Assembly: GCF_008124865.1 (NCBI RefSeq)
Contig: NZ_VNHY01000004.1
Location: 186,001 to 250,000, forward strand
Direction: 5' to 3'
Length of the DNA: 64,000 nucleotides
Source of the DNA: Fodinibius salinus
GTDB lineage: Bacteria; Bacteroidota; Rhodothermia; Balneolales; Balneolaceae
The notes below the pieces were generated by a model. It saw only the letters and a list, made by a program, of their open reading frames with translations, was not told the origin of the DNA and did not search any database. Within the stretch, counting starts at the first letter, position 1. Each line of letters begins with the position of its first letter. Shown one piece after another: positions 1 through 64,000 of the stretch. The position numbers were made by a program, and so were the translations under genes.

Positions 1-105
1 AGACGTATCAGCAGCTTGTGCTGGCTGTAGAATGGAGAAACCAAAACCTACTCCCACAAACAGGATAATAACCAATCGAATAATATGTAATCGCAGTCGA
101 TTCAT
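1..105 (-). CDS. N-terminus of a secreted protein, cut by window edge
   Basis: Only the first 35 codons are visible. Translation on the minus strand from the ATG at 105-103 gives a classical signal peptide: basic start (MNRLRLHIIR), a hydrophobic core (LVIILFVGVGFGFSIL) and an AQA|AD cleavage site. The frame is open to the window edge, so the mature protein lies outside. It lies downstream of uvrA on the same strand, with about 100 bp between. No function can be assigned from a signal peptide alone. Confidence 0.6.
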   Translation of the reverse strand, partial: MNRLRLHIIRLVIILFVGVGFGFSILQPAQAADTS

Positions 106-207
106 CAGTGGCAGAAAATAGGGAGAAACAAAGAGTGGAACAAACAGTTTTTAGTGAACAGCCCTATCCGTCTTTAATCATACTGCCAATTAAGGCGTAG
201 TAAATCG

Positions 208-3066
208 TTACTCCGCAAATACTTCCTGCTCTCCTTCGCGGGCAAATTCTTCTTTGAGATATTGCCCGGTATAACTTTCATCCATCTGTGCCACCTCTTC
301 AGGTGTTCCTTCAGCAATAATTTGCCCACCGTCGCGACCGCCCTCGGGGCCCAGATCAATAATCCAGTCAGAGGCTTTGATCAAATCCAGGTTATGCTCG
401 ATAACAATTACGGTATTCCCCTTATCCACCAGTTGTTGACAAACATCCACCAGCAAGCGTACATCCTGGAAGTGCAATCCCGTCGTGGGCTCATCCAGAA
501 TATAGAGCGTATCTCCGGTACCTACTTTGGATAATTCTCTTGCCAGCTTGATACGCTGTGCCTCACCCCCGGATAGCGTAGTACTGGGCTGCCCAAGCCT
601 TAGATAACCAAGTCCCACATCTACCAGCGTACCCAAAATACGATTAATGGCCGGCACGGAATCAAAAAACTCATGCGCCTCTGAAACAGACATGTTAAGT
701 ACATCCGAAATATTCTTGCCTTTATAATAAATTTCGAGCGTTTCGCGGTTATAGCGCGCGCCATTACAAGTTTCGCAATCCACATAGACATCAGGCAAGA
801 AATTCATCTCAATTTTGCGTACACCATCACCGTTGCATTCCTCACAACGGCCGCCTTTTACATTAAATGAAAATCGTCCCTGATCATATCCACGGATCTT
901 AGACTCGGGCAACTCGGCAAAAAGCTTACGGATATGGTCAAACACCTTAGTGTAGGTCCCGGGATTTGAGCGAGGCGTTCGTCCGATGGGACTTTGATCT
1001 ACCGATATAATTTTATCCAGATTGTCAATTCCCTGCACCTGATCATACGGCAGCGGCACCGATTTTGAATTATAGAATTCCGATGACAAAATAGGCTCAA
1101 GCGTCTGATTAATAAGGGAGCTCTTACCACTGCCACTTACACCGGTCACACAAATAAATTTGCCCAATGGAATATCCACACTCACCTTTTTGAGGTTATG
1201 TCCCCGTGCCTTTTGCAGCCGCACCGTCTTCCCATTACCCTCGCGGCGCTCATCGGGATAGGGTACAACTTCTTCATCTTTCAAGAATTTGGCTGTCATT
1301 GATTCAGGATCCAAATCCTCGGGGCGTCCTTCGGTGACAATTTCACCGCCGTGTTCGCCGGCACCCGGACCCAGATCAAGTACATAGTCCGCTTCCTCGA
1401 TGGTTTCACGGTCGTGCTCAACCACAATTACACTGTTGCCCAAATCACGAAGGGTCTTAAGCGACTTAATCAGCTTAATATTGTCTCGCTGATGCAAACC
1501 GATGCTGGGCTCATCCAAAATATACAGTACCCCTACCAGCTGTGTACCAATTTGCGTGGCCAAACGAATGCGCTGCGCTTCTCCACCACTAAGTGTTTGT
1601 GCTTCGCGGTTAAGCGTTAGGTAATTGAGTCCCACATTGAGCAGAAAGTCAACGCGGTCCCGTACTTCCTTAAGTACCTGGGTGCCAATTTTCTGTTGGC
1701 GCTCGGTCAGATCTAAGTTATTGATGGCATCGCGCAGCTCGGCAATATCCATATTCACCAGCTCGTCGATGGTATATCCATCAATACGATATGAAAGTGC
1801 TTCTTTGTTCAGCCGGCCACCCCCACATGCGGGGCAATCGATCTTGGCCATATATGATTTGGCCTTGTCACGCTTTTTGTTGGATTTGCTTTCCTCATAC
1901 TGCTCGCGAATCTTATTCCGTAGTCCCTTATAGGAATGTTTATACGTTACATCATCATTACGGAAGTTATAGCTTACATCATACTGCCGGTCACCACCGC
2001 CCTCAAACAGCAAGTCAAGCTGCTCATCAGAAAAATCTTTTATAGGCGTCTCAAAATCCAAGTCCACTGTGTCCAGAACAGCCTTAAGCTGCTTAAAAGC
2101 AAAAATATCCCGAGGCTCACCCAGAAAACGAATAGCACCTTCTTCTATAGTCTGTTCCGGGTTGGGGATTACCAAATCCCGATCTACATCGTGAGTATAG
2201 CCGAGACCGTCGCACTTGGGACAAGCACCATAAGGAGAGTTAAATGAAAAAATATTGGGAGCCGGATCTTCGTAGGCCAGTCCACTTTCGGGATCAAATA
2301 AATTCTGGGAATACAGATGATCCTTAAATTCGACGTCTCCGTCCTCTTCGGTTGGTACCGATAAAATCACATTTCCTTCAGCCATCTCAAGTGCCAATCG
2401 TACGCTCTCAGCAATACGTTTTTCGCTCTTCTCAGTAATTACAAAACGGTCAACAACAACCTCAATATCGTGCTTCTTATAACGATCCACTTTCATATCT
2501 TCTTCGATATCCATCAGCTCACCATCCACACGAACCTGTACAAACCCCTGCTTCATTGTCTGTTCAAACAGCTCCCGGTAATGTCCCTTTCGTCCCCGTA
2601 CCACTGGTGCCAGACAATAGGCTTTAGTACCTTCGGGCATATCCATTATTGTAGATACAACCTGATCGGCCGTCTGCTTTTCCATCTTATTTCCTGATTT
2701 CCACGAATATGGCACACCTATTCGTGCATAAAGCAGTCGCAGGAAATCGTAGATTTCGGTCACCGTACCTACTGTTGACCGTGGATTGCGATTGGTCGTC
2801 TTTTGATCAATAGAAATAACTGGTGAAAGACCATCAATAAAATCGACATCGGGACGCTCCATCATCCCCATAAACTGCCGGGCATAGGCCGAAAGCGATT
2901 CTAAAAAGCGGCGCTGCCCCTCAGCATAGATTGTGTCAAAGGCCAGCGACGATTTGCCGGATCCCGATATGCCGGTGACTACCACCAGTTCTTCTCGAGG
3001 TATGTTAACATCTATATTTTGAAGATTATGTTCGCGTGCTCCACGAATAACTATATTTTCTCGCAA
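208..3066 (-). CDS. uvrA: UvrABC excinuclease subunit A
   Basis: DNA-damage recognition ATPase of nucleotide excision repair, which loads UvrB at lesions. It is 952 aa, normal for the family. It has two ABC ATPase modules: a first Walker A at residues 32-40 (GISGSGKSS) and a second GVSGSGKSS in the C-terminal half, each followed by an LSGGEAQRI signature. Both zinc modules are present (CPKCDGLG / [10 protein letters not shown], and CEECNGDG / CETCNGAR). The start is a TTG codon at 3066-3064. It is chosen because the following IRGAREHNL is the conserved UvrA N-terminus, and because a GGAG lies a few bases upstream of the TTG. It is divergent from the membrane-protein gene at 3207. An inverted repeat about 40 bp upstream could be an operator. 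Confidence 0.97.
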
Positions 3067-3102
3067 GGGTACTCCAAATTTTTTGTATTGAATAAACTGT
3101 AA

Positions 3103-3125
3103 AAGATACGGAATTATCGTATCTT
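3103..3125. repeat. Inverted repeat in the uvrA upstream region
   Basis: AAGATACG-(7 nt)-CGTATCTT is an 8-bp perfect dyad, about 37 bp before the uvrA TTG and 80 bp before the divergent gene. It could be an operator (uvrA is often damage-regulated) or a hairpin. It has no T-run on either side. Function is inference. Confidence 0.45.
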
Positions 3126-3206
3126 ATGAAGCTTAAAATTTCTTTGAATTTCGTTCTCCTTATCAGCTTTTATTAACTTCAAAACAACGGTTTTAATTCA
3201 CGCTGT

Positions 3207-3869
3207 ATGCAGCAACGATCTATCGATCTGGCTCAATTATTTTCCTATTCTTTTCAGCAGTTTAAAAAGTATGCCATTTTCATTGTGGGGGCTACGCTAA
3301 CTCTGCTGGTGGTAGGTGGACTGCCGCAAACTTACTTTATGCTCAATGCTCCTCAAAATCCCACGATTAAAACGCAGTTCTTCTCTTTTGTAATTACACT
3401 AATTCAAGCGTTCTTAAGCCTTGGTTTTACCAAACTTATGCTCCTTTTAGTACAGGATAAACCGGCATCCACTACTGATATGTTTAATAATTTCAGGCCA
3501 TTTATCAGTTATTTTGTCGGTAGCTTTCTTTATGGTATTGCCACGGTTCTGGGCTTGTTACTATTTATTGTGCCCGGCATCTTTATAATGATACGGTTCC
3601 AATTTTATCCCTATATCATACTTGAAGAAAATGATATCACAGCGTTTTCTGCATTGAAGAAAAGCTATATGCTTACCGAAGGGCTTTCACTGGAACTCTT
3701 TCTATTGGGCGTTTCCATTTTTGCTCTTAACATCGCAGGAATACTGCTGTTCGGCATAGGTATTTTATTTTCCTATCCTTTAACGGCAATGGCTACTGCT
3801 GTTGTCTATAAAAGCTTTTCCGAGGAAGAAGGGTCAATCCCCATAGACCAATACCAACCTAACAGCTGA
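3207..3869 (+). CDS. Multi-pass inner membrane protein (YciC/DUF975-like)
   Basis: A 220-aa integral membrane protein with about five or six hydrophobic segments (roughly residues 22-44, 58-78, 100-130, 160-185, 190-205). The central stretch (LLFIVPGIFIMIRFQFYPYI), followed about 15 residues later by ALKKSYMLTEG, is the arrangement seen in YciC/DUF975-type and glycerophosphodiester-phosphodiesterase membrane-domain proteins: a Pro-Gly break, an aromatic helix and a conserved A-L-x-x-S segment. No catalytic motif is visible, so the biochemical role is unknown. It stands alone on the plus strand, divergent from uvrA and 74 bp before the WG-repeat gene, so the two may be co-transcribed. Confidence 0.8.
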   Translation: MQQRSIDLAQLFSYSFQQFKKYAIFIVGATLTLLVVGGLPQTYFMLNAPQNPTIKTQFFSFVITLIQAFLSLGFTKLMLLLVQDKPASTTDMFNNFRPFISYFVGSFLYGIATVLGLLLFIVPGIFIMIRFQFYPYIILEENDITAFSALKKSYMLTEGLSLELFLLGVSIFALNIAGILLFGIGILFSYPLTAMATAVVYKSFSEEEGSIPIDQYQPNS

Positions 3870-3943
3870 AACACTTCCATTACATCTAGATAGAAACCAA
3901 TACATCCTGAGAGTAAATCAACATATTAAATACCGAATACTAT

Positions 3944-4993
3944 ATGAGACAACACGTTACAAAGCTTTTTTCTGTTTTAATAATTTGTGTTTTAGTTACA
4001 TTCTGTAAATCGATTGAACCGTCTTCATCTGGTGAAAAGGCCTTATATCCTTTTGTCAAAGATGAACAGGTAGGCTTTTTGGATGATCAGCTTAATACTG
4101 AAATTACTGCTCAATTCAAATTTCTCGATGGCAAAGTTTGGCCTTATACTTTTTCTGAAGGGTTGGCAGCTGTTAATTTTTTTGGAAGAGTCGGCTATGT
4201 TAATGAAGATGGTAAAATAAAAATTGACCCCAAATTCGATTATGCCGCACCATTCCGTAATGGGTTAGCCCTAGTCCGCAACAATGGACAATATGGCTTC
4301 ATCAACCAGTCAGGTGACTATGTGATCAAACCCCAGTTCTGGATGGCAAAATCATTTCATGACGGCAGAGCTGCCGTGCAAAAACAAAAAGGCGGCAAAT
4401 GGGGATACATCAACCGTGACGGTGAATATATTATCCCTCTCACGTTAAATGGAGCTAAAAATTTTAGCAACGGATATGCTGCTGTACAAACGCCCGAGCA
4501 TAATGAATGGGGGTATATTGACACTAACGGCAACACTATTATTGAGCCCAAATATCGCAAATCGAAATCCTTTGCCGAGGGATTGTCACCCGTACTGCTC
4601 GACTTTAAGCAATGGGGATATATTAACGAAAACGGAGCCATAATTTTAGAGGCTCAGTTTTTAGAAGCTGCTCCTTTTTCGGAAGACAAAGCAGCTGTAG
4701 CAATGCCAATGGATAAAAACGATCTCCAGAAAAAGAAGTTCGGATATATCAACAAGCGCGGTTCATTTATTATTAAACCTCAATTTGATAAAGCATATTC
4801 CTTTAAAAATGGACGAGCCCGTGTAAAGATGGATGGCAAATTCGGATACATAGATACCGAAGGCAACCTTATTGCCAATGCAATCTACGACCAAGCATGG
4901 GATTTTGACGGGAAATTCGCACTCGTGAAGCTAGACAACAAGTTCGGATATATTAATAAACAGGGCATCTTTGTGTTGGAACCCATCAGCTAA
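3944..4993 (+). CDS. WG-repeat secreted protein / probable lipoprotein
   Basis: A 349-aa protein built almost entirely of WG (KWG) repeats. After a hydrophobic leader ending in a Cys (VLVTFCKS, an imperfect lipobox) there are about nine units of 30-40 residues following [WFYV]G[YF][IVL][ND]xxGxxxIxPxF(x)nAxxF, for example WGYINRDGEYII and FGYINKRGSFIIKPQF. WG repeats form beta-rich scaffolds and are usually ligand- or protein-binding, with no catalytic role shown. The last unit is cut short at IFVLEPIS, the normal way such arrays end. The start matches the signal peptide. The binding partner is unknown. Confidence 0.85.
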   Translation: MRQHVTKLFSVLIICVLVTFCKSIEPSSSGEKALYPFVKDEQVGFLDDQLNTEITAQFKFLDGKVWPYTFSEGLAAVNFFGRVGYVNEDGKIKIDPKFDYAAPFRNGLALVRNNGQYGFINQSGDYVIKPQFWMAKSFHDGRAAVQKQKGGKWGYINRDGEYIIPLTLNGAKNFSNGYAAVQTPEHNEWGYIDTNGNTIIEPKYRKSKSFAEGLSPVLLDFKQWGYINENGAIILEAQFLEAAPFSEDKAAVAMPMDKNDLQKKKFGYINKRGSFIIKPQFDKAYSFKNGRARVKMDGKFGYIDTEGNLIANAIYDQAWDFDGKFALVKLDNKFGYINKQGIFVLEPIS

Positions 4994-5104
4994 TTATTTT
5001 GCAGGTTAACATTTACTAATATCTTGCCCTACTTATTGCCCCTATGCACATATTTCGGTATTCTTAGAATTCAGTTGAATAAATATCAGAAGACATAAAT
5101 TATA

Positions 5105-6487
5105 ATGTTTCCCAAAAAATCCGCAGCTCCAAAAGTCACTAATCCCAAAAATTGGTCTCCTCAGTCCTGGCAGGACTACCCTGTTAAACAACTGCCTACT
5201 TATCCTGATGAGGAAGAGCTGCAGCAAGCATATCAGCAACTGCAGAACAATCCTCCGCTTACAACCTCCTGGGAAGTCGAAGCACTAAAATCGAAACTCG
5301 CTGATGTGGCTGCGGGCAAAGGGTTTTTGCTGCAAGGTGGTGACTGTGCTGAAAGTTTTGCGGATTGTAAATCCGATAAAATTGTAAATCTGCTCAAGGT
5401 ATTAATGCAGATGAGTTTTATTCTGATCCACGAGATGGAAACATCCGTGGTACGGCTGGGACGTATTGCCGGTCAGTACGCCAAGCCACGATCGCGGGAT
5501 TACGAAATTGTTGATGGAGAAAAAATCCCCAACTACCGCGGAGACCTCATCAACAGCATCGAGCAAAATCTAGAAGATCGCATTCCGGATCCTCACCGGC
5601 TGCTCGAAGGATATAATAAAGCATCACTTACGCTTAACTTTTTGCGAGCTCTTTCTAACGAAGGATTTGCAGACCTACATCATCCTGAATACTGGGAGCT
5701 CGATTTTATGAAACAAAACGAGTATTACAAAGACTATGAAACAATGGTGAACTCCATACAAAAGGCCGTAAATTTTATGGAGACCATCACCCCTAATCAG
5801 TTTAACACGCTGCAGAAGATAGATGTTTATACCTCTCATGAGGCACTCAATCTTTGGTACGACTCGGCTCAAACACAGCAGGTGCCACGTCAGCCAGGCT
5901 GGTATAATCTTAGTGCTCACCTCGTTTGGCTTGGCAACAGAACGCGTGACCTGGATGGTGCTCACGTAGAATATTTGCGTGGCATTCGTAATCCGATCGG
6001 TATTAAGATTGGACCTAATTACGATATGGATCATACACTAAAGCTCATTGAACGCTTAAATCCTATACATGAGCAAGGTAAAATTGTGCTGATTACCCGT
6101 TTCGGAAAGGATGAAGTTGAAGACGGGCTTCCCGATCTTATCAAAAAGGTGAAGCACGAAGGCATGCCGGTTGTCTGGAGCTGTGACCCCATGCATGGCA
6201 ACACTTTCGCTACGGATGATAATATCAAAACCAGAAATTTTGATTCTATTATTTCTGAAATGCGCAAGACTTTTGCCATCCACCGCAGTCAGGGTAGCTA
6301 CCTCGGCGGCGTACACCTTGAGCTTACCGGCGACAATGTTACAGAGTGCGTGGGCGGTGCTAAAGGATTGCACGAGGGCGAACTACACAAAAGTTATGAG
6401 ACCTACTGCGATCCTCGGCTCAATTATCAACAAAGCCTGGAAACGGCCTTCTTGATTGCGAAGGAGTGGAACGAAAGTTATGGCTAA
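5105..6487 (+). CDS. aroG: 3-deoxy-7-phosphoheptulonate synthase, class II
   Basis: Condenses phosphoenolpyruvate and erythrose 4-phosphate to DAHP, the first step of aromatic amino acid synthesis, in the cytosol. At 460 aa it has the length of the class II (plant/mycobacterial) type. Diagnostic blocks are present: LLQGGDCAESF with the metal-binding Cys, RLGRIAGQYAKPRS, GNRTRDLDGAHVEYLRGI, NPIGIKIGP, VWSCDPMHGNTF and GGVHLELTGDNVTECVGG. The N-terminus (NPKNWSPQSWQDYPVKQLP) is also typical of class II enzymes. It appears monocistronic, with no other shikimate gene nearby. No fused regulatory chorismate mutase is seen. Confidence 0.96.
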   Translation: MFPKKSAAPKVTNPKNWSPQSWQDYPVKQLPTYPDEEELQQAYQQLQNNPPLTTSWEVEALKSKLADVAAGKGFLLQGGDCAESFADCKSDKIVNLLKVLMQMSFILIHEMETSVVRLGRIAGQYAKPRSRDYEIVDGEKIPNYRGDLINSIEQNLEDRIPDPHRLLEGYNKASLTLNFLRALSNEGFADLHHPEYWELDFMKQNEYYKDYETMVNSIQKAVNFMETITPNQFNTLQKIDVYTSHEALNLWYDSAQTQQVPRQPGWYNLSAHLVWLGNRTRDLDGAHVEYLRGIRNPIGIKIGPNYDMDHTLKLIERLNPIHEQGKIVLITRFGKDEVEDGLPDLIKKVKHEGMPVVWSCDPMHGNTFATDDNIKTRNFDSIISEMRKTFAIHRSQGSYLGGVHLELTGDNVTECVGGAKGLHEGELHKSYETYCDPRLNYQQSLETAFLIAKEWNESYG

Positions 6488-6717
6488 TATCGGTTAGCAA
6501 AGATCAGAAGTCTGAATCTTGTTAATGAACCTACAGCAACTAATACAACTACATACTGCTACTGTTCGCTGTTTAATGGCCTGTTCTGCCACAAATACAG
6601 ATCCTTCTGACTGCTTGGCGAAACAGCAATGACATTTTTTTCACTTCTCGGTCCTAACTCTGAAAAAAACACAGATTATATTGGCTTAATGTCATAAAAA
6701 CAGCCTTAAAATCCTCT
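6488..6717. other. Non-coding leader region upstream of hsp20
   Basis: This is part of a 307-bp gene-free stretch between the DAHP synthase and hsp20. I see no credible small gene and no strong terminator. The right-hand end carries the sigma-54 type promoter at 6718-6733. If that promoter is real, an enhancer site for its activator would be expected here, but no clean dyad stands out by eye. Confidence 0.4.
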
Positions 6718-6733
6718 TGGCATGGGTGTTGCT
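6718..6733 (+). promoter_or_regulatory. Sigma-54 (-24/-12) promoter upstream of hsp20
   Basis: TGGCATGGGTGTTGCT matches TGGYACRNNNNTTGCW except T for C at position 6. GG and GC are exactly 12 bp apart, as RpoN requires. The predicted transcription start is near 6744, giving a leader of about 50 nt before the hsp20 ATG at 6795. Confidence 0.75.
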
Positions 6734-6794
6734 CCTATAAAAGTGAGTTTATGAAAGCAAACAACATCCAATAAAAAATTATGAGGTAGTTATT

Positions 6795-7223
6795 ATGACT
6801 TTGATGAAGTATAATCGACCAAACAAAGATGTCGCTAGTAAACGATTTTCCGATATCATGGACGAGTTCTTTAACGATGCCTTAAGTGCGCGTCGTGACA
6901 ACTTCGTTCCCAGTATCGACATTTCTGAAACCGAGGATCAGTTTCTTATTTCTGCTGAACTGCCGGGCATGAAAAAAGAGGACATCACTATTAGTCTTGA
7001 AAATGGCCGACTTAGCATCAGCGGTGAACGTAATATTAAAAGCGAAGAAAACGGCAAGAAGTACCACCGCGTAGAAACAAGTTATGGCTCATTTGAACGT
7101 TCTTTCCAACTGCCCGACAACGTGGATGAGGAAAGTATTTCAGCAAGCTATGAAAATGGACTACTGGATATTTCCATCCAGAAGAATGAGCAGGAAGTGA
7201 AGAAACAGATCGAAATCAGCTAA
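6795..7223 (+). CDS. Small heat-shock protein, Hsp20/alpha-crystallin family
   Basis: ATP-independent holdase chaperone that keeps unfolding proteins soluble for ClpB/DnaK refolding. It has 142 aa, typical for a bacterial class A sHsp. The alpha-crystallin domain runs from about residue 38 (FVPSIDISETEDQFLI) through SAELPGMKKEDITIS and SFERSFQLPDNVD to the conserved A-x-x-x-n-G-L motif (ASYENGLLDISI), with a short C-terminal IEIS tail carrying an I-x-I/V-like anchor. The ATG is preceded by GAGGTAG. It is a single-gene unit: sigma-54 type box upstream, strong terminator downstream at 7251. It lies in a chaperone/protease neighbourhood with degQ, the dnaJ-like gene and clpB. Confidence 0.95.
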   Translation: MTLMKYNRPNKDVASKRFSDIMDEFFNDALSARRDNFVPSIDISETEDQFLISAELPGMKKEDITISLENGRLSISGERNIKSEENGKKYHRVETSYGSFERSFQLPDNVDEESISASYENGLLDISIQKNEQEVKKQIEIS

Positions 7224-7250
7224 CAATGCTGATATTGTGTTTTCAATATT

Positions 7251-7285
7251 GCGGGAGCTGCCTTACCGCGGCTCCCGCTTTTTTT
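7251..7285 (+). terminator. Rho-independent terminator after hsp20
   Basis: GCGGGAGC and GCTCCCGC form an 8-bp perfect GC-rich stem around a 12-nt loop, followed directly by seven T. It separates hsp20 from degQ. Confidence 0.9.
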
Positions 7286-7378
7286 ATTTCACCGTACAAT
7301 AAACATACCCTCGAAGCTGTTTATTGATCTGTCGGAAATAAAAAGTATTCTCATTTAAAAATTTAAACCGAGTACATT

Positions 7379-8866
7379 ATGAAAAAGTATCGTTCATCGT
7401 ATCTACTATTGGCATTAGCAGCTGTATTTATTGTTGGATTTTATTCTGTTGATTTCCAATCGAAGAACGCATCAGTGATATCTCTCCCTGATTTTTCTTC
7501 GAACACTGATATCCAAAAATCCGAACAGAAATCGACCCCTACACTCAGTGAATTTAATGATGCCATTGTTGATGTGGCTGAAAAAGCAAAATCAACCGTG
7601 GTTACGGTAACCGTTACCCAAACAGTTGAGGCTCGTCAAAATCCACTGGCTCGCTTTTTCGGAAATCCCAGAGATCAGCAGCCCGAAGAGTTTCAGCGGC
7701 AGGGTCTCGGCTCGGGCGTTATTGTCTCAAAGGATGGATACATCCTTACCAACAATCATGTTATAGAAAAGGCTGATGAAGTAGAAGTACAGCTTTATAA
7801 TGACAAGCAATATGAAGCTGAAGTTATTGGCACTGATCCGCGTACTGATATTGCAGTACTTAAAATTGACGCCGACAAACTTGATGTTATAAAGCTGGGC
7901 AAAAATGCAAAAACCCGCGTGGGAGAAATGGTTTTGGCCATTGGAAGCCCCCTGCAGCCCGGCTTGGCACATTCGGTATCTATGGGAATCATCTCTGCTA
8001 AAGATCGCTCAATAGGTATCCTCGAAAAGCAAGGCGGATATGAAAACTTTCTCCAAACGGATGCTGCTATTAATCCCGGTAACTCAGGCGGAGCCCTCAT
8101 TAATATGGACGGCGAACTCATTGGTATTAACTCTGCTATCGCCTCACGCTCGGGCGGCAGCGATGGCATCGGTTTTGCAGTACCGATTGATATTGCCAAA
8201 CGCGTAATGAAATCAATTATCAAAAATGGGCGTGTAGTACGTGCTTATCTTGGTATTGCGGGACAGGATATTACCCCTACTCTGGCAAAAGCATTGGAGT
8301 TGGATAGCAACAGGGGGATCGTCGTCAATCAAGTAAGTGAAGACACTCCTGCAGAAGAAGCCGGACTTCAAGAAGGCGATGTCATTCAAAAACTAAATGG
8401 AAAAGAGATATTAAATTACGGAAACTTCCGTACAAACATTGCTACTTCAAGTCCCGGTGATGAGATTCAGTTACATATTTTACGGGATGGCCAAATGAAA
8501 AAAGTATCTATTACCCTTGGCGAGCTACCCAATGAATTAGCGATGGATCAACAGACCACTCCAGATAAAACAATGAAAAAACAACTGGGCTTTCGCGTAC
8601 AGGATCTGACGCCCAAAATTGCACAACAGCTTAACTTGAATCGAGGTCAGGAAGGTGTAGTTGTAGCTCAAATTTCGCAACAAAGTGAAGCCTACCGGCA
8701 GGGCCTTCGCCAAGGACATGTTATTACCAGCGTTGGGAATCAATCTATTGCAGATGTCTCAGACTTTAATGATGCCATCAATAACCTGATAGAACAAGAA
8801 AAGGATGTCGTTTTACTTCGCGTCCTCGCTGGAGAAAATAGCCGATTAGTTGCCTTTGAATTATGA
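7379..8866 (+). CDS. degQ: Periplasmic serine protease of the DegP/DegQ (HtrA) family
   Basis: Degrades misfolded envelope proteins. It has 495 aa. An N-terminal hydrophobic segment (residues 9-24) is a signal peptide or anchor. The trypsin-like domain has the full triad: H127 (NNHVIEK), D157 (DPRTDIAVL) and S236 (GNSGGAL). Two PDZ domains follow (about 285-375 and 400-490), each with a carboxylate-binding YLGI or LGFRV type loop. The linker region PLARFFGNPRDQQPEEF resembles the DegQ/DegP LA loop. It is flanked by terminators at 7251 and 8896, so it is a separate unit. No sigma-54 box is visible upstream, unlike its chaperone neighbours. DegP versus DegQ cannot be settled from sequence alone. 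Confidence 0.94.
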   Translation: MKKYRSSYLLLALAAVFIVGFYSVDFQSKNASVISLPDFSSNTDIQKSEQKSTPTLSEFNDAIVDVAEKAKSTVVTVTVTQTVEARQNPLARFFGNPRDQQPEEFQRQGLGSGVIVSKDGYILTNNHVIEKADEVEVQLYNDKQYEAEVIGTDPRTDIAVLKIDADKLDVIKLGKNAKTRVGEMVLAIGSPLQPGLAHSVSMGIISAKDRSIGILEKQGGYENFLQTDAAINPGNSGGALINMDGELIGINSAIASRSGGSDGIGFAVPIDIAKRVMKSIIKNGRVVRAYLGIAGQDITPTLAKALELDSNRGIVVNQVSEDTPAEEAGLQEGDVIQKLNGKEILNYGNFRTNIATSSPGDEIQLHILRDGQMKKVSITLGELPNELAMDQQTTPDKTMKKQLGFRVQDLTPKIAQQLNLNRGQEGVVVAQISQQSEAYRQGLRQGHVITSVGNQSIADVSDFNDAINNLIEQEKDVVLLRVLAGENSRLVAFEL

Positions 8867-8895
8867 GATAGATAATCACCATAGCTAATTTAAGG

Positions 8896-8926
8896 AGGCT
8901 CTTCCACTTGGGAGGGCCTTTTTTTA
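8896..8926 (+). terminator. Rho-independent terminator after degQ
   Basis: AGGCTCTTCC and GGGAGGGCCT form a 10-bp stem (with G-T pairs) around a four-base loop ACTT, followed by a T7 run. It insulates the downstream dnaJ-like gene from degQ transcription. Confidence 0.85.
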
Positions 8927-8930
8927 TGAC

Positions 8931-8964
8931 AAGCTGACGAATTTATTTGACAAATCGTTAGCTT
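8931..8964. repeat. Imperfect dyad just upstream of the dnaJ-like promoter
   Basis: AAGCTGACGAATTT and AAATCGTTAGCTT are imperfect inverted copies (one mismatch and one extra base) around a 7-nt centre. The dyad ends 10 bp before the -24 element at 8974. It could bind a regulator, though it is closer than a usual sigma-54 enhancer. A hairpin is the alternative. Confidence 0.4.
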
Positions 8965-8973
8965 TAATTGCTG

Positions 8974-8989
8974 TGGCACTTTATTTGCT
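8974..8989 (+). promoter_or_regulatory. Sigma-54 (-24/-12) promoter upstream of the dnaJ-like gene
   Basis: TGGCACTTTATTTGCT matches TGGYACRNNNNTTGCW at all positions but one (T for R at position 7), with GG-to-GC spacing of 12. The predicted start is near 9000, about 40 nt before the ATG at 9041. The degQ terminator lies immediately upstream, so the gene needs its own promoter. Confidence 0.78.
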
Positions 8990-9040
8990 TAGATAATAGT
9001 GTAAGCAATCAAACAATTTTAAAAGGCACTTTTTTGCCAT

Positions 9041-10054
9041 ATGGAATACAAAAACTATTACGACATACTCGGAGTTGGAAAAAATGCTTCTCAGGATGAG
9101 ATAAAGAAGGCCTATCGCAAAAAGGCGGCCAAATATCATCCTGATAAAAACCCGGATGATCCCTCTGCAGAAGAAAAATTTAAAGAGGTAGGTGAAGCCT
9201 ACGAAGTATTAAAAGATCCTGAAAAACGAGAGTTGTATAATAAGGTTGGTAAAGACTGGAAAAAATATCAGCGGGCCGGCGGCAACGCCCAAGATTTTAA
9301 CTGGTCAGACTATACCCAACAAGGGCAAAGTCGTGGCCGGCGACAGCAACGTCAAACCAATTTTGACATCAATGACCTTTTTAACGGTGGAGCACAACAA
9401 GGACGTGCCCGTACCGGACAAGGCGGATCTTTTTCCAGCTTTTTTGAAACTATTTTTGGCGGCGGCGGTGGGGGCAACCCGTTTGAACAGGCACGAGGAC
9501 AACGAACCCGCACTCAGCAACGAAGAACACAAAATAAAAATACGAAGAAAAATATTACGGCAAATGTCACCATTTCGCTGCAAGAGGCCTACAACGGAAC
9601 TTCCCGAACAGTTCGAATCGGCAACGAAAAAATGAAGGTAGAAATTCCGGCCGGGATCCGTGACGGACAGAAGCTAAAACTCAAGGGAAAAGGATCAACA
9701 AAAGTTCGTGGCGGCCAACGCGGTGACTTAGTTCTAAAAGTCAACATCGATATGCCGGAAGGGTATAAACGTAAAGGGAAAAACTTGTATTACGATCATC
9801 CCGTAGATTTATATACGGCCGTGCTCGGCGGTAAAACGATCGTGAATACATTGGGTGGTAAAGCAAAGATTACAATTCCCGCCGGTACTTCAGGAGGCAG
9901 TACCTTTCGACTCAATGGCATGGGCATGCCTGCATTTAAAAATAGTTCAACAAAAGGAGACTTTTTTGCTCGCATCCAAATTCAGGTACCCGAGACACTT
10001 TCTGATGAAGAAAAAGAGTTGTTTAAGAAGCTATCAGATTTGGAATCAAAATAA
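9041..10054 (+). CDS. cbpA: DnaJ/CbpA-type Hsp40 co-chaperone (no zinc finger)
   Basis: Stimulates DnaK ATPase and delivers clients. It has 337 aa. The J domain (residues 1-70) has the catalytic HPD at 33-35 ([10 protein letters not shown]). A Gly/Phe/Gln/Arg-rich linker follows (about 80-165), including a GGGGG run. Two C-terminal beta-sandwich client domains follow (about 175-325; [35 protein letters not shown]). The CxxCxGxG zinc repeats of classical DnaJ are absent, so this is a class B (CbpA-like) protein. It probably works with the ClpB and Hsp20 encoded nearby; a dnaK is not in the window. It has its own sigma-54 type promoter. Confidence 0.93.
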
Positions 10055-10092
10055 CTCGATATAGCGCCAACGGTTATCAATAGAGCAAGTAC

Positions 10093-10128
10093 TTGAAAAA
10101 GTCTGTTTATAATATCAGGCTTCTTCAA
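10093..10128. terminator. Hairpin between convergent dnaJ-like and DUF2784-like genes
   Basis: TTGAAAAAGTCTG and CAGGCTTCTTCAA form an imperfect 13-bp dyad (two mismatches) in the gap between convergent genes. There is no long T-run, so it is a weak or bidirectional terminator candidate. Confidence 0.5.
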
Positions 10129-10165
10129 CTAGTTTCCTATCACAAGACAATTCACAAATTCCCTA

Positions 10166-10543
10166 TTAATTTTTATTCTTGTTTCGGTAATCTCGGATAT
10201 TAACATAGAGCGATCCGGCTATTGCCAATGCAAAGAATATGACAGTTCCAGTATCCACTACAGCCGCACTAACATCTATTCCCGTCAGTTGTTCAATTAA
10301 AAATTTAATATAAGAGTTGGGCATCTCTGTATATCCTAATTTGCGGCGCACCATCCAGTGCCAGTCGGTGCACGGGCAGTAGCCAAGTCCATACCAGATG
10401 CCCAACCCCAGCCACGAAAAACCTGTAAACAACAGCGTAGCCAGATTCCACCGCCGGCTTGCCTTCCAAAGCCATCCAAACAGATTAAACAGGATCAGTA
10501 CTGTATGGAAGATAATAAATGTGATATCGAACAATACATACAT
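10166..10543 (-). CDS. DUF2784-like small membrane protein
   Basis: A 125-aa protein with an N-terminal hydrophobic helix (about 4-22), two central helices (about 33-55) and a C-terminal helix (about 95-115). The middle GYCPCTDWHWMVRRKLG resembles the Cys-Pro-plus-Trp/Arg signature (CPLTxxENWLRRxxG) of DUF2784 proteins. No biochemical function is known for that family. It is convergent with the dnaJ-like gene and stands alone. The 246-bp gap upstream, up to the nuclease gene at 10790, holds nothing I can identify. Confidence 0.72.
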   Translation of the reverse strand: MYVLFDITFIIFHTVLILFNLFGWLWKASRRWNLATLLFTGFSWLGLGIWYGLGYCPCTDWHWMVRRKLGYTEMPNSYIKFLIEQLTGIDVSAAVVDTGTVIFFALAIAGSLYVNIRDYRNKNKN

Positions 10544-10789
10544 CCCTGAGCTATTCTATGTTAAGAAGGCTTTTATTAACTACATCTCCTGATTAAAAAA
10601 CAGGATTCATTGCGCTCAAACCGACATTATGTTGAACGTAGTTCCCACTTACATTTAATATGGATCATAGACAACGATAGAATGCCAGTATTTTAAAACT
10701 CTCAACAAATCTTAAAAGTATTTATCTTTTTGTTAAAAAGTAGGGATATTTCCCTTTGTTAAACAATCTTATTCGAAACAGATTCTATT

Positions 10790-11569
10790 ATGTACATTCT
10801 CGCTCTGTTATCATTATTACTAATTACACCTGCAAATCATACGGGAAATGAAAAAGTTTGGGGCAAAAACGGACACCGGATTGTCGGCGAAATTGCAGCT
10901 GATTATCTAACTCCTGAAGCCCGTAAAGCTGTTGATCGTATTATTGGTCCCACTTCAATGGCTATTGCCAGCACCTGGATGGATCGTATCAAATCAGATC
11001 CGGCTTATGATTATACGCACAGCTGGCACTGGGTAACTATTCCTGATGGAATGACCTATAAAGAGACAAAGAAAAACCCTGATGGTGACTTGGTTAATGC
11101 ACTGCGAACAATCATCAAGAAACTGAAAAGCGGCAACCTTTCTGCGGATGAAGAAGCAAAAAAACTAAAAATGCTTATTCATCTGGTTGGAGATATCCAC
11201 CAGCCGCTGCATGTGGGCAACGGCAAGGATCGCGGCGGTAATGATACCAAGGTAGAATGGTTCTATGAAGAGTCAAACCTGCACCGCGTATGGGACAGTG
11301 AAATGATTGATGATCGTCAGCTCAGCTTTACTGAGTTTACGGCAGCCATTAATCATCCTACAGAAACACAAATTACCAAATGGCAAGAGTCATCAGTTGT
11401 TGACTGGGCCCATGAATCAATGAAATATCGCGACCAAGTGTATGATCTGCCCGACAATCATGAAATTGGATATAAATACCAGTATAAAAATCGGCATCTG
11501 TTAAATAAGCAACTGCTCAAAGGCGGCGTCCGACTAGCCGGTTTGCTTAATGAAATTTATAGCAAATAG
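10790..11569 (+). CDS. Secreted S1/P1-family nuclease
   Basis: Zinc-dependent single-strand DNA/RNA nuclease, also a 3'-nucleotidase in many members, that acts outside the cytoplasm. It has 259 aa. A short hydrophobic leader is followed by VWGKNGHRIVGEIA, where the N-terminal Trp and the His are zinc ligands. Further ligand motifs are STWMDRI, YTHSWHWVTIP, HLVGDIHQPLHVG and GGNDTKVEW...NLHRVWD. All the histidine/aspartate positions of the trinuclear zinc site appear conserved. It looks monocistronic. A role in phosphate or nucleotide scavenging is consistent with the secreted phosphatases at 30.7-33.3 kb, but this is inference. Confidence 0.93.
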   Translation: MYILALLSLLLITPANHTGNEKVWGKNGHRIVGEIAADYLTPEARKAVDRIIGPTSMAIASTWMDRIKSDPAYDYTHSWHWVTIPDGMTYKETKKNPDGDLVNALRTIIKKLKSGNLSADEEAKKLKMLIHLVGDIHQPLHVGNGKDRGGNDTKVEWFYEESNLHRVWDSEMIDDRQLSFTEFTAAINHPTETQITKWQESSVVDWAHESMKYRDQVYDLPDNHEIGYKYQYKNRHLLNKQLLKGGVRLAGLLNEIYSK

Positions 11570-11634
11570 CTTCCATTGAAAACGTCCACGCTTGAAATTA
11601 AACCAAGTGATTACCTTAGACGCTGATCCAGCTA

Positions 11635-12171
11635 TTAGCCAAATACTTCTTCCATTACATCTTCGTGGACCGCAATATCACCCTCGCTCCAAAGCACAAA
11701 GCGAATAAGCGAAACGTATTCCAACCCATTCATTTTTTCTTGGACTGTCTGAAAAGCAACACGGGCAGCATCTTTCATCGGATAACCAAAAGCACCCGTC
11801 GAAATAGATGGGAAAGCAATCCGCTCGATTTGATGATCTTCGGCAAGATCCAGTGCATTGGAATAACAGTTAGCGAGTAATTTATCCTCCGGCTTGTCTT
11901 CCCCATAAACAGGACCCAGACAATGGATAATATATTCATTCGGCAAATTGTGCCCACCTGAAATAACAGCTTCGCCCGGCTCTATTGGAGCCATAGATCG
12001 TGTTTCTTCCGTAAGTTCTGGTCCCGCCGCACGATGAATGGCTCCCGCTACTCCACCGCCAATTCGCAGCTCCGCATTAGCAGCATTTACAACGGCAGCA
12101 ATCTCCGGCTGATTAGCAATATCTCCCCGCTTTAACTCAATTGTTATACCTGATTGTTTTGTTTCTCTCAT
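11635..12171 (-). CDS. Macro domain protein (O-acetyl-ADP-ribose deacetylase type)
   Basis: Binds and hydrolyses ADP-ribose derivatives. It has 178 aa, one macro domain of the YmdB/MacroD type. Hallmarks are AAVVNAANAELRIGGGVAGA (catalytic loop 1 with the Asn residues), PGEAVISGGHNLP, YIIHCLGPVYGE and the second substrate loop FPSISTGAFGYP. Compared with YmdB-like enzymes (NAAN...GGGGVDGAIH), Asp after GGGV is replaced by Ala (GGGVAGAIHRA), as in other macrodomain subfamilies, so deacetylase activity should not be taken for granted. It is divergent from clpB across a 284-bp intergenic region. Confidence 0.9.
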   Translation of the reverse strand: MRETKQSGITIELKRGDIANQPEIAAVVNAANAELRIGGGVAGAIHRAAGPELTEETRSMAPIEPGEAVISGGHNLPNEYIIHCLGPVYGEDKPEDKLLANCYSNALDLAEDHQIERIAFPSISTGAFGYPMKDAARVAFQTVQEKMNGLEYVSLIRFVLWSEGDIAVHEDVMEEVFG

Positions 12172-12386
12172 AGTTTTTTCGATCTGTTTCTATTTACTAG
12201 TTAAAAACACAAAATGCATGATTCAAATTCAACAAACACTCTAATTACACAACTTACTGACAATCGACTGTCAAACAGACTCGATCTTAATTCTAAATGA
12301 CAGTTTTCCTACCATAATTACAGTTCTCGGACAAAAGCATCATATTCAAGAGCAATAACACTGAAATTTAGACACCTTTTTCTGTT

Positions 12387-12402
12387 CGGTACGGTATTAG
12401 CT
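12387..12402 (+). promoter_or_regulatory. Candidate sigma-54 (-24/-12) promoter upstream of clpB
   Basis: CGGTACGGTATTAGCT matches TGGYACRNNNNTTGCW with two mismatches (C1, A13). GG and GC keep the exact 12-bp spacing. The predicted start is near 12413 and the ATG is at 12456, the same geometry as the hsp20 and dnaJ-like promoters. It is weaker than those two. Confidence 0.5.
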
Positions 12403-12455
12403 TTTATAATAATGAAATAAACAAAAAGAAATTTCCATCTAAGTATTGACTTATT

Positions 12456-15089
12456 ATGAATTTAGATAAACTGACCCTAAAAGCACAGGAGGCTGTACAA
12501 TCAGCGGTAGATCTGGCCTCCAGCAACAACAATCAGGCTGTTAGTCCCACACACTTACTGATGGCTTTCCTCTCTGATTCCGAGAACGTCATCAACACAA
12601 TATTAAATAAACTCGGTGTGCGGACCCCGCAACTGAAAACTGAACTTGAGCATCGTATCGACAAACTGCCCGTGGTAAAAGGAGCTTCAGTTTCGGGACA
12701 GTATCTGTCAAATGATTCAAAAGAAGTTTTTGACAACGCTCAACAGTCAGCTGACAATCTTGGCGATGAGTATATCAGTTCAGAACATGTACTTATCGGG
12801 ATGTTGGAATCCAAAAGCGCAGCCGGCAGCCTGTTACAAGAAAATGGAGTTAAAAAGAACGATGTGCTTAAAGTACTTGAAGATGTCCGTGGGTCTCAAA
12901 AAGTAGATGACCCCAATGCAGAAAGTCGATATAACGCCCTCAAAAAATATGGGCGTGATCTGAACGAACAGGCTGAAAAAAACAAGCTTGATCCGGTAAT
13001 CGGACGTGACCAAGAAATTCGCCGTATCATGCAGATTCTATCGCGGCGTACGAAGAATAATCCCGTTTTGATCGGAGAAGCAGGAGTTGGTAAAACAGCC
13101 ATTGCAGAAGGGCTGGCCCTACGCATCAACAAAGGCGACGTGCCCGAAAGCCTTAAAAGTAAACGTATTGTAGCTCTTGATATGGGTGCCCTGATGGCCG
13201 GAACCAAGTTCCGCGGTGAGTTTGAAGAACGGCTCAAAGCCATCGTCAATGAGGTGCAGGAATCTGAAGGCGAAATTATCCTGTTTATTGATGAAATTCA
13301 CACCCTTGTAGGCGCCGGTGCTACTGAGGGAGCTATGGATGCAGCCAACATCCTGAAACCTTCGCTCGCTCGCGGTGAGCTTCATGCCATCGGTGCCACA
13401 ACGCTGGATGAATACCGTAAGCATATCGAGAAAGACCGTGCATTAGAGCGACGAATGCAGAAAATATTGATCAATGAACCCTCGGTTGAAGATACGGTTT
13501 CTATATTACGTGGTTTGCAAGAGCGATATGAGCTCCATCACGGAGTTGAAATTCGGGATGAAGCACTGGTTGCTGCAGCCGAACTCTCACATCGATACAT
13601 CAGTGAGCGATTCCTCCCGGATAAAGCGATTGACCTCATTGATGAAGCCGCTTCGCGACTGCGCCTGGAAATTGATTCTATGCCCGAAGAGCTGGATCAG
13701 GTTGAACGACAAATTCGTCAGCTCGAAATTGAACGCGAGGGACTTAAGCGAGACCAGAACGAAGAGAAAATTAAAAATATCGAAAAAGAGCTCGCTGATC
13801 TTGAAGAAAAACGATCAACTATGCGTAACCAGTGGGATACCGAACGGGATCTCATTAAGAAAACGCGCGACCTCAAAAAAGCTGTTGAAACCACCCGCAA
13901 TGAGGCTGAAAAAGCCGAGCGCGAAGGCAAATATGAGAAGGTCGCCGAGTTGCGCTATGGCACCATCAATCAGCTTGAAAACGATCTGGAAGAAACCCAG
14001 GAAAAGCTGGAAGAAGTTCAGGAAGGCCGCGCCATGTTAAAAGAGGAAGTCGAATATGAAGATATTGCTGATATCGTCTCGCGGTGGACCGGCATTCCTG
14101 TACGCAAGATGCTGCAAAGCGAACGTGAAAAACTGGTCCATCTTGAGGAGGAGCTGCACAAACGTGTGGTAGGACAGGATCCTGCTGTGGAAACAGTATC
14201 AAATGCGGTACGTCGTTCACGCGCCGGACTGCAGGATGCTCAGCGGCCCATTGGCTCGTTCTTTTTCCTCGGGTCTACGGGAGTCGGAAAGACCGAACTT
14301 GCCCGATCACTGGCTAATTTCCTCTTTAATGACGAGGATGCCATGGTTCGCATTGACATGAGTGAATACATGGAGCGCCACAGCGTGAGTCGACTTGTTG
14401 GGGCCCCTCCCGGCTATGTGGGCCATGATGAAGGCGGACAACTGACTGAAGCGGTACGTCGCAAACCATACTCAGTTATCTTGTTGGATGAGATCGAAAA
14501 GGCACATCCCGATGTATTCAACATGCTGCTACAGGTTCTCGATGAGGGTCGTCTGACTGATAACAAAGGCGTTACTGTCGATTTTACTAACACTATTATT
14601 ATCATGACCAGTAACATCGGCTCACATCTTATTTCAGATAAAATTGAAGAAACCGGCGGCGAATTTACTGATGAAGTGTACAGCAAACTGCAAGATAAGC
14701 TGATGGACCAGCTCAAAAAACAAATTCGTCCCGAGTTCTTAAACCGTGTGGATGATGTAATTGTATTCCATCCGCTAGAGCAAGAACACATCCGCGAAAT
14801 TGTGGATATCCAACTTCGACGCGTACACAAAATGCTGGACAAGAAAGACATGAAGCTGTCGGTATCTGATAACGTCAAAGACTGGCTGGCTGAACGCGGT
14901 TACGATCCCGTCTATGGTGCACGTCCGCTCAAGCGACTTATCCAGACGAAGATCATTGATCAGCTGGCTACAAAGCTACTCAAGCACGAAGAAGAAGGCG
15001 AAATAAGCTTTGAGGCTACAATCAGTGAAGACGGCGAAAGTATTGAATTTGCCGAGGCGTATGAGGATGCTGAGGCAGTAGTAGATTAA
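12456..15089 (+). CDS. clpB: ATP-dependent disaggregase ClpB
   Basis: Hsp100 that extracts polypeptides from aggregates together with DnaK/DnaJ and sHsps. It has 877 aa, full length. Clp N-domain at 1-145; NBD1 with Walker A GEAGVGKT (207-214) and Walker [10 protein letters not shown]; long coiled-coil M-domain at about 400-530, which distinguishes ClpB from ClpA/ClpC; NBD2 with Walker A GSTGVGKT (606-613) and [16 protein letters not shown]-terminal domain with [13 protein letters not shown]. There is no ClpP-binding IGF/IGL loop, as expected. It is monocistronic with a candidate sigma-54 promoter. A long hairpin follows the stop codon. Confidence 0.97.
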
Positions 15090-15103
15090 ATTAGTGGTAA
15101 TAT

Positions 15104-15157
15104 CCAGTTAGTAGTTGGGCAGTAAGCGGTTCCGTTTGGGCTGCCGGCTACTACTGG
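15104..15157. repeat. Long imperfect hairpin after clpB
   Basis: CCAGTTAGTAGTTGGGCAG and CTGCCGGCTACTACTGG are near-complementary arms around a loop of about 18 nt, starting 15 bp after the clpB stop. There is no T-run after it. It may stabilise the 3' end or help termination between the convergent clpB and lpxR-like genes. Confidence 0.5.
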
Positions 15158-15275
15158 CATATTGCCTATTCTATCTACTGTCATTACCCGTGGTGTTAAT
15201 ATGTTGGAGGTGTTCATCATTTCCGATCGAAACGATGGAATCAGATTGGGTGATCCATTTACTAATTATTAGCTG

Positions 15276-16274
15276 CTAAAAGCGAACCGCCATACTTACT
15301 CTTACAATATTATGTCGGCGTCCGCCCTTTACTTCGGGACTCAACTGACTCATTACTAGTCTCCACGAAACAACGGGCAGGGCATATTCAAATCCGCCGG
15401 AAATAGTTAGCAAATAAGGTTCCGCCTCTTTGATATACGCTTGTTTTGTGCTATCAAAAGTATTGCCTTCAATAAGTGCATTATGCAGCACAAAAGTATT
15501 ATTAACCCCCAAAAATACGAACCATTCTTTTTTGTGATGGTCGGCGGGAGTATCTTTTCCTTTTTTTTGCAGCTGGCTGGCAGTAGCAACAGAATGATCA
15601 ATAGCATTTATATCACCTAATCTTAGTTTTGCACCTGCGGACAAATCGTTGAATGCCGTACCGGCTCTAAATCCCGTATTGGAAATAATATCAGCACTCG
15701 AGGATAGCGGAAAAGAGTACTTATAATCCATATTGATATTAGCAACGGGTAAGTTCTGTATCTGAAACTGCCACCCAAGGGGCTGGGGAAACCCAAACCA
15801 CTTGTGCCATTTTTTTTGTAGCTGCTCTCCGCCGGCTGAAGGTCCGATAACACCCAGCGTCAACCCTAATTGTAGATAATTTTGCCGTCTCCAAAAGGTA
15901 TCCAGAGTTGAAGTTAAAAACAGATAGCCAGCATACGGTCGATCAATATTAGCTATGGTCTGTGCACGGATTAAACGAGGAGTATAAATTTCCTGTCCTA
16001 ATGTAAAGCGCAAAATCTGTTTGCGCTGTTCCCCTGACATTATATTAGACAAGAAAAAATCGCTATTTACCAATCGGCTGTAGCTGAGATGCAGTCCGTT
16101 GGTAAAATAATAGTCCTGATAAGGCGGCAAAAAATTATCATTGATGGTACTGGCACTAATCTGATTTTGAAACTTTTTGTCAGTATTGGCCTGACCATAG
16201 CTAACAGAAATAGCTCCACACCAAATACAAATAATAAATAATATTGCTGGTAATTGGGTATTTCTTAGCGCCAT
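15276..16274 (-). CDS. LpxR-like lipid A 3'-O-deacylase (DUF2219)
   Basis: Outer-membrane beta-barrel hydrolase that trims lipid A acyl chains in known members. It has 332 aa. A signal peptide (residues 1-27, ending YGQA) is followed by NDNFLPPYQDYYFTNGLHL, matching the family's catalytic N-D-N plus D-x-x-YT/FTxG region. The LpxR/DUF2219 hallmark DRPYAGYLF is present, and a C-terminal aromatic (VSMAVRF) is typical of barrel strands. It is next to the envelope-biogenesis genes tamB/tamA on the same strand but separated from them by an aminopeptidase gene. Whether it acts on this organism's lipid A is inference from the family. Confidence 0.85.
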   Translation of the reverse strand: MALRNTQLPAILFIICIWCGAISVSYGQANTDKKFQNQISASTINDNFLPPYQDYYFTNGLHLSYSRLVNSDFFLSNIMSGEQRKQILRFTLGQEIYTPRLIRAQTIANIDRPYAGYLFLTSTLDTFWRRQNYLQLGLTLGVIGPSAGGEQLQKKWHKWFGFPQPLGWQFQIQNLPVANINMDYKYSFPLSSSADIISNTGFRAGTAFNDLSAGAKLRLGDINAIDHSVATASQLQKKGKDTPADHHKKEWFVFLGVNNTFVLHNALIEGNTFDSTKQAYIKEAEPYLLTISGGFEYALPVVSWRLVMSQLSPEVKGGRRHNIVRVSMAVRF

Positions 16275-16349
16275 AGCAGTTTTTTATCAAAATGGTTTAA
16301 CCCACAGATTAACTGCGAAATAAGATTACTTATGAAATAAACGAGCTAT

Positions 16350-17456
16350 TTATTTTTGAAGTAAGTTTTCGGGGTTTAATCCTTTTAAGTCATCAGTAAT
16401 AAATTTGCGTCCCTCGCGAATTTTCTCACCATCTAAATAAACATCCGCGCCGATACAAACGAGATCCCAGTGAATATTACTTTCATTTCCGTTGGGAGCA
16501 ATCTCGTAATCATTACCCAGGGTCAGATGATTAGAACCGTAAATCTTTTCATCAAACAGAATATCATACATAGGTTCTTTGATAACGGGATTGAGTCCAA
16601 AGCTGAATTCCCCAAACTGGCGCGCGCCGGCATCAGTATCTAAAATTTCCTGCAATTGTTCGTTATTCGAAGAATCAGAATCAACAACCACGCCGTCACG
16701 CACTTCCAATTTTACGTATTCAAATGGTTTGCCCTGGTAGACCGACGGCGCATACGAAATATGTCCATTCACGGAAGATAAAATCGGAGACGAAAATAAT
16801 TCTCCATCTGGAATATTCTTTTCACCAAAACAAGGAATCCACGTCTGGTCTTTTACCGAAAAGGAAATATCGGTCTCCTCTCCTTTCAGCCGGATCATAT
16901 CGGTATCTTCCAGACGATCCTGCAGTGGCTTCATGGCTTCGGCCAGCTCGGTATAATCCAACAAACAGGCTTTGTAGTAAAATTCGCGGAATTTTTGCGT
17001 GGGCATTTTGGCATTCATGGCAAAAGCCTCAGACGGGTATCGCAAGACAACCCAGCTGGTATTGTTGACGCGTTCCTTATAATGCACGGGATCAACAAAA
17101 TAATCGGCATACGCTTTGTTGGCCTCTTTGCTGACCTCGGATTGCTCATAAATATTTAACGAAGCGCGGACTCCAACGAAAGCATCCATCTGTTTCATCA
17201 GCGGCAGCTGATCTACTTCGGCCTGCGTAGTCCAGAAGTCTTTATCACCGCTTTCAATAAGCATACGACGAATTTCGGTATCTTCAATCTGTATAAATGG
17301 ATTTGCTCCCATCTTGCGTGTGTGCTCTACCAGCGCCCGCAACAAACCAATGCCATTAAGTCCTACCAGCTGCAGCATCACATTTTGGCCGGACTCCAGA
17401 TCACAACTGAATTCTAATACTTTTTCTGCTAATTGCTTGTCTTCGTTTGAATACAT
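16350..17456 (-). CDS. M29-family metalloaminopeptidase
   Basis: Cytosolic dimetal aminopeptidase of the thermophilic AmpT/AmpS/AmpII type. I place the start at the ATG at 17456 (MYSNEDKQLAEKVLEFS), giving 368 aa. The frame is open 35 codons further upstream, but that extension (MNRFSQIIYVNICVNLL) looks non-homologous. Family motifs: an acidic metal ligand in the SFSVKDQTW to PDGELFSSP block, then GARQFGEFSFGLNP, LGNDYEIAPNG and the terminal SNIHWDLVCIG carrying the His and Asp ligands. It is on the same strand as tamB but 127 bp away. General peptide turnover is the likely role. Confidence 0.88.
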   Translation of the reverse strand: MYSNEDKQLAEKVLEFSCDLESGQNVMLQLVGLNGIGLLRALVEHTRKMGANPFIQIEDTEIRRMLIESGDKDFWTTQAEVDQLPLMKQMDAFVGVRASLNIYEQSEVSKEANKAYADYFVDPVHYKERVNNTSWVVLRYPSEAFAMNAKMPTQKFREFYYKACLLDYTELAEAMKPLQDRLEDTDMIRLKGEETDISFSVKDQTWIPCFGEKNIPDGELFSSPILSSVNGHISYAPSVYQGKPFEYVKLEVRDGVVVDSDSSNNEQLQEILDTDAGARQFGEFSFGLNPVIKEPMYDILFDEKIYGSNHLTLGNDYEIAPNGNESNIHWDLVCIGADVYLDGEKIREGRKFITDDLKGLNPENLLQK

Positions 17457-17583
17457 GTCAAAAAAATATTTTAGTTCTAAAAAGTTTATAGAACACGAAT
17501 TATATGGATCAAGCAAATTTACACAGATATTAACATATATAATCTGCGAAAATCTATTCAACCAGCTTTATCTGTGTTCTATC

Positions 17584-20500
17584 CTAATAATCATAATCCC
17601 ATTTTATATCTATACCTTCTCGGATGCCATTACCTTGGCGCAATAGAAGCTTTAAATTTTTCTTGAGTTCATACTCCAATAGGAAACTGGTATCCGGTCG
17701 TGAACCGGTAATTACATTCTGTATAGCAAAAAATACTTTGGGACTGATATACCAACCGGTAGTAATAGCAGTGCCATTGTCTCCAGCTGTTTGGGTATTA
17801 TCAATTTTTACTACATCTATACCCAGCTTGCGGGTAGCCAACGCCTCTACCCTATCCAGTAACACATCGATCGCAATATTGGCTGCTGCATTGTTGCTTC
17901 CGGACCCTGCCACTGCCTGCTTCCAAGAGTTGAGCGCATAATAAGGCTGTCCAAATATAGTATAGCTGATAATATTGTCCAGCTCCATCTGTGGCTGACT
18001 CTCATACTTGAATTTCGGCTTCTCTACCGTTCCTTCTATGATATACCAAATGATAATATCCTCTTTGGTTTGGGGCGGTTCGTACCGAGTGCGAATCATA
18101 AGGTTGGGGTTTTTGGGATTGCCGGTAAAGGTAACCGCTCCTTCCTGCAGCTTAAATCGTTTACCAAACGGTAAGGCGTAGCCTTCGGGGGTATTGATCG
18201 TGCCAAAAAGCTGTAGCTTACTGCCGGGTTCTTTCAGCAATTCCACCGAACCATCAAGTTTGGCTTCCATCTCCAAATATCTTTCATTCCTGATAAAAAA
18301 CCGGCGATTAAATGAGACGTTCATATCCAGTGACAGCGAATCATATACACTAACTCTAGGTTCTTCTTTCGTGGAGTCAAGAGAAACTGTTTCTACCGAC
18401 TTTTCTCCAAAATTATCCAGTCGCACAAAACCATCTACAAAGCTGAGGTTGCCGCTTACTTTGGGTTTCGTGACAGTACCTCGAACTCGGGAATCTAAAT
18501 TAATGGCCGCACTGTATTTTTTACTATTAGCTGCACGAAAATTACTTGCATTCACATCCAAATTGATATTTCCCGGTACCATTTCAGCAAACTCAACCAT
18601 ACCCTTGGCGGTGAGTTTACCCTTGCCGCTTTTAGCAGAAAAAGACTGCAGCTGAATTTCATCAGATCGAAATAATACTTTTGAACTGATATTCTGTACC
18701 TGAATACCTGCCGGCACCAAGTGGAATACACCATTACGAAATGTAAGCTGGCCCTTTGCCTGTAAGTCACCCGCCGGTCCTTCAATACGCACATCACCGT
18801 CAAGCGTACCTTTCACCCCGCGCACCTTCTTTGGATCCAGAAAATCATCCACAGCTGCCAAATTAAAATCATTTGTTGATATATTAGCAGATACTGAATC
18901 TTTGCGGCCCGGTAAATCCACATTGAAAGTTTTTAAATCGATAAATAAGGGGAACTGCACATTTATTTCGGCTGCCTTCTGTTTTAGAGATGTTACCGAA
19001 GCATCCAGATTGAGACTTCGCTTATCGTGATTATAGGTACCGCCGGCAGTCACCGAATCGACCCCCACCCCTGACAGCTCTCCCTCTGTTAAGCTGGCAT
19101 CAATCGTAAATTTTGGGTTACCGGCCTCACCGCTGAGTGATCCTGCGAAAGCCACTTTCCCGGTACTATTGGTAATACCTAAATCAGCAAAAATATCCCC
19201 AAATTGTTTAATTGATATTTTTTTCATCCGAAGCTTGCCCTCGACAGGTTCATCAAAAAAAGACGGCGGCAAGTCTTCGGGGTTTGCCAATCGGAAGGGG
19301 AGTGAGGCTTCACCTTCTAACAGAGTTTTTCCCCTGTCTCGAACTCGCAACCTACCGTTAAGTCGCTCATTTTCTACACCTCCTTCTATAGATAGGGTAT
19401 TAAATCCGGCCCCTTTGTAACGGACCTCTGACAATAGTATTTCTCCCTGAGCATCTAGTGCAGTATCTTTGCGCGTAATTTCCATCCTGCCAGAGAGCAT
19501 CCCTTCAACCACCGGCTTACCAAACAGGCAGTGCTGTATAGTTGCAATATTCAGGTCCTTACCTTCTACTACTCCACGCTGTTCCTCTTCTGAAAATATC
19601 GGCAGCGCTAATTCCAGGTACGCTTGGTCAGAGACTACGCGCATAGTACCAACACTCAGTCTATCATTACTATATGTGGCGGCAAAAGGTTGTTCAAGAC
19701 TTAACGTTCGATAATCACTGATTATATCTAGTTTTGTGGTTGTAAGCTGTACAGAGTCAGGACGTATATCATAGGAACCAGCCTGTTCAATACGCCCTTC
19801 TTTGGGACTAGAAAACGTCAGTTCAAAACTACCTTTAACTGCCGGGTCAAAATATTGTCCCTGACTCTTAAAACTAAAATCCTGCATATTTAGCCCGTAA
19901 AAAGCTGGATTCTCTAAGTCCAGATCTACCGAATAATCAATAGTTGACTGTAGTTTCGTGTCCACCGATCCCTGGAGCTGATTTGTCGAAAATACGGTTC
20001 CATAACGAACATCAGAAAAATCCACATTACCCGAAAACTGGATACCCTGATCCAGCCCTGGGCTCAACCGTCCGGTTATTTTCCCTTCGGCATTTAACCC
20101 TTTAACTCCTGCCAGTGGTGCTAAGGCACCAATATCCTTAAACTCAAGATTCAGCGATAACTTATTTTCCGGATCATTGTGATTTAGCAAATGCATCCGA
20201 GCTTCCAGTGAACCCTCTGCAATGGTACTTTTAAGACGGGCACTATCTACAACCGCAATCGTATCTTTAATCGAAACCCCGGCTGACAAATTTCGCAGCA
20301 GCTCTCCGTTGATAAGTGATGAGTCTACTGAAACAGATGTTTGAAGCTGCAAATCTGCCAAGCTAATACCACTTCCACTACCCGAAAGCTCAGCATTAAT
20401 AGCGGTATTAAAATTTGGCTTACCCATGAGCGCTCCTACATTGAGATTACGGGTTTGAAGCTCATAATTATAATTCGGAATGGTAAAAATATTGTTCGCA

Positions 20501-22029
20501 TCTGCTGTAAATTGTACAATACCCTCACGAATTTCTGCTTTCCCATCAGCCGAAATTTGTTGTTTATTTACTTCCCCACTTAGCGAAAAACCGCGGATAT
20601 ATTTTTCCATAAACCGGCTGTTGCTACTCCTTATAGCATAACTCCAGCTTTCTTCTCCCGGATACCAACCTTTGCCCGAAAAGGAAGCATCAAATGAAAT
20701 ATCTCCGACAAGGGTAGAATCAACTGCCCAGTAGCCCGGATTAATATGTTGAGCATTAACCTGTCCCAAAACCTGCGGTTGCTCAGACCATAGCTGTTCT
20801 GCCTCTAACTGTGCAGATACTGATTGCTTCTTACTTTGCCCGTCTAAACTTATTGCGGCTGAACCATTATTTATATTTCCTGTTGCAGTAAGCACATCAA
20901 CTTGATATGGAGGTCGTGAGATGTCGCGAACAGTAAACTGTAAATCTCCCTGCGACTGCTGATATGACTCCAAAGGAACTCGTCCCGTAAATTGGGTATG
21001 CAATTCACGGATCTCCGGCATAGTCGTATCAGCCAACAACATTGCCAAATCCAACCGGGATGCATCTATCGACAATTGACTGAGTGCTATCCCTTTATTC
21101 CACTGAACCTGGCTCTTCATATCAAAAGATGCAATACCGCGGCCCTCCATCTGCAGCGAAAGATTAACAGTTTCTGCCGTTCCACTGATACCTGCTGACA
21201 GTTGCAGATCGCTGCGCAGAGGCATCTGCCTAGCTACCTGTACCAAATCTTGCCAGCCGAGCGGTTCAGCTGAGAAATCCGCCGTAAACGAAGAGTCATC
21301 CACTTGAAAAACGCCTGAAGATTGAATTACTGAATTACCCGTAGCCAGTACTAGCTTCTGGAGGGTTATCTTTTTATCACTGGCCGCTGCGGAAGTTGAC
21401 AATTGAAATAGATCATCTGTAAGATGCTGCACCTGGAATGATAAATTCGTAAGATCTACATTATAGGAAGGCTGGTTGTAAGATATACTGCTGGATATTT
21501 CCAGATCGGCTATTGTGAGGGGCGAATCCGGCAGGCCGGCTCCGTTAGCTGTTACCTTGCCCTGATGCAACTGCAAATCATCGATACGAAAAGGTATCAT
21601 ACCACCATCGCCTGATGACGAAGGTGCTACATTTGCTATATCCCAGCTTCCATTTTGTTGTTTTATATCAGCCGTAGGCCGATAAATATCAAGTTCAGAA
21701 ACATCAAGTTCTCCACTGGCCAAGGCCCAAATATTATAATCTGCCCTTACTGAATCTACAGCAATAAGCGTATCTCTTTGACGGGTTAAGGTAATGCCAG
21801 AAAGCTTTAGCTGATGCCATAAATCTCCGGAAAGCTTGTCGATATCCAGTTTGGCATTTATCTGATTGTTAGCTGTATTAACAACTATATTTTTGACCCA
21901 GCCCTGAACAAGCGGGGTTTTTAGGGAAAGGCGAGCAACAACTGCTAATACAGCAACACCCAACAGTATCCCTGAAATACGGATCCCCCACTTCTTGAAC
22001 GTCTTATTTTTTGTTGATTGTTTAGCCAT
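17584..22029 (-). CDS. tamB: TamB-like inter-membrane bridge protein (DUF490)
   Basis: A long beta-taco protein spanning the periplasm, implicated in outer-membrane protein assembly and in phospholipid transport between membranes. It has 1481 aa. The N-terminus is a basic segment plus one transmembrane helix (about 16-34), then more than 1,000 residues of repetitive short beta strands, and the C-terminal DUF490/TamB domain (about 1080-1481), with the typical PKVSGNLSF and GFVRLDNF stretches and the conserved end region (IISYTIFGQPYYALN, KLGIDVVKI). It starts immediately after the tamA stop (TAA directly followed by ATG), so the two are translationally coupled in one operon. Confidence 0.93.
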   Translation of the reverse strand: MAKQSTKNKTFKKWGIRISGILLGVAVLAVVARLSLKTPLVQGWVKNIVVNTANNQINAKLDIDKLSGDLWHQLKLSGITLTRQRDTLIAVDSVRADYNIWALASGELDVSELDIYRPTADIKQQNGSWDIANVAPSSSGDGGMIPFRIDDLQLHQGKVTANGAGLPDSPLTIADLEISSSISYNQPSYNVDLTNLSFQVQHLTDDLFQLSTSAAASDKKITLQKLVLATGNSVIQSSGVFQVDDSSFTADFSAEPLGWQDLVQVARQMPLRSDLQLSAGISGTAETVNLSLQMEGRGIASFDMKSQVQWNKGIALSQLSIDASRLDLAMLLADTTMPEIRELHTQFTGRVPLESYQQSQGDLQFTVRDISRPPYQVDVLTATGNINNGSAAISLDGQSKKQSVSAQLEAEQLWSEQPQVLGQVNAQHINPGYWAVDSTLVGDISFDASFSGKGWYPGEESWSYAIRSSNSRFMEKYIRGFSLSGEVNKQQISADGKAEIREGIVQFTADANNIFTIPNYNYELQTRNLNVGALMGKPNFNTAINAELSGSGSGISLADLQLQTSVSVDSSLINGELLRNLSAGVSIKDTIAVVDSARLKSTIAEGSLEARMHLLNHNDPENKLSLNLEFKDIGALAPLAGVKGLNAEGKITGRLSPGLDQGIQFSGNVDFSDVRYGTVFSTNQLQGSVDTKLQSTIDYSVDLDLENPAFYGLNMQDFSFKSQGQYFDPAVKGSFELTFSSPKEGRIEQAGSYDIRPDSVQLTTTKLDIISDYRTLSLEQPFAATYSNDRLSVGTMRVVSDQAYLELALPIFSEEEQRGVVEGKDLNIATIQHCLFGKPVVEGMLSGRMEITRKDTALDAQGEILLSEVRYKGAGFNTLSIEGGVENERLNGRLRVRDRGKTLLEGEASLPFRLANPEDLPPSFFDEPVEGKLRMKKISIKQFGDIFADLGITNSTGKVAFAGSLSGEAGNPKFTIDASLTEGELSGVGVDSVTAGGTYNHDKRSLNLDASVTSLKQKAAEINVQFPLFIDLKTFNVDLPGRKDSVSANISTNDFNLAAVDDFLDPKKVRGVKGTLDGDVRIEGPAGDLQAKGQLTFRNGVFHLVPAGIQVQNISSKVLFRSDEIQLQSFSAKSGKGKLTAKGMVEFAEMVPGNINLDVNASNFRAANSKKYSAAINLDSRVRGTVTKPKVSGNLSFVDGFVRLDNFGEKSVETVSLDSTKEEPRVSVYDSLSLDMNVSFNRRFFIRNERYLEMEAKLDGSVELLKEPGSKLQLFGTINTPEGYALPFGKRFKLQEGAVTFTGNPKNPNLMIRTRYEPPQTKEDIIIWYIIEGTVEKPKFKYESQPQMELDNIISYTIFGQPYYALNSWKQAVAGSGSNNAAANIAIDVLLDRVEALATRKLGIDVVKIDNTQTAGDNGTAITTGWYISPKVFFAIQNVITGSRPDTSFLLEYELKKNLKLLLRQGNGIREGIDIKWDYDY

Positions 22030-23958
22030 TTAGAATGCTTGTCCAATACTTAGATGAATGCCGATGCGATCCCAGGCATTACCAAAATCCTGGCCATTAA
22101 ATTTATTCAAGTCTCGGGCTGTGGGATTAAGTTTATAACCTACATCAACTCTGATGGGACCAATGGGAGATTGGTATCGAAATCCACCGCCGGTACCAAA
22201 CTGTATGGGCCTCCGCTGTAATCGGCGAAATGTGCCCCACACTTGTCCCCCATCAAGAAAAACGGCCATACCTAAACCCTTAATTAAAAAGTTGAGTTCT
22301 TGGCGAACCTCCAGATTGAAACTAAACATGCTGTGTCCGCCCAATGGTATGTACTCCTGAAAACTACCAGTACTGTCGGTAAGAGCACGCTTGGGGCCCA
22401 GCTGTTGTCGGCTCCATCCCCGCACTGAGCTGGTTCCGCCCAAGTAAAACCGGATGTTGTTGGGTAGCGAATCGGTCGGCACATTAAATAGACTCCCCGA
22501 CTGCACCCGCGCGGCCAGCATAGTAGAATTTGTCAGTTGTGTAAAACGGCGTACATCAATTGACAGTTTTTGAAATTTAAAAGTTGCTAAGCCAAATATT
22601 CCTGAGACCTCAGCATACGGCTGGATAACCCATCCGGGGCGGTTGCGTCCAAAGGTATTATTAAAGTAACTGCTAAACTGGAAGGATGACAAATCATATT
22701 CAAGTGTAGTATCCGGCAGGCTGGTGTTAAAACGTTTGGAAAGTTCTTTGTTTTTGGTGAATTCGTATGAGGCGGATGCAGTAAATTTTTTATTATATCG
22801 ATAAATAAAGCTGTTGGTTACTCCCGCACGGAGCAGCTCAAAATTATTTTCCAGCAGATGCTGCCCAAAAGGCGAGATAACAAAACTGCTTTTGGTATTA
22901 TAAACATAGGGGAACAAGTAATCGAACCGGAGTGACTGCTCTATGAAAGATCCGTGAGCTGTTGTTGTAAGCCGATGCCCTTTGCCTGCCACATTTCTAT
23001 TGGTCCAGCTAACTTGCCCCCGAAGATACTCTTCGGTACCAAAGCCGGCCAGCAGTTCTACCGAGCGCTTTTTGTTTTCGCGCACCTGCATTGATAAATT
23101 CAGAGTTGAATCTTTAGCCTGCTTGGGAATACTCACCGTCACAAAACGGAACAGGTGGTGATTAAATAACTCCTGTTGTGCTTCTTGTAACTTTTGAGAA
23201 CTAAATTGCTCTCCCTTTTTCAAAGCCGACTCCCGAACTACATACTCATCGGATATATTTTCATTGCCTTCAACGGCAATACTGTCAATAAAGGTTCGTG
23301 GACCTAAATCTGCAATAATACGCACATCAGCCGAAAGTTTAGAAGTATCTACTTTGGCCTCAATATCAACCGCGGCATAAGCAAATCCCATATTTTCGAA
23401 CAGATCTGCAAATTGACCCGTCACCTCCGGTTTTCGGATAGTCTCATAGCGCTGTCCCTCACGATAAGAATGCTTACGCTTTGTTTTCTTGAAACCCTCA
23501 CTATTTCGGATCTCTTGCTCATCAGCTCCATTTGTTTTTAAATCATACTGTACCTGCCTAATGCGAATAGGGACTTGCTCATCAATCTCGAATGTTACTC
23601 TTTTCTTCCACTCTTTGCCCATCGTTTCTAATCGATAATCAGCTTCTACATTTACAAAACCACGCCTCCGATAATAGTTTCGAAGCCGAATAACATCTTT
23701 TTGGAGGGTTACCTCATCAACGGCATGCCCTTTTTTATTGAAGAACCATACTTTTTGCAAAAAGGTAGGAGCTTCCGCAGCAATCTGCTTATCCAATACT
23801 ACCGCCGGGTAATTTTTATTACCCTCAAATCGAATATCCCAAACCTGATCGGGTGTGGAATCTTCCTGCGCCCAGGCTTCTGATAATGGATTTATCATCA
23901 GTACTGCCTGTATTGCAAATAAAAAAATAAGTAGAGCCGCTGTTCTGGCTGACATCAA
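22030..23958 (-). CDS. tamA: TamA/BamA-family outer-membrane beta-barrel (Omp85)
   Basis: Omp85 insertase partner of TamB. It has 642 aa. Signal peptide (residues 1-30, ending AWA|QED); about three POTRA domains (about 38-300, for example KDVIRLRNYYRRRGFVNVEAD and TFIDSIAVEGNENISDEYV); then a 16-strand barrel (about 320-642). The L6 loop region has GGTSSVRGWSRQQLG, corresponding to the VRGY/F motif (here V-R-G-W). Near the end is PIGPIRVDVGYKLNP. The protein ends in Phe (HLSIGQAF), a C-terminal barrel signal. It is operonic with tamB and divergent from the M14 peptidase gene. Confidence 0.92.
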   Translation of the reverse strand: MMSARTAALLIFLFAIQAVLMINPLSEAWAQEDSTPDQVWDIRFEGNKNYPAVVLDKQIAAEAPTFLQKVWFFNKKGHAVDEVTLQKDVIRLRNYYRRRGFVNVEADYRLETMGKEWKKRVTFEIDEQVPIRIRQVQYDLKTNGADEQEIRNSEGFKKTKRKHSYREGQRYETIRKPEVTGQFADLFENMGFAYAAVDIEAKVDTSKLSADVRIIADLGPRTFIDSIAVEGNENISDEYVVRESALKKGEQFSSQKLQEAQQELFNHHLFRFVTVSIPKQAKDSTLNLSMQVRENKKRSVELLAGFGTEEYLRGQVSWTNRNVAGKGHRLTTTAHGSFIEQSLRFDYLFPYVYNTKSSFVISPFGQHLLENNFELLRAGVTNSFIYRYNKKFTASASYEFTKNKELSKRFNTSLPDTTLEYDLSSFQFSSYFNNTFGRNRPGWVIQPYAEVSGIFGLATFKFQKLSIDVRRFTQLTNSTMLAARVQSGSLFNVPTDSLPNNIRFYLGGTSSVRGWSRQQLGPKRALTDSTGSFQEYIPLGGHSMFSFNLEVRQELNFLIKGLGMAVFLDGGQVWGTFRRLQRRPIQFGTGGGFRYQSPIGPIRVDVGYKLNPTARDLNKFNGQDFGNAWDRIGIHLSIGQAF

Positions 23959-24104
23959 AAACTGGATGTTAAAAAAATTATTTCAATAGACTCGAATAAT
24001 AAGAGATTGGTATAATGCTTCAAAAATCAATTTATTCCATATTATATTTTATACTGATCTTTTTTATAAGTCGAAGTATATACTTCGAGAATACAAAAAC
24101 AGAT

Positions 24105-25388
24105 ATGACGTCACCATTTTCAAAAATACTCGCTCATTTATTCATTGCTATATTATTTATAATCGCAGGCTGTAGCTCCTCGGATAATTTTTCAGGCTTT
24201 TCATATGATCCGGAAGGAGTTACCGAAACTACTGATAAAGGAATTAATCCCCAATACAAACGTACGATCGGTGTAGAAAGTGGAGGTGTCTGGGTAAGCA
24301 ACGAGTTTGCCGGTGCGCGGATGAGCGATTTTTACAAAGTCAGTGACTCTTTGTATCGCATAGAAATAAGTCCCGAAAATAAAAAAATCAACAATAGTCC
24401 CTGGTATGCATTCAAAGTCTGGGGAAGCGACAAGGATTCTGTGACATTACAACTACACTATAATCACGGTGAGCATCGATATATCCCCAAGCTGAGCAAA
24501 GACGGTAAAACATGGAGACGCATCGACCCCAGCAATTTCTCTGCAGATACCACTAACGGAACCGCTACGCTTTCGCTGGACCTCACGCTTGATCCGCTTT
24601 GGGTTTCAGCCCAGGAACTTTATTTGTGGGACGATTACCGCCGGTGGACTGACTCTTTAGCAGCCAAAAGATTTATCAAAACCGATACGGTGGGATATTC
24701 ACATAACCGGCGCCCCATTATAAAAATGGGTATTTCAGAAACAAACAACGACAGCAAAAAAGGCGTTCTTATTATCATGGGCCGTCAGCATCCATCCGAG
24801 GTAACCGGCGCCTTGGCTGCTCAAATATTTATTAACGAGCTAGCATCCCAGAGCAAGCTGGCAAATCAATTTCGAAAGAATTTTGATGTATGGACTTATC
24901 CACTGGTCAACCCCGATGGGGTGCAACAAGGACATTGGCGCCACAACAGTGCCGGTGTTGACCTGAATCGCGACTGGCAAGCCTTCAATCAGCCGGAAAC
25001 CCGGGCGATCCGCAACGACCTGCTTTCGCTTAACAATGATTCACTTAGAACTGTTTATTATGGCATCGACTTCCACTCTACGGACGAAAACCTTTTTTAT
25101 CCCATCAACCGAGATATTTCTACATTTCCCGAAGATTTTACGTACCAGTGGATCGACTCACTTACAAAGACTTTCCCCAATTATCCGGTTAAGGTAGAAC
25201 CCTTTGATACCAGCTCTCCCATTGCTAAAAACTGGATTTATCATACTTTCGGCGCCGATGCGGTAACCTACGAGATCAACGATCGTGCCAACCGCGATAG
25301 CATTCGCATAGTAACACGCAAAAATGCACAAATTATTATGCAGCAACTACTCAATGAAAAGGAGGAACAGAAAATGCCGGCTAAATAA
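24105..25388 (+). CDS. M14-family zinc carboxypeptidase lipoprotein
   Basis: Zinc peptidase anchored to an envelope membrane. I choose the ATG at 24105 (427 aa) because it begins a clean lipoprotein signal with lipobox IIAGC. An in-frame ATG 90 bp upstream would add a second hydrophobic stretch. After a beta-rich N-terminal domain (about 40-190) the M14 domain carries the zinc motif HxxE in GRQHPSEVTGALA, the substrate-binding NPDG and AGVDLNRDW, the third ligand in GIDFHSTDEN, and the catalytic Glu in VTYEINDR. The N-domain plus M14 arrangement resembles the M14-like (AGBL/CCP-type) subfamily. It is divergent from tamA and 71 bp before the cation transporter gene. Confidence 0.9.
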   Translation: MTSPFSKILAHLFIAILFIIAGCSSSDNFSGFSYDPEGVTETTDKGINPQYKRTIGVESGGVWVSNEFAGARMSDFYKVSDSLYRIEISPENKKINNSPWYAFKVWGSDKDSVTLQLHYNHGEHRYIPKLSKDGKTWRRIDPSNFSADTTNGTATLSLDLTLDPLWVSAQELYLWDDYRRWTDSLAAKRFIKTDTVGYSHNRRPIIKMGISETNNDSKKGVLIIMGRQHPSEVTGALAAQIFINELASQSKLANQFRKNFDVWTYPLVNPDGVQQGHWRHNSAGVDLNRDWQAFNQPETRAIRNDLLSLNNDSLRTVYYGIDFHSTDENLFYPINRDISTFPEDFTYQWIDSLTKTFPNYPVKVEPFDTSSPIAKNWIYHTFGADAVTYEINDRANRDSIRIVTRKNAQIIMQQLLNEKEEQKMPAK

Positions 25389-25459
25389 TCAAAAATTCAT
25401 GGACTCTTCATCTTTGGTGCTTAAGATTGGTATCGCCTTTAAGGAATGACAGAATCAGC

Positions 25460-26377
25460 ATGCAACATTCACACGATCACGGACATCATCACCATCACGG
25501 CGAAGGACAAACTGAAAATCGTCTGTGGATATCTATCGGCCTAAATTTTGTAATTACCCTGGCCGAATTTATTGGCGGTATTATCTCGGGTAGCTTATCT
25601 CTGCTATCGGATGCGCTGCACAATCTCAACGACACAACTTCGCTGGGTATTAGTCTGGCGGCACGAAAAATATCCAAGAAAGATGCCAACAAAGATAAAA
25701 CCTTTGGCTACCAACGAGCCGAGATTATAGGGGCATTCATCAACTTAATTACCCTGGTAATTATTGCGCTTTTTTTAGTTAAAGAAGGTGTTGAACGATT
25801 TTACAATCCTCAGCCTATTAACGGCACGGTGATGTTCACTGTTGCCATAATTGGGTTGTTGGGAAATGTCATTACGGCCGTACTACTTTTCCGCAGCTCT
25901 GAAGAAAATATCAATATCCGCAGTGCCTATATCCACATTATGTCAGATGCCTTTTCATCGGTGGGTGTAATTGTGGCCAGCCTTCTCATTCTCTATTATC
26001 AGCTCTATATTATAGATACCATTTTAACAATGGTGATCGCCGGATACATTTTGTGGCAAAGTTACTATATGCTGCGCGAAACTATCAATATTTTGATGGC
26101 CAGTACCCCGGCCAATATTGAAGTCCCAGATGTAAAAAAAGCTATGACAGACGTAACCGGGGTCCACGATATTCATCACCTGCACGTGTGGCGGCTCGAT
26201 GAACAGAACATTCTGCTTGAAAGTCATGTTGTAATTGATGAGAATGACATGGATAAGATGGAATCTATAAAGTCTAAACTTAAGACCCTGCTTGGCACTG
26301 ATTTTAACATCCACCATTCAACACTTGAATTTGAATTTAAGCCTTGCGAAAAGTACGGTGAAAATCCTTGTCACTAG
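25460..26377 (+). CDS. Cation diffusion facilitator (CzcD/ZitB-like)
   Basis: Proton-driven divalent metal exporter in the inner membrane, usually for Zn, Co or Cd. I choose the ATG at 25460 (305 aa), starting with a His-rich metal-binding leader (MQHSHDHGHHHHHGEG). A TTG 33 bp upstream is the alternative. It has six transmembrane helices. TM2 has SDALHNLND, with the transport-site Asp and neighbouring His/Asp, and TM5 has HIMSDAFSSVGV with its His/Asp pair. The C-terminal cytoplasmic domain includes DIHHLHVWRLDEQN and HHSTLEFE, ending with CEKYGENPCH, a further Cys/His pair. It lies 12 bp before a Cys-motif protein and a copper-type TonB receptor, so it probably belongs to a metal-homeostasis operon. 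Confidence 0.93.
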   Translation: MQHSHDHGHHHHHGEGQTENRLWISIGLNFVITLAEFIGGIISGSLSLLSDALHNLNDTTSLGISLAARKISKKDANKDKTFGYQRAEIIGAFINLITLVIIALFLVKEGVERFYNPQPINGTVMFTVAIIGLLGNVITAVLLFRSSEENINIRSAYIHIMSDAFSSVGVIVASLLILYYQLYIIDTILTMVIAGYILWQSYYMLRETINILMASTPANIEVPDVKKAMTDVTGVHDIHHLHVWRLDEQNILLESHVVIDENDMDKMESIKSKLKTLLGTDFNIHHSTLEFEFKPCEKYGENPCH

Positions 26378-26389
26378 CTAAATAATTTT

Positions 26390-26770
26390 ATGATCAGAAA
26401 AGCAATAACCATATCGCTGATATTGTGTGTGCTGGGTTCGTTAGTTCGTTTTGCCATGCCGCTTACATGGTATATTGCTAATTATGATTATATCACTTCT
26501 GAGCTTTGTGTAAACAGGGACAACCCGGATATCGACTGTGACGGGATGTGTCAACTCGAAAAGAAAATGCATGAGCGGCAAGAGAAGCAAGCACAGACAG
26601 CTCCTCACCAAAGAGTAGAACGGCAAGCTCGTATTACGCTTTTCTTTTCCAATGCCGTATCCCTGATTGCAGACTTCAACAAGAATATGCAACCTGTCTA
26701 TATTCAAGATATCAAAAATTATTGTCTCTGGTTTTCGGAGCCTTCCTCCCCTCCTCCCCAAATCGGTTAG
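26390..26770 (+). CDS. Small envelope protein with a Cys-x(8)-Cys-x(3)-Cys motif, metal-linked
   Basis: A 126-aa protein of unknown function. It has an N-terminal signal or anchor helix (about 5-24) and then ITSELCVNRDNPDIDCDG with MCQLEKKM directly after. I recall similar C-V-N-x-D-x-P-x-x-x-C-x-G-x-C-x-L proteins next to metal TonB receptors in Bacteroidota, but cannot search here. A charged linker follows, and the protein ends in a Pro-rich tail (SEPSSPPPQIG). Three clustered Cys and flanking Met suggest binding of a soft metal such as Cu(I). Its place between a CDF exporter (12 bp upstream) and an OprC-like receptor supports a metal role; the rest is inference. Confidence 0.75.
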   Translation: MIRKAITISLILCVLGSLVRFAMPLTWYIANYDYITSELCVNRDNPDIDCDGMCQLEKKMHERQEKQAQTAPHQRVERQARITLFFSNAVSLIADFNKNMQPVYIQDIKNYCLWFSEPSSPPPQIG

Positions 26771-26868
26771 TACGATCATTCCAAAAATCTGTCAATTATA
26801 AGGTACAATTGACCAATTGTGGCAGATCTATAACCGTAAATCATTTTTCGTAAAGTCATACCAGAACT

Positions 26869-29184
26869 ATGAATATTATTAGACATTTAATTACTACTAT
26901 AGCTATACTTTTTTTCTGCAGCCTAAGCACAGCAATTGCCCAACAAACAGGTACAATTAAAGGGCAAGTTATTAATGCAAAGAATAATAATCCTCTTCCC
27001 GGCGTCAATGTTATTGTTAAAAATACCAATCAAGGAACCTCCAGTAATGGGCAGGGCGTATTTACCCTCTCCGAAATCGATCCCGGAACGCATACGCTGA
27101 TCTTCTCTTTTATCAGCTTTAAGAAAATAGTCAAATCGGTTCAGCTTTCTCCCGGCGAAACAGCTGAAGTGAATGTAGAGCTAACTCCGCGTTCTATGTT
27201 ATTAAATGGTATTGAGGTTACAGCCCTGCGTCCCGATCAAATTGCCGAAGCCAATATGGAAGAAAATGAAGTCAAAGAAGCGAATCCAAGAGATTCAGGA
27301 GAACTCCTACGAAACATAGCCGGTGTTGATGCCGTACGGAGAGGACCCGTAGGTCTAGATCCTGTGATCCGGGGTTTACGAGAAACAGAAGTTGGCACCT
27401 ACCTTGATGGTACCCGTATTTTCCCGGGCGGACCTGCTCGTATGGATTCCCCATTAAGCCATCTCGATCCAACAGCTATTAAAAAAATCGAGGTTGTCAA
27501 AGGGCCCTACGCGCTAACCTGGGGTGCCGGAAATATGAGCGCTGTTCACGTTGAAACGCAACCTCTTAACACCCTGACCCAAGTTTTTGGGGGAACCATT
27601 TCCAGCGGCTACAACTCAAACTTGGGCGCTATTGAAGAAGCCGTATCAGTACGGGGCAGCACAGGAAAGTTCGGCTATTGGGTACACGGTGCCTGGCGCG
27701 AAGGCAACGATTTTACATCAGGTGATGGCACCAGCATTCCCGGAGACTTTTTATCCCGTGAATTACGGGCTAAACTGGGATATGCTCTTACCTCCAATTC
27801 ATACGTAGATATTTCTATAGGATATCAGAACCAAGAAAACCTTGATTATCCCGGCCGGCTGCTTAATGCCGACTTTTTTGATACCTACAACTATTCCGCC
27901 AACTGGGAGTGGACTCCAGAAAGCGGTATTCTAAGCTCACTAAAGGCTCAAGCCTATATCAACAATGTGGACCATGGTATGGATAATGATGGGAAACCCA
28001 CCGCACAAGCAGACCAAAATCGCATGCCCCCTTTCCCATTGGACGTCACAGTTGATGCCCGTGCCCATGTAAGTGGTGGTAACATCACTGCAGAACTTAC
28101 CCCTGCCTCTTCATGGAATCTTGAGATAGGCACAGACATTTACAGTGCCAATCGGGATGCCGTACGCACTATTGACCGGCGTAATAAAGGTATGAAGCCG
28201 GCCATGTTTCCCCTTGTTGACCAGATGTGGCCCGATGCCACGATCACCGACCTGGGCCTTTTTACAAAAGTAAAACATTCCTTTACCGATCAACTAAATG
28301 CCACATCAACAGTTCGGCTGGATCTGGTTTATACTGATGCCGGACCTACAAGCAATTTTTTTGCCAATAATGTATCCGCAGATCTAGAACAATCAGAAAC
28401 CAACTTAAGTGGTTCTTTTACCCTCAACTATATCACCAACAAACACTGGACTGTAGGTGCAGGCCTTGGCTCGGTAGTACGTACTGCTGACGCTACCGAA
28501 CGCTATTCTGATCGCATTCCCGCAAGCAAAGCCCAAACGAGTGCCGAATTTGTGGGCAATCCCAGCCTTGATCCCGAGCGAAGCACCCAAGCCGACCTCT
28601 GGATTGACGCTAGCTACCAATCTTGGAACCTATCCCTTAATATATTTGGTCGTCAACTTGATGATTACATAACCTTTGAGGCTACCAACTTGCCAAAACG
28701 TCTACCCTTAAGCCCTGATACCGTATTTCAATATATTAATGGCAAAGCGCGTTTCTGGGGGATGGACCTTTCAACCACCTACCGAATTATCAACGAACTG
28801 TCACTTAACGGATCTGTCCATTATCTTTGGGGGAAAGATGTTTCATTAAACGAACCTGCGTTAGGCGTCTCCCCCTTTGGTATAGATGGCGGGCTGCGCT
28901 ATGAATCAACCAATCGCCCCTGGTTCTTGGAGGGAACTCTTCACTGGATGGCTGAGCAAGACCGTATAGCCACCACACGCGGAGAAACTTCAACCAATGG
29001 GTACCTAACAGCTGAAATAAAAACCGGCTTAACGGTTTGGAATCGACTATCGTTGCAAGCGGGGGTGGAAAATCTGACAAACACCCAATATGTCAATCAT
29101 CTGAATGCAAAAAACCCTTTTACTAAACAACCTATTCCGGAACCGGGTCGCGTTTTTCACCTGGATGTCACATACAAATTTTAA
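26869..29184 (+). CDS. TonB-dependent receptor, probable copper (OprC/NosA-like)
   Basis: Outer-membrane active transporter, 771 aa. Signal peptide (1-24, ending IAQQ); a carboxypeptidase-regulatory-like beta domain (about 28-110; GQVINAKNNNPLPGVNV); plug domain (about 125-240); 22-strand barrel to the C-terminal Phe (FHLDVTYKF). The plug contains RMDSPLSHLDP and then IEVVKGPYALTWGAGN, resembling the RMDPPTSYI...ITVIKGP block of OprC/NosA copper receptors. I therefore favour copper as substrate, supported by Sco and PCuAC genes immediately downstream. An unrelated siderophore or metallophore cannot be excluded. Confidence 0.88.
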   Translation: MNIIRHLITTIAILFFCSLSTAIAQQTGTIKGQVINAKNNNPLPGVNVIVKNTNQGTSSNGQGVFTLSEIDPGTHTLIFSFISFKKIVKSVQLSPGETAEVNVELTPRSMLLNGIEVTALRPDQIAEANMEENEVKEANPRDSGELLRNIAGVDAVRRGPVGLDPVIRGLRETEVGTYLDGTRIFPGGPARMDSPLSHLDPTAIKKIEVVKGPYALTWGAGNMSAVHVETQPLNTLTQVFGGTISSGYNSNLGAIEEAVSVRGSTGKFGYWVHGAWREGNDFTSGDGTSIPGDFLSRELRAKLGYALTSNSYVDISIGYQNQENLDYPGRLLNADFFDTYNYSANWEWTPESGILSSLKAQAYINNVDHGMDNDGKPTAQADQNRMPPFPLDVTVDARAHVSGGNITAELTPASSWNLEIGTDIYSANRDAVRTIDRRNKGMKPAMFPLVDQMWPDATITDLGLFTKVKHSFTDQLNATSTVRLDLVYTDAGPTSNFFANNVSADLEQSETNLSGSFTLNYITNKHWTVGAGLGSVVRTADATERYSDRIPASKAQTSAEFVGNPSLDPERSTQADLWIDASYQSWNLSLNIFGRQLDDYITFEATNLPKRLPLSPDTVFQYINGKARFWGMDLSTTYRIINELSLNGSVHYLWGKDVSLNEPALGVSPFGIDGGLRYESTNRPWFLEGTLHWMAEQDRIATTRGETSTNGYLTAEIKTGLTVWNRLSLQAGVENLTNTQYVNHLNAKNPFTKQPIPEPGRVFHLDVTYKF

Positions 29185-29209
29185 CCCTGGCAATTAGCTA
29201 ATTCATTTT

Positions 29210-29803
29210 ATGAAACATACCGCGATTACATTATTAATTGTTTTTTCTGCAGCGGTTATCCTGGCCTCGTGTAACAGCAGGCCAGAGCCGCTGTACGATA
29301 TCAGTGATGAATCATATCAGCTTCTTAATACCGACAGTACGCTTGTTAACTTCCCCGGTGACTTTGAGGATAAGATTTCGGTTATCACCTTTATTTATAC
29401 CCACTGTCCCGATGTATGCCCGGTTATTACAGCCAATATGACCAACATCCAGAAAAAGCTGGCTGACACTACCGATGTACAATTCATTGAAATAACTTTT
29501 GATCCTCAACGCGATACGCCATCAGTACTTAAGGATTACAAAAATATGTATCAATTAAATAACCAGTTCTCGATGCTGACGGGCGATACCACAACAGTCA
29601 ATAACCTATTGGAGAAGCTGGAGATTGTTGCAGTCAAAACAGAACCGGATTCGAGTGCTCAAAATACCGAGAACTATTACATACGGCACTCGAACACCAT
29701 CTACTTGATGGACAAAAACGGACAAATTCGCACAGAATATCCGGCCAACGTTGTTCCACCTGAACATGTAATAGAAGACATACAAACATTACGAACGCCA
29801 TGA
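29210..29803 (+). CDS. Sco1/SenC copper chaperone lipoprotein
   Basis: Thioredoxin-fold protein that delivers or reduces copper for the CuA centre of cytochrome oxidase. It has 197 aa. Lipoprotein signal with lipobox ILASC (C21). The CxxxC copper motif is in THCPDVCPVI and the third ligand His is in YIRHSNTIYL. FDPQRDTPSVLKDY is also family-typical. Its stop overlaps the start of the PCuAC gene by 4 bp (ATGA), so the two are translationally coupled. The pair lies 25 bp after the TonB receptor. Confidence 0.94.
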   Translation: MKHTAITLLIVFSAAVILASCNSRPEPLYDISDESYQLLNTDSTLVNFPGDFEDKISVITFIYTHCPDVCPVITANMTNIQKKLADTTDVQFIEITFDPQRDTPSVLKDYKNMYQLNNQFSMLTGDTTTVNNLLEKLEIVAVKTEPDSSAQNTENYYIRHSNTIYLMDKNGQIRTEYPANVVPPEHVIEDIQTLRTP

Positions 29804-30276
29804 AATCATCCATTATCTTTACTTTCATAATCCTATTGGGCTGCATGATACTTTCGGGATGCGGTTCAGAATCAAAAAAAGAAAAAAGTACTGATGAAGT
29901 TATATTAGGAAAACTAGAGCTTTCTAATAGCTGGGCCCGACCGGCAGAAAAAGGACAAACAGCAACGGCTTACCTCACTATTACGAATGGCACCGCTACC
30001 AAGGATACTCTTATAAGTGCAAACAGTACAATTTCTGAAGTTGTCGAACTTCACCAATCCCTCAAACACGAAGATGGCACTATCTCTATGAAACCGGCCG
30101 GAAACCAAGCCATACCATCGGGAGAAAAGCTACGTCTCGAACCCGGTGGCTATCACCTTATGCTCAAGAACATAACCAGAGAACTTACTGTCGGCGACTC
30201 CCTCTCGGTAACACTCAACTTTGCCCGCCTGGGTACGAAAAAAGTGACCATGCCTGTACAAATCCAACGGAATTAA
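29800..30276 (+). CDS. PCuAC-type periplasmic copper chaperone lipoprotein
   Basis: Cu(I) carrier that works with Sco in CuA assembly. It has 158 aa. Lipoprotein signal with lipobox ILSGC (C21). The cupredoxin-like domain begins with LELSNSWARPAEKGQTATAY. The H-M...H-M copper motif is present as VVELHQSLKHEDGTISM, then GGYHLMLKN, matching the His-x10-Met-x21-His-x-Met pattern. It overlaps the upstream sco gene by 4 bp and is followed 12 bp later by crcB. Expression with the copper receptor is likely. Confidence 0.93.
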   Translation: MKSSIIFTFIILLGCMILSGCGSESKKEKSTDEVILGKLELSNSWARPAEKGQTATAYLTITNGTATKDTLISANSTISEVVELHQSLKHEDGTISMKPAGNQAIPSGEKLRLEPGGYHLMLKNITRELTVGDSLSVTLNFARLGTKKVTMPVQIQRN

Positions 30277-30288
30277 GATAAATTATAT

Positions 30289-30660
30289 ATGCTTCAATCA
30301 ATCCTTTATGTGGGCGTTGGGGGATTTTTTGGTAGCGTGCTCCGCTACCTGGTCTCCTACTATGTGAACATTAACTGGTCATCCCATTTCCCTTTCGGCA
30401 CCTTTGCCGTTAATCTGGCGGGCTCTTTTCTTATTGGGATTATTATTGCAGCTTCGCTAAATGAAGATATGAGTCAACAAACACGCCTGCTGCTAGCCAC
30501 CGGGTTTTGCGGAGGCTTTACCACGTTCTCATCTTTTTCTTATGAATTTTTTTCGCTGCTACAAAATGAACATACCGGCTACGCCTTTCTGTATGCCGGC
30601 ACCAGCCTCATTCTAGGTTTATTTTTCGTTTGGCTGGGCTTTAGTCTGATAAAAGCATAA
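30289..30660 (+). CDS. crcB: Fluoride channel FluC/CrcB
   Basis: Small dual-topology fluoride channel of the inner membrane. It has 123 aa and four transmembrane helices. Signature stretches are GGFFGSVLRYLVS, the pore motif GTFAVNLAGSFLIG with the conserved Asn, and TGFCGGFTTFSSFSYE, with the Phe-box residues and the sodium-site region. A single copy suffices to form a homodimer. It is odd as the last gene of an apparent copper operon, 12 bp after the PCuAC gene. No fluoride riboswitch can fit in that gap. Confidence 0.95.
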   Translation: MLQSILYVGVGGFFGSVLRYLVSYYVNINWSSHFPFGTFAVNLAGSFLIGIIIAASLNEDMSQQTRLLLATGFCGGFTTFSSFSYEFFSLLQNEHTGYAFLYAGTSLILGLFFVWLGFSLIKA

Positions 30661-30712
30661 TAGGTTATCAGCTTAAAACCTAAGGCAAGAAGTTAAATCA
30701 AACCCTTATCTC

Positions 30713-30742
30713 TAAAAAATCTGCACAAGGTAATTGTGCAGA
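30713..30742 (-). terminator. Terminator of the phosphatase transcription unit
   Basis: TCTGCACAA-(5 nt)-TTGTGCAGA is a perfect 9-bp stem. Read on the minus strand it starts 12 bp after the stop of the gene at 30754 and is followed by a T6 run. It also lies between the convergent crcB operon and this unit. Confidence 0.88.
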
Positions 30743-30753
30743 CTCTTATACAA

Positions 30754-31608
30754 TTAATTTTTCGTATCGAGTTTTTCCAGCTTTTGGGCCTCTATTTGCT
30801 CTGGGGAGAGTGAGGAATCAAAGTTGTATAATGCATCTTCCCACGATCCATATACCGGATTGGGAAACACAAACCATTGTGTACCAAGCCGATTCTTATG
30901 CTCGCTAACAAACTTCTTCCTTTCACTTCCACTTCTATCCTTAGCAGGTAAAAAGTCATTTAGATTGTCACCCAGAAGCATAAGAATCCGATAGTTTTCT
31001 GCCACATATTTACGGCGGTTTGTCTTATCTGAGCTCCAACCGGGACGTTCATTATTGGTAAGCAACACATCAACATCCTTTTTAAGTGGAAAGCCGACTT
31101 TCTTTAAGTTCTGATACGTTGCCTCTTCAACAGAAACATCTCGATTGGTTAGATAAATTACTGTAATTCCTTTAGCCTCTGCTGCTTGTGTAAAAGAAAG
31201 AGCACCGGGTACAGGATCCGCCTTTTGCTCACGTACCCAGTTATTCCACTTCTTTGAAGAGTAACTTTCGCTCTTTTTGATTAGTCTAGCCTGGAAAGCA
31301 GAATTATCAAGGACTGTTTCATCCACATCTAAAACAACTGCCGGTGGCAAGCTCCCATAATCGTTTCCCTGCTGTTCTAGTGAGGCAGTCCACGAGTCGG
31401 TATGTAAAGCGGTATCCAATTGTGCTTCAGCCGACTGATATGCCATTGTCGTCAATGCTTCATACTCAGCAGAATTCTGTACCCATAAGGTGGCACTTAC
31501 AGTAGAATCATTCAGTGGCTTTGAAGCAGTACAACCTGCAAGAATGGTTATAATTACAACTGATGCCAAAGATCTTATGTGAGATAACTTTTTAAAAATG
31601 GATACCAT
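30754..31608 (-). CDS. HAD-family acid phosphatase lipoprotein (e(P4)-like, class C)
   Basis: Envelope-bound nonspecific phosphatase that dephosphorylates nucleotides and similar esters. It has 284 aa. Lipobox ILAGC (residues about 22-26). HAD motif I is PAVVLDVDETVLDNS, with both Asp residues (DVD). TVIYLTNRD is motif II, and GDNLNDF is the motif IV metal site. YEALTTMAYQSAEAQLD matches the N-terminal region of e(P4) proteins. The next gene upstream on the same strand is a PafA-type alkaline phosphatase, 97 bp away. The two, with the secreted nuclease at 10.8 kb, suggest organic phosphate scavenging. Confidence 0.92.
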   Translation of the reverse strand: MVSIFKKLSHIRSLASVVIITILAGCTASKPLNDSTVSATLWVQNSAEYEALTTMAYQSAEAQLDTALHTDSWTASLEQQGNDYGSLPPAVVLDVDETVLDNSAFQARLIKKSESYSSKKWNNWVREQKADPVPGALSFTQAAEAKGITVIYLTNRDVSVEEATYQNLKKVGFPLKKDVDVLLTNNERPGWSSDKTNRRKYVAENYRILMLLGDNLNDFLPAKDRSGSERKKFVSEHKNRLGTQWFVFPNPVYGSWEDALYNFDSSLSPEQIEAQKLEKLDTKN

Positions 31609-31705
31609 ACGTAATCGCTGAGTAAAAAAGTTATATAAATCGTCTTAAACTGACGTAATATCACTGATGGATTCAGGTCGCCAGTAATTCAAATTAGGCT
31701 GGGGT

Positions 31706-33343
31706 TTATTCCTCAAACTGAAGCACATTTGCCGGTGAACCGCTCGGCATGGAAATGTTGAGCATATTTGAAATCGTTGGAGCAATCTGTGGAATCACCG
31801 TGCGACGATCCGTACGCCCCTGTGGCACGTTCCATCCGTAAAAAATAAGCGGCACATGAGTATCATAACTATAAGTTGAGCTATGGGAAGTACCAGTGGG
31901 GTAATCTGAGTCCAACCAGCCGGACTTTAACTGAATAGAAACATCACCCGAACGATCATACATAAACCCGCGCTGATGCATAGCCTGCTGGCCTTCAGCA
32001 TAAGATTTTTGTTGATAGTTATATGCAGTATTCGTAGCACGTACACCCTCAAACTGCAATAAAAAATTAGCAGCATTACGCTGTATTTCTTTCAGTGAAA
32101 TGCCCCTTTCAGCAATGAGGTTACGATCCAAATACACCTGCTGATTTATATAGCTTTCAATCCAATCGCCACTGCCATATTCATCCGCAAGATAAACCGA
32201 CAGTTCCTGTAATACTTGGTCGCTGTCAAAATATCCGCCGGGCAGGTTCTTGTCCTTCAGCTCCGCAGGTACATCCACTACACCATGGTCAGAGGTCAGC
32301 ATTACCAGATAATTTCCTTTCCCGACCTGCTGATCCAAATAGTTAAGCAGATCAGCCAATTGGTTATCCAATCGCAAATAGGTGTCCTGCAGTTCGATGG
32401 AATGTGGTCCAAACTGATGTCCTACATAATCAGTGGAAGAAAAACTAACAGTCAAAAAATCCGTAGTGTTATCACTTCCCAATGAGGCTCCTTTTATTGC
32501 TTTTTGGGCCAACTCTGCAGTAAGTTTATTCCCAAAAGGGGAAGTTTGAATTCGCGCTGTAGAACTATCCATAGCATGTGGAAAGACTGGCTCATCCTCC
32601 CCATCAAACGTACCTTCGTAGGGCGTATCGTCGGCATTGCTCTCGGTATATTCTTCGATAGGCAATAACGTTTCCCAACTTTGGCGGGATAATTTTTTAG
32701 CCATACCATTATCATTAAACTCTTGCAGCCACTGCGGTAGTTTATCCCCATACCACGAGCTGCTTACAAAATGTCCGGTGGCATCCTCATACCAATAGGC
32801 ACCATCGGCTAAATGTCCCGCCGGCAGTACGGCTCCGCGATCCTTGATTGAAACTCCAATCACTTTGCTCTCGGGACTAACATTCTTTAGCTCATCGGTA
32901 ACAGTAGTACTCAGTAAATTAGCAGGCGACATTTTTCCCATATCCTCATCCGTCCCTACTGGATTTACCGTCGAGTCTGCAACCACATACATATTGTCAT
33001 TGATTGACCGATCATACCAAGCATTTCCGACGATACCATTTGCTGAGGGCGTGGTACCGGTATAAACAGCGGCATGCCCTGGCCCGGTATAGGTAGGAAA
33101 ATAATTGAAATGATTATTTTCGAAACTAAATCCCTGCTGAATCAGTCGCTTAAAACCGTCCTCTTCAAACTTATCCCAGTAAAGCGGTAAATAATCGTAT
33201 CGCATCTGATCAACCACAATACTGACTACCAGCTTGGGTTGATCCGCCGCCGAATGAGTTTGCTTATTCTTTTGCCCACATCCAAACTGGATGACAAGAC
33301 AAAACGTTAATAAAATTAAAATACTTTTATTGATATATCGCAT
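31706..33343 (-). CDS. pafA: PafA-type alkaline phosphatase lipoprotein
   Basis: Phosphate-irrepressible alkaline phosphatase of the AP superfamily; zinc-dependent, envelope-located monoesterase. It has 545 aa. Lipobox-like IQFGC (about 19-23). First metal Asp in LVVSIVVDQMRYDYL; Thr nucleophile in YTGPGHAAVYTG; FNYFPTY and GIVGNAWYD are characteristic of the family; later metal ligands are in STDYVGHQFGP, LTSDHGVVDVP and GTSHSSTY. The catalytic residue is Thr (family PafA) rather than Ser (PhoA). It is divergent from the small protein gene at 33531. Confidence 0.93.
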   Translation of the reverse strand: MRYINKSILILLTFCLVIQFGCGQKNKQTHSAADQPKLVVSIVVDQMRYDYLPLYWDKFEEDGFKRLIQQGFSFENNHFNYFPTYTGPGHAAVYTGTTPSANGIVGNAWYDRSINDNMYVVADSTVNPVGTDEDMGKMSPANLLSTTVTDELKNVSPESKVIGVSIKDRGAVLPAGHLADGAYWYEDATGHFVSSSWYGDKLPQWLQEFNDNGMAKKLSRQSWETLLPIEEYTESNADDTPYEGTFDGEDEPVFPHAMDSSTARIQTSPFGNKLTAELAQKAIKGASLGSDNTTDFLTVSFSSTDYVGHQFGPHSIELQDTYLRLDNQLADLLNYLDQQVGKGNYLVMLTSDHGVVDVPAELKDKNLPGGYFDSDQVLQELSVYLADEYGSGDWIESYINQQVYLDRNLIAERGISLKEIQRNAANFLLQFEGVRATNTAYNYQQKSYAEGQQAMHQRGFMYDRSGDVSIQLKSGWLDSDYPTGTSHSSTYSYDTHVPLIFYGWNVPQGRTDRRTVIPQIAPTISNMLNISMPSGSPANVLQFEE

Positions 33344-33530
33344 TGTTTAGCTGTTTTATAAAAAGTTGATGCTGTGAGAAAAGTAACTTCTTTTAGGTGA
33401 ATTATCGAATTATCTTTCTGTAAAATGATTTTAGTTCAGTTGTCGTTACATTAATCAGCGATAGATAAAAAATAGCATTTTTAATACCTTCAAAAGGTGT
33501 TTTGCCAAAACTGCAACCAACCACTATTAA

Positions 33531-33917
33531 ATGGCTGACCCCATAAAATATATACTCTTACTCACCCTTCTTTTTGTGGTAGGCAGTGCTATATCTCAAC
33601 AGAATGTGGCTAAGCTTGATAATATTGGCAGTTCACAATCCAGTTCAAAAACGCTTTGTCAACAACGCACCAACGGAAGTATTTCCAATCCTCCAAGAGA
33701 AGTTGATCCCCTTTTTGAACACGCGTCTGAATCACATACCAATAACACACCGCCCAAAACAATCACAAGCTGTAACTCATCGCTGCATATTCTTCCGGCA
33801 GAAAGCAACTTTTCTTTCAACCCGGGAAATTATCAAATAAGCACCGGCTTCTATAACTCCTCACTCTCCTCTCAAACATTTGTATTTCAAGAACCCGATC
33901 CGCCTCGGCTCGGTTGA
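33531..33917 (+). CDS. Small secreted protein with two Cys and a Pro-rich tail, unknown
   Basis: A 128-aa protein I do not recognise. Signal peptide (about residues 6-22; LLLTLLFVVGSAISQQ), then a Ser/Asn-rich, probably unstructured body with two Cys (SKTLCQQRT, ITSCNSSL), ending EPDPPRLG. The tail resembles that of the Cys-motif protein at 26390 (SEPSSPPPQIG). It is the first gene of a plus-strand group leading to two TlpA-like thioredoxins, but a 199-bp gap separates it from the next gene. It could be an envelope metal- or thiol-handling accessory, by position only. Coding status is supported by signal peptide and position rather than homology. Confidence 0.55.
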   Translation: MADPIKYILLLTLLFVVGSAISQQNVAKLDNIGSSQSSSKTLCQQRTNGSISNPPREVDPLFEHASESHTNNTPPKTITSCNSSLHILPAESNFSFNPGNYQISTGFYNSSLSSQTFVFQEPDPPRLG

Positions 33918-34116
33918 TTTATACCTAATCGGTCCGGTCTTCGATCCAGTTGGTTTAATCTTACTTAAAAATTAGCAGTAGTATCGCAATACCTTTTCAT
34001 AGGTTTGCATTATTTGATCAATCACCAAATCAACGAAATCGAAATGAAGTAATTAATTCAGCTTTCGTATTGCAGCATAAGAAATTCAAAACTATAACAT
34101 TTTAATTTAATAGCAG

Positions 34117-34359
34117 ATGCATTTGTTAAATCAACGCAAAGAGCTTATTCCATTAATTATAGTAGGTATTCTGCTTGGCATTGCTGCTTATGATCTTTTT
34201 AGCAAACAACAGGAAAACGCTGCGATCCTTAATTCCGGAAAAATGATTGATCCCGCAACCATTAGCGGACGAACAGCCTGCGAGGTCCCCATTCCGGATT
34301 TATCCAAGCAAGAACAAGCAAAAATACCTGTCTTCAATACAAAAGAAATTTCCAACTAA
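34117..34359 (+). CDS. Short single-pass membrane protein with one Cys, unknown
   Basis: An 80-aa protein with a cytoplasmic basic start (MHLLNQRKE), one transmembrane helix (about 11-28) and a periplasmic tail containing one Cys (GRTACEVPIP). It ends 17 bp before a TlpA-like lipoprotein gene, so it is probably the first cistron of a three-gene thiol-redox operon. A single exposed Cys makes it a plausible partner or substrate of the adjacent thioredoxins. No family is recognised. Confidence 0.6.
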   Translation: MHLLNQRKELIPLIIVGILLGIAAYDLFSKQQENAAILNSGKMIDPATISGRTACEVPIPDLSKQEQAKIPVFNTKEISN

Positions 34360-34376
34360 CCATTTCATTATTCACT

Positions 34377-34946
34377 ATGAATCCTTTTCGATTTTCAACA
34401 CACATATTTTCTATCATCCCGATGGTCTTGCTAATAATAGCATGCGGTACCTCAAACGAACGAGTCTCGGGTAACACTCAAACAGCTGAAGGACAAGCTA
34501 CAAACACTCAGGACTCATCCCGAAAACAGTTTAAAAAAGCACCCGATTTCACCCTAAAAACCATGAGCGGGGATTCATTTACTCTTTCTGATCATAAAGG
34601 GAAGGTAGTGGTCCTTAATTTCTGGGCAACCTGGTGTGGTCCCTGCCGCAAAGAAATCCCCGATTTTATGGAACTATATAAAGAACTGAAAGATGAAGGA
34701 GTATTATTTGCCGGCATTTCACTTGACGAGGAAGGTTGGGAAAAGGTGCGTCCCTATGCCAATGATATGAACATAAATTATCCTATTATGGTTGACGACG
34801 GCAATGTATCGCGCAAGTATGGTCCCATTCGTGCCATCCCAACAACGTTGATCATCAACAAAAAGGGACGAGTGGAATATGTAGCCCCCGGCATGCTCAC
34901 AAAAGAAAAGCTAAAACCCATACTTACTAAATTAGCCAATAGGTAA
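34377..34946 (+). CDS. TlpA-like thioredoxin lipoprotein (WCGPC)
   Basis: Envelope thiol:disulfide oxidoreductase of the TlpA/ResA/DsbE type, 189 aa. Lipobox LLIIAC (about 19-24), then a Ser/Thr-rich linker and the redoxin fold: FTLKTMSGDSFTLSDHKGK, active site WATWCGPCRKEIP, cis-Pro region IRAIPTTLIINKKG. These proteins usually reduce apocytochrome c or CuA-site cysteines. It is followed 24 bp downstream by a second TlpA-like gene and may act in the same pathway as the Sco/PCuAC proteins at 29-30 kb. Confidence 0.93.
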   Translation: MNPFRFSTHIFSIIPMVLLIIACGTSNERVSGNTQTAEGQATNTQDSSRKQFKKAPDFTLKTMSGDSFTLSDHKGKVVVLNFWATWCGPCRKEIPDFMELYKELKDEGVLFAGISLDEEGWEKVRPYANDMNINYPIMVDDGNVSRKYGPIRAIPTTLIINKKGRVEYVAPGMLTKEKLKPILTKLANR

Positions 34947-34970
34947 TTCTAGAATTCTTACAATTGAACT

Positions 34971-35591
34971 ATGACTTCTACAGAAAAAAATAAAACATCA
35001 GATTGGAAACGAAGCCTTATTAAATGGTCTGTCATTGGCGCTGTTATTGCTCTACTCTATTTTACCGGATGGCATACTGAAGTCTTAGGCACATTACAAC
35101 GCGGCATGCTCTGGACCGGCCTATTTGATGCCGACACCTCCCAGGTTACGACCACAGATGGACCGGTATTAACCTCACAAGACTATCAGTTTGAACTGCT
35201 GCAAACCAATGGAAGCAGAACTACCCTAAGCGAATTTAAAGGAAATGTCATTTTTCTGAATGTATGGGCTTCGTGGTGTCCACCCTGTGTAGCAGAAATG
35301 CCTACTATTGAGTCCCTCTATAACAAAGTAAGTGACAATGAACATATCCGATTTGTCTTGCTTTCAATGGATCAGGAACCGCAGAAAGCTGTACAATTTA
35401 TGAAAAGTAAAAAGTTCGATATGCCATATTACTTTCCCAGCTCTGAACTGCCCACTAAATTTCAGAGCCAATATCTGCCTACAACATACGTAATTTCAAA
35501 AGAAGGGAAAGTTATCTATAAAAAAGAAGGTATTGCCGATTACAGCGCCCCGGTTTTTATGCAGTGGATAGAAGAGCTAGCGCAAAAATAG
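34971..35591 (+). CDS. Membrane-anchored TlpA-like thioredoxin (WCPPC)
   Basis: A 206-aa second thiol:disulfide oxidoreductase. A single N-terminal transmembrane helix (about 17-33) anchors a periplasmic redoxin domain with active site WASWCPPCVAEMP and cis-Pro region YLPTTYVISKEG. The dipeptide between the cysteines (PP) differs from the GP of its neighbour, so the two probably have different redox potentials and partners. It is the last gene of the small operon, convergent with the methyltransferase gene at 35636. A short CAGTT/AACTG hairpin sits in the 44-bp gap. Confidence 0.93.
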   Translation: MTSTEKNKTSDWKRSLIKWSVIGAVIALLYFTGWHTEVLGTLQRGMLWTGLFDADTSQVTTTDGPVLTSQDYQFELLQTNGSRTTLSEFKGNVIFLNVWASWCPPCVAEMPTIESLYNKVSDNEHIRFVLLSMDQEPQKAVQFMKSKKFDMPYYFPSSELPTKFQSQYLPTTYVISKEGKVIYKKEGIADYSAPVFMQWIEELAQK

Positions 35592-35635
35592 TAACCTTTA
35601 GGTACTGTTCAGTTTCACATGAACTGCACCTCATA

Positions 35636-36091
35636 TTATAACCAGCGATGAACTTCAGATTTATACTTGAGATACTTAGAACTGAATTTTTCTTCCATAA
35701 TTTCTTCTTCGGGAATAATCTGATACTTATTCATATACCAGATAAACAACGGTAATATGAATAAGTTCAACACATTCTGTAAAATTGAGGCGTAAGCTAT
35801 CAACAGAAAAAACAGTGCTAAATACATGGGGTTTCGCGTATACTGGTAAATACCATCTGTCACTAATGTGCTGGCTTCAGCCGGTTTATGAGGATCAACT
35901 GATGTGCCATTACGATAAAACTGAAGTAATCCCGCTACTCCCAACACGCCGCCTGCAACCATCAGTAGACCTGCTACCCAGTAAGCACCGGATAACGTTA
36001 AACTTCCAAATGGCAAAAATAACGACACCAAATGCATCAAACCCGCAATAATGACGAAAACAAGAGCAGGTGGAATTTTTAGAGCCATCAA
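35636..36091 (-). CDS. Isoprenylcysteine/phospholipid methyltransferase-like membrane protein
   Basis: A 151-aa integral membrane protein with four hydrophobic helices. The C-terminal half has the SAM-binding signature of the ICMT/PEMT family: YQYTRNPMYLALFFLL and then IIPEEEIMEEKFSSKYLKYK, with the conserved Glu-Glu pair and a closing aromatic/Arg. The bacterial substrate is unknown; isoprenoid, lipid or small hydrophobic thiols are all possible. It is last in a long minus-strand array that starts at tolC, 43 bp after the sterol-desaturase-like gene. Membership of the same transcript is inference from spacing. Confidence 0.85.
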   Translation of the reverse strand: MMALKIPPALVFVIIAGLMHLVSLFLPFGSLTLSGAYWVAGLLMVAGGVLGVAGLLQFYRNGTSVDPHKPAEASTLVTDGIYQYTRNPMYLALFFLLIAYASILQNVLNLFILPLFIWYMNKYQIIPEEEIMEEKFSSKYLKYKSEVHRWL

Positions 36092-36134
36092 AGCAACTAT
36101 TAAAGTTCAACAATTATGAAACACAATATACCAT

Positions 36135-36971
36135 CTATTTCGATGAATTTTGATCATCTGCTTTGCGAAACGGCATCGTAAACAGTCCTTTTACTTTTCG
36201 GTCCTGTTCAGAGTCAAACTCATCAAGCCCAATCCGCAATGTTTTAAGGGGATTGTGTAATCTAAATGTTTTACCAATACGATCCCAAAATGAAAACAGG
36301 GAGCTATAATTAGAGTCTGTCTCAGGCTGCCAGCGGGAATGATGCACTTTATGCATGGCAGGGGTTACAATTACTGCCCGTAAGGCCTGATCTACCTTTT
36401 CGGGCAAGGCAAGATCGGCATGGTGAAACTGCACTACAGCAAACATCAGCGTCTCATACAGTAGCAGCTCCCAGAGCTGCAACCCAATTAACAAAATGAT
36501 ACCAATGCGAAGAGCTGATGACAAAATAATTTCACCGGTATGAAACCGACTGGCAGTTGTAACATCCATTTTGGCATCGGCATGATGCACGCGGTGAAAA
36601 CGCCACAGAAATGGGACTTTATGATTAATAACATGCCACAGGTACATCCACAGATCCATTAAAAGTATTGCTCCAACAGTATGGCCCCAGGCAGGTAAGC
36701 CCGACAACTGTAACCAGTTCAACAATCCAAACTGATGTTCGTAAGCCCAGTTCGAGGCCCAAAGCCAAGTTCCTACAAAAAACACCGAGATGATCAGCGC
36801 ATTGGTTAGTCCCAGCGCCATATTGGCCAACAGGTGTTTGCCTTTTTCTTTGATGGATCCCTTGAAAAAATCAAAAAACGGATGAGCCTGCTCCAGCATC
36901 ATCAAAATCACAAGCCCGATGACTGCAGCCAGTACCTGGGATTGCTCCATTAGGTTAATAAGTGCCTGCAT
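36135..36971 (-). CDS. Sterol desaturase / fatty acid hydroxylase superfamily protein
   Basis: Di-iron membrane hydroxylase or desaturase, 278 aa, with four to five transmembrane helices. The three histidine clusters are HVINHKVPFLWRFHRVHH (HxxxH plus HxxHH), QFHHADLAL and MHKVHHS. Substrate cannot be read from the sequence. It sits 27 bp after a rhodanese lipoprotein gene in the minus-strand sulfur/efflux array. Similar genes are sometimes neighbours of sulfur-handling genes, but I cannot check that here. Confidence 0.9.
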   Translation of the reverse strand: MQALINLMEQSQVLAAVIGLVILMMLEQAHPFFDFFKGSIKEKGKHLLANMALGLTNALIISVFFVGTWLWASNWAYEHQFGLLNWLQLSGLPAWGHTVGAILLMDLWMYLWHVINHKVPFLWRFHRVHHADAKMDVTTASRFHTGEIILSSALRIGIILLIGLQLWELLLYETLMFAVVQFHHADLALPEKVDQALRAVIVTPAMHKVHHSRWQPETDSNYSSLFSFWDRIGKTFRLHNPLKTLRIGLDEFDSEQDRKVKGLFTMPFRKADDQNSSK

Positions 36972-36998
36972 ACGGTGGTAACATTTGGTGAAAGTAGG

Positions 36999-37394
36999 TT
37001 ACTTTTTTTTGTCAAAACCGGCATCAACTAGCTGCTGGTAACCGCCTACATTATACACATCCTTAAATCCATACTTCTTCATCAGCTCAAGTGACTGGCC
37101 GCTGCGATTACCCGACCGGCAGTACAGGTAGTAGGTTTTCTCTTTGTCAAGTGAATCAAGATGAGCCTCAAACTCCCCGCTCAAATAATCATATTGGTAA
37201 TCAACCTTCGCAATATGACCGGCGTTATATTCTTCTTGGGTACGTACATCTATAACCACACCCCCTTGCTCATCAAGTTTTTGGCGAAACTCACTGGGAT
37301 CTAGTTCCTTTTCCGTCTCTTTACCACCACACGACAAAAGGGTAAAAAAACCAATGGCCACAACTAATCCGATTGATAATATTCGTCTCATCAT
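36999..37394 (-). CDS. Single-domain rhodanese lipoprotein
   Basis: Sulfurtransferase exposed outside the cytoplasm, 131 aa. Lipoprotein signal with Cys at FFTLLSC (residue about 22). The rhodanese domain has GVVIDVRTQEEYNAGHIAK and active-site loop LYCRSGNRSGQS with the persulfide-forming Cys. The C-terminus YNVGGYQQLVDAGF closely matches that of the next rhodanese upstream (YNVGGMQDLVAAGF), so the two look like a tandem duplication. The 48-bp spacing and shared strand suggest one operon with the TauE/SafE and MBL-rhodanese genes. Confidence 0.94.
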   Translation of the reverse strand: MMRRILSIGLVVAIGFFTLLSCGGKETEKELDPSEFRQKLDEQGGVVIDVRTQEEYNAGHIAKVDYQYDYLSGEFEAHLDSLDKEKTYYLYCRSGNRSGQSLELMKKYGFKDVYNVGGYQQLVDAGFDKKK

Positions 37395-37442
37395 AATCTC
37401 ACAGGATATTGGATTACTGAAATATTTTTATTCAAAATTTAT

Positions 37443-37826
37443 CTATTGTTTCTTAAAGCCTGCAGCTACTAAGTCCTGCATACCCCCTACATTATACACA
37501 TTTTCGAATCCATTTCGTTTCATTATCTGCATTGCGCGTCCACTTCGGGCACCTGATCTACAGTACAAGAAATAGCTCTCCTCCTTCTCAAGATTGCTGA
37601 TTCCATCATTAAAATCAGAGGATGAAACATCAAAATTATGATCAGCCTTTTTAAGATGACCGTTACTATATTCAGCCGGAGTACGAACATCAATAATAAC
37701 ACCCGACTCTTCGTTTAGTAACTCTTTAAATTTTTGTGGAGGTATCATACTGTTCTTTATCTTCTTGAAATAAAAAAATACAGCTGCAACAACAACTAAA
37801 ATGACTATGATCAGTGATGTGCTCAT
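37443..37826 (-). CDS. Membrane-anchored single-domain rhodanese
   Basis: A 127-aa protein with an N-terminal transmembrane helix (about 3-19) instead of the lipobox of its paralogue. The rhodanese domain has GVIIDVRTPAEYSNGHLKKA and active loop LYCRSGARSGRAM. It is likely inner-membrane bound with the domain on the periplasmic side, since the helix acts as a signal anchor. It lies between the lipoprotein rhodanese (48 bp downstream) and TauE/SafE (43 bp upstream). It probably passes sulfane sulfur to or from thiosulfate or persulfide intermediates. Confidence 0.93.
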   Translation of the reverse strand: MSTSLIIVILVVVAAVFFYFKKIKNSMIPPQKFKELLNEESGVIIDVRTPAEYSNGHLKKADHNFDVSSSDFNDGISNLEKEESYFLYCRSGARSGRAMQIMKRNGFENVYNVGGMQDLVAAGFKKQ

Positions 37827-37869
37827 AATAAAATGACCGTTAATTATTCAGGATTTAATAATCCATTAT

Positions 37870-38631
37870 TCAAATATTCATATAGATGATATAACCACCC
37901 ATCAGAATAAGGAATACAGCAAATCCCTTCTTTAGATTTTCATTCGATACTTTTCCACTAACTTTCTTGCCGACCAAACTCCCGACCGCGCCAATAAGGC
38001 TGAAGACCAGTATAAGCTCCCAATTCATTGACAACTCTAGGTTAGCCAGCACATCCATATACTTAAAAAAGCCGCTAAAGCTTTTTAGGGCGATTATAAG
38101 CAAGCTCGTTCCTACCGCCAGACTCATCGGCAACCCACCGAGTAATACCAGTGCAGGGACAATAAGAAATCCCCCACCAACACCTACCAGACCAGTGAGC
38201 ACACCCACGGCCAGTCCTTCAAGTACAATCTTCCACCAGGCATGGACAATTTCGACCTCACCATCTACTTCCACGCGCTTTTTGTTATCACGAAACATCA
38301 TGACAGCAGCAACAACCATCACTGCTGCAAATAAAAGCAGTTGAAAAGTACCCGACACATATCCTGCAATCATCGCACCGCCATAAGTACCGATCATACC
38401 CGGGATCCCAAACAAAATAACGCTGCGCCAATGAACCTGCTGTTTTAGCGCATATGGAACAAAACCGGCCAGGCTTATTGTCCCTACGATACCCAATGAT
38501 TCGGCAATCGCTACTTTTTCCTGTTCACCAGCTAAATATATAAGCACGGGTACCGTCAGTATTGATCCACCAGAACCTAACAGGCCCAGAGAAATTCCTA
38601 CCAACAGTGCTCCGATCCAAGATAAAATCAT
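37870..38631 (-). CDS. TauE/SafE-family sulfur compound permease
   Basis: A 253-aa inner-membrane protein with about eight transmembrane helices and the two TauE/SafE repeats: GSGGSILTVPVLIYLAG near the N-terminus and GVGGGFLIVPALVLLGG after the midpoint. Family members move sulfite, sulfoacetate, thiosulfate or taurine-derived sulfur anions. Placement between rhodaneses and the MBL-rhodanese fusion points to sulfite or thiosulfate export, or sulfur uptake. It is 61 bp downstream of the MBL gene. Confidence 0.93.
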   Translation of the reverse strand: MILSWIGALLVGISLGLLGSGGSILTVPVLIYLAGEQEKVAIAESLGIVGTISLAGFVPYALKQQVHWRSVILFGIPGMIGTYGGAMIAGYVSGTFQLLLFAAVMVVAAVMMFRDNKKRVEVDGEVEIVHAWWKIVLEGLAVGVLTGLVGVGGGFLIVPALVLLGGLPMSLAVGTSLLIIALKSFSGFFKYMDVLANLELSMNWELILVFSLIGAVGSLVGKKVSGKVSNENLKKGFAVFLILMGGYIIYMNI

Positions 38632-38692
38632 AAGTTAACTTATTCTGAAGTTAAGTCTCGTTGACCAAAAATATGTCTCCTGTACCTATATG

Positions 38693-40108
38693 TTATTGAC
38701 CAACCTCTCTGGATTTTAACTGGCCGTATTTTTGCTCCCAGTCTTCGAAATCATCATCGACCCATTTAACCCGGAAACCCTCCCTGGCCAACAGTCCGCT
38801 GGCATAGGATGCACGCCTTCCGGTCCTGCAATGTACCAGCAGCTCTTTGTCTTTGGGCAACTGACTCAACTCATCCGCCAAACGCGTATGTGCTATATTG
38901 ATAGCATTCGGTACGCTGCCTTCAGCATTTTCCGTAGCTTTTCGTACATCCAGTACTTGTATCTTGTCATCTGTTCGGAGCTGTTCCATGGTATCAAAAT
39001 CAATAGCTTCTACCGACGTCAGATCCTGATCCCAGTTCATCAACATTTGTGGCGTAGCATAACCTTTGATATTATCGAGGCCTACCCGCACTAAATCACG
39101 AACTGCTTCCTCAAGATTCTGATCATCAATAATGAGATAAATATCCTCATCTGCATCAGCGTACGAACCAGCGATGGTATTAAAACTTCCACCAATAGGT
39201 GCCAGCAGTGAACCATCCAAATGTCCATTCATAAAGTGTTCCGCTTCACGAGTATCAATAATAAGTCCATCACTTTGAGTTAGATTAGTGATACTCATCT
39301 TTTTTGGCTTAGGAAGCGTACCCAATACAGCGGGCCCTTCCCTGTTTACATTCTTCATACGCCCAAAGTAAAGCGGCGGTTCTGGCTGTCCATCCAAAAT
39401 AAAGTCTACAAATTCGGTTTCGCTTGTAGCCGCGTTAAAAGCCGGGCTAAATCGAAGCTCATAACCGACAGTTGATTCAGGAACAGCACCGAGTGCTTTG
39501 CCACATGCACTTCCGGATCCATGGGCCGGCCATACCTGTAGATAGCCTGGCAAATCTTCGAACTCCTTTACTGATTTATAAAGCTCTTTTGCCGCTGGTT
39601 TCATGGCCCCCTCTTGTCCGGCAGCTGTTTCCAACAAGTCAGGACGGCCGACATCGCCGACAAAAACAAAGTCTCCAGTCAAAATACCCATCGGCTCATT
39701 GGTAGCTGCACCATCTGTAACTAAAAAGCTGATAGATTCCGGCGTATGTCCGGGAGTATGAATGACATCAAACTTTATATTCCCAATACTAAATACGTCA
39801 CCTTCGTTTATGAGCTCATAGTCATAATCACTGCCAATCAGCCATTCGTATTTCCAGTCGGCACCGCCTTCGTCGGAGGCATAAACATTAACGCCCCGAT
39901 CAGCTAACTCCCGCAATCCCGATACATAATCGGCATGAATATGTGTGTCAGCTGCCGCTGTAATTTCCAGGTCTTCCTCCTCAGCCAGCTCATAGTATTG
40001 ATCCACATCGCGCATGGGATCAATCACGATGGCTTCGCCAGTGGCCTGACATCCAATGAGGTATGCATACTGTGCAAGTTTCTTGTCAAAAATCTGTTTA
40101 AAATACAT
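38693..40108 (-). CDS. MBL-fold persulfide dioxygenase-like / rhodanese fusion
   Basis: A 471-aa protein. An N-terminal metallo-beta-lactamase domain (1-250) of the ETHE1/Blh type has metal motif THIHADYVSGL (HxHxDY), HTPGHTPES and GDFVFVGDVGRPDLL. Two rhodanese domains follow: the first (about 275-350; GLIIDTREAEHF) lacks a catalytic Cys, while the second (about 365-465) keeps it in LLVHCRTGRRAS. Known relatives oxidise glutathione or protein persulfide to sulfite, and the rhodanese part transfers the sulfur. There is no signal peptide, so it is cytoplasmic. It heads a sub-operon with TauE/SafE and two rhodaneses. A GntR-type direct-repeat element and a palindrome lie upstream. Confidence 0.92.
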   Translation of the reverse strand: MYFKQIFDKKLAQYAYLIGCQATGEAIVIDPMRDVDQYYELAEEEDLEITAAADTHIHADYVSGLRELADRGVNVYASDEGGADWKYEWLIGSDYDYELINEGDVFSIGNIKFDVIHTPGHTPESISFLVTDGAATNEPMGILTGDFVFVGDVGRPDLLETAAGQEGAMKPAAKELYKSVKEFEDLPGYLQVWPAHGSGSACGKALGAVPESTVGYELRFSPAFNAATSETEFVDFILDGQPEPPLYFGRMKNVNREGPAVLGTLPKPKKMSITNLTQSDGLIIDTREAEHFMNGHLDGSLLAPIGGSFNTIAGSYADADEDIYLIIDDQNLEEAVRDLVRVGLDNIKGYATPQMLMNWDQDLTSVEAIDFDTMEQLRTDDKIQVLDVRKATENAEGSVPNAINIAHTRLADELSQLPKDKELLVHCRTGRRASYASGLLAREGFRVKWVDDDFEDWEQKYGQLKSREVGQ

Positions 40109-40331
40109 AATTGTTCCTTTTTTAAATCAAGTTGCTCAATCATTGAAATTCCTATTTTATAAACTATACTCAACTGCTGTAGTTAATGCGGGAGCCTAAC
40201 TTGAAAACCCAAACTCCTAAAATTGCAGTTGCGATAGACATCACAATAATCTCATTACCAACACCTGTAAGACTTCGGTACCGTTAAAAAATATTATTAC
40301 CTACAGAATTTTGTCATGCCTAAAACTAGCG

Positions 40332-40349
40332 GATAAGCACCTGCTTATC
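40332..40349. repeat. Perfect palindrome GATAAGCA-CC-TGCTTATC
   Basis: Two 8-bp arms with a 2-bp centre, directly abutting the direct-repeat element at 40350 in the 298-bp gap upstream of the MBL-rhodanese gene. It is a candidate operator for a second dimeric regulator. There is no T-run to make it a terminator for DUF2892. Confidence 0.5.
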
Positions 40350-40366
40350 AATACAAGTAAATACAA
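40350..40366. promoter_or_regulatory. Candidate GntR element upstream of the MBL-rhodanese gene
   Basis: AATACAA-GTA-AATACAA, differing at one base from the element in front of tolC. The two 7-bp half-units are a direct repeat with a 10-bp period. It is about 240 bp before the gene start at 40108. Confidence 0.6.
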
Positions 40367-40406
40367 ACAAAGGGATTCCAATGAAATATATAGATGGCAC
40401 TTGTCC

Positions 40407-40667
40407 CTACCTTTTTGGAGATTTCGAAGTTTGGGAAGCCTGGCTCTCAACTCCAATCCCAAGTTTAGATAAAATCTGTTCAGCCAAACACCAGCCAGAT
40501 AAAGAAGACTGAAACAAATTCAAGCCTACAAACAGCGTAAATAAAAACCAATATGGGCTCACAAAGTAACCCAAAATTACACTGATCGTCACGAAAGTTC
40601 CGGCCAACATTCGTATCGCTTTTTCCATCGGCCGCATTGTAGTACAACTTTGATTTGATTGTTCCAT
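40407..40667 (-). CDS. DUF2892 (YgaP-type) inner membrane protein
   Basis: An 86-aa protein. An N-terminal segment with one Cys and MRPMEKAIRMLAGTFV is followed by two transmembrane helices (about 21-60) with SSLSGWCLAEQILSKLG, where a Cys sits at the end of TM2. This matches the DUF2892 membrane module that in YgaP is fused to a rhodanese; here it is free-standing beside separate rhodaneses. It probably tethers or partners sulfurtransferases. It is 23 bp after the PII-like gene. A second DUF2892 gene is at 47889. Confidence 0.87.
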   Translation of the reverse strand: MEQSNQSCTTMRPMEKAIRMLAGTFVTISVILGYFVSPYWFLFTLFVGLNLFQSSLSGWCLAEQILSKLGIGVESQASQTSKSPKR

Positions 40668-40690
40668 AGTAATAAATTTTATGTTTGGTA

Positions 40691-41002
40691 TTAAGCTGAT
40701 TGATCAATGTCCAATGAGTATGCATGCAACGGATTCGGCTGATCATCGCTCTGTCCGTCGTTATAAGATCGCACCTCTTTGAGCACGCGCCCTACACATG
40801 TTCCATCCTGTATAGAAAAGAACAATGTAGAATAAATGCCGTGTTCACTGTGGGCAAACCAGTTGGAAATATCTGGCTGATAGGCCTCCGTCCGGAACCC
40901 ATGTACCTCTGTCTCGCTGTAAATCGGCACTTTCTGACGCGCCAGTATTTTCCGTACTTCATCAGTATGCTCTTCTATGCTAAGAATGATTAATAATTTC
41001 AT
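40691..41002 (-). CDS. PII-like / DUF3240-type small cytosolic protein
   Basis: A 103-aa protein. I choose the ATG at 41002 (MKLLIILSIEEHTDEVRK); the frame can be extended to a TTG at 41029 but without support. The pattern MKLLIILSIxEHxDEVRKIL...VPIYSETEVHGFR...YSTLFFSI resembles the ferredoxin-like PII/DUF3240 proteins found next to RND efflux genes. Those are thought to sense small ligands or metals and contact the pump. It is 31 bp downstream of the RND gene, same operon. No PII-type uridylylation Tyr can be assigned. Confidence 0.7.
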   Translation of the reverse strand: MKLLIILSIEEHTDEVRKILARQKVPIYSETEVHGFRTEAYQPDISNWFAHSEHGIYSTLFFSIQDGTCVGRVLKEVRSYNDGQSDDQPNPLHAYSLDIDQSA

Positions 41003-41033
41003 TGGTCTTGTTATTAAATTATTGGACAATAGT

Positions 41034-44000
41034 TTACACTTCGCCTGCTTCTTGTTTAGATGCAGTCGCTAATTCTTTTACCTTCTTTTCCGCCATAAAA
41101 TAAATCAGGGGAACCATAATAAGTGTGAGAGCTGTTGAGGCAACCGCTCCGCCCATCAGCGAAATGGCCAGTCCTTGAAAAATTGGATCGAACAGAATAA
41201 CCACAGCACCAATCACTACGGTACCGGCTGTCAGGATAATCGGCATGCTTCGTACTGCACCGGCCTCAATAACAGCCTGCTTCAGTGATTCGCCTTCATC
41301 AAGTCGGATATTGATAAAGTCGATCAGTAGTACCGAGTTACGTACCATAATACCTGCCAGAGCAATCATGCCAATCATCGATGTTGCCGTAAAGAAAGCG
41401 CCCAGCAACCAGTGTCCCAGTATAATCCCTACCAGTGACAGCGGGATCGCGATCATCATAATAATCGGTACCTTGAAATCCTGGAACCATCCAATAATCA
41501 GCATATATATGATGATAAGTACCACCGCAAAGGCAATCCCCAAATCTCGAAATACTTCGTAGGTTATCTGCCATTCACCACCCCACTTTAGCGTATAATC
41601 GCTGGTAGAAAATGGCAGGCCCGCAAAAATTTGTGTTAGCTCATAGCCTTCGGACAAATCTATGTTGTTAATCTTTTCGTCGGAATCCAGTATCGCATAT
41701 ACTGGACTTTCAATAGCCCCGGCGACCTCAGCCATGACGTATTTTACGCGCCGCTGATTTTTGCGATGGATACTCTGCTCCAAAGTATCCTGTTTTAGAT
41801 TAACCAGATCCGTAACCGGAATCATACTACCGGTAGCCGACTGTACATGGAGCTGTTGCAGTTTTTCAATTCCGGAGCGCTGTTTTTCCGGCAGGCGTAA
41901 CATAATAGGCACATTGTTAAGGTTTTTATCGCTATATAAACGCGATACCTCTCGTCCGTGCAGTCCCATTCGTGCTACCTGCACTGCTTTCTGGGCAGGA
42001 ATGCCTGTCAACATCGCTTTTTCATTATTTATATCCAGCACGTATTCTGTCTGGGGTGCCTTATGGGTCCAGTCAACGTCAACAACGCCGTTCATCTCCT
42101 CAAAAATGGTGCGTACTTTATCAGCTACACGCTCTCGCTGATCAGAGTCCGGGCCATAAATTTCAGCTACTAATGTTGAACGCACCGGTGGTCCCGGTGG
42201 AACTTCTACCACCTTGATGTTAGCATTATACTTTTTGCCCACTTTTTGAACGATCGGACGTATACGTTTGGCAATACCATGACTTTGATCCGAACGCTCG
42301 CCTTTATCAATCAGGTTCAGCTGAACATCTGCGATATTAGCACCTTTCCGCAAATCATAGTGCCGTACTAACCCATTGAAATTGATGGGAGCGTTCGTTC
42401 CCGAGTATATTTGATAATCGTGAATTTCCGGAACGTCTTTTAGAGCCAATGCCGCTTCACGAGCTACAGCATTTGTGCGTTCCAGCGTAGTGCCTTCCGG
42501 CATATCTACGATAAGCTGTACTTCGTTCTTATTATCGAAAGGCAGCATTTTGACTTCCACCATACGGAAGACAAACAACAGTGTGGATGCTAGTAACATC
42601 ACTGTAACACCACCGACAAATAACCAGCGGTACGTCACATTTTCCAACAGCGGCTTCATAATTCTCGAATACCACTTGTAGATAAACGTTTCTTCGAGTT
42701 TATACTCCTTGTCATTGCCCTGTTCATCCTGTTCAGGCTTTACATGCGGCAGCAGTTTGTACGCCAGCCAGGGAGTTATAACAAGAGCTACAATCAAGGA
42801 AAAAATCATAGCCAGTGAAGCACCAATGGGCATTGGACTCATATAAGGCCCCATCAATCCCGAAACAAATGCCATCGGCAATACTGCTGAAATTACAGTG
42901 AAAGTGGCCAGGATTGTAGGATTTCCAACCTCGTTAATCGAGGCAATAGCAGCCTGCTTAAAGGGCAACTTGCGCATCTTAAAGTGCCTGTGCATGTTTT
43001 CAGCTATAATAATCGAGTCGTCCACCACTATACCGGTCACAAACACCAGCGCAAAGAGCGTAATACGGTTTAGCGTGTAGCCAAACATATAATAGAGGAA
43101 TAATGTGAGAGCAAAAGTAACCGGCACCGACAGAAAAACAACCAGACCGCCGCGCCATCCCATGGCCAGAGCTACGACAACCGTTACCGCCAAAATTGCC
43201 ACCAGTAAGTGTTCTAGCAGCGATAGCACTTTCTGCGAAGCCGTCTTCCCATAGTTACGGGTAACGGACACATTCATATCTCCGGGGATCAACGTTCCCC
43301 TAGCTTTGTCGAGCTTCTTATTTACCCGCTTGGCAATATTCATAGCATCAGAGCCGGGTCGCTTAGCCAGCGATATGGTTACCGCAGGATAGGCAGCCCC
43401 GGCATTTAACGCTGAATCCTGTCTGGCCATCGCGTTACCAATACCAAAAGAAGCATAATCTGCCGGCTCTCCCGGACCGTCTGTTATGTTGGCGATTGTT
43501 TTTAAATAAATGGGATCTCCATTTTGTACATCAACAACCAGGTTGCGAACCTCATCAGCACTTCGAAAATAATTGCCGGTCTTCACCAAAAACTCAGTAT
43601 CATTTTTACTAAATGATCCCGATGACATTTCACTGTTAGCCGCTTGAATCTGTTGCGCTACTTTTAGCGGATCGATATTGTAGGATGTCATCTTATTCTT
43701 ATCCAGAGAAACGGTCACTTGTCGCGACCGACCACCGTGAATTTCGGCCTGGGCCACATCATCCACCTGCTTAATATCCAGCGAAAACTCTTCAGCCACC
43801 CGCCGCATCTCATAATCACTATACGACTTACTCCAAAAGGTGAGAGTCATTATAGGAACGTCATCAATAGAACGGGTCTTTACCAACGGTTGTGTAGCAC
43901 CATCCGGCAACTGATCCATATTTTTCATCAGCTTGTCATACAGCCGCACCAAGCTGCGCTCTACGTCTTCGCCCACAAAATAACGGGCTGATATCATAGC

Positions 44001-44279
44001 CTGTCCCGGCATTGAACTAGAGTACACATACTCTACCCCCTCGATATTCGATAAAATACGCTCCAAGGGAATAGCTACACGCTTTTCTACCTGCTCGGGT
44101 GTTGCTCCGGGATAACCGACAAAAATGTCGGCCATGGGCACATTAATTTGCGGTTCCTCTTCACTTGGTGTTAAATAAGTACCGTAAAATCCCAGTCCCA
44201 GAAACACCAACATTAAAAGTGGCGTCAACTTTGAATCAATAAACGCCTTTGCAACTTTACCTGCTATTCCAGTCTTCAT
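41034..44279 (-). CDS. RND efflux pump, inner-membrane permease
   Basis: Proton-driven tripartite exporter, 1081 aa, with 12 transmembrane helices and two large periplasmic loops. N-terminus FIDSKLTPLLMLVFLGLGFY, then GYPGATPEQVEKRVAIPLE and IEGVEYVYSSSMPGQAMI, are RND-typical. TM4 carries the proton-relay pair in FVTGIVVDDSIIIAENMHRH. The DD pair is more like HAE1-type pumps than the D-G of CzcA/CusA heavy-metal pumps, so I do not call it a metal pump. It lies between the membrane fusion protein (27 bp) and the PII-like gene (31 bp) in one operon with tolC. Substrate unknown; its neighbours suggest sulfur-containing or persulfidated compounds (inference). Confidence 0.95.
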   Translation of the reverse strand: MKTGIAGKVAKAFIDSKLTPLLMLVFLGLGFYGTYLTPSEEEPQINVPMADIFVGYPGATPEQVEKRVAIPLERILSNIEGVEYVYSSSMPGQAMISARYFVGEDVERSLVRLYDKLMKNMDQLPDGATQPLVKTRSIDDVPIMTLTFWSKSYSDYEMRRVAEEFSLDIKQVDDVAQAEIHGGRSRQVTVSLDKNKMTSYNIDPLKVAQQIQAANSEMSSGSFSKNDTEFLVKTGNYFRSADEVRNLVVDVQNGDPIYLKTIANITDGPGEPADYASFGIGNAMARQDSALNAGAAYPAVTISLAKRPGSDAMNIAKRVNKKLDKARGTLIPGDMNVSVTRNYGKTASQKVLSLLEHLLVAILAVTVVVALAMGWRGGLVVFLSVPVTFALTLFLYYMFGYTLNRITLFALVFVTGIVVDDSIIIAENMHRHFKMRKLPFKQAAIASINEVGNPTILATFTVISAVLPMAFVSGLMGPYMSPMPIGASLAMIFSLIVALVITPWLAYKLLPHVKPEQDEQGNDKEYKLEETFIYKWYSRIMKPLLENVTYRWLFVGGVTVMLLASTLLFVFRMVEVKMLPFDNKNEVQLIVDMPEGTTLERTNAVAREAALALKDVPEIHDYQIYSGTNAPINFNGLVRHYDLRKGANIADVQLNLIDKGERSDQSHGIAKRIRPIVQKVGKKYNANIKVVEVPPGPPVRSTLVAEIYGPDSDQRERVADKVRTIFEEMNGVVDVDWTHKAPQTEYVLDINNEKAMLTGIPAQKAVQVARMGLHGREVSRLYSDKNLNNVPIMLRLPEKQRSGIEKLQQLHVQSATGSMIPVTDLVNLKQDTLEQSIHRKNQRRVKYVMAEVAGAIESPVYAILDSDEKINNIDLSEGYELTQIFAGLPFSTSDYTLKWGGEWQITYEVFRDLGIAFAVVLIIIYMLIIGWFQDFKVPIIMMIAIPLSLVGIILGHWLLGAFFTATSMIGMIALAGIMVRNSVLLIDFINIRLDEGESLKQAVIEAGAVRSMPIILTAGTVVIGAVVILFDPIFQGLAISLMGGAVASTALTLIMVPLIYFMAEKKVKELATASKQEAGEV

Positions 44280-44306
44280 AATGTTATAGCTAATTAATTT
44301 CTATTA

Positions 44307-45401
44307 CTACTGTACCGTTACTTTTTGACCCTCAGTAAATGGTCGGTCCACCTGTGCGATATACTGCTCTCCGGGCCCCAATCCAGATAATACTTCTACC
44401 TGGCTCCCCGTATAATCTCCCAGCCGAACCCAGCGCAGTACTACTTCAGATTCATTATTAAGCGTGTATAAACCCGTAAGCTGTCCCCGCTCTATAATCG
44501 CCGACTGCGGAACCGTAATAGTGCGATTCCTGGCACTCCGTATTGTGACTTCAGCAAACATACCAGACTTCACACCAGAACTTTTATCCAGCTTGGGCAG
44601 TGCTACCTCAACAGCAAACTGCCGACTGCCACGGTTACCCGACTGATTGATATTTGTTACAATTCCTTTCGTATTCTGATATCCCACTGCCTTGACATCA
44701 ACCGAAACCGTATCATTGAGCGTAAATAAAGCAATGTCGCTTTCCGGCACCGTGATGTTGACTTTCAGCATGTTATCCTGTTCAAATGTAATTATGGGTT
44801 GCCCGGGAGCTGCCATATCCCCTTCCGAAAACCTCTTTGATACCACATAACCGTCGAAAGGGGCCGTCAGCGTGGTGTATTCGAGCATATCTTCCACCTC
44901 CTGAAGCTTACTTTCCAGCGTTTGAACTTTTGCTTTGGCCATCTCGTACTTGGTGGAGATATCATCAAGTTCTTTCTGAGTTGCGCTATTTTGCTCATGC
45001 AGCGCTTTAATACGGTTGTAGTTAGTCTCCGTATTTTTGAGTCCTGCTCTTGCTTGAATCAACTGAGCCTGTACCTGATTTTTCTGTGCCTTCAGATTGT
45101 CGTCCTTAATGCGAACAAGCACTTTGCCCTTCTTGACAAAATCGCCTTCCTCTACATCGAGTTCCGTAATGCGTCCCATCACTTTTGTACTCATATTGAT
45201 GCTGCGATCACTTCTTACATTGCCCGAATAGCGATTCATCGTGGCCCCTTGCCCATAATCGGCTTGTTGCGTTACTACGGGAATGGGCTTTTGTTGCTGC
45301 AGTTGCGATTCATCAGAAGAACTGCACGATACCCCAAAAATGGTAAGCAATGCCAAAACAGATAATAGCCTGCCTGATTTAGTCATAATCTTATTTTTCA
45401 T
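44307..45401 (-). CDS. RND efflux periplasmic adaptor (membrane fusion protein)
   Basis: Periplasmic adaptor linking the RND pump to TolC, 364 aa. Lipoprotein signal with Cys at FGVSCSSS (about 26). Domain order: first lipoyl half (about 60-100; GRITELDVEEGDFVKKGKVL), alpha-helical hairpin (about 105-170), second lipoyl half (about 172-200; TTLTAPFDGYVVSKRF), beta-barrel (about 205-285) and membrane-proximal domain (about 290-364; TVPQSAIIERGQ). No Met/His metal-binding N-terminal extension is present, unlike CusB. It lies 45 bp after tolC, 27 bp before the pump gene. Confidence 0.95.
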   Translation of the reverse strand: MKNKIMTKSGRLLSVLALLTIFGVSCSSSDESQLQQQKPIPVVTQQADYGQGATMNRYSGNVRSDRSINMSTKVMGRITELDVEEGDFVKKGKVLVRIKDDNLKAQKNQVQAQLIQARAGLKNTETNYNRIKALHEQNSATQKELDDISTKYEMAKAKVQTLESKLQEVEDMLEYTTLTAPFDGYVVSKRFSEGDMAAPGQPIITFEQDNMLKVNITVPESDIALFTLNDTVSVDVKAVGYQNTKGIVTNINQSGNRGSRQFAVEVALPKLDKSSGVKSGMFAEVTIRSARNRTITVPQSAIIERGQLTGLYTLNNESEVVLRWVRLGDYTGSQVEVLSGLGPGEQYIAQVDRPFTEGQKVTVQ

Positions 45402-45446
45402 TGTTCTAATTGTTTTAAGTGTTAAAATCGGTTTTCAAAAATTTGG

Positions 45447-46820
45447 TTAATATGACATTTCTTGCTCCAGCAGCAATTCCAGTGTTGCCAGGCTCAAATT
45501 ATACTGATACAAAGCGTTGAGTCGCTGCATCTTGCTCTCCAGCAATTTCGTCTCAGCCCGCAGCATCTCGGTCGTCTTTTCCATACCCTGTTCAAAGCGG
45601 TTTTTACGAATGCGATAATCTTCAGACGACTGCTCAACAGAAGCCTTTGCAAAAGCTAGTTGCTCTTGCGCCTGATCCAGCGATCGGCGGGCCTGCTTAA
45701 TTTCCATCTCATTTTTAAAAAGTTGACTTTCGTAGGCCAGTTCAGCCTTCCTGAGCTGCGCTTTTGATTCCATAACTTTGCCTATATTCTCATAACCACT
45801 AAACAGATTCCATTTCAGCGTAGCCCCAACCATATAGCTTTCGCCCTGCGTGCCCAACAGTACATCATCATTAAATTCATAGCTGCCGAAAAGATTGACA
45901 CTGGGCACAAAGTTGAATTTTGACGACCGCAGCATCTCACGGGCCGCCGACATGCGGTACTCCATAGCATCTAACCTGGAGTTTGTTGCATTTTGATAAT
46001 TGATGTTGCCATTCGAAACGGCAGGATGCATCTGCAGGCTGTCGGTCGCAACAATGGTGAGATCTTCGTCAATATTTAACAGATATCGCAGATTGTCCTG
46101 CACCGTCTGTAGCTGGTCTCTTACTTTCGACTGCCGACTTTGCAACTCCAGCATGCGCACTTTGGCCGCCAGATAATCAGCCTTGGTAATCATGCCCTGC
46201 TCGTGATAGTTTTGCGCCTGACGTTCATTTTCACGTGCCATTTCCAATGACTTGGTTATTACCTGCAGTTTATTATCCATCAACTGCAACCGGTAATAGG
46301 TATCTTTGACCTTATATCGCACATGTTCAACCGTTCCCTGCAACTGTTCTTTTGCTGCCTCGAGCTGCTTCTTCACCGCACGTCGTTGAAAAATTGCATC
46401 CGCATTAAACAGGGGCTGCTGGGCCTGAAACTTCGTAGTGAAGTTGTCATACGCATCCGGATCATTTAAGCGCGAGGGATTAAAGTCAGCTTGCGTCACC
46501 GCTTCCTGCTTTAACCTAAATCCAAAGACATTAAGCGGATCATTGGTAGAAACACCTGTTGCCTCAACAGAAAGTTGCGGCAAGAATGTAGCGTTAGTCT
46601 GCCGATACTGTGATTTTGCTTTTTCCATATCGGCCTCGGCCATGCGCACTTCAAAACTAGCTTTCTTTGTAATATCCAGTGCTTCTTGTAAGCTCATTTC
46701 TCTTATTTCCGAAGCCCCTTGCCTGCTCTGCGCTTGCATTGGTTGCGCAAGCACAAGCATTACCATGGCGGCAAGTACCAACGAATACAGCGTACTGTGT
46801 TTAAAATTCATCATATGCAT
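45447..46820 (-). CDS. TolC-family outer membrane efflux protein
   Basis: Trimeric outer-membrane exit duct, 457 aa. Signal peptide ending MQAQSRQ. It has two internal repeats of the outer membrane efflux (OEP) domain (about 40-240 and 255-455) with long coiled-coil helices and the strand motifs AMEYRMSAAREMLRSS and LGTQGESYMVGATLKWNLF, the latter the typical membrane strand. Initiation may be at 46820 or at the ATG nine bases in (MNFKHS). First gene of the efflux operon; a direct-repeat element lies about 60 bp upstream, with gntR divergent. Confidence 0.94.
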   Translation of the reverse strand: MHMMNFKHSTLYSLVLAAMVMLVLAQPMQAQSRQGASEIREMSLQEALDITKKASFEVRMAEADMEKAKSQYRQTNATFLPQLSVEATGVSTNDPLNVFGFRLKQEAVTQADFNPSRLNDPDAYDNFTTKFQAQQPLFNADAIFQRRAVKKQLEAAKEQLQGTVEHVRYKVKDTYYRLQLMDNKLQVITKSLEMARENERQAQNYHEQGMITKADYLAAKVRMLELQSRQSKVRDQLQTVQDNLRYLLNIDEDLTIVATDSLQMHPAVSNGNINYQNATNSRLDAMEYRMSAAREMLRSSKFNFVPSVNLFGSYEFNDDVLLGTQGESYMVGATLKWNLFSGYENIGKVMESKAQLRKAELAYESQLFKNEMEIKQARRSLDQAQEQLAFAKASVEQSSEDYRIRKNRFEQGMEKTTEMLRAETKLLESKMQRLNALYQYNLSLATLELLLEQEMSY

Positions 46821-46877
46821 TAATTCTTGGTCTATAATTTATCTGACAGTAATATAGCGATGAGAATAATAGTTGTC

Positions 46878-46894
46878 AATACAAGTTAATACAA
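46878..46894. promoter_or_regulatory. Candidate GntR element, tolC side
   Basis: AATACAA-GTT-AATACAA, a perfect 7-bp direct repeat with 10-bp period, about 58 bp upstream of the tolC start. It is shared with the sites at 40350 and 46980. Confidence 0.65.
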
Positions 46895-46979
46895 ATAAGT
46901 AATTGGTCGTATAATAATACTCTATACAGTAATATTTGGAATATAAACGGCAAAACATGTAGTACTATTGGCAATATAC

Positions 46980-46996
46980 TTGTATTAACAGGTATT
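46980..46996. promoter_or_regulatory. Candidate GntR element, gntR side
   Basis: TTGTATT-AAC-AGGTATT, whose reverse complement AATACCT-GTT-AATACAA matches the tolC-side site at 15 of 17 positions. It lies about 64 bp upstream of gntR, placed symmetrically to the tolC-side site but in opposite orientation, consistent with autoregulation. Confidence 0.62.
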
Positions 46997-47059
46997 TGTT
47001 TTAAGAAATATTTTGATTACTTTTATTACGTTTAAAAAATGATCTAACGCAATGGTATT

Positions 47060-47860
47060 ATGGAACTGAAAGAAGGTACTCCTCTACACAAACAGATTAG
47101 TGACTGGTTAAAACAGGAAATTGAATCCGGAGCTTTGACAGAAGATGAGAAATTACCGTCAGAAAACGAGCTGGCTCAAAAGTTTGATGTTAGCAGGGTT
47201 ACGGTACGTCGTGCACTGCAAACCTTGGAAAACGAACAGCTGATCTATCGATGCCAGGGGCTGGGGTCTTTTGTTACCGATCAGCGCACCCATCAGTCCT
47301 TTTCAATTTTAAATGATTTTACCGAAGAGTTAGCAGGCTCGGGCATGAAAGCCAGCTCTAAGGTTCTGTCCTTTGAACATGAGAATATTGAAGGGCGTAA
47401 TAATCTCATTTCATATCTAGACATCGATAGCCAACAAGTAGCCCTTAAAATTGAACGCATTCGATTAGGAGACAGCAGCCCCATCGCTTATGATATAACC
47501 TGGATGCCAATGTTTTACGGGCAACTTATTGAAGGATATGAATTGAAAGATACTACGATTTTTAAAATTCTGGAAGATGAATTTGACATCCCTATAAAGC
47601 GTGGGTGTTACCGAATTGAAGCTACGGTGGCAGATGATAAATTAGCCGAACATTTAAAGGTAGAACCTCAAACCCCTCTTTTACAAATCAATCGCATCTC
47701 CTATACCATTGGCGACAAACCGGTATATTTTCAAAAACGCTATTACAGGAACGACAAAATGGTTTTTGAATTAATGGCGGAACGACCTTCTGGAGCAAGG
47801 AAAGATGAAGAAAGTTTACCGTTTAAAGAATTTACACCGGTCTTCAGAGACCAAAAGTAA
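47060..47860 (+). CDS. GntR/HutC-family transcriptional regulator
   Basis: A 266-aa regulator. N-terminal winged helix-turn-helix (about 5-72; KLPSENELAQKFDVSRVTVR, with the wing GLGSFV) and a C-terminal UTRA ligand-binding domain (about 95-245; ERIRLGDSSPIAYDITWMP, PLLQINRISYTIGDKPVYFQ). HutC-type regulators normally bind a small effector in UTRA and release DNA. It is divergent from the tolC-RND operon and 28 bp upstream of a DUF2892 gene, so it probably controls both directions through the direct-repeat elements at 46878 and 46980. Effector unknown. Confidence 0.94.
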   Translation: MELKEGTPLHKQISDWLKQEIESGALTEDEKLPSENELAQKFDVSRVTVRRALQTLENEQLIYRCQGLGSFVTDQRTHQSFSILNDFTEELAGSGMKASSKVLSFEHENIEGRNNLISYLDIDSQQVALKIERIRLGDSSPIAYDITWMPMFYGQLIEGYELKDTTIFKILEDEFDIPIKRGCYRIEATVADDKLAEHLKVEPQTPLLQINRISYTIGDKPVYFQKRYYRNDKMVFELMAERPSGARKDEESLPFKEFTPVFRDQK

Positions 47861-47888
47861 TCCTAATAACAATGGAGAGGTATCAACT

Positions 47889-48089
47889 ATGAAACAGAAT
47901 ATGGGGAATATTGATCGCATTATTCGAACATTGCTGGCTGTACTTGTCGGTATCCTGTATTACACGGAGGTAATTTCGGGAACTACGGCAGTAATAATGG
48001 GCATCATTGCGATCGTTTTTTTACTCACAAGTCTTATAAGTACTTGTCCACTTTATATGCCTTTTGGACTATCAACAAAGAAAAAATAA
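47889..48089 (+). CDS. DUF2892 inner membrane protein, second copy
   Basis: A 66-aa protein starting at the ATG at 47889, which is preceded by a good ribosome site (GGAGAGG). N-terminus MKQNMGNIDRIIRTLLAVLV, two transmembrane helices, and a Cys at the end of TM2 (SLISTCPLYMPFGL), the standard DUF2892 pattern (…CPLY.P.G.ST). It is co-transcribed with gntR and ended by the terminator at 48109. Such proteins accompany rhodaneses and persulfide enzymes, which strengthens the sulfur assignment of this regulon. Confidence 0.93.
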   Translation: MKQNMGNIDRIIRTLLAVLVGILYYTEVISGTTAVIMGIIAIVFLLTSLISTCPLYMPFGLSTKKK

Positions 48090-48108
48090 TTTAAAATTTT
48101 ATCTCAAA

Positions 48109-48150
48109 GAAAAGGACAATTCGTTAGGGATTGTCCTTTTCTTATTTTAA
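48109..48150 (+). terminator. Terminator after the gntR-DUF2892 unit
   Basis: AAAAGGACAAT and ATTGTCCTTTT form an 11-bp stem around a 9-nt loop, followed by a T-rich stretch (CTTATTTT). The A-rich left arm means it could work in both directions. Confidence 0.85.
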
Positions 48151-48192
48151 TTAAAGTTCTGCTCTTTATAACATTTTCACAGGTTCACCACT

Positions 48193-48215
48193 ACGGTAAA
48201 AAATTTTTTTACCGT
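48193..48215. promoter_or_regulatory. 23-bp perfect palindrome upstream of the PAS histidine kinase gene
   Basis: ACGGTAAAAAA-T-TTTTTTACCGT has 11-bp perfect arms, 65 bp before the TTG start of the kinase gene. It could be an operator, perhaps for the partner NarL-type regulator, whose family often binds short inverted heptamers. The A/T-rich core also allows an intrinsic-terminator reading. Confidence 0.5.
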
Positions 48216-48279
48216 TAATAATTCTATTACCATACAATGCTATTGTAATATAAGCGCACAAATAAGGAGAGCAGCTAAT

Positions 48280-51200
48280 TTGACTAACAACGAGTCCAGT
48301 ATATCGCTTTCTCCGATCAGAATAACGCTTCTCTACCTGATCGTTGCAGGACTGTGGATTATAACCACCGATAGACTTGTTCACTTTTTTATTTCAGATC
48401 CGCAATATCTTTCTTCCATCCAAACCTACAAAGGCTGGTTTTATGTAGCCGCCACCTCTCTTGGGTTATTTTATTTACTCAAAAAGTATAAATCTCAGCT
48501 TCGTACCAATAATATAAAATTAGAGAACCTGCTTAATGAGCTGCAATCAAAAAAAGAGCTAAAAGATGTCCTTTTTGAGCGCATTCCCGTTTTCATCACG
48601 ATCTATGACCCTGAGCTACAGTCATTCGAAGTCAACAATGAGTTTCAAAAGGTCATTGGATGGTCAAATGAAGAAATTAAGGAACAAGATATCGATTTAC
48701 TTGAAGTCTGCTATCCTGACCTTGAAACTCGTGAAGAAGTCGTGGAATTTATAAATAATCCCGGCATAGGCTGGAAAGAATTTACTACGGTCACTAAGTC
48801 AGGAGATGAAATTCCCATCTCATGGACAAATATACAACTCACGGACGACACCTCAGTGGGAATTGGAGTTGATATGACTGAAATTAAATCCCAGAGGACC
48901 GAAATTCGTGAATCACGTAAACTGCTAAAAAAGATTTTCGAAAGCCTCAAATCAAGCCTCATTGTCGTTGACCCGGAAACAAGAACAATTGAGGACTGTA
49001 ACAAGGCCACAGAAGAAATTTTCGGCTACCAGTCTTCTGAACTCATAGGCAGTTCTACTCAACTACTGCATGTCAATGAAGAAAGTTATAAAAAGTTTAA
49101 TGAAATCGGTGAGCAGGCACTAGCCGAAAATGGTGCTTTCCAAACAGAGTTCGAGATGCGCAAGAAAGATGGTTCCGTTTTTTATTCCGACCATACGGTT
49201 ACCCTAATTCGGGATGAGAACGGAGAGATCGACAAAGCGATCAGTGTAGTTCGTGATATTACTGAACAAAGGAAGTACGAAAAGAAACTGGAAAAACGTC
49301 AAAAACGGCTGTTACGATCGCAAGAAATCGGAAAAATTGGAGACTGGGAGTTTGACCTCGAAGCTGACGAAATTCACTGGTCAGAAATGCTTTATAACAT
49401 ATATGAACGTGACCCCAAGTTAGGTCCGCCGAGGTTTGAGCAGCTACAAACCAATTATTATGGTGATGATAGCGAAAAGCACAACCGCTCTGTCCAGAAA
49501 GCCATAGAAGATGGGGAATCATATCATATCGATCTGAAGCTGCATACAGAAAAGGACAATGAAAAATACATCAGAGCTATTGGAATCCCCATTAGTGATA
49601 AGTCGGGAGAAACAGAAAAATTACTAGGAGTTGTACAGGATATTACTGACCGCAAAACAACTGAAATTGAACTCGAGAGGCGCAATAAGTTTATTGAAAT
49701 TACGCTCGAAAACCTACCTATCGGCGTTGCCGTCAACACTATTGATAGTGGTAAGGTAACCTTTATAAATGATAAGTTTTCGGAAATTTACGGGTGGCCT
49801 AAAGAAATATTAACAGATGTAGATAGCTTCTTTGAACATGTCTATCCAGATGAAGAAAATCGATCCCAAGTAAAAGAAGAAGTCTTGACCGATATGCAAA
49901 GCGGCGACCCCAGTCGTATGCATTGGGAAAATATTCCTATTACCACGCAAGACGGTCAACAACGAGTGGTAAACAATCGCGCTATACCGTTATACGACCA
50001 AAACTTGACAATCTCTACCGTTATAGATGTTTCTGAACAGCACCAGCTGAAAGAGGAGCTTCAAAAAGAAAAGCAGCGATTTAAACTTGTGGCCCATACC
50101 ACGAGCGATATTATCTGGGATCTTGACTTCACAACCGAGGAGTTATGGTGGAGCGAAGGCTTTGAAGAAATAGTGGGATACGAGCCTCAGAGTCCCAAAG
50201 AAAATTATCAACAATGGATTGAATACATACATCCCGATGATAAACAGGAAATTACAGAAAGCTCGGAGAAGATTCTCAACTCTGGGGCCCAGAAATGGGA
50301 AGAAGAATATCGCATTATTAAAGCAGACGGCTCGATTGCACACATGATTGATCGTGCCATTATTATTCGAGATGATGACGGCGAAGCAATCCGCATGGTG
50401 GGTACCATGAATGACATTACAGACAAAAAAGAAGCCCAGAAAAAGCTGCGCGAATCCGAAGAAAAATATCGGCACATTTTTAAAGATAATCCCGAGCCGA
50501 TGTGGATTTATAATCCTGATACACTGGAATTTATAGAAGTAAACCAGGCCGCTGTTGAACACTATGGATATACGGAAGAGGAATTTTTAGGCATGACACT
50601 GGCCGATATTCGTCCCCCAAAAGATATTGAAGCCATGAAACAAGCTGTACAGCAATATCAGGGACAAAACTCATACTCTGAAGAATGGGTCCATCTTAAA
50701 AAGGACGGTAGCAAAATCAATGTAGAGTTGTCGATCTCGAATGTTAAATACAAGGGAAACAACTTTCGGCTGGTACTTGTAAACGACGTAACAGAACAAA
50801 AACGTGTACAAGAGAAAATGATTCAATCAGTTATTGAAGGAGAAAACCGAGAACGCAAACGGATTGCTCATGAACTGCATGACGGGCTGGGGCAATACCT
50901 GGTAGCTGCCAACATGAATTTTGAATCCGTCAAAAACAACCTTGGCCAGCTGGAACACAAGCGGCAAAACCAATTTAAGATGGGCATGTCACTACTAAAA
51001 AATGCACTTTCTGAAACCCGAAGTATCTCTTACAATTTAATGCCCAAAGCCATTGCTGATTTTGGTCTTGCAACTGCTCTAAAAAATATGGTGCAGGATT
51101 TTAGAAAGAGTACAGATATTGAGTTTCAATTTGATTATAACTGTGATGAGCTGCGATTAAAAGACCAGGCCGAAATCAACATCTATCGTATCTTCCAGGA

Positions 51201-51480
51201 AATCACCTCAAACTCCGTTCGACATGCCGAATGCACCAAAATTACTATGAAATTGCAACTAAAAGAAGATTCACTTAATATTGTAATCAGTGACAATGGA
51301 ATTGGTGCAGAGCTCAACGACCAACAAAAGGGATCTGGATTAGGGCTACGGGGAATTAAGATGCGCGTAAGTAACTTAGGAGGATCACTCAGCATAGACA
51401 CAAAACCCGGTAAAGGGATGAAAACTGTTATCAAGATCCCAAACATTCAGCGTTTGGCAACTAATGGAGAAGAGATATGA
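48280..51480 (+). CDS. Six-PAS membrane sensor histidine kinase (HisKA_3)
   Basis: A 1066-aa sensor. The start is a TTG at 48280, supported by AAGGAG about 10 nt upstream and by absence of a near ATG. Two N-terminal transmembrane helices (about 13-30, 50-68) enclose a short periplasmic loop. About six PAS/PAC repeats follow (roughly 95-195, 210-330, 345-455, 465-585, 595-715, 720-845). The dimerisation domain has the phospho-acceptor His867 in KRIAHELHDGLGQYL. The HATPase domain is intact: N-box EITSNSVRHAE and SDNGIGAEL (Asp1005) and GSGLGLRGIKMRV. It overlaps the response regulator gene by 4 bp. The signal sensed is unknown; PAS domains may hold heme, flavin or small ligands. Confidence 0.93.
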   Translation: MTNNESSISLSPIRITLLYLIVAGLWIITTDRLVHFFISDPQYLSSIQTYKGWFYVAATSLGLFYLLKKYKSQLRTNNIKLENLLNELQSKKELKDVLFERIPVFITIYDPELQSFEVNNEFQKVIGWSNEEIKEQDIDLLEVCYPDLETREEVVEFINNPGIGWKEFTTVTKSGDEIPISWTNIQLTDDTSVGIGVDMTEIKSQRTEIRESRKLLKKIFESLKSSLIVVDPETRTIEDCNKATEEIFGYQSSELIGSSTQLLHVNEESYKKFNEIGEQALAENGAFQTEFEMRKKDGSVFYSDHTVTLIRDENGEIDKAISVVRDITEQRKYEKKLEKRQKRLLRSQEIGKIGDWEFDLEADEIHWSEMLYNIYERDPKLGPPRFEQLQTNYYGDDSEKHNRSVQKAIEDGESYHIDLKLHTEKDNEKYIRAIGIPISDKSGETEKLLGVVQDITDRKTTEIELERRNKFIEITLENLPIGVAVNTIDSGKVTFINDKFSEIYGWPKEILTDVDSFFEHVYPDEENRSQVKEEVLTDMQSGDPSRMHWENIPITTQDGQQRVVNNRAIPLYDQNLTISTVIDVSEQHQLKEELQKEKQRFKLVAHTTSDIIWDLDFTTEELWWSEGFEEIVGYEPQSPKENYQQWIEYIHPDDKQEITESSEKILNSGAQKWEEEYRIIKADGSIAHMIDRAIIIRDDDGEAIRMVGTMNDITDKKEAQKKLRESEEKYRHIFKDNPEPMWIYNPDTLEFIEVNQAAVEHYGYTEEEFLGMTLADIRPPKDIEAMKQAVQQYQGQNSYSEEWVHLKKDGSKINVELSISNVKYKGNNFRLVLVNDVTEQKRVQEKMIQSVIEGENRERKRIAHELHDGLGQYLVAANMNFESVKNNLGQLEHKRQNQFKMGMSLLKNALSETRSISYNLMPKAIADFGLATALKNMVQDFRKSTDIEFQFDYNCDELRLKDQAEINIYRIFQEITSNSVRHAECTKITMKLQLKEDSLNIVISDNGIGAELNDQQKGSGLGLRGIKMRVSNLGGSLSIDTKPGKGMKTVIKIPNIQRLATNGEEI

Positions 51481-52127
51481 CGGAAATTCAAATATTATTG
51501 ACTGACGATCATGACATTGTTCGTGACGGCATCCGGGCACTGCTCGAAGATGAAATAGGTTTTGCTATTGCGGCAGAAGCGTCGAATGGAGCTGAAGCCG
51601 TTGAAACCTGCAATAACACTGATATTGATCTTGCAATAATGGATATCAGCATGCCCAAGATGGACGGCATTGAAGCCACCAGGCAAATCAAGAACGAACA
51701 TCCCGATATAAAAGTACTGGCACTCACCATGATGGGCGAAGACCAACACATTAGACAAATGATTGAGGCCGGTGCATCAGGATATATCCTTAAAAGTTCG
51801 GATCAAATTGAGCTAATTGATGCCATAACCAGCATCCTTAACGGGCAACACTATTTTAGCAATGATGCTTCGCAAAGTGTTATGATGGATCTGGTTGAAA
51901 GTGAACCTTCCGAAGATGCTGATCCCACCAATATTACGGACAGAGAGCGCGAAGTACTGGAACTTATTGTGGATGAGCATACCAACCAGCAAATTGCTGA
52001 AGAGCTGTATATAAGCGTACGTACCGTAGATTCTCATCGGCGAAATCTACTGCAAAAAACAGGTGCAAAAAACACAGCCGGTCTTGTTACTTATGCTATC
52101 AAAAATAATCTGGTTGATATTACATAG
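51477..52127 (+). CDS. NarL/FixJ-family response regulator (LuxR HTH)
   Basis: A 216-aa regulator paired with the kinase upstream (ATGA overlap). The receiver domain (1-120) is complete: acidic pair Asp10/Asp11 (LLTDDHDIV), phospho-acceptor Asp56 (IMDISMPKMDG), Thr84 (LALT), Lys106 (YILKSS). LuxR-type HTH at about 150-210: TDREREVLELIVDEHTNQQI and SVRTVDSHRRNLLQK. It probably controls nearby genes and perhaps its own operon, but no target site can be proven. Confidence 0.95.
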   Translation: MTEIQILLTDDHDIVRDGIRALLEDEIGFAIAAEASNGAEAVETCNNTDIDLAIMDISMPKMDGIEATRQIKNEHPDIKVLALTMMGEDQHIRQMIEAGASGYILKSSDQIELIDAITSILNGQHYFSNDASQSVMMDLVESEPSEDADPTNITDREREVLELIVDEHTNQQIAEELYISVRTVDSHRRNLLQKTGAKNTAGLVTYAIKNNLVDIT

Positions 52128-52248
52128 TAGTTTCTCAACGTTTTATAATAACAAGGAGTGGCAAAGCATTACGAATAGAGTAAATACAACACGGAATTCC
52201 TATCCATATATAATCTGCCATGCTCTGGATCCACGAAGCTCGCGATGG

Positions 52249-52295
52249 TAGTTTATTAATTGATGTAGCTTTGTAAAACTATTTATCAATAAACT
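52249..52295. repeat. Inverted repeat with nested arms after the response regulator
   Basis: TAGTTTATTAATTGAT and ATCAATAAACTA are near-complementary arms (one 3-nt insertion), and GTAGCT inside the left side pairs with AGCTAC just beyond the right arm (52302). Alternative stems are therefore possible. This is the main structure in the 279-bp gene-free gap 52128-52406. No T-run follows. Confidence 0.45.
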
Positions 52296-52406
52296 ACTGA
52301 TCAGCTACTAGGTGTTTTTACTTACTGAAATTTACGCCTATTACTCCATATCCATATACCCTGTTTTATAATACATTACATAAAATCATCACAGGGGCAG
52401 TATCTT

Positions 52407-52796
52407 ATGGATATATTATTATTAGGAAAATATACGTTTATCACCCAAACGATTGCGCAGATGTTAAACTCTGCTGAGGAGTGGAATTTAAAACGTCGAT
52501 ACTCAACGGATGACTTGGACACAATAAACGATCCTAGTTTCGACTGTGATATTGTCCTGTTGCATATCTCTGACTATCGCACTTCCTCCGAACTACTGAT
52601 AAAAAAAGTTACTTCCCAGCTTGACTCCGTGCCCCTACTTGTTTTGGGGCAATATGACGACGACCTGCTTATCGAGCCGTTAATCGAAGCAGGCGCCTCC
52701 GGGTATTTACAAAACGGCAGCTCCGAGAGTAAACTACAAAAGGCGGTTAAAGCTGTAGTATCGAATGAACAATATATTAGTACGGAATTCACCTAA
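52407..52796 (+). CDS. Degenerate stand-alone receiver-like protein
   Basis: A 129-aa single domain that aligns with the receiver of the upstream regulator (AGASGY plus the flanking helices; IEAGASGYLQNG versus IEAGASGYILKS), but every phosphotransfer residue is replaced. The acidic pair becomes Gly-Lys (ILLLGKYTF), the acceptor Asp becomes His53 (IVLLHISDY), the Thr becomes Gly81 and the Lys becomes Asn103. It has no output domain. It cannot be phosphorylated in the usual way and may act by binding a partner or as a decoy. It sits 105 bp before a PAS protein with a degenerate kinase domain. Confidence 0.85.
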   Translation: MDILLLGKYTFITQTIAQMLNSAEEWNLKRRYSTDDLDTINDPSFDCDIVLLHISDYRTSSELLIKKVTSQLDSVPLLVLGQYDDDLLIEPLIEAGASGYLQNGSSESKLQKAVKAVVSNEQYISTEFT

Positions 52797-52901
52797 TTTT
52801 TCTTCCGTATTTTTAGGGATTATAAATTTACGCTTTTCACGTCTTACAACTTTGCGTTGAATTGATAATTATATCCCTCCGCAATTGTCAATCAACCAAC
52901 T

Positions 52902-55070
52902 ATGTCAATGAACACTACCAATCCCGTTAATCTTGACCTGTCTTCTAATCTCGCTGATAACCTGTCTGCGCATATAGCAATTATTAATGATGAAGGTATT
53001 ATCATTGATACCAATGCTGCATGGTCTGCTTTTGACCAAAACTGTCAAATAGCACGTCCAGAAACTGATAGTAACTATTTTAAAATGTTACAGCAGGCTG
53101 TTGAAATGGGCAATGACTATGCTTTGAAGCTCATATTAGGCATTAAAAAAGTATTTCGCGGTGAACAAGAAGCATTTAGCCTTACCTATCCGGTGCTTAA
53201 AACCGAGGAGTCGTTGTGGTTTAAGGTTACAATACAGTCCTGCAACGAAAAAGAGCAAGTAATCATCATCCAAGAAGATGTTAGCTCGAGCATTGATGAC
53301 CAGAAAGGTAAAGATCGCTATCAAATGCAGTTTGAGCAAAGTATGGACGGCATCCTCATTACCGATGCCCAAGGACAGGTCGTGGATGCTAATCCTGCGG
53401 CAAGCCGAATCTTGGGCTGGAGTGTTGAAGAACTCAAAAATTGCACGCGCAGTGATATTATGGATGTCCAAGACCCAAAATATCGGCAGGCGTTAGAAGA
53501 TCGCAAGAAAAGCGGCACCTACCAGCTTGATATGAATTTAAACTGTGAATCAGGAAACCAAATTCCTGCTGAAGTTTCTTCGCGTTTCTTTCGTAACAAA
53601 AGTGGTAATTTACGTGCCGTTGTAAGCTTCCGGGATATTAGTCTTCGCAAGCAGGCAGAACGCAACTTGGGTAAAACCAAGCAGTTTACCGAATCAGCCT
53701 TAAATAGCATTCCGGGCATCTTTTTTGTACTTAACCGCGATGAACAACTAGTTCGGTGGAATAGCAATATGATTGATAGCCTAGGTTATAAAGAAGAGGA
53801 GCTTGCTGATATTACAGAACTGGATTTTATCGTAGATGATCAACGTGAAAAGATGCACTCAAAGATTAAGGAGTGTCTCGAAAACGGTAAAACCTCAGTT
53901 GAAATAAAAGTGCACACCAAAGACGGCACTATTAAAGACTTTGCCATACAGGCTAACCGATTTAAGGAAGATGACAAATTATACCTCGTTTGCACAGGCA
54001 TCGATATTACCAAAGCAAAGCAAGTTGAACATGAAAACCGCAAAAATGAACTCATGCTGCAACAGCTTTTTGATAATTCACCTGTTGGCATTGCCATTGT
54101 TGACAATGAAAATAAGATTCAACGTGTAAACGATAATTTTGAAGAGATCTTCGGCTATTCCAAAGAAGAAGCAGAAAAACAGGATATTAACAAACTACTT
54201 GCTCCTGAAGATAAAATTGAAGAGGCAGAGGCACTTTCTATGGCTACCCGATCTGGAGAAAGCCTTAAGGCCGAGACGATACGAACCGACAAAAACGATG
54301 AAGAAGTACCGGTATTAATCGGTAGTGTACCTGTGGAGCTTAAAGACGAAATTATTGCTATATATGGCCTCTATGTAGACATTTCGCAGCAACACCATTA
54401 CCAGCAAGAGATCAAAAAATCACTGAACGAAAAAGAAACAATTCTCGCTGAGCTGCATCACCGGGTGAAAAATAACCTGGCACTAATAGCAGGCATGATT
54501 GACCTTCAGCTTTTCGAATCTGAAGACGGTCACCACCAGAAAGAGCTTACCGACATCAAAAAGCGTATTCAAACTATTGCGTCTATCCACGAAGTGCTTT
54601 ACGAAAACGGTAATCTCAGTAATATTCCGTTTAATATTTTCCTTGATCACATTATGAAAACGGATGCTATACAGGAACATATTGATAGTAATGACACGGT
54701 AATTAATATCGACTCTCCGGAAATTTCGTTAGATATTAATCAATCTATCCCCTGCGGATTGTTTTTGAACGAGATACTTTCCCTTATTTTTGAATTTACG
54801 GACTCCTCATCCAAAAATGTATTAGATATCAGACTCAGAGAGTATGACAAACAAATTCACCTGGCTGTCGAAACGGATCATCCGATGAATACGGAAGCAA
54901 TTAAAAACCATCAGTCACTGCATAGAATTCTCGTTGACACACTGGTCGATCAACTGAATGGTACGCTATTGTGGCCAAATTCTGAGCAAGATGATAATCA
55001 AAAATTTGAGTTCATTTTCACCAAGAAAAAATACCAGGGACCGGCACAAGAAATTATTGGCAAAAACTAA
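52902..55070 (+). CDS. PAS sensor with degenerate HisKA_2-type kinase domain
   Basis: A 722-aa cytoplasmic protein with about four PAS-like domains (roughly 15-120, 140-255, 260-375, 385-500). The HisKA_2 dimerisation segment keeps the His: AELHHRVKNNLALIAGM (His520). In the ATPase domain the N-box begins normally (IPCGLFLNEIL) but continues SLIFEF, losing the second Asn (Leu628) and the basic residue. The DxGxG box is absent (AVETDHPMN instead) and the second glycine box is SLHRILV. ATP binding should therefore be weak or lost. It probably works as a scaffold or sensor rather than a kinase. Confidence 0.88.
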   Translation: MSMNTTNPVNLDLSSNLADNLSAHIAIINDEGIIIDTNAAWSAFDQNCQIARPETDSNYFKMLQQAVEMGNDYALKLILGIKKVFRGEQEAFSLTYPVLKTEESLWFKVTIQSCNEKEQVIIIQEDVSSSIDDQKGKDRYQMQFEQSMDGILITDAQGQVVDANPAASRILGWSVEELKNCTRSDIMDVQDPKYRQALEDRKKSGTYQLDMNLNCESGNQIPAEVSSRFFRNKSGNLRAVVSFRDISLRKQAERNLGKTKQFTESALNSIPGIFFVLNRDEQLVRWNSNMIDSLGYKEEELADITELDFIVDDQREKMHSKIKECLENGKTSVEIKVHTKDGTIKDFAIQANRFKEDDKLYLVCTGIDITKAKQVEHENRKNELMLQQLFDNSPVGIAIVDNENKIQRVNDNFEEIFGYSKEEAEKQDINKLLAPEDKIEEAEALSMATRSGESLKAETIRTDKNDEEVPVLIGSVPVELKDEIIAIYGLYVDISQQHHYQQEIKKSLNEKETILAELHHRVKNNLALIAGMIDLQLFESEDGHHQKELTDIKKRIQTIASIHEVLYENGNLSNIPFNIFLDHIMKTDAIQEHIDSNDTVINIDSPEISLDINQSIPCGLFLNEILSLIFEFTDSSSKNVLDIRLREYDKQIHLAVETDHPMNTEAIKNHQSLHRILVDTLVDQLNGTLLWPNSEQDDNQKFEFIFTKKKYQGPAQEIIGKN

Positions 55071-55129
55071 GCAAGGACGGCAAGAACCAACCATATAATT
55101 ATTGAAATAACTGCTCTCTACTACGGTGA

Positions 55130-55162
55130 GGACAGTTCCTGACGGAACTGTCCTTTTTAATT
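55130..55162 (+). terminator. Terminator after the degenerate kinase gene
   Basis: GGACAGTTCC-TGAC-GGAACTGTCC is a perfect 10-bp stem with tetraloop, followed by TTTTTAATTT. Strong rho-independent terminator. Confidence 0.93.
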
Positions 55163-55493
55163 TGGTGTACTATCTTCAAAAAAGTTGATCCAAAGCTACA
55201 GCCTGTACTATTTCATTTCATTATTTATGTCCTTTCACTTTTTAAAACAGAAGAACTCTCCTATGATTCAGACCAAGATTGGATATTTAGATCAGTTCTG
55301 ATGGCATCTGTTGTTGCAGAAGAAACGAATCCGGGCAGTTTTTCTTTTTATTGGACCAGCTCAAACTTTTTTGCTTATCTCTGTAATCTCTTGCATACTT
55401 TGGTGTACGTTTTGATAGAGGAGTATTTATAAACTCATTATCGGTGGTACCGTTTTCTCGACATTTCAAATTCCGTATCTAATACGCCATATT
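55163..55493. other. Gene-free region before the tricorn-like protease gene
   Basis: 331 bp with no convincing gene. A 60-codon minus-strand open frame (55287-55469) has no signal, motif or ribosome site and is probably chance. A TGGCA...TTGC resembling a sigma-54 promoter at 55302 has GG-to-GC spacing of 13, one too many, so I do not call it. The protease promoter must lie here but is not identifiable by eye. Confidence 0.4.
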
Positions 55494-58400
55494 ATGAAAA
55501 AAATATTATTCATCTTAAGTATATTTACGTTTGCAATAGTTACCACAAATCAAGCTCAGCCCGACAATCCCTTTGCACGATTTCCGGCCATTAGTCCTGA
55601 TGGGGCAACTATTGCCTATTCGTACCAGGGAGACATCTGGACCGTACCAAGTAACGGTGGACAAGCCCAACGCCTTACCATCCATGAAGCTTACGAAGCA
55701 CGTCCACAGTGGAGTAACGACGGAGAGCAAATTGCCTTTACCAGTGACCGCCACGGCAATGATGATATTTTCGTCATGGAAGCCAACGGCAGCAAAATAA
55801 AGCGCCTTACTTACCACTCTACTTCTGACCAGCTTACCGGATGGACACCAAACGATAACCTAATCTTTACCACCGAGCGATTATTTAACCAAATAGAATG
55901 GGAGCCTGAAATTCATACTGTATCTGCCCAAGGCAGCACTCCCGAACGTTTTTTTGATTCTTTTGGCATGATGGCGGTAATGTCTCCCAATGGACGCTAC
56001 CTCGTATTTGTCCGTGGATACAACAAAGAATATCGTAAACGATACCGAGGACCAGCCAATAAAAATCTGTGGGTATATGATACGCAAGACAACAGCTATC
56101 AGCAGCTTACTGATTTTAAAGGCAATGATATGTATCCACGATTTGCCGATAATAACACACTCTACTTTTTGAGTGAACGCAGCGGTGCTCACAACATCTA
56201 CAAAGCAAGTCTTACTAACAATGGTACATTGGGCCGTTCCCCACAGCAGCTGACCAATATAAAGAATGATGGCATCCGATATTTTGACGTGAGCAGTAAT
56301 GGAAACCGCATCGTTTTTGAACGAAAATCGGGGCTCTACACCATGAATACCCAAAGCGGATCCACTAAACAGCTGTCAATAAACGTTACGGCAGATGATC
56401 GTTATTACACGGTAGAACGGAAATCTTTTTCGGGAAATGCAGCAGAATTCGCTGTTTCACCCAGTGGCGACTGGCTGGCTTTTGTACTACAGGGCGAAAT
56501 TTTTGTAAAACATAATGACCCGTCCAAGAAACGTTCGGTGCAAGTAACCAAGCACTCTTATAGAGACCGCGACGTGGCTTTTCTCAATGACTCTACGCTC
56601 ATTTTTGCAAGTGATCGCAACGGTCAATATGATCTTTATGCTGTACAACCATTGCAAAAAAATAACCATAACCTTTTTGAGAGCCTGCAGTTTAAAACAA
56701 AACGGCTTACTTCTACGGATGCCGCCGAGCGAAATCCGGTAGTCTCACCCGATGGAGAAAAAATTGCATTTAATCGGGGCCGTGGCCAACTGGTGGTATC
56801 AGAAATTAATGGGCGTGATGCTCTGGGCAAAAAAACACTGCTGCGCGACACCGGCTGGGCGCAGGCCGCAGATGTAGCCTGGAGCCCCGACAGTAAGTGG
56901 CTGGCCTACTCTATGCCCGACCTCAATTTTAATCATGAAATTTATATTCAACCGGCCAACAACAGCAAAAAGGCTGTTAACATTAGCAAACATCCCCGGC
57001 CGGATTCCAACCCTGTTTGGAGTCCTGATGGCAGCAAGTTGGCCTTTCTATCGAACCGCAACAACGGTAATGATGATGTGTGGTTCGCTTGGCTCAACCG
57101 ACGTGACTGGCAGCGCACACAGCTTGAGTGGGATAAAAGCGAAAAGCCCGAAGTGGTATCCCCTGAAGATACGGTCGGTACCAAAGTGGACATTGACTTT
57201 GATGGACTTTATAAACGTTTGCAGCAGGTTACTGCTATGCCCGGTGATGAATCTGACATCGCTGTTTCCAAAGATGGGCAAACGTTTTATTTCGTCGGCA
57301 ATGACGCCGATCAAGATCTGTACAAAGCGAAGTGGGACGGCACTGATATTACTGCCTTAACAGAAGGCGGCAAAAGTCCATACAACATACGTCTTAATGC
57401 CAACCTTAATGCTCTTTACCTGATGCAGCGGGGAGGACAAATTGGGCGGTTCAACCTTAAAAATGATCAGCTTGAACCACTGCCCTTCAGCGCCAAAATG
57501 GAAATAAATCATGAAGAACAACGGAAGCAAATTTTTAAGGAAACCTGGCGCAAGCTGAATGTCAACTTTTACGATCCTAACTTCCACGGCCAAAATTGGA
57601 AACAACTGCGCAAAAAGTATAAACCGTGGGCACTGCAAGCATCCTCTGATCGTGATTTCAAAGATGTTATGAATATGATGCTCGGCGAACTCAATTCCAG
57701 CCATATGGGATTTTATGGATCGAACCGCACCAAAACACAAAACGTTCAAACCGGTCTTTTGGGAACAGAAGTAAAGCCCGTTTCTAACGGTGTTGAAATT
57801 ACAAGCGTTGTCCCTAATTCTCCTGCAGATCGCGAAATGAGTACACTTAATGTTGGAGATATTATCACTGCTGTTGACGGAACGGCGGTAGATGAAACCG
57901 ACAATTTTTACAGCTTGTTAACGGAACAAGTCCACACTCCTACCCTACTGCAGGTTGAAAATACGAAAGGGGAATCTCGTGAAGTCGTCATTGAACCAAC
58001 AGATGACCTCAGTGATCAGCTCTACAATCAGTGGGTCGAAAAGCGAAAATCACTTACGGACAAATATTCCGACGGGCAACTGGGTTATATCCACGTAGAG
58101 GGGATGAACTGGCCCAGCTTCGAACGCTTTGAACGCGAGCTTGTAGCCACCGGCGAAGACAAAAAGGGTATTGTCATTGATGTGCGATACAACGGCGGCG
58201 GCTGGACAACAGACTACCTGCTGACTGTACTACAATATAAGCAACATGCTTACACCATACCACGCGGTGCTACCTCGAACCTCGAAAAGAACAAAACAAA
58301 ATTTCGAAGCCACTATCCGTTCGGCGAACGTCTACCGCTTTCCAGCTGGACCAACAACTCCATTACACTGGCCAACCAAAACAGCTATTCTAACGCCGAG

Positions 58401-58682
58401 ATTTTTTCTCATGCCTATAAGCAACTGGGGCTCGGTACACTAGTTGGCAAACCTACCTTTGGAGCTGTTATTTCAACCGGAGGAGCGGGACTCATGGGCG
58501 GATCATACGTGCGATTACCCTTTCGTGGATGGTATGTAAAAGCCACAGACAAAAATATGGAGCACGGTCCTGCTGTTCCTGATATCGAAGTAGGAAATGC
58601 TCCTGACTATCGGGATAAAGGAGATGCGCAGCTTAAACGCGCCGTTGATGAGTTACTTAAACAAATAGAAAATAACGACTAG
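55494..58682 (+). CDS. Tricorn-like S41 protease with beta-propeller domains
   Basis: A secreted 1062-aa protease. Signal peptide (1-21, ending NQAQ). Residues about 25-320 and 330-660 are two WD40/PD40-type propellers, with repeated SPDGxxIAxxxxG units (PAISPDGATIAYSYQGD, SPDSKWLAYSMP). A tricorn core/PDZ domain follows (about 745-840; GTEVKPVSNGVEITSVVPN). The C-terminal S41 tail-specific protease domain has IVIDVRYNGGGW and the nucleophile region NQNSYSNAEIFSHAYKQLG. A catalytic Ser in NSYSNAEI is the family assignment. Probable role is degradation of oligopeptides outside the cytoplasm. It stands alone with its own terminator at 58706. Confidence 0.94.
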   Translation: MKKILFILSIFTFAIVTTNQAQPDNPFARFPAISPDGATIAYSYQGDIWTVPSNGGQAQRLTIHEAYEARPQWSNDGEQIAFTSDRHGNDDIFVMEANGSKIKRLTYHSTSDQLTGWTPNDNLIFTTERLFNQIEWEPEIHTVSAQGSTPERFFDSFGMMAVMSPNGRYLVFVRGYNKEYRKRYRGPANKNLWVYDTQDNSYQQLTDFKGNDMYPRFADNNTLYFLSERSGAHNIYKASLTNNGTLGRSPQQLTNIKNDGIRYFDVSSNGNRIVFERKSGLYTMNTQSGSTKQLSINVTADDRYYTVERKSFSGNAAEFAVSPSGDWLAFVLQGEIFVKHNDPSKKRSVQVTKHSYRDRDVAFLNDSTLIFASDRNGQYDLYAVQPLQKNNHNLFESLQFKTKRLTSTDAAERNPVVSPDGEKIAFNRGRGQLVVSEINGRDALGKKTLLRDTGWAQAADVAWSPDSKWLAYSMPDLNFNHEIYIQPANNSKKAVNISKHPRPDSNPVWSPDGSKLAFLSNRNNGNDDVWFAWLNRRDWQRTQLEWDKSEKPEVVSPEDTVGTKVDIDFDGLYKRLQQVTAMPGDESDIAVSKDGQTFYFVGNDADQDLYKAKWDGTDITALTEGGKSPYNIRLNANLNALYLMQRGGQIGRFNLKNDQLEPLPFSAKMEINHEEQRKQIFKETWRKLNVNFYDPNFHGQNWKQLRKKYKPWALQASSDRDFKDVMNMMLGELNSSHMGFYGSNRTKTQNVQTGLLGTEVKPVSNGVEITSVVPNSPADREMSTLNVGDIITAVDGTAVDETDNFYSLLTEQVHTPTLLQVENTKGESREVVIEPTDDLSDQLYNQWVEKRKSLTDKYSDGQLGYIHVEGMNWPSFERFERELVATGEDKKGIVIDVRYNGGGWTTDYLLTVLQYKQHAYTIPRGATSNLEKNKTKFRSHYPFGERLPLSSWTNNSITLANQNSYSNAEIFSHAYKQLGLGTLVGKPTFGAVISTGGAGLMGGSYVRLPFRGWYVKATDKNMEHGPAVPDIEVGNAPDYRDKGDAQLKRAVDELLKQIENND

Positions 58683-58705
58683 ACGTTAGTATCATTATGA
58701 TTCGA

Positions 58706-58736
58706 GGCACTGTTTAAGATCGACAGTGCCTTTTTA
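58706..58736 (+). terminator. Terminator after the tricorn-like protease
   Basis: GGCACTGT and ACAGTGCC form a perfect 8-bp stem around a loop of about 9 nt, followed by T5. Confidence 0.9.
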
Positions 58737-58783
58737 GTTATGAATTTTTTGTCGTTGCATTTCTGCGAATCTTACCTAACCTG

Positions 58784-58803
58784 CTGTTGCACTACTGCAA
58801 CAG
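58784..58803. promoter_or_regulatory. Candidate enhancer dyad upstream of the alcohol dehydrogenase gene
   Basis: CTGTTGCA-CTAC-TGCAACAG is a perfect 8-bp inverted repeat centred about 90 bp upstream of the -24 element at 58884. Position, size and symmetry fit an upstream activator site for a sigma-54 dependent enhancer-binding protein. The activator itself is not in the window. Confidence 0.6.
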
Positions 58804-58883
58804 GTATCCAACATAACCAACTTCTGCTTCCCAAAAACTCCTCTTAACAGCTATCAAAACCGTTATTTGGAGAAGGTTATTTG

Positions 58884-58899
58884 TGGTACAAAAATTGCA
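58884..58899 (+). promoter_or_regulatory. Consensus sigma-54 (-24/-12) promoter for the alcohol dehydrogenase gene
   Basis: TGGTACAAAAATTGCA matches TGGYACRNNNNTTGCW at every defined position, with correct GG-to-GC spacing of 12. The predicted start is near 58910, giving a leader of about 75 nt before the ATG at 58986. Confidence 0.8.
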
Positions 58900-58985
58900 T
58901 TATTCCTTACTGTAGTAGTTAATAACGACATTCCGCAAATACATTGCGCAGATGTTCTCCAACTAAAATAAATTAGAGGTCTGTT

Positions 58986-60026
58986 ATGAAAGCACTCGTC
59001 TATCACGGTCCCGGAAATCGCGCATACGAAGAAAAACCTAAACCACAAGTTCAAGATACGACTGACGCCGTCGTCAAAATAACAAAAACAACAATCTGTG
59101 GAACCGACCTCCACATTATGAAAGGAGATGTCCCTACTGTGACTGACGGACGTACACTTGGTCATGAGGGCGTCGGTATTATTGAAGAGGTTGGTGAAGG
59201 CGTCTCCAATTTTAAAAAAGGAGATCCTGTTCTAATCAGTTGTATAACCGCCTGCGGCAAGTGCGATAACTGTAAAAAACAAATGTATTCGCACTGCGAA
59301 AATGGAGGATGGATTCTCGGTAATACTATTGACGGTACGCAAGCCGAATACGTACGTATTCCATATGCAGATACCAGCTTGTACCATATCCCTGAAGGAG
59401 CTGATAAGGAAGCGTTGGTAATGTTAAGTGATATTTTACCAACTGGTTTTGAAGTTGGTGTACTCAACGGTAAAGTTAAACCGGGCGATGTAGTTGCCAT
59501 TGTAGGGGCTGGTCCCATTGGACTGGCAGCCTTGCTGACGGCCCAATTCTATTCTCCGGCTGAAATTATCATGGTAGACCTGGATGACAACCGACTGGAG
59601 GCTTCCAAAGAATTTGGAGCCACTAAAACGGTTAACAGCAGCGATGGCAATGCCATTGACAAGATCATGGAGTTAACTAATAACAAAGGCGTTGATGTTT
59701 CGATTGAAGCGGTGGGTATTCCCACAACTTTTGACATTTGTCAGAACATCATCAAAGCTGGCGGACATATTGCCAATGTAGGCGTTCACGGGCAAAGTGT
59801 GGATCTAAAACTGGAAGAGCTCTGGGTCCATAACATTACCATGACTACTGGGCTAGTTGACACCTATACTATCCCGATGTTAATGAAAACCCTTGATTCT
59901 GGGCAGCTTGAACCGGAACAACTAATCACCCATCACTTTGAACTAGACAATATCATGGAGGCCTACGACACCTTTGGCAATGCGGCCGAAGAAAAAGCAC
60001 TAAAAATCATTCTTGAGAATAAATAA
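58986..60026 (+). CDS. Zinc-dependent alcohol dehydrogenase (MDR family)
   Basis: NAD(P)-dependent oxidoreductase, 346 aa. Catalytic zinc Cys in TTICGTDLHIMKGD and the GHEGVGIIEEVG motif; structural zinc lobe CGKCDNCKKQMYSHC with four Cys. Rossmann motif GAGPIGLAALLTAQ and an acidic residue at the end of the second strand (MVDLDDNR) favour NAD over NADP. Good Shine-Dalgarno (AGAGG) before the ATG. Physiological substrate unknown (short-chain alcohols or polyols are typical). Transcribed alone from a consensus sigma-54 promoter with upstream dyad; terminator at 60104. Confidence 0.93.
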   Translation: MKALVYHGPGNRAYEEKPKPQVQDTTDAVVKITKTTICGTDLHIMKGDVPTVTDGRTLGHEGVGIIEEVGEGVSNFKKGDPVLISCITACGKCDNCKKQMYSHCENGGWILGNTIDGTQAEYVRIPYADTSLYHIPEGADKEALVMLSDILPTGFEVGVLNGKVKPGDVVAIVGAGPIGLAALLTAQFYSPAEIIMVDLDDNRLEASKEFGATKTVNSSDGNAIDKIMELTNNKGVDVSIEAVGIPTTFDICQNIIKAGGHIANVGVHGQSVDLKLEELWVHNITMTTGLVDTYTIPMLMKTLDSGQLEPEQLITHHFELDNIMEAYDTFGNAAEEKALKIILENK

Positions 60027-60103
60027 CCATCTATCAATAGCAAGAGATTAAATTCTCTCACTAAGATAGACTTCTTTCAAGCATAATAGTGGTAAAAAGT
60101 AAT

Positions 60104-60139
60104 AATAAAGTCCGTCGGATTATCCCGACGGACTTTATT
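60104..60139. terminator. Bidirectional terminator between dehydrogenase and copper operon
   Basis: AATAAAGTCCGTCGG and CCGACGGACTTTATT form a 15-bp perfect stem around a 6-nt loop. A/T-rich flanks on both sides let it serve the convergent permease gene as well. Confidence 0.92.
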
Positions 60140-60237
60140 TATATCTACAGTCTATGCTCTTTCTATATTTACACATCTTAGGATTTACAGCTACCTCTAC
60201 TGTATAAAACGTCTTCAAGAGGTCATCTGCCTATAAA

Positions 60238-61443
60238 CTAGATTGCTGGCATCAAAAAGGTAACGCACCCACCGACGAGTATAGCAATAAACAAATACAC
60301 CGCGGCTTTCTTAATCTTGCCACCACCTTCCATATCCATCATCTTCATTTCATGCTCCTGAATATATTTTTTGTGAAGCCAGACTAACCCACCGGCAAGC
60401 CACACAAATCCGAGATTCATCCAGAAGGTATAGTCAATTTTAAACTGCGTGATCTCCGATACTACGCGGCGGCTTTCCGGTACAATATCCAAGAATGAGA
60501 ATAAACCGTTCAGGATCAAGGCCGTTAGTACAATACTTACAAACATGACCGCGGCAATATACAATGCCACCCGCCAGCCATAATATTTGGCATTAATGTG
60601 CACTAACGGTGGGACCATCAGATCGGAATAGATGAAACCCATAATACCGGCAAAGAGTACCCCATTTTCATTGAGTACTGTTGCCAGCGGAATGTTACCC
60701 ATCGATCCAATGAAGGTGGAGGCAGCCACGAAGGGAGCAATAGCAGCATTTTCCAACGTTACAAGCCAGTTGGGCAAGTGCTGGGCATCAGCCAAGAACA
60801 ACGTCGACCAAAACGATTCGGGCACCAGTACGGCTACAAAGCCGGCAATAGTAAATCCGATCAGGATATCCTCCCAGGCCATTTTCCAGTCATTGACAAA
60901 TTTATGTCCGGCCAACTGCCATCCTTCCCTGCTTGTGATGCGTTCTTTCCAGTCAAAATCTTCCGTCAGCCCGTCTCCTTCACTCTCTACTTTTTCACGA
61001 GCCGCCTGCAGCCAGCTTTCGGGATAGGTCCATTTGATGAGCAAGCTACTTATAGCAATGAGTACAAGCCCGCCAATTATTTCGGCTGCCAAAAACTGCC
61101 AACCCAGAAAAATCATAATCAGAATACCCAGCTCGATAACCAGATTAGTAGAGGCAAACATAAAGGCCACAGCTGCAATAAAATGGGCACCTTTTTTTAC
61201 TAAAGACCGTGCAGCCGCAAGCGCGGCAAAAGAACAAGATGAGGAAGCAGCACCAAAAAATGTGGACAGAGAGATACTTTTAAAATCTCCCTTACCCATA
61301 TATTTAGTAAGCTCTTTCTTGGGGACAAAGGCCTGGATCATTCCGCTCACAAAATAGCCAAGCACAAATGCCCAGCCGGACTTCCAGAAGAAACCGAGGG
61401 CTGTTTTGGCTGACTCACCATAAAGTTGCAAATATTGCTCCAT
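60238..61443 (-). CDS. DUF318/ArsP-like permease
   Basis: An inner-membrane permease of 401 aa with about ten transmembrane helices and a soluble insert (about 150-175). Motif GAASSSCSFAALAAARSL with Cys70, followed by KKGAHFIAAVAFMFASTNLV, is the hallmark of this UPF0718 family, which includes the organoarsenical exporter ArsP. The mirror repeat in the second half (ENAAIAPFVAASTFIGSMGN) is also typical. Substrate unknown; the copper-resistance neighbours suggest metal or metal-thiol export. Last gene of the copA-copB unit, 18 bp after the SHOCT protein. Confidence 0.9.
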   Translation of the reverse strand: MEQYLQLYGESAKTALGFFWKSGWAFVLGYFVSGMIQAFVPKKELTKYMGKGDFKSISLSTFFGAASSSCSFAALAAARSLVKKGAHFIAAVAFMFASTNLVIELGILIMIFLGWQFLAAEIIGGLVLIAISSLLIKWTYPESWLQAAREKVESEGDGLTEDFDWKERITSREGWQLAGHKFVNDWKMAWEDILIGFTIAGFVAVLVPESFWSTLFLADAQHLPNWLVTLENAAIAPFVAASTFIGSMGNIPLATVLNENGVLFAGIMGFIYSDLMVPPLVHINAKYYGWRVALYIAAVMFVSIVLTALILNGLFSFLDIVPESRRVVSEITQFKIDYTFWMNLGFVWLAGGLVWLHKKYIQEHEMKMMDMEGGGKIKKAAVYLFIAILVGGCVTFLMPAI

Positions 61444-61461
61444 AAGTTTGGATCCTGGCTT

Positions 61462-61671
61462 TTAGTCCTGCAATTCCTTTTTCTTTTCCCGGAATTCCTC
61501 TTTACTGATTTCGCCTTTCGCATAACGTTCTTTCAGAATATCGAGGGCCGATTTATGCGGATCTGTGGTTCTGGAGGGTGTTAAATAACGAACTATCAAA
61601 ACAATAGCTGCTATGATTATGACCCACCAAAGAATCATCCAACCACCGCCCATTCCATTAAACATATGCAT
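61462..61671 (-). CDS. SHOCT-domain small membrane protein
   Basis: A 69-aa protein (ATG at 61671; the frame extends to a TTG at 61701 that lacks support). It has a Gly/Met/Trp-rich start (MHMFNGMGGGWMILWW), one transmembrane helix, and a C-terminal SHOCT motif (ALDILKERYAKGEISKEEF). SHOCT proteins of this MHxFxxMGGGWM type are common in copper and heavy-metal resistance operons. Located between the Met-rich protein and the DUF318 permease. Confidence 0.88.
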   Translation of the reverse strand: MHMFNGMGGGWMILWWVIIIAAIVLIVRYLTPSRTTDPHKSALDILKERYAKGEISKEEFREKKKELQD

Positions 61672-61699
61672 AATAATTACACTTAATTTCGAAATTAAC

Positions 61700-61728
61700 A
61701 ACCATCCCGAGCAAAATCCGGGCTGGTT
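61700..61728 (-). repeat. Hairpin between Met-rich and SHOCT genes
   Basis: AACCATCCCG and CGGGCTGGTT form a 10-bp stem with one mismatch around a 9-nt loop, just after the Met-rich gene on the minus strand. The following T content is moderate, so it may attenuate rather than end transcription, lowering expression of the two downstream genes. Confidence 0.5.
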
Positions 61729-61734
61729 TAATTA

Positions 61735-62226
61735 TTAATCGTGATGTTCTTGATGACTATTACCTTTCTTGCCATCTTTTTTATTCATCATTCCTTGACT
61801 ATTCATCTTGTTGCCTTGCATCATCTGCATACACATGATATGCATTCTCATCATAGATGAATCACCCATCATGTTCATCATTTTGGAGTGATCCATATTA
61901 CCATCCATCATAGCCTGCATCATTTCCATGTGCTTTTGCATGCGTTGCTTCATCTGGGGGTTATTCATCATCTTTTGCATATGTCCCATCATCATGGTGC
62001 TGTCCATATTCATCGATCCCATCATGTGCTGCATCATTTGCTTGCGCATTCGGGGATTTTGTGCCATATGCTGTACCATCATGGCCCGCATGGTGGAATC
62101 CTGCATTATTTGTTCCATCTGTTGTTTTTTCTGGCTCATATCTTTGTTCGTTTGCTGAGCAAAACCGGAGTTTCCCAACAGCATAAAAGAAAACATGAGC
62201 GCAAATGTTGTGAGTAATCGTTTCAT
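61735..62226 (-). CDS. Secreted Met/His-rich protein of the copper operon
   Basis: A 163-aa protein (ATG at 62226 starts a clean signal peptide, MKRLLTTFALMFSFMLLG, cleaved near FAQ|Q). The mature part contains about 42 Met in roughly 141 residues by hand count, mostly as MM pairs and MxxM or HMxxM spacings (MMQHMMGSM, MMMGHMQKMM). One Cys (HIMCMQMM) and a His-rich end (SHQEHHD). Clustered Met thioethers bind Cu(I) and Ag(I), so a periplasmic copper sponge or carrier is likely, supported by copA and copB upstream. No named family is recognised. Confidence 0.82.
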   Translation of the reverse strand: MKRLLTTFALMFSFMLLGNSGFAQQTNKDMSQKKQQMEQIMQDSTMRAMMVQHMAQNPRMRKQMMQHMMGSMNMDSTMMMGHMQKMMNNPQMKQRMQKHMEMMQAMMDGNMDHSKMMNMMGDSSMMRMHIMCMQMMQGNKMNSQGMMNKKDGKKGNSHQEHHD

Positions 62227-62360
62227 AGTAATCACTTTAGTTTTAGGATTTATTGTAAACAAAACTATTAGTTAGTAGTCATAATAAGGGTTGAAGTTGC
62301 AGGTTGTGTTACAAAATTATGGTTAATTATTGCATTATTTTATCATCCGGTCATAATTCA

Positions 62361-63131
62361 TCAAAACCACATGCGAACACCGCCCAGCAAACTTAGCTTA
62401 TTGACGTGGCCGCTTCCAGCACGTGCCATATCAGCGGTTTCGCCCAGCTTGCGTTCCCAGTTGATACCGATGTAGGGAGCAAATTCCCGCGCAAACTCAT
62501 AGCGAAGCCGGAAGCCAAGTCCAACATTTTTAAAACCAGAGCCGACACCCCATTCCGGGACATCCTGCAGGGCGACACTCGTTTCGAAAATTGGCTGACC
62601 GATCAGTCGCTGGGTAAATAACAGATCATACTCAGCTTCCACTGAGGCAGAAATATCACCGTTTCCACTAATAAACATCCCTCCATCAACATGGAAGAAA
62701 TAAGGAGCCATACCTTGCAGGCCAATTACCGCAAAGCCTCTGGACTTGTTGCCTCCACCTTCATAGGCTAAGTCGTAGCGAATACCTCCCTGAATATTAA
62801 AGTAAGGACCAATAGCACGGCTGTATAAGCCCTGGAACTCCATTTCGGCTTCCCTTTCGGTGGTTAACGCTTCTCCATGGGATTTAAACCAGAATTTATT
62901 CAGGTCCTTGCCCACATAGCCCTGCACTTCCCACATGATGGGATTTATGCCAGGCACACTACGATACTCCAATTTTTCAGCAATCAGATAGCCATAGGAT
63001 TGGTCGTCCATCATCAGATCGTTACTGAACTCAGGTGCTTTTTGAGCAAAAGCTGAGCTGCTGGTGATTACAATAAAAGCAAAAGCAGTAAGAACAAATG
63101 TTGATGCGCGTTTAGTCATGGTCATTATCAT
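62361..63131 (-). CDS. copB: Copper resistance protein B (CopB), outer membrane
   Basis: A 256-aa outer-membrane beta-barrel that accompanies CopA. Signal peptide (1-29, ending AFAQ). Family features: DDQSYGYLIAEKLEYRSVPG, the stretch WEVQGYVGKDLNKFWFKSHG, repeated amphipathic strands (EAEYDLLFTQRLIGQPI, GLGFRLRYEFAREFAPYIG) and a C-terminal aromatic (GGVRMWF). It lacks the long Met/His N-terminal repeat of some CopB proteins; that role may be taken by the separate Met-rich protein. The gene lies 52 bp downstream of copA. Confidence 0.92.
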   Translation of the reverse strand: MIMTMTKRASTFVLTAFAFIVITSSSAFAQKAPEFSNDLMMDDQSYGYLIAEKLEYRSVPGINPIMWEVQGYVGKDLNKFWFKSHGEALTTEREAEMEFQGLYSRAIGPYFNIQGGIRYDLAYEGGGNKSRGFAVIGLQGMAPYFFHVDGGMFISGNGDISASVEAEYDLLFTQRLIGQPIFETSVALQDVPEWGVGSGFKNVGLGFRLRYEFAREFAPYIGINWERKLGETADMARAGSGHVNKLSLLGGVRMWF

Positions 63132-63183
63132 GCAAATTTGTAAGTCAAAATAGAATTCGTTTGTAAAGGCTTCTTGGATCTAT

Positions 63184-64000
63184 TTACGAGTAATCCTGTC
63201 CGTAAATACTACCATCCTCATCGGCCACTTGGACGACACGGAACATTCCGCGCTCCATGTGATAAAGGATGTGACAATGGAATGCCCATCGCCCTTTGTC
63301 ACGTGGTGTAATGAGGGCTGAAATGCGCTGTGCCGGTTGTACGAGCAGGGTATGTTGTCGAGGATTGTACTGCCCATTGCCGTTTTCCAGCTCCATCCAC
63401 ATACCGTGCAGGTGAATGGGGTGTTCCATCATGGTATCGTTAATCAGCGTGAGACGGAGTCGTTCGTTATGCTTAAACTCAATGGGACCATCTACCTGGT
63501 GAAATTGCTTACCGTCGAACGACCACATATAGCGCTCCATGTTGCCGGTCAGATGGAGTTCCACGTCACGCTGCGCATCACGTTTGTCTTTATTAGGACG
63601 CAGGCTCTTCAAGTCGTTATATACCAATACTTTTCGTCCGTCATTGCCAAGGCCGATACCGGGTTCGTCCAGCCGATCAAACTGGTTTTGGGCAATAGCT
63701 GCTGCGCCGGGACCGTGCTCATCAGGACCATGTTTGGCGGGAAACTTACTATCTTTGGACATATCCATGTTTTTATGATCCATATCTTCATGACCCATGT
63801 TTTTCATGTCATCGTCTTTCATATTCATACCATCCATATCCATGGCAGCCATATTCATACCCATGTCTTTCATATCACGCTTTGGGCGGGAACGAAGTTC
63901 AGGTACGGGAGCGGACATACCTTTGCGGGGGGCAAGCGTACCGCGGGCATAGCCGCTGCGATCCAGTGATTCGGCGAAAATGGTATAGGGTTTTTCTTCT
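63184..64000 (-). CDS. copA: Multicopper oxidase CopA, C-terminal part (cut by window edge)
   Basis: Periplasmic Cu(I) oxidase of the CopA type. The frame is open to the window end, so 271 C-terminal residues are visible. The reading upstream of an internal Met includes FAESLDRSGYARGTLAPRKG, the typical CopA segment. Next come a Met/Asp/His-rich insert (DMGMNMAAMDMDGMNMKDDD), the type-1/type-3 copper ligands HPIHLHGMWMEL and HCHILYHMERGMF, and DGPIEFKHNERLRLTL. The N-terminus lies outside. First visible gene of the copA-copB-Met-rich-SHOCT-permease transcript. Confidence 0.94.
   Translation of the reverse strand, partial: EEKPYTIFAESLDRSGYARGTLAPRKGMSAPVPELRSRPKRDMKDMGMNMAAMDMDGMNMKDDDMKNMGHEDMDHKNMDMSKDSKFPAKHGPDEHGPGAAAIAQNQFDRLDEPGIGLGNDGRKVLVYNDLKSLRPNKDKRDAQRDVELHLTGNMERYMWSFDGKQFHQVDGPIEFKHNERLRLTLINDTMMEHPIHLHGMWMELENGNGQYNPRQHTLLVQPAQRISALITPRDKGRWAFHCHILYHMERGMFRVVQVADEDGSIYGQDYS

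Follow-up and report, generated by a model that had tools for sequence, protein, structure and literature searches.

A degenerate HisKA_2 protein and its pseudo-receiver neighbour in Balneolaceae form a candidate phosphotransferase module

Introduction

PhyT (formerly PhyP) of Sphingomonas melonis is a HisKA_2-type phosphotransferase, thought to be derived from a kinase, in which an HRxxN motif is combined with an ATPase domain that has degenerated; it transfers phosphoryl groups from SdrG to PhyR (PMC5898713). In Caulobacter crescentus, PhyK has no autokinase activity and serves the corresponding route between MrrA and PhyR, taking phosphoryl groups from the former (PMC5964349). The HisKA_2-type phosphotransferases that we found described in the literature belong to this alphaproteobacterial PhyR stress pathway. 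Degeneration is also known among receivers: a pseudo-receiver is defined as a protein with the receiver fold in which one or more of the five active-site residues are missing (PMC12632262), and the single-domain receiver-like protein Osp binds the transmitter domain of CckA and inhibits this kinase (PMC9430884).

Here, we describe a locus in Fodinibius salinus (Balneolaceae) in which a HisKA_2-family protein with a degenerate ATPase domain (psHK) is encoded directly after a stand-alone pseudo-receiver (PsR). The locus lies within a stretch of 64,000 nucleotides (contig NZ_VNHY01000004.1, positions 186,001 to 250,000), hereafter the window (Table 1).

Results

The two degenerate genes follow a multi-PAS sensor kinase and a LuxR/NarL-family regulator. 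The kinase has an N-terminal hydrophobic segment and is conserved 5' of the regulator in relatives. An orthologue of the regulator is present in 53 of 92 Balneolaceae genomes, and the distribution of psHK across genomes tracks it. Two paralogous loci elsewhere (L100:6559-13278 and L093:7545-14280) combine a LuxR regulator, a KaiC-like ATPase, an intact HisKA_2 kinase and a further LuxR-type regulator whose acidic pocket is altered; they may represent a related module in which the kinase is functional.

Table 1. Features of the locus, in window coordinates
Feature	Position	Strand	Basis
Multi-PAS HisKA_3/HATPase_c sensor kinase (NarL type), membrane-associated	48280..51480	+	Pfam; catalytic motifs intact
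LuxR/NarL-family response regulator	51477..52127	+	Pfam; receiver intact (DD/D/T/K)
PsR, stand-alone pseudo-receiver, 129 aa	52407..52796	+	Alignment, residue table, AF2 fold
psHK, PAS-HisKA_2 protein with degenerate ATPase domain	52902..55070	+	722 aa ORF
DHp (HisKA_2) domain of psHK, approximate limits	54417..54617	+	Pfam residues 517-586; two long helices (AF2)
HHRVKNN phospho-acceptor motif, psHK residues 519-525	54456..54476	+	Sequence
Degenerate ATPase (CA) domain of psHK, approximate limits	54684..55031	+	AF2 model and motif counts
Terminator-like hairpin 3' of psHK	55128..55155	+	12 bp stem, T tail; consensus match only

Pfam resolves psHK into three PAS stretches followed by HisKA_2 (PF07568, E 1.7e-19), and no membrane-spanning segment is predicted in the protein. 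Its ATPase domain escaped detection by Pfam, although HATPase_c was detected in the neighbouring HisKA_3 kinase. The N-box of psHK reads NEILSLIFEF, compared with NELVxNxxKHAF in functional HisKA_2 proteins, so that the first Asn is retained while the Mg-binding Asn is gone; DxGxG and the second Gly box are absent from psHK. The protein thus has the DHp domain and H-R-x-K-N acceptor motif of the HisKA_2 family and is without the family's ATPase motifs (N-box Asn, DxGxG, second Gly box), and we therefore assign it to the family but do not class it as a kinase. Pseudo-histidine kinases are homologues of histidine kinases that have lost at least one canonical function and are part of a two-component network; with its motif loss and gene linkage, psHK is a candidate member.

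The AlphaFold2 model of the DHp-CA region (pLDDT 88.7) predicts that the CA fold is retained despite the loss of the nucleotide-binding motifs. The best structural match of the model is EL346 (4r3a, Z 17.7), EL346 and Brucella LOV-HK, both kinases of the HWE/HisKA_2 type, are among those that match over the full length, and the structures of DivL and RetS-GacS are also among the matches. Among the HisKA_2 models of NCBIfam, the DHp-CA region is nearest to PhyK, with all scores below the cut-off. PADLOC gave no match.

We then compared psHK with its relatives. A contig search with the window psHK alone returned no relatives, and with alignment A1 only four orthologous loci; a genome search was therefore used for the comparative work. 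The acceptor His is present in all 43 readable Balneolaceae psHKs, as it is in 45/45 ordinary HisKA_2 relatives drawn from many phyla, and the surrounding HHRxKNN motif is strictly retained in the 43. The Mg-coordinating Asn and the second-box Gly are found in none of the 43 psHKs, compared with 45/45 of the ordinary relatives for each residue, a contrast that chance does not explain; DxGxG is lost as well, and no substitute nucleotide-binding motif is conserved across genera among these psHKs. In a maximum-likelihood tree whose bootstrap is not fully settled, one branch (support 100/99) sets off the 42 psHKs included, and the functional HisKA_2 paralogues encoded in the window genome fall outside them. 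Where computable, dN/dS is 0.02-0.07 for DHp and 0.03-0.21 for CA, values that come from some pairs only, with dS close to saturation in most pairs. As these values lie far below 1, both domains, the dead ATPase domain included, are under purifying selection. The degenerate state of psHK is ancient and has a single origin, rather than reflecting ongoing decay.

Twelve clear HisKA_2 proteins are encoded in the window genome, about ten of them with ATPase motifs; the only degenerate ones are psHK and a protein at L206:3443-5020 (contig C1, about 29442-31019), which has a degenerate N-box (NELLRYAAKI) and an altered D-box (HDAGGALP) and falls outside the psHK clade. A further HisKA_2 relative (C2:359033-362478, L205) is broken by an in-frame TAG and adjoins a GAF-HisKA kinase homologue, in a cluster that also holds two intact HisKA_2 kinases.

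In PsR, alignment places G/K/H/G/N at the receiver positions DD/D/T/K, so that all five active-site residues are replaced in the window copy. The phosphorylation-site Asp is His in this copy and Asn in other copies of the same genus. Outside the window genus this Asp is retained and Thr and Lys are lost, as is the acidic pair, save for one acidic residue in two copies. The AF2 model is a (beta-alpha)5 receiver (pLDDT 84.9), and its closest PDB matches are NarL-type receivers, a result favoured by the presence of LuxR-regulator receivers in the alignment used for modelling. By its residues and its modelled fold, PsR is a pseudo-receiver as defined in PMC12632262. Between the LuxR regulator and PsR lies an AT-rich 13-nt inverted repeat (52248-52297; arms 52248-52260 and 52285-52297, 92% complementary).

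These results agree with a preliminary description of the locus, made from the sequence of the window, which had recognized an intact HHRVKNN segment, an ATPase domain that had lost the N-box Asn, DxGxG and second Gly box, a degenerate receiver next to it, and a fully functional kinase/regulator pair upstream of both. It had further suggested that the degenerate genes form a modulating module and had named their co-occurrence in other genomes as a check, and here the comparison gives a more qualified answer. We read psHK at this position in 49 loci from 12 genera of Balneolaceae; related genomes entered as separate loci, and several loci stop at contig edges. Of the 48 loci that could be assessed, 43 have PsR in the position between the LuxR regulator and psHK. 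The PsR gene is missing in genomes G016, G062 (genus g6), G057 (g10) and G058 (g23) and broken in G006, while psHK persists in all of these; in genera g6, g10 and g23, psHK is accompanied by the regulator alone. In G006 (L036, about 9611-9979), PsR is interrupted by stops and frame changes and psHK is intact. Since psHK is degenerate in every locus where PsR is missing or broken, the dead kinase is independent of PsR, and since the genera without PsR nest beside PsR-bearing genera in the tree, loss of PsR is the simpler reading. Conversely, PsR persists where psHK has been lost (G085) or truncated (G089); a single-domain receiver and a GAF kinase also remain at these loci (L284 and L288), natural deletions that are useful for comparison. 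The linkage of psHK and PsR is strong, yet not obligatory. A conserved accessory module 3' of the functional pair thus stands, whereas strict pairing of the two degenerate genes does not.

Farther downstream, the stretch from psHK to the next conserved gene varies in gene content among genomes of the same genus, and the genes in it are therefore not counted as members of the module. In 21 loci, from genera g9, g12, g26 and g27, an intact CheY-like single-domain receiver lies directly 3' of psHK; its phospho-site Asp, Thr and Lys are conserved in all 20 aligned copies. A GAF-HisKA kinase comes next in 17 of these 21 loci, with short or overlapping gaps between the three genes, and in six g4 loci the GAF kinase is present without the single-domain receiver. 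In the window genus, neither gene adjoins psHK at the locus. Every genome of this genus encodes two to five receivers of the single-domain receiver family elsewhere. None of these orphans stands out as the counterpart of the operon receiver, as several paralogues score alike and genomes lacking psHK carry such receivers too. In NCBIfam, the single-domain receiver is nearest to the PhyR receiver, with a score below the cut-off.

Discussion

Based on these findings, we suggest that psHK is most likely a histidine phosphotransferase that feeds or drains the LuxR regulator and that PsR, itself not phosphorylatable, serves as a docking partner. We have moderate confidence in this reading. psHK would be a former HisKA_2 kinase turned into a dedicated, sensor-equipped phosphotransferase, with an ATPase domain that keeps its fold but, judging from motif loss, would no longer bind Mg-ATP normally or support self-phosphorylation. 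A single-domain CheY-like receiver, charged by another kinase, would pass its phosphoryl group to the DHp His of psHK, which would in turn exchange it with the LuxR-family regulator, whose gene lies two genes upstream. Input through the PAS domains of psHK may set the direction or the efficiency of transfer, and the regulator would be served both by its own HisKA_3 kinase and by the psHK relay. PsR, which should not be phosphorylatable in the window genus, would most likely dock on psHK or on the regulator as a competitor or gate. All phosphotransfer steps, the choice of partners and the role of PsR are inferred. More tentatively, Balneolaceae may possess a phosphorelay in which a HisKA_2 phosphotransferase provides a NarL-type regulator with a second input, and a dedicated pseudo-receiver derived from a NarL-type receiver gates access to the phosphotransferase.

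Counting for the relay are the retention of the acceptor His after loss of the ATPase motifs, the single clade, purifying selection and gene linkage. Further points in its favour are the intact single-domain receiver that adjoins psHK in sister genera, the receivers of that family kept by every genome of the window genus, the PhyT and PhyK precedents, and the NCBIfam scores below the cut-off that lead to PhyK and the PhyR receiver. Counting against it, the putative donor receiver and the GAF kinase are directly adjacent only in sister genera, whereas the window genus has neither at the locus; the parts also do not form an obligate unit (psHK and regulator alone in three genera, and parts that outlive psHK in G085), and retention of the His could also serve trans-phosphorylation in a heterodimer. 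The preliminary description had proposed that psHK might be phosphorylated by, or dimerize with, another kinase. Any phosphoryl group on psHK must indeed come from elsewhere; the likelier donor, however, would be the intact single-domain receiver, adjacent in 21 loci, rather than a kinase acting directly.

An alternative, which we regard as unlikely, is that psHK is an allosteric pseudokinase in the manner of DivL, RetS or ChrS, binding or dimerizing with a kinase that its PAS domains would tune, with PsR as a binding partner, or that it is trans-phosphorylated by a HisKA_2 partner. Pure allostery needs neither an acceptor His nor HHRxKNN, yet both are strictly kept in 43/43 psHKs; DivL has Tyr at the position of the acceptor His. 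A heterodimer with the adjacent intact kinase is improbable because that kinase is of the HisKA_3 type, a different DHp family, but the genome encodes approximately ten intact HisKA_2 paralogues with which psHK might pair, and both the conservation of the CA fold under selection and the DivL and RetS-GacS fold matches would suit such a role. There is precedent in DivL (PMC4211667) and in ChrS, in which a frameshift in the CA domain produced an inactive partner that heterodimerizes with HrrS (PMC9491836).

We consider it more doubtful still that psHK acts as a phosphatase or phosphate sink, draining the LuxR regulator and reversing the HisKA_3 kinase, as dephosphorylation of the regulator can be expected from the HisKA_3 kinase itself. 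A sink in which phosphate returns to a DHp His and moves from there to a single-domain receiver is known from LovK/LovR (PMC5964349), and PhyT, as PhyP, was originally proposed to be a PhyR phosphatase, although no such activity of PhyT on PhyR was seen in vitro (PMC5898713). It is very improbable that psHK remains an autokinase through an unusual nucleotide pocket: retention of the CA fold is predicted with good confidence, and the case of PhyK shows that activity cannot simply be read from the state of the motifs (PMC5964349), but the Mg-Asn and the second Gly are lost in 43/43 psHKs without a replacement motif shared across genera. Finally, although psHK is lost or truncated in a few genomes and PsR is broken in one, we reject the reading of both genes as decaying leftovers of a duplicated two-component system, given intact frames in 12 genera, one deep origin and dN/dS far below 1 even in CA (dS being near saturation in most pairs).

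If the phosphotransferase reading is true, psHK represents a second lineage of HisKA_2 phosphotransferases, one that belongs to a different phylum and has a LuxR-type regulator as its linked partner, which would mean that kinases were converted to phosphotransferases repeatedly. The module also sets a pseudo-receiver in a defined and conserved partnership from which each part has been lost naturally in some genomes, which makes the role of a pseudo-receiver testable with a few purified proteins and genome comparison.

ChpT and Spo0B are not HisKA_2 proteins and are without sensor domains. Like psHK, these dimeric phosphotransferases combine a DHp His with an ATPase-like domain that has lost its kinase function (PMC3433190). 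DivL, RetS and ChrS resemble psHK as kinase-like proteins of two-component networks that have lost catalysis (PMC4211667, PMC9491836), but they act by binding partner kinases, whereas psHK strictly keeps its acceptor His and, in sister genera, has a receiver gene adjacent to it. As for PsR, we can only guess that it may act like Osp, by binding a transmitter domain; the target of Osp, however, is a hybrid kinase that is active, and the system is alphaproteobacterial.

The closest likeness is to PhyT and PhyK. PhyT shares with psHK the HRxxN acceptor and the degenerate ATPase domain. Its partners are a single-domain receiver and an output regulator, candidate counterparts of which are encoded at psHK loci (the receiver in sister genera only). 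PhyT is a membrane-anchored protein whose putative sensor is periplasmic and whose output is PhyR-NepR-EcfG, whereas psHK carries PAS domains, has no predicted membrane segment and is linked to a LuxR-type regulator and a pseudo-receiver. PhyK, like psHK as we read it, is a HisKA_2-type phosphotransferase fed by a single-domain receiver, and is the closest named HisKA_2 family by score, albeit below the cut-off, but it retains the conserved ATP-binding residues that psHK is without. A search of 22 genomes for PhyR/NepR-type output gave no match, with a positive Caulobacter control, and the analogy therefore rests on parts and not on a shared pathway. The matching parts are a kinase, a single-domain receiver, a dead HisKA_2 protein with an intact His and an output regulator. 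Our best reading by this analogy is that psHK works like PhyT, yet outside the PhyR pathway.
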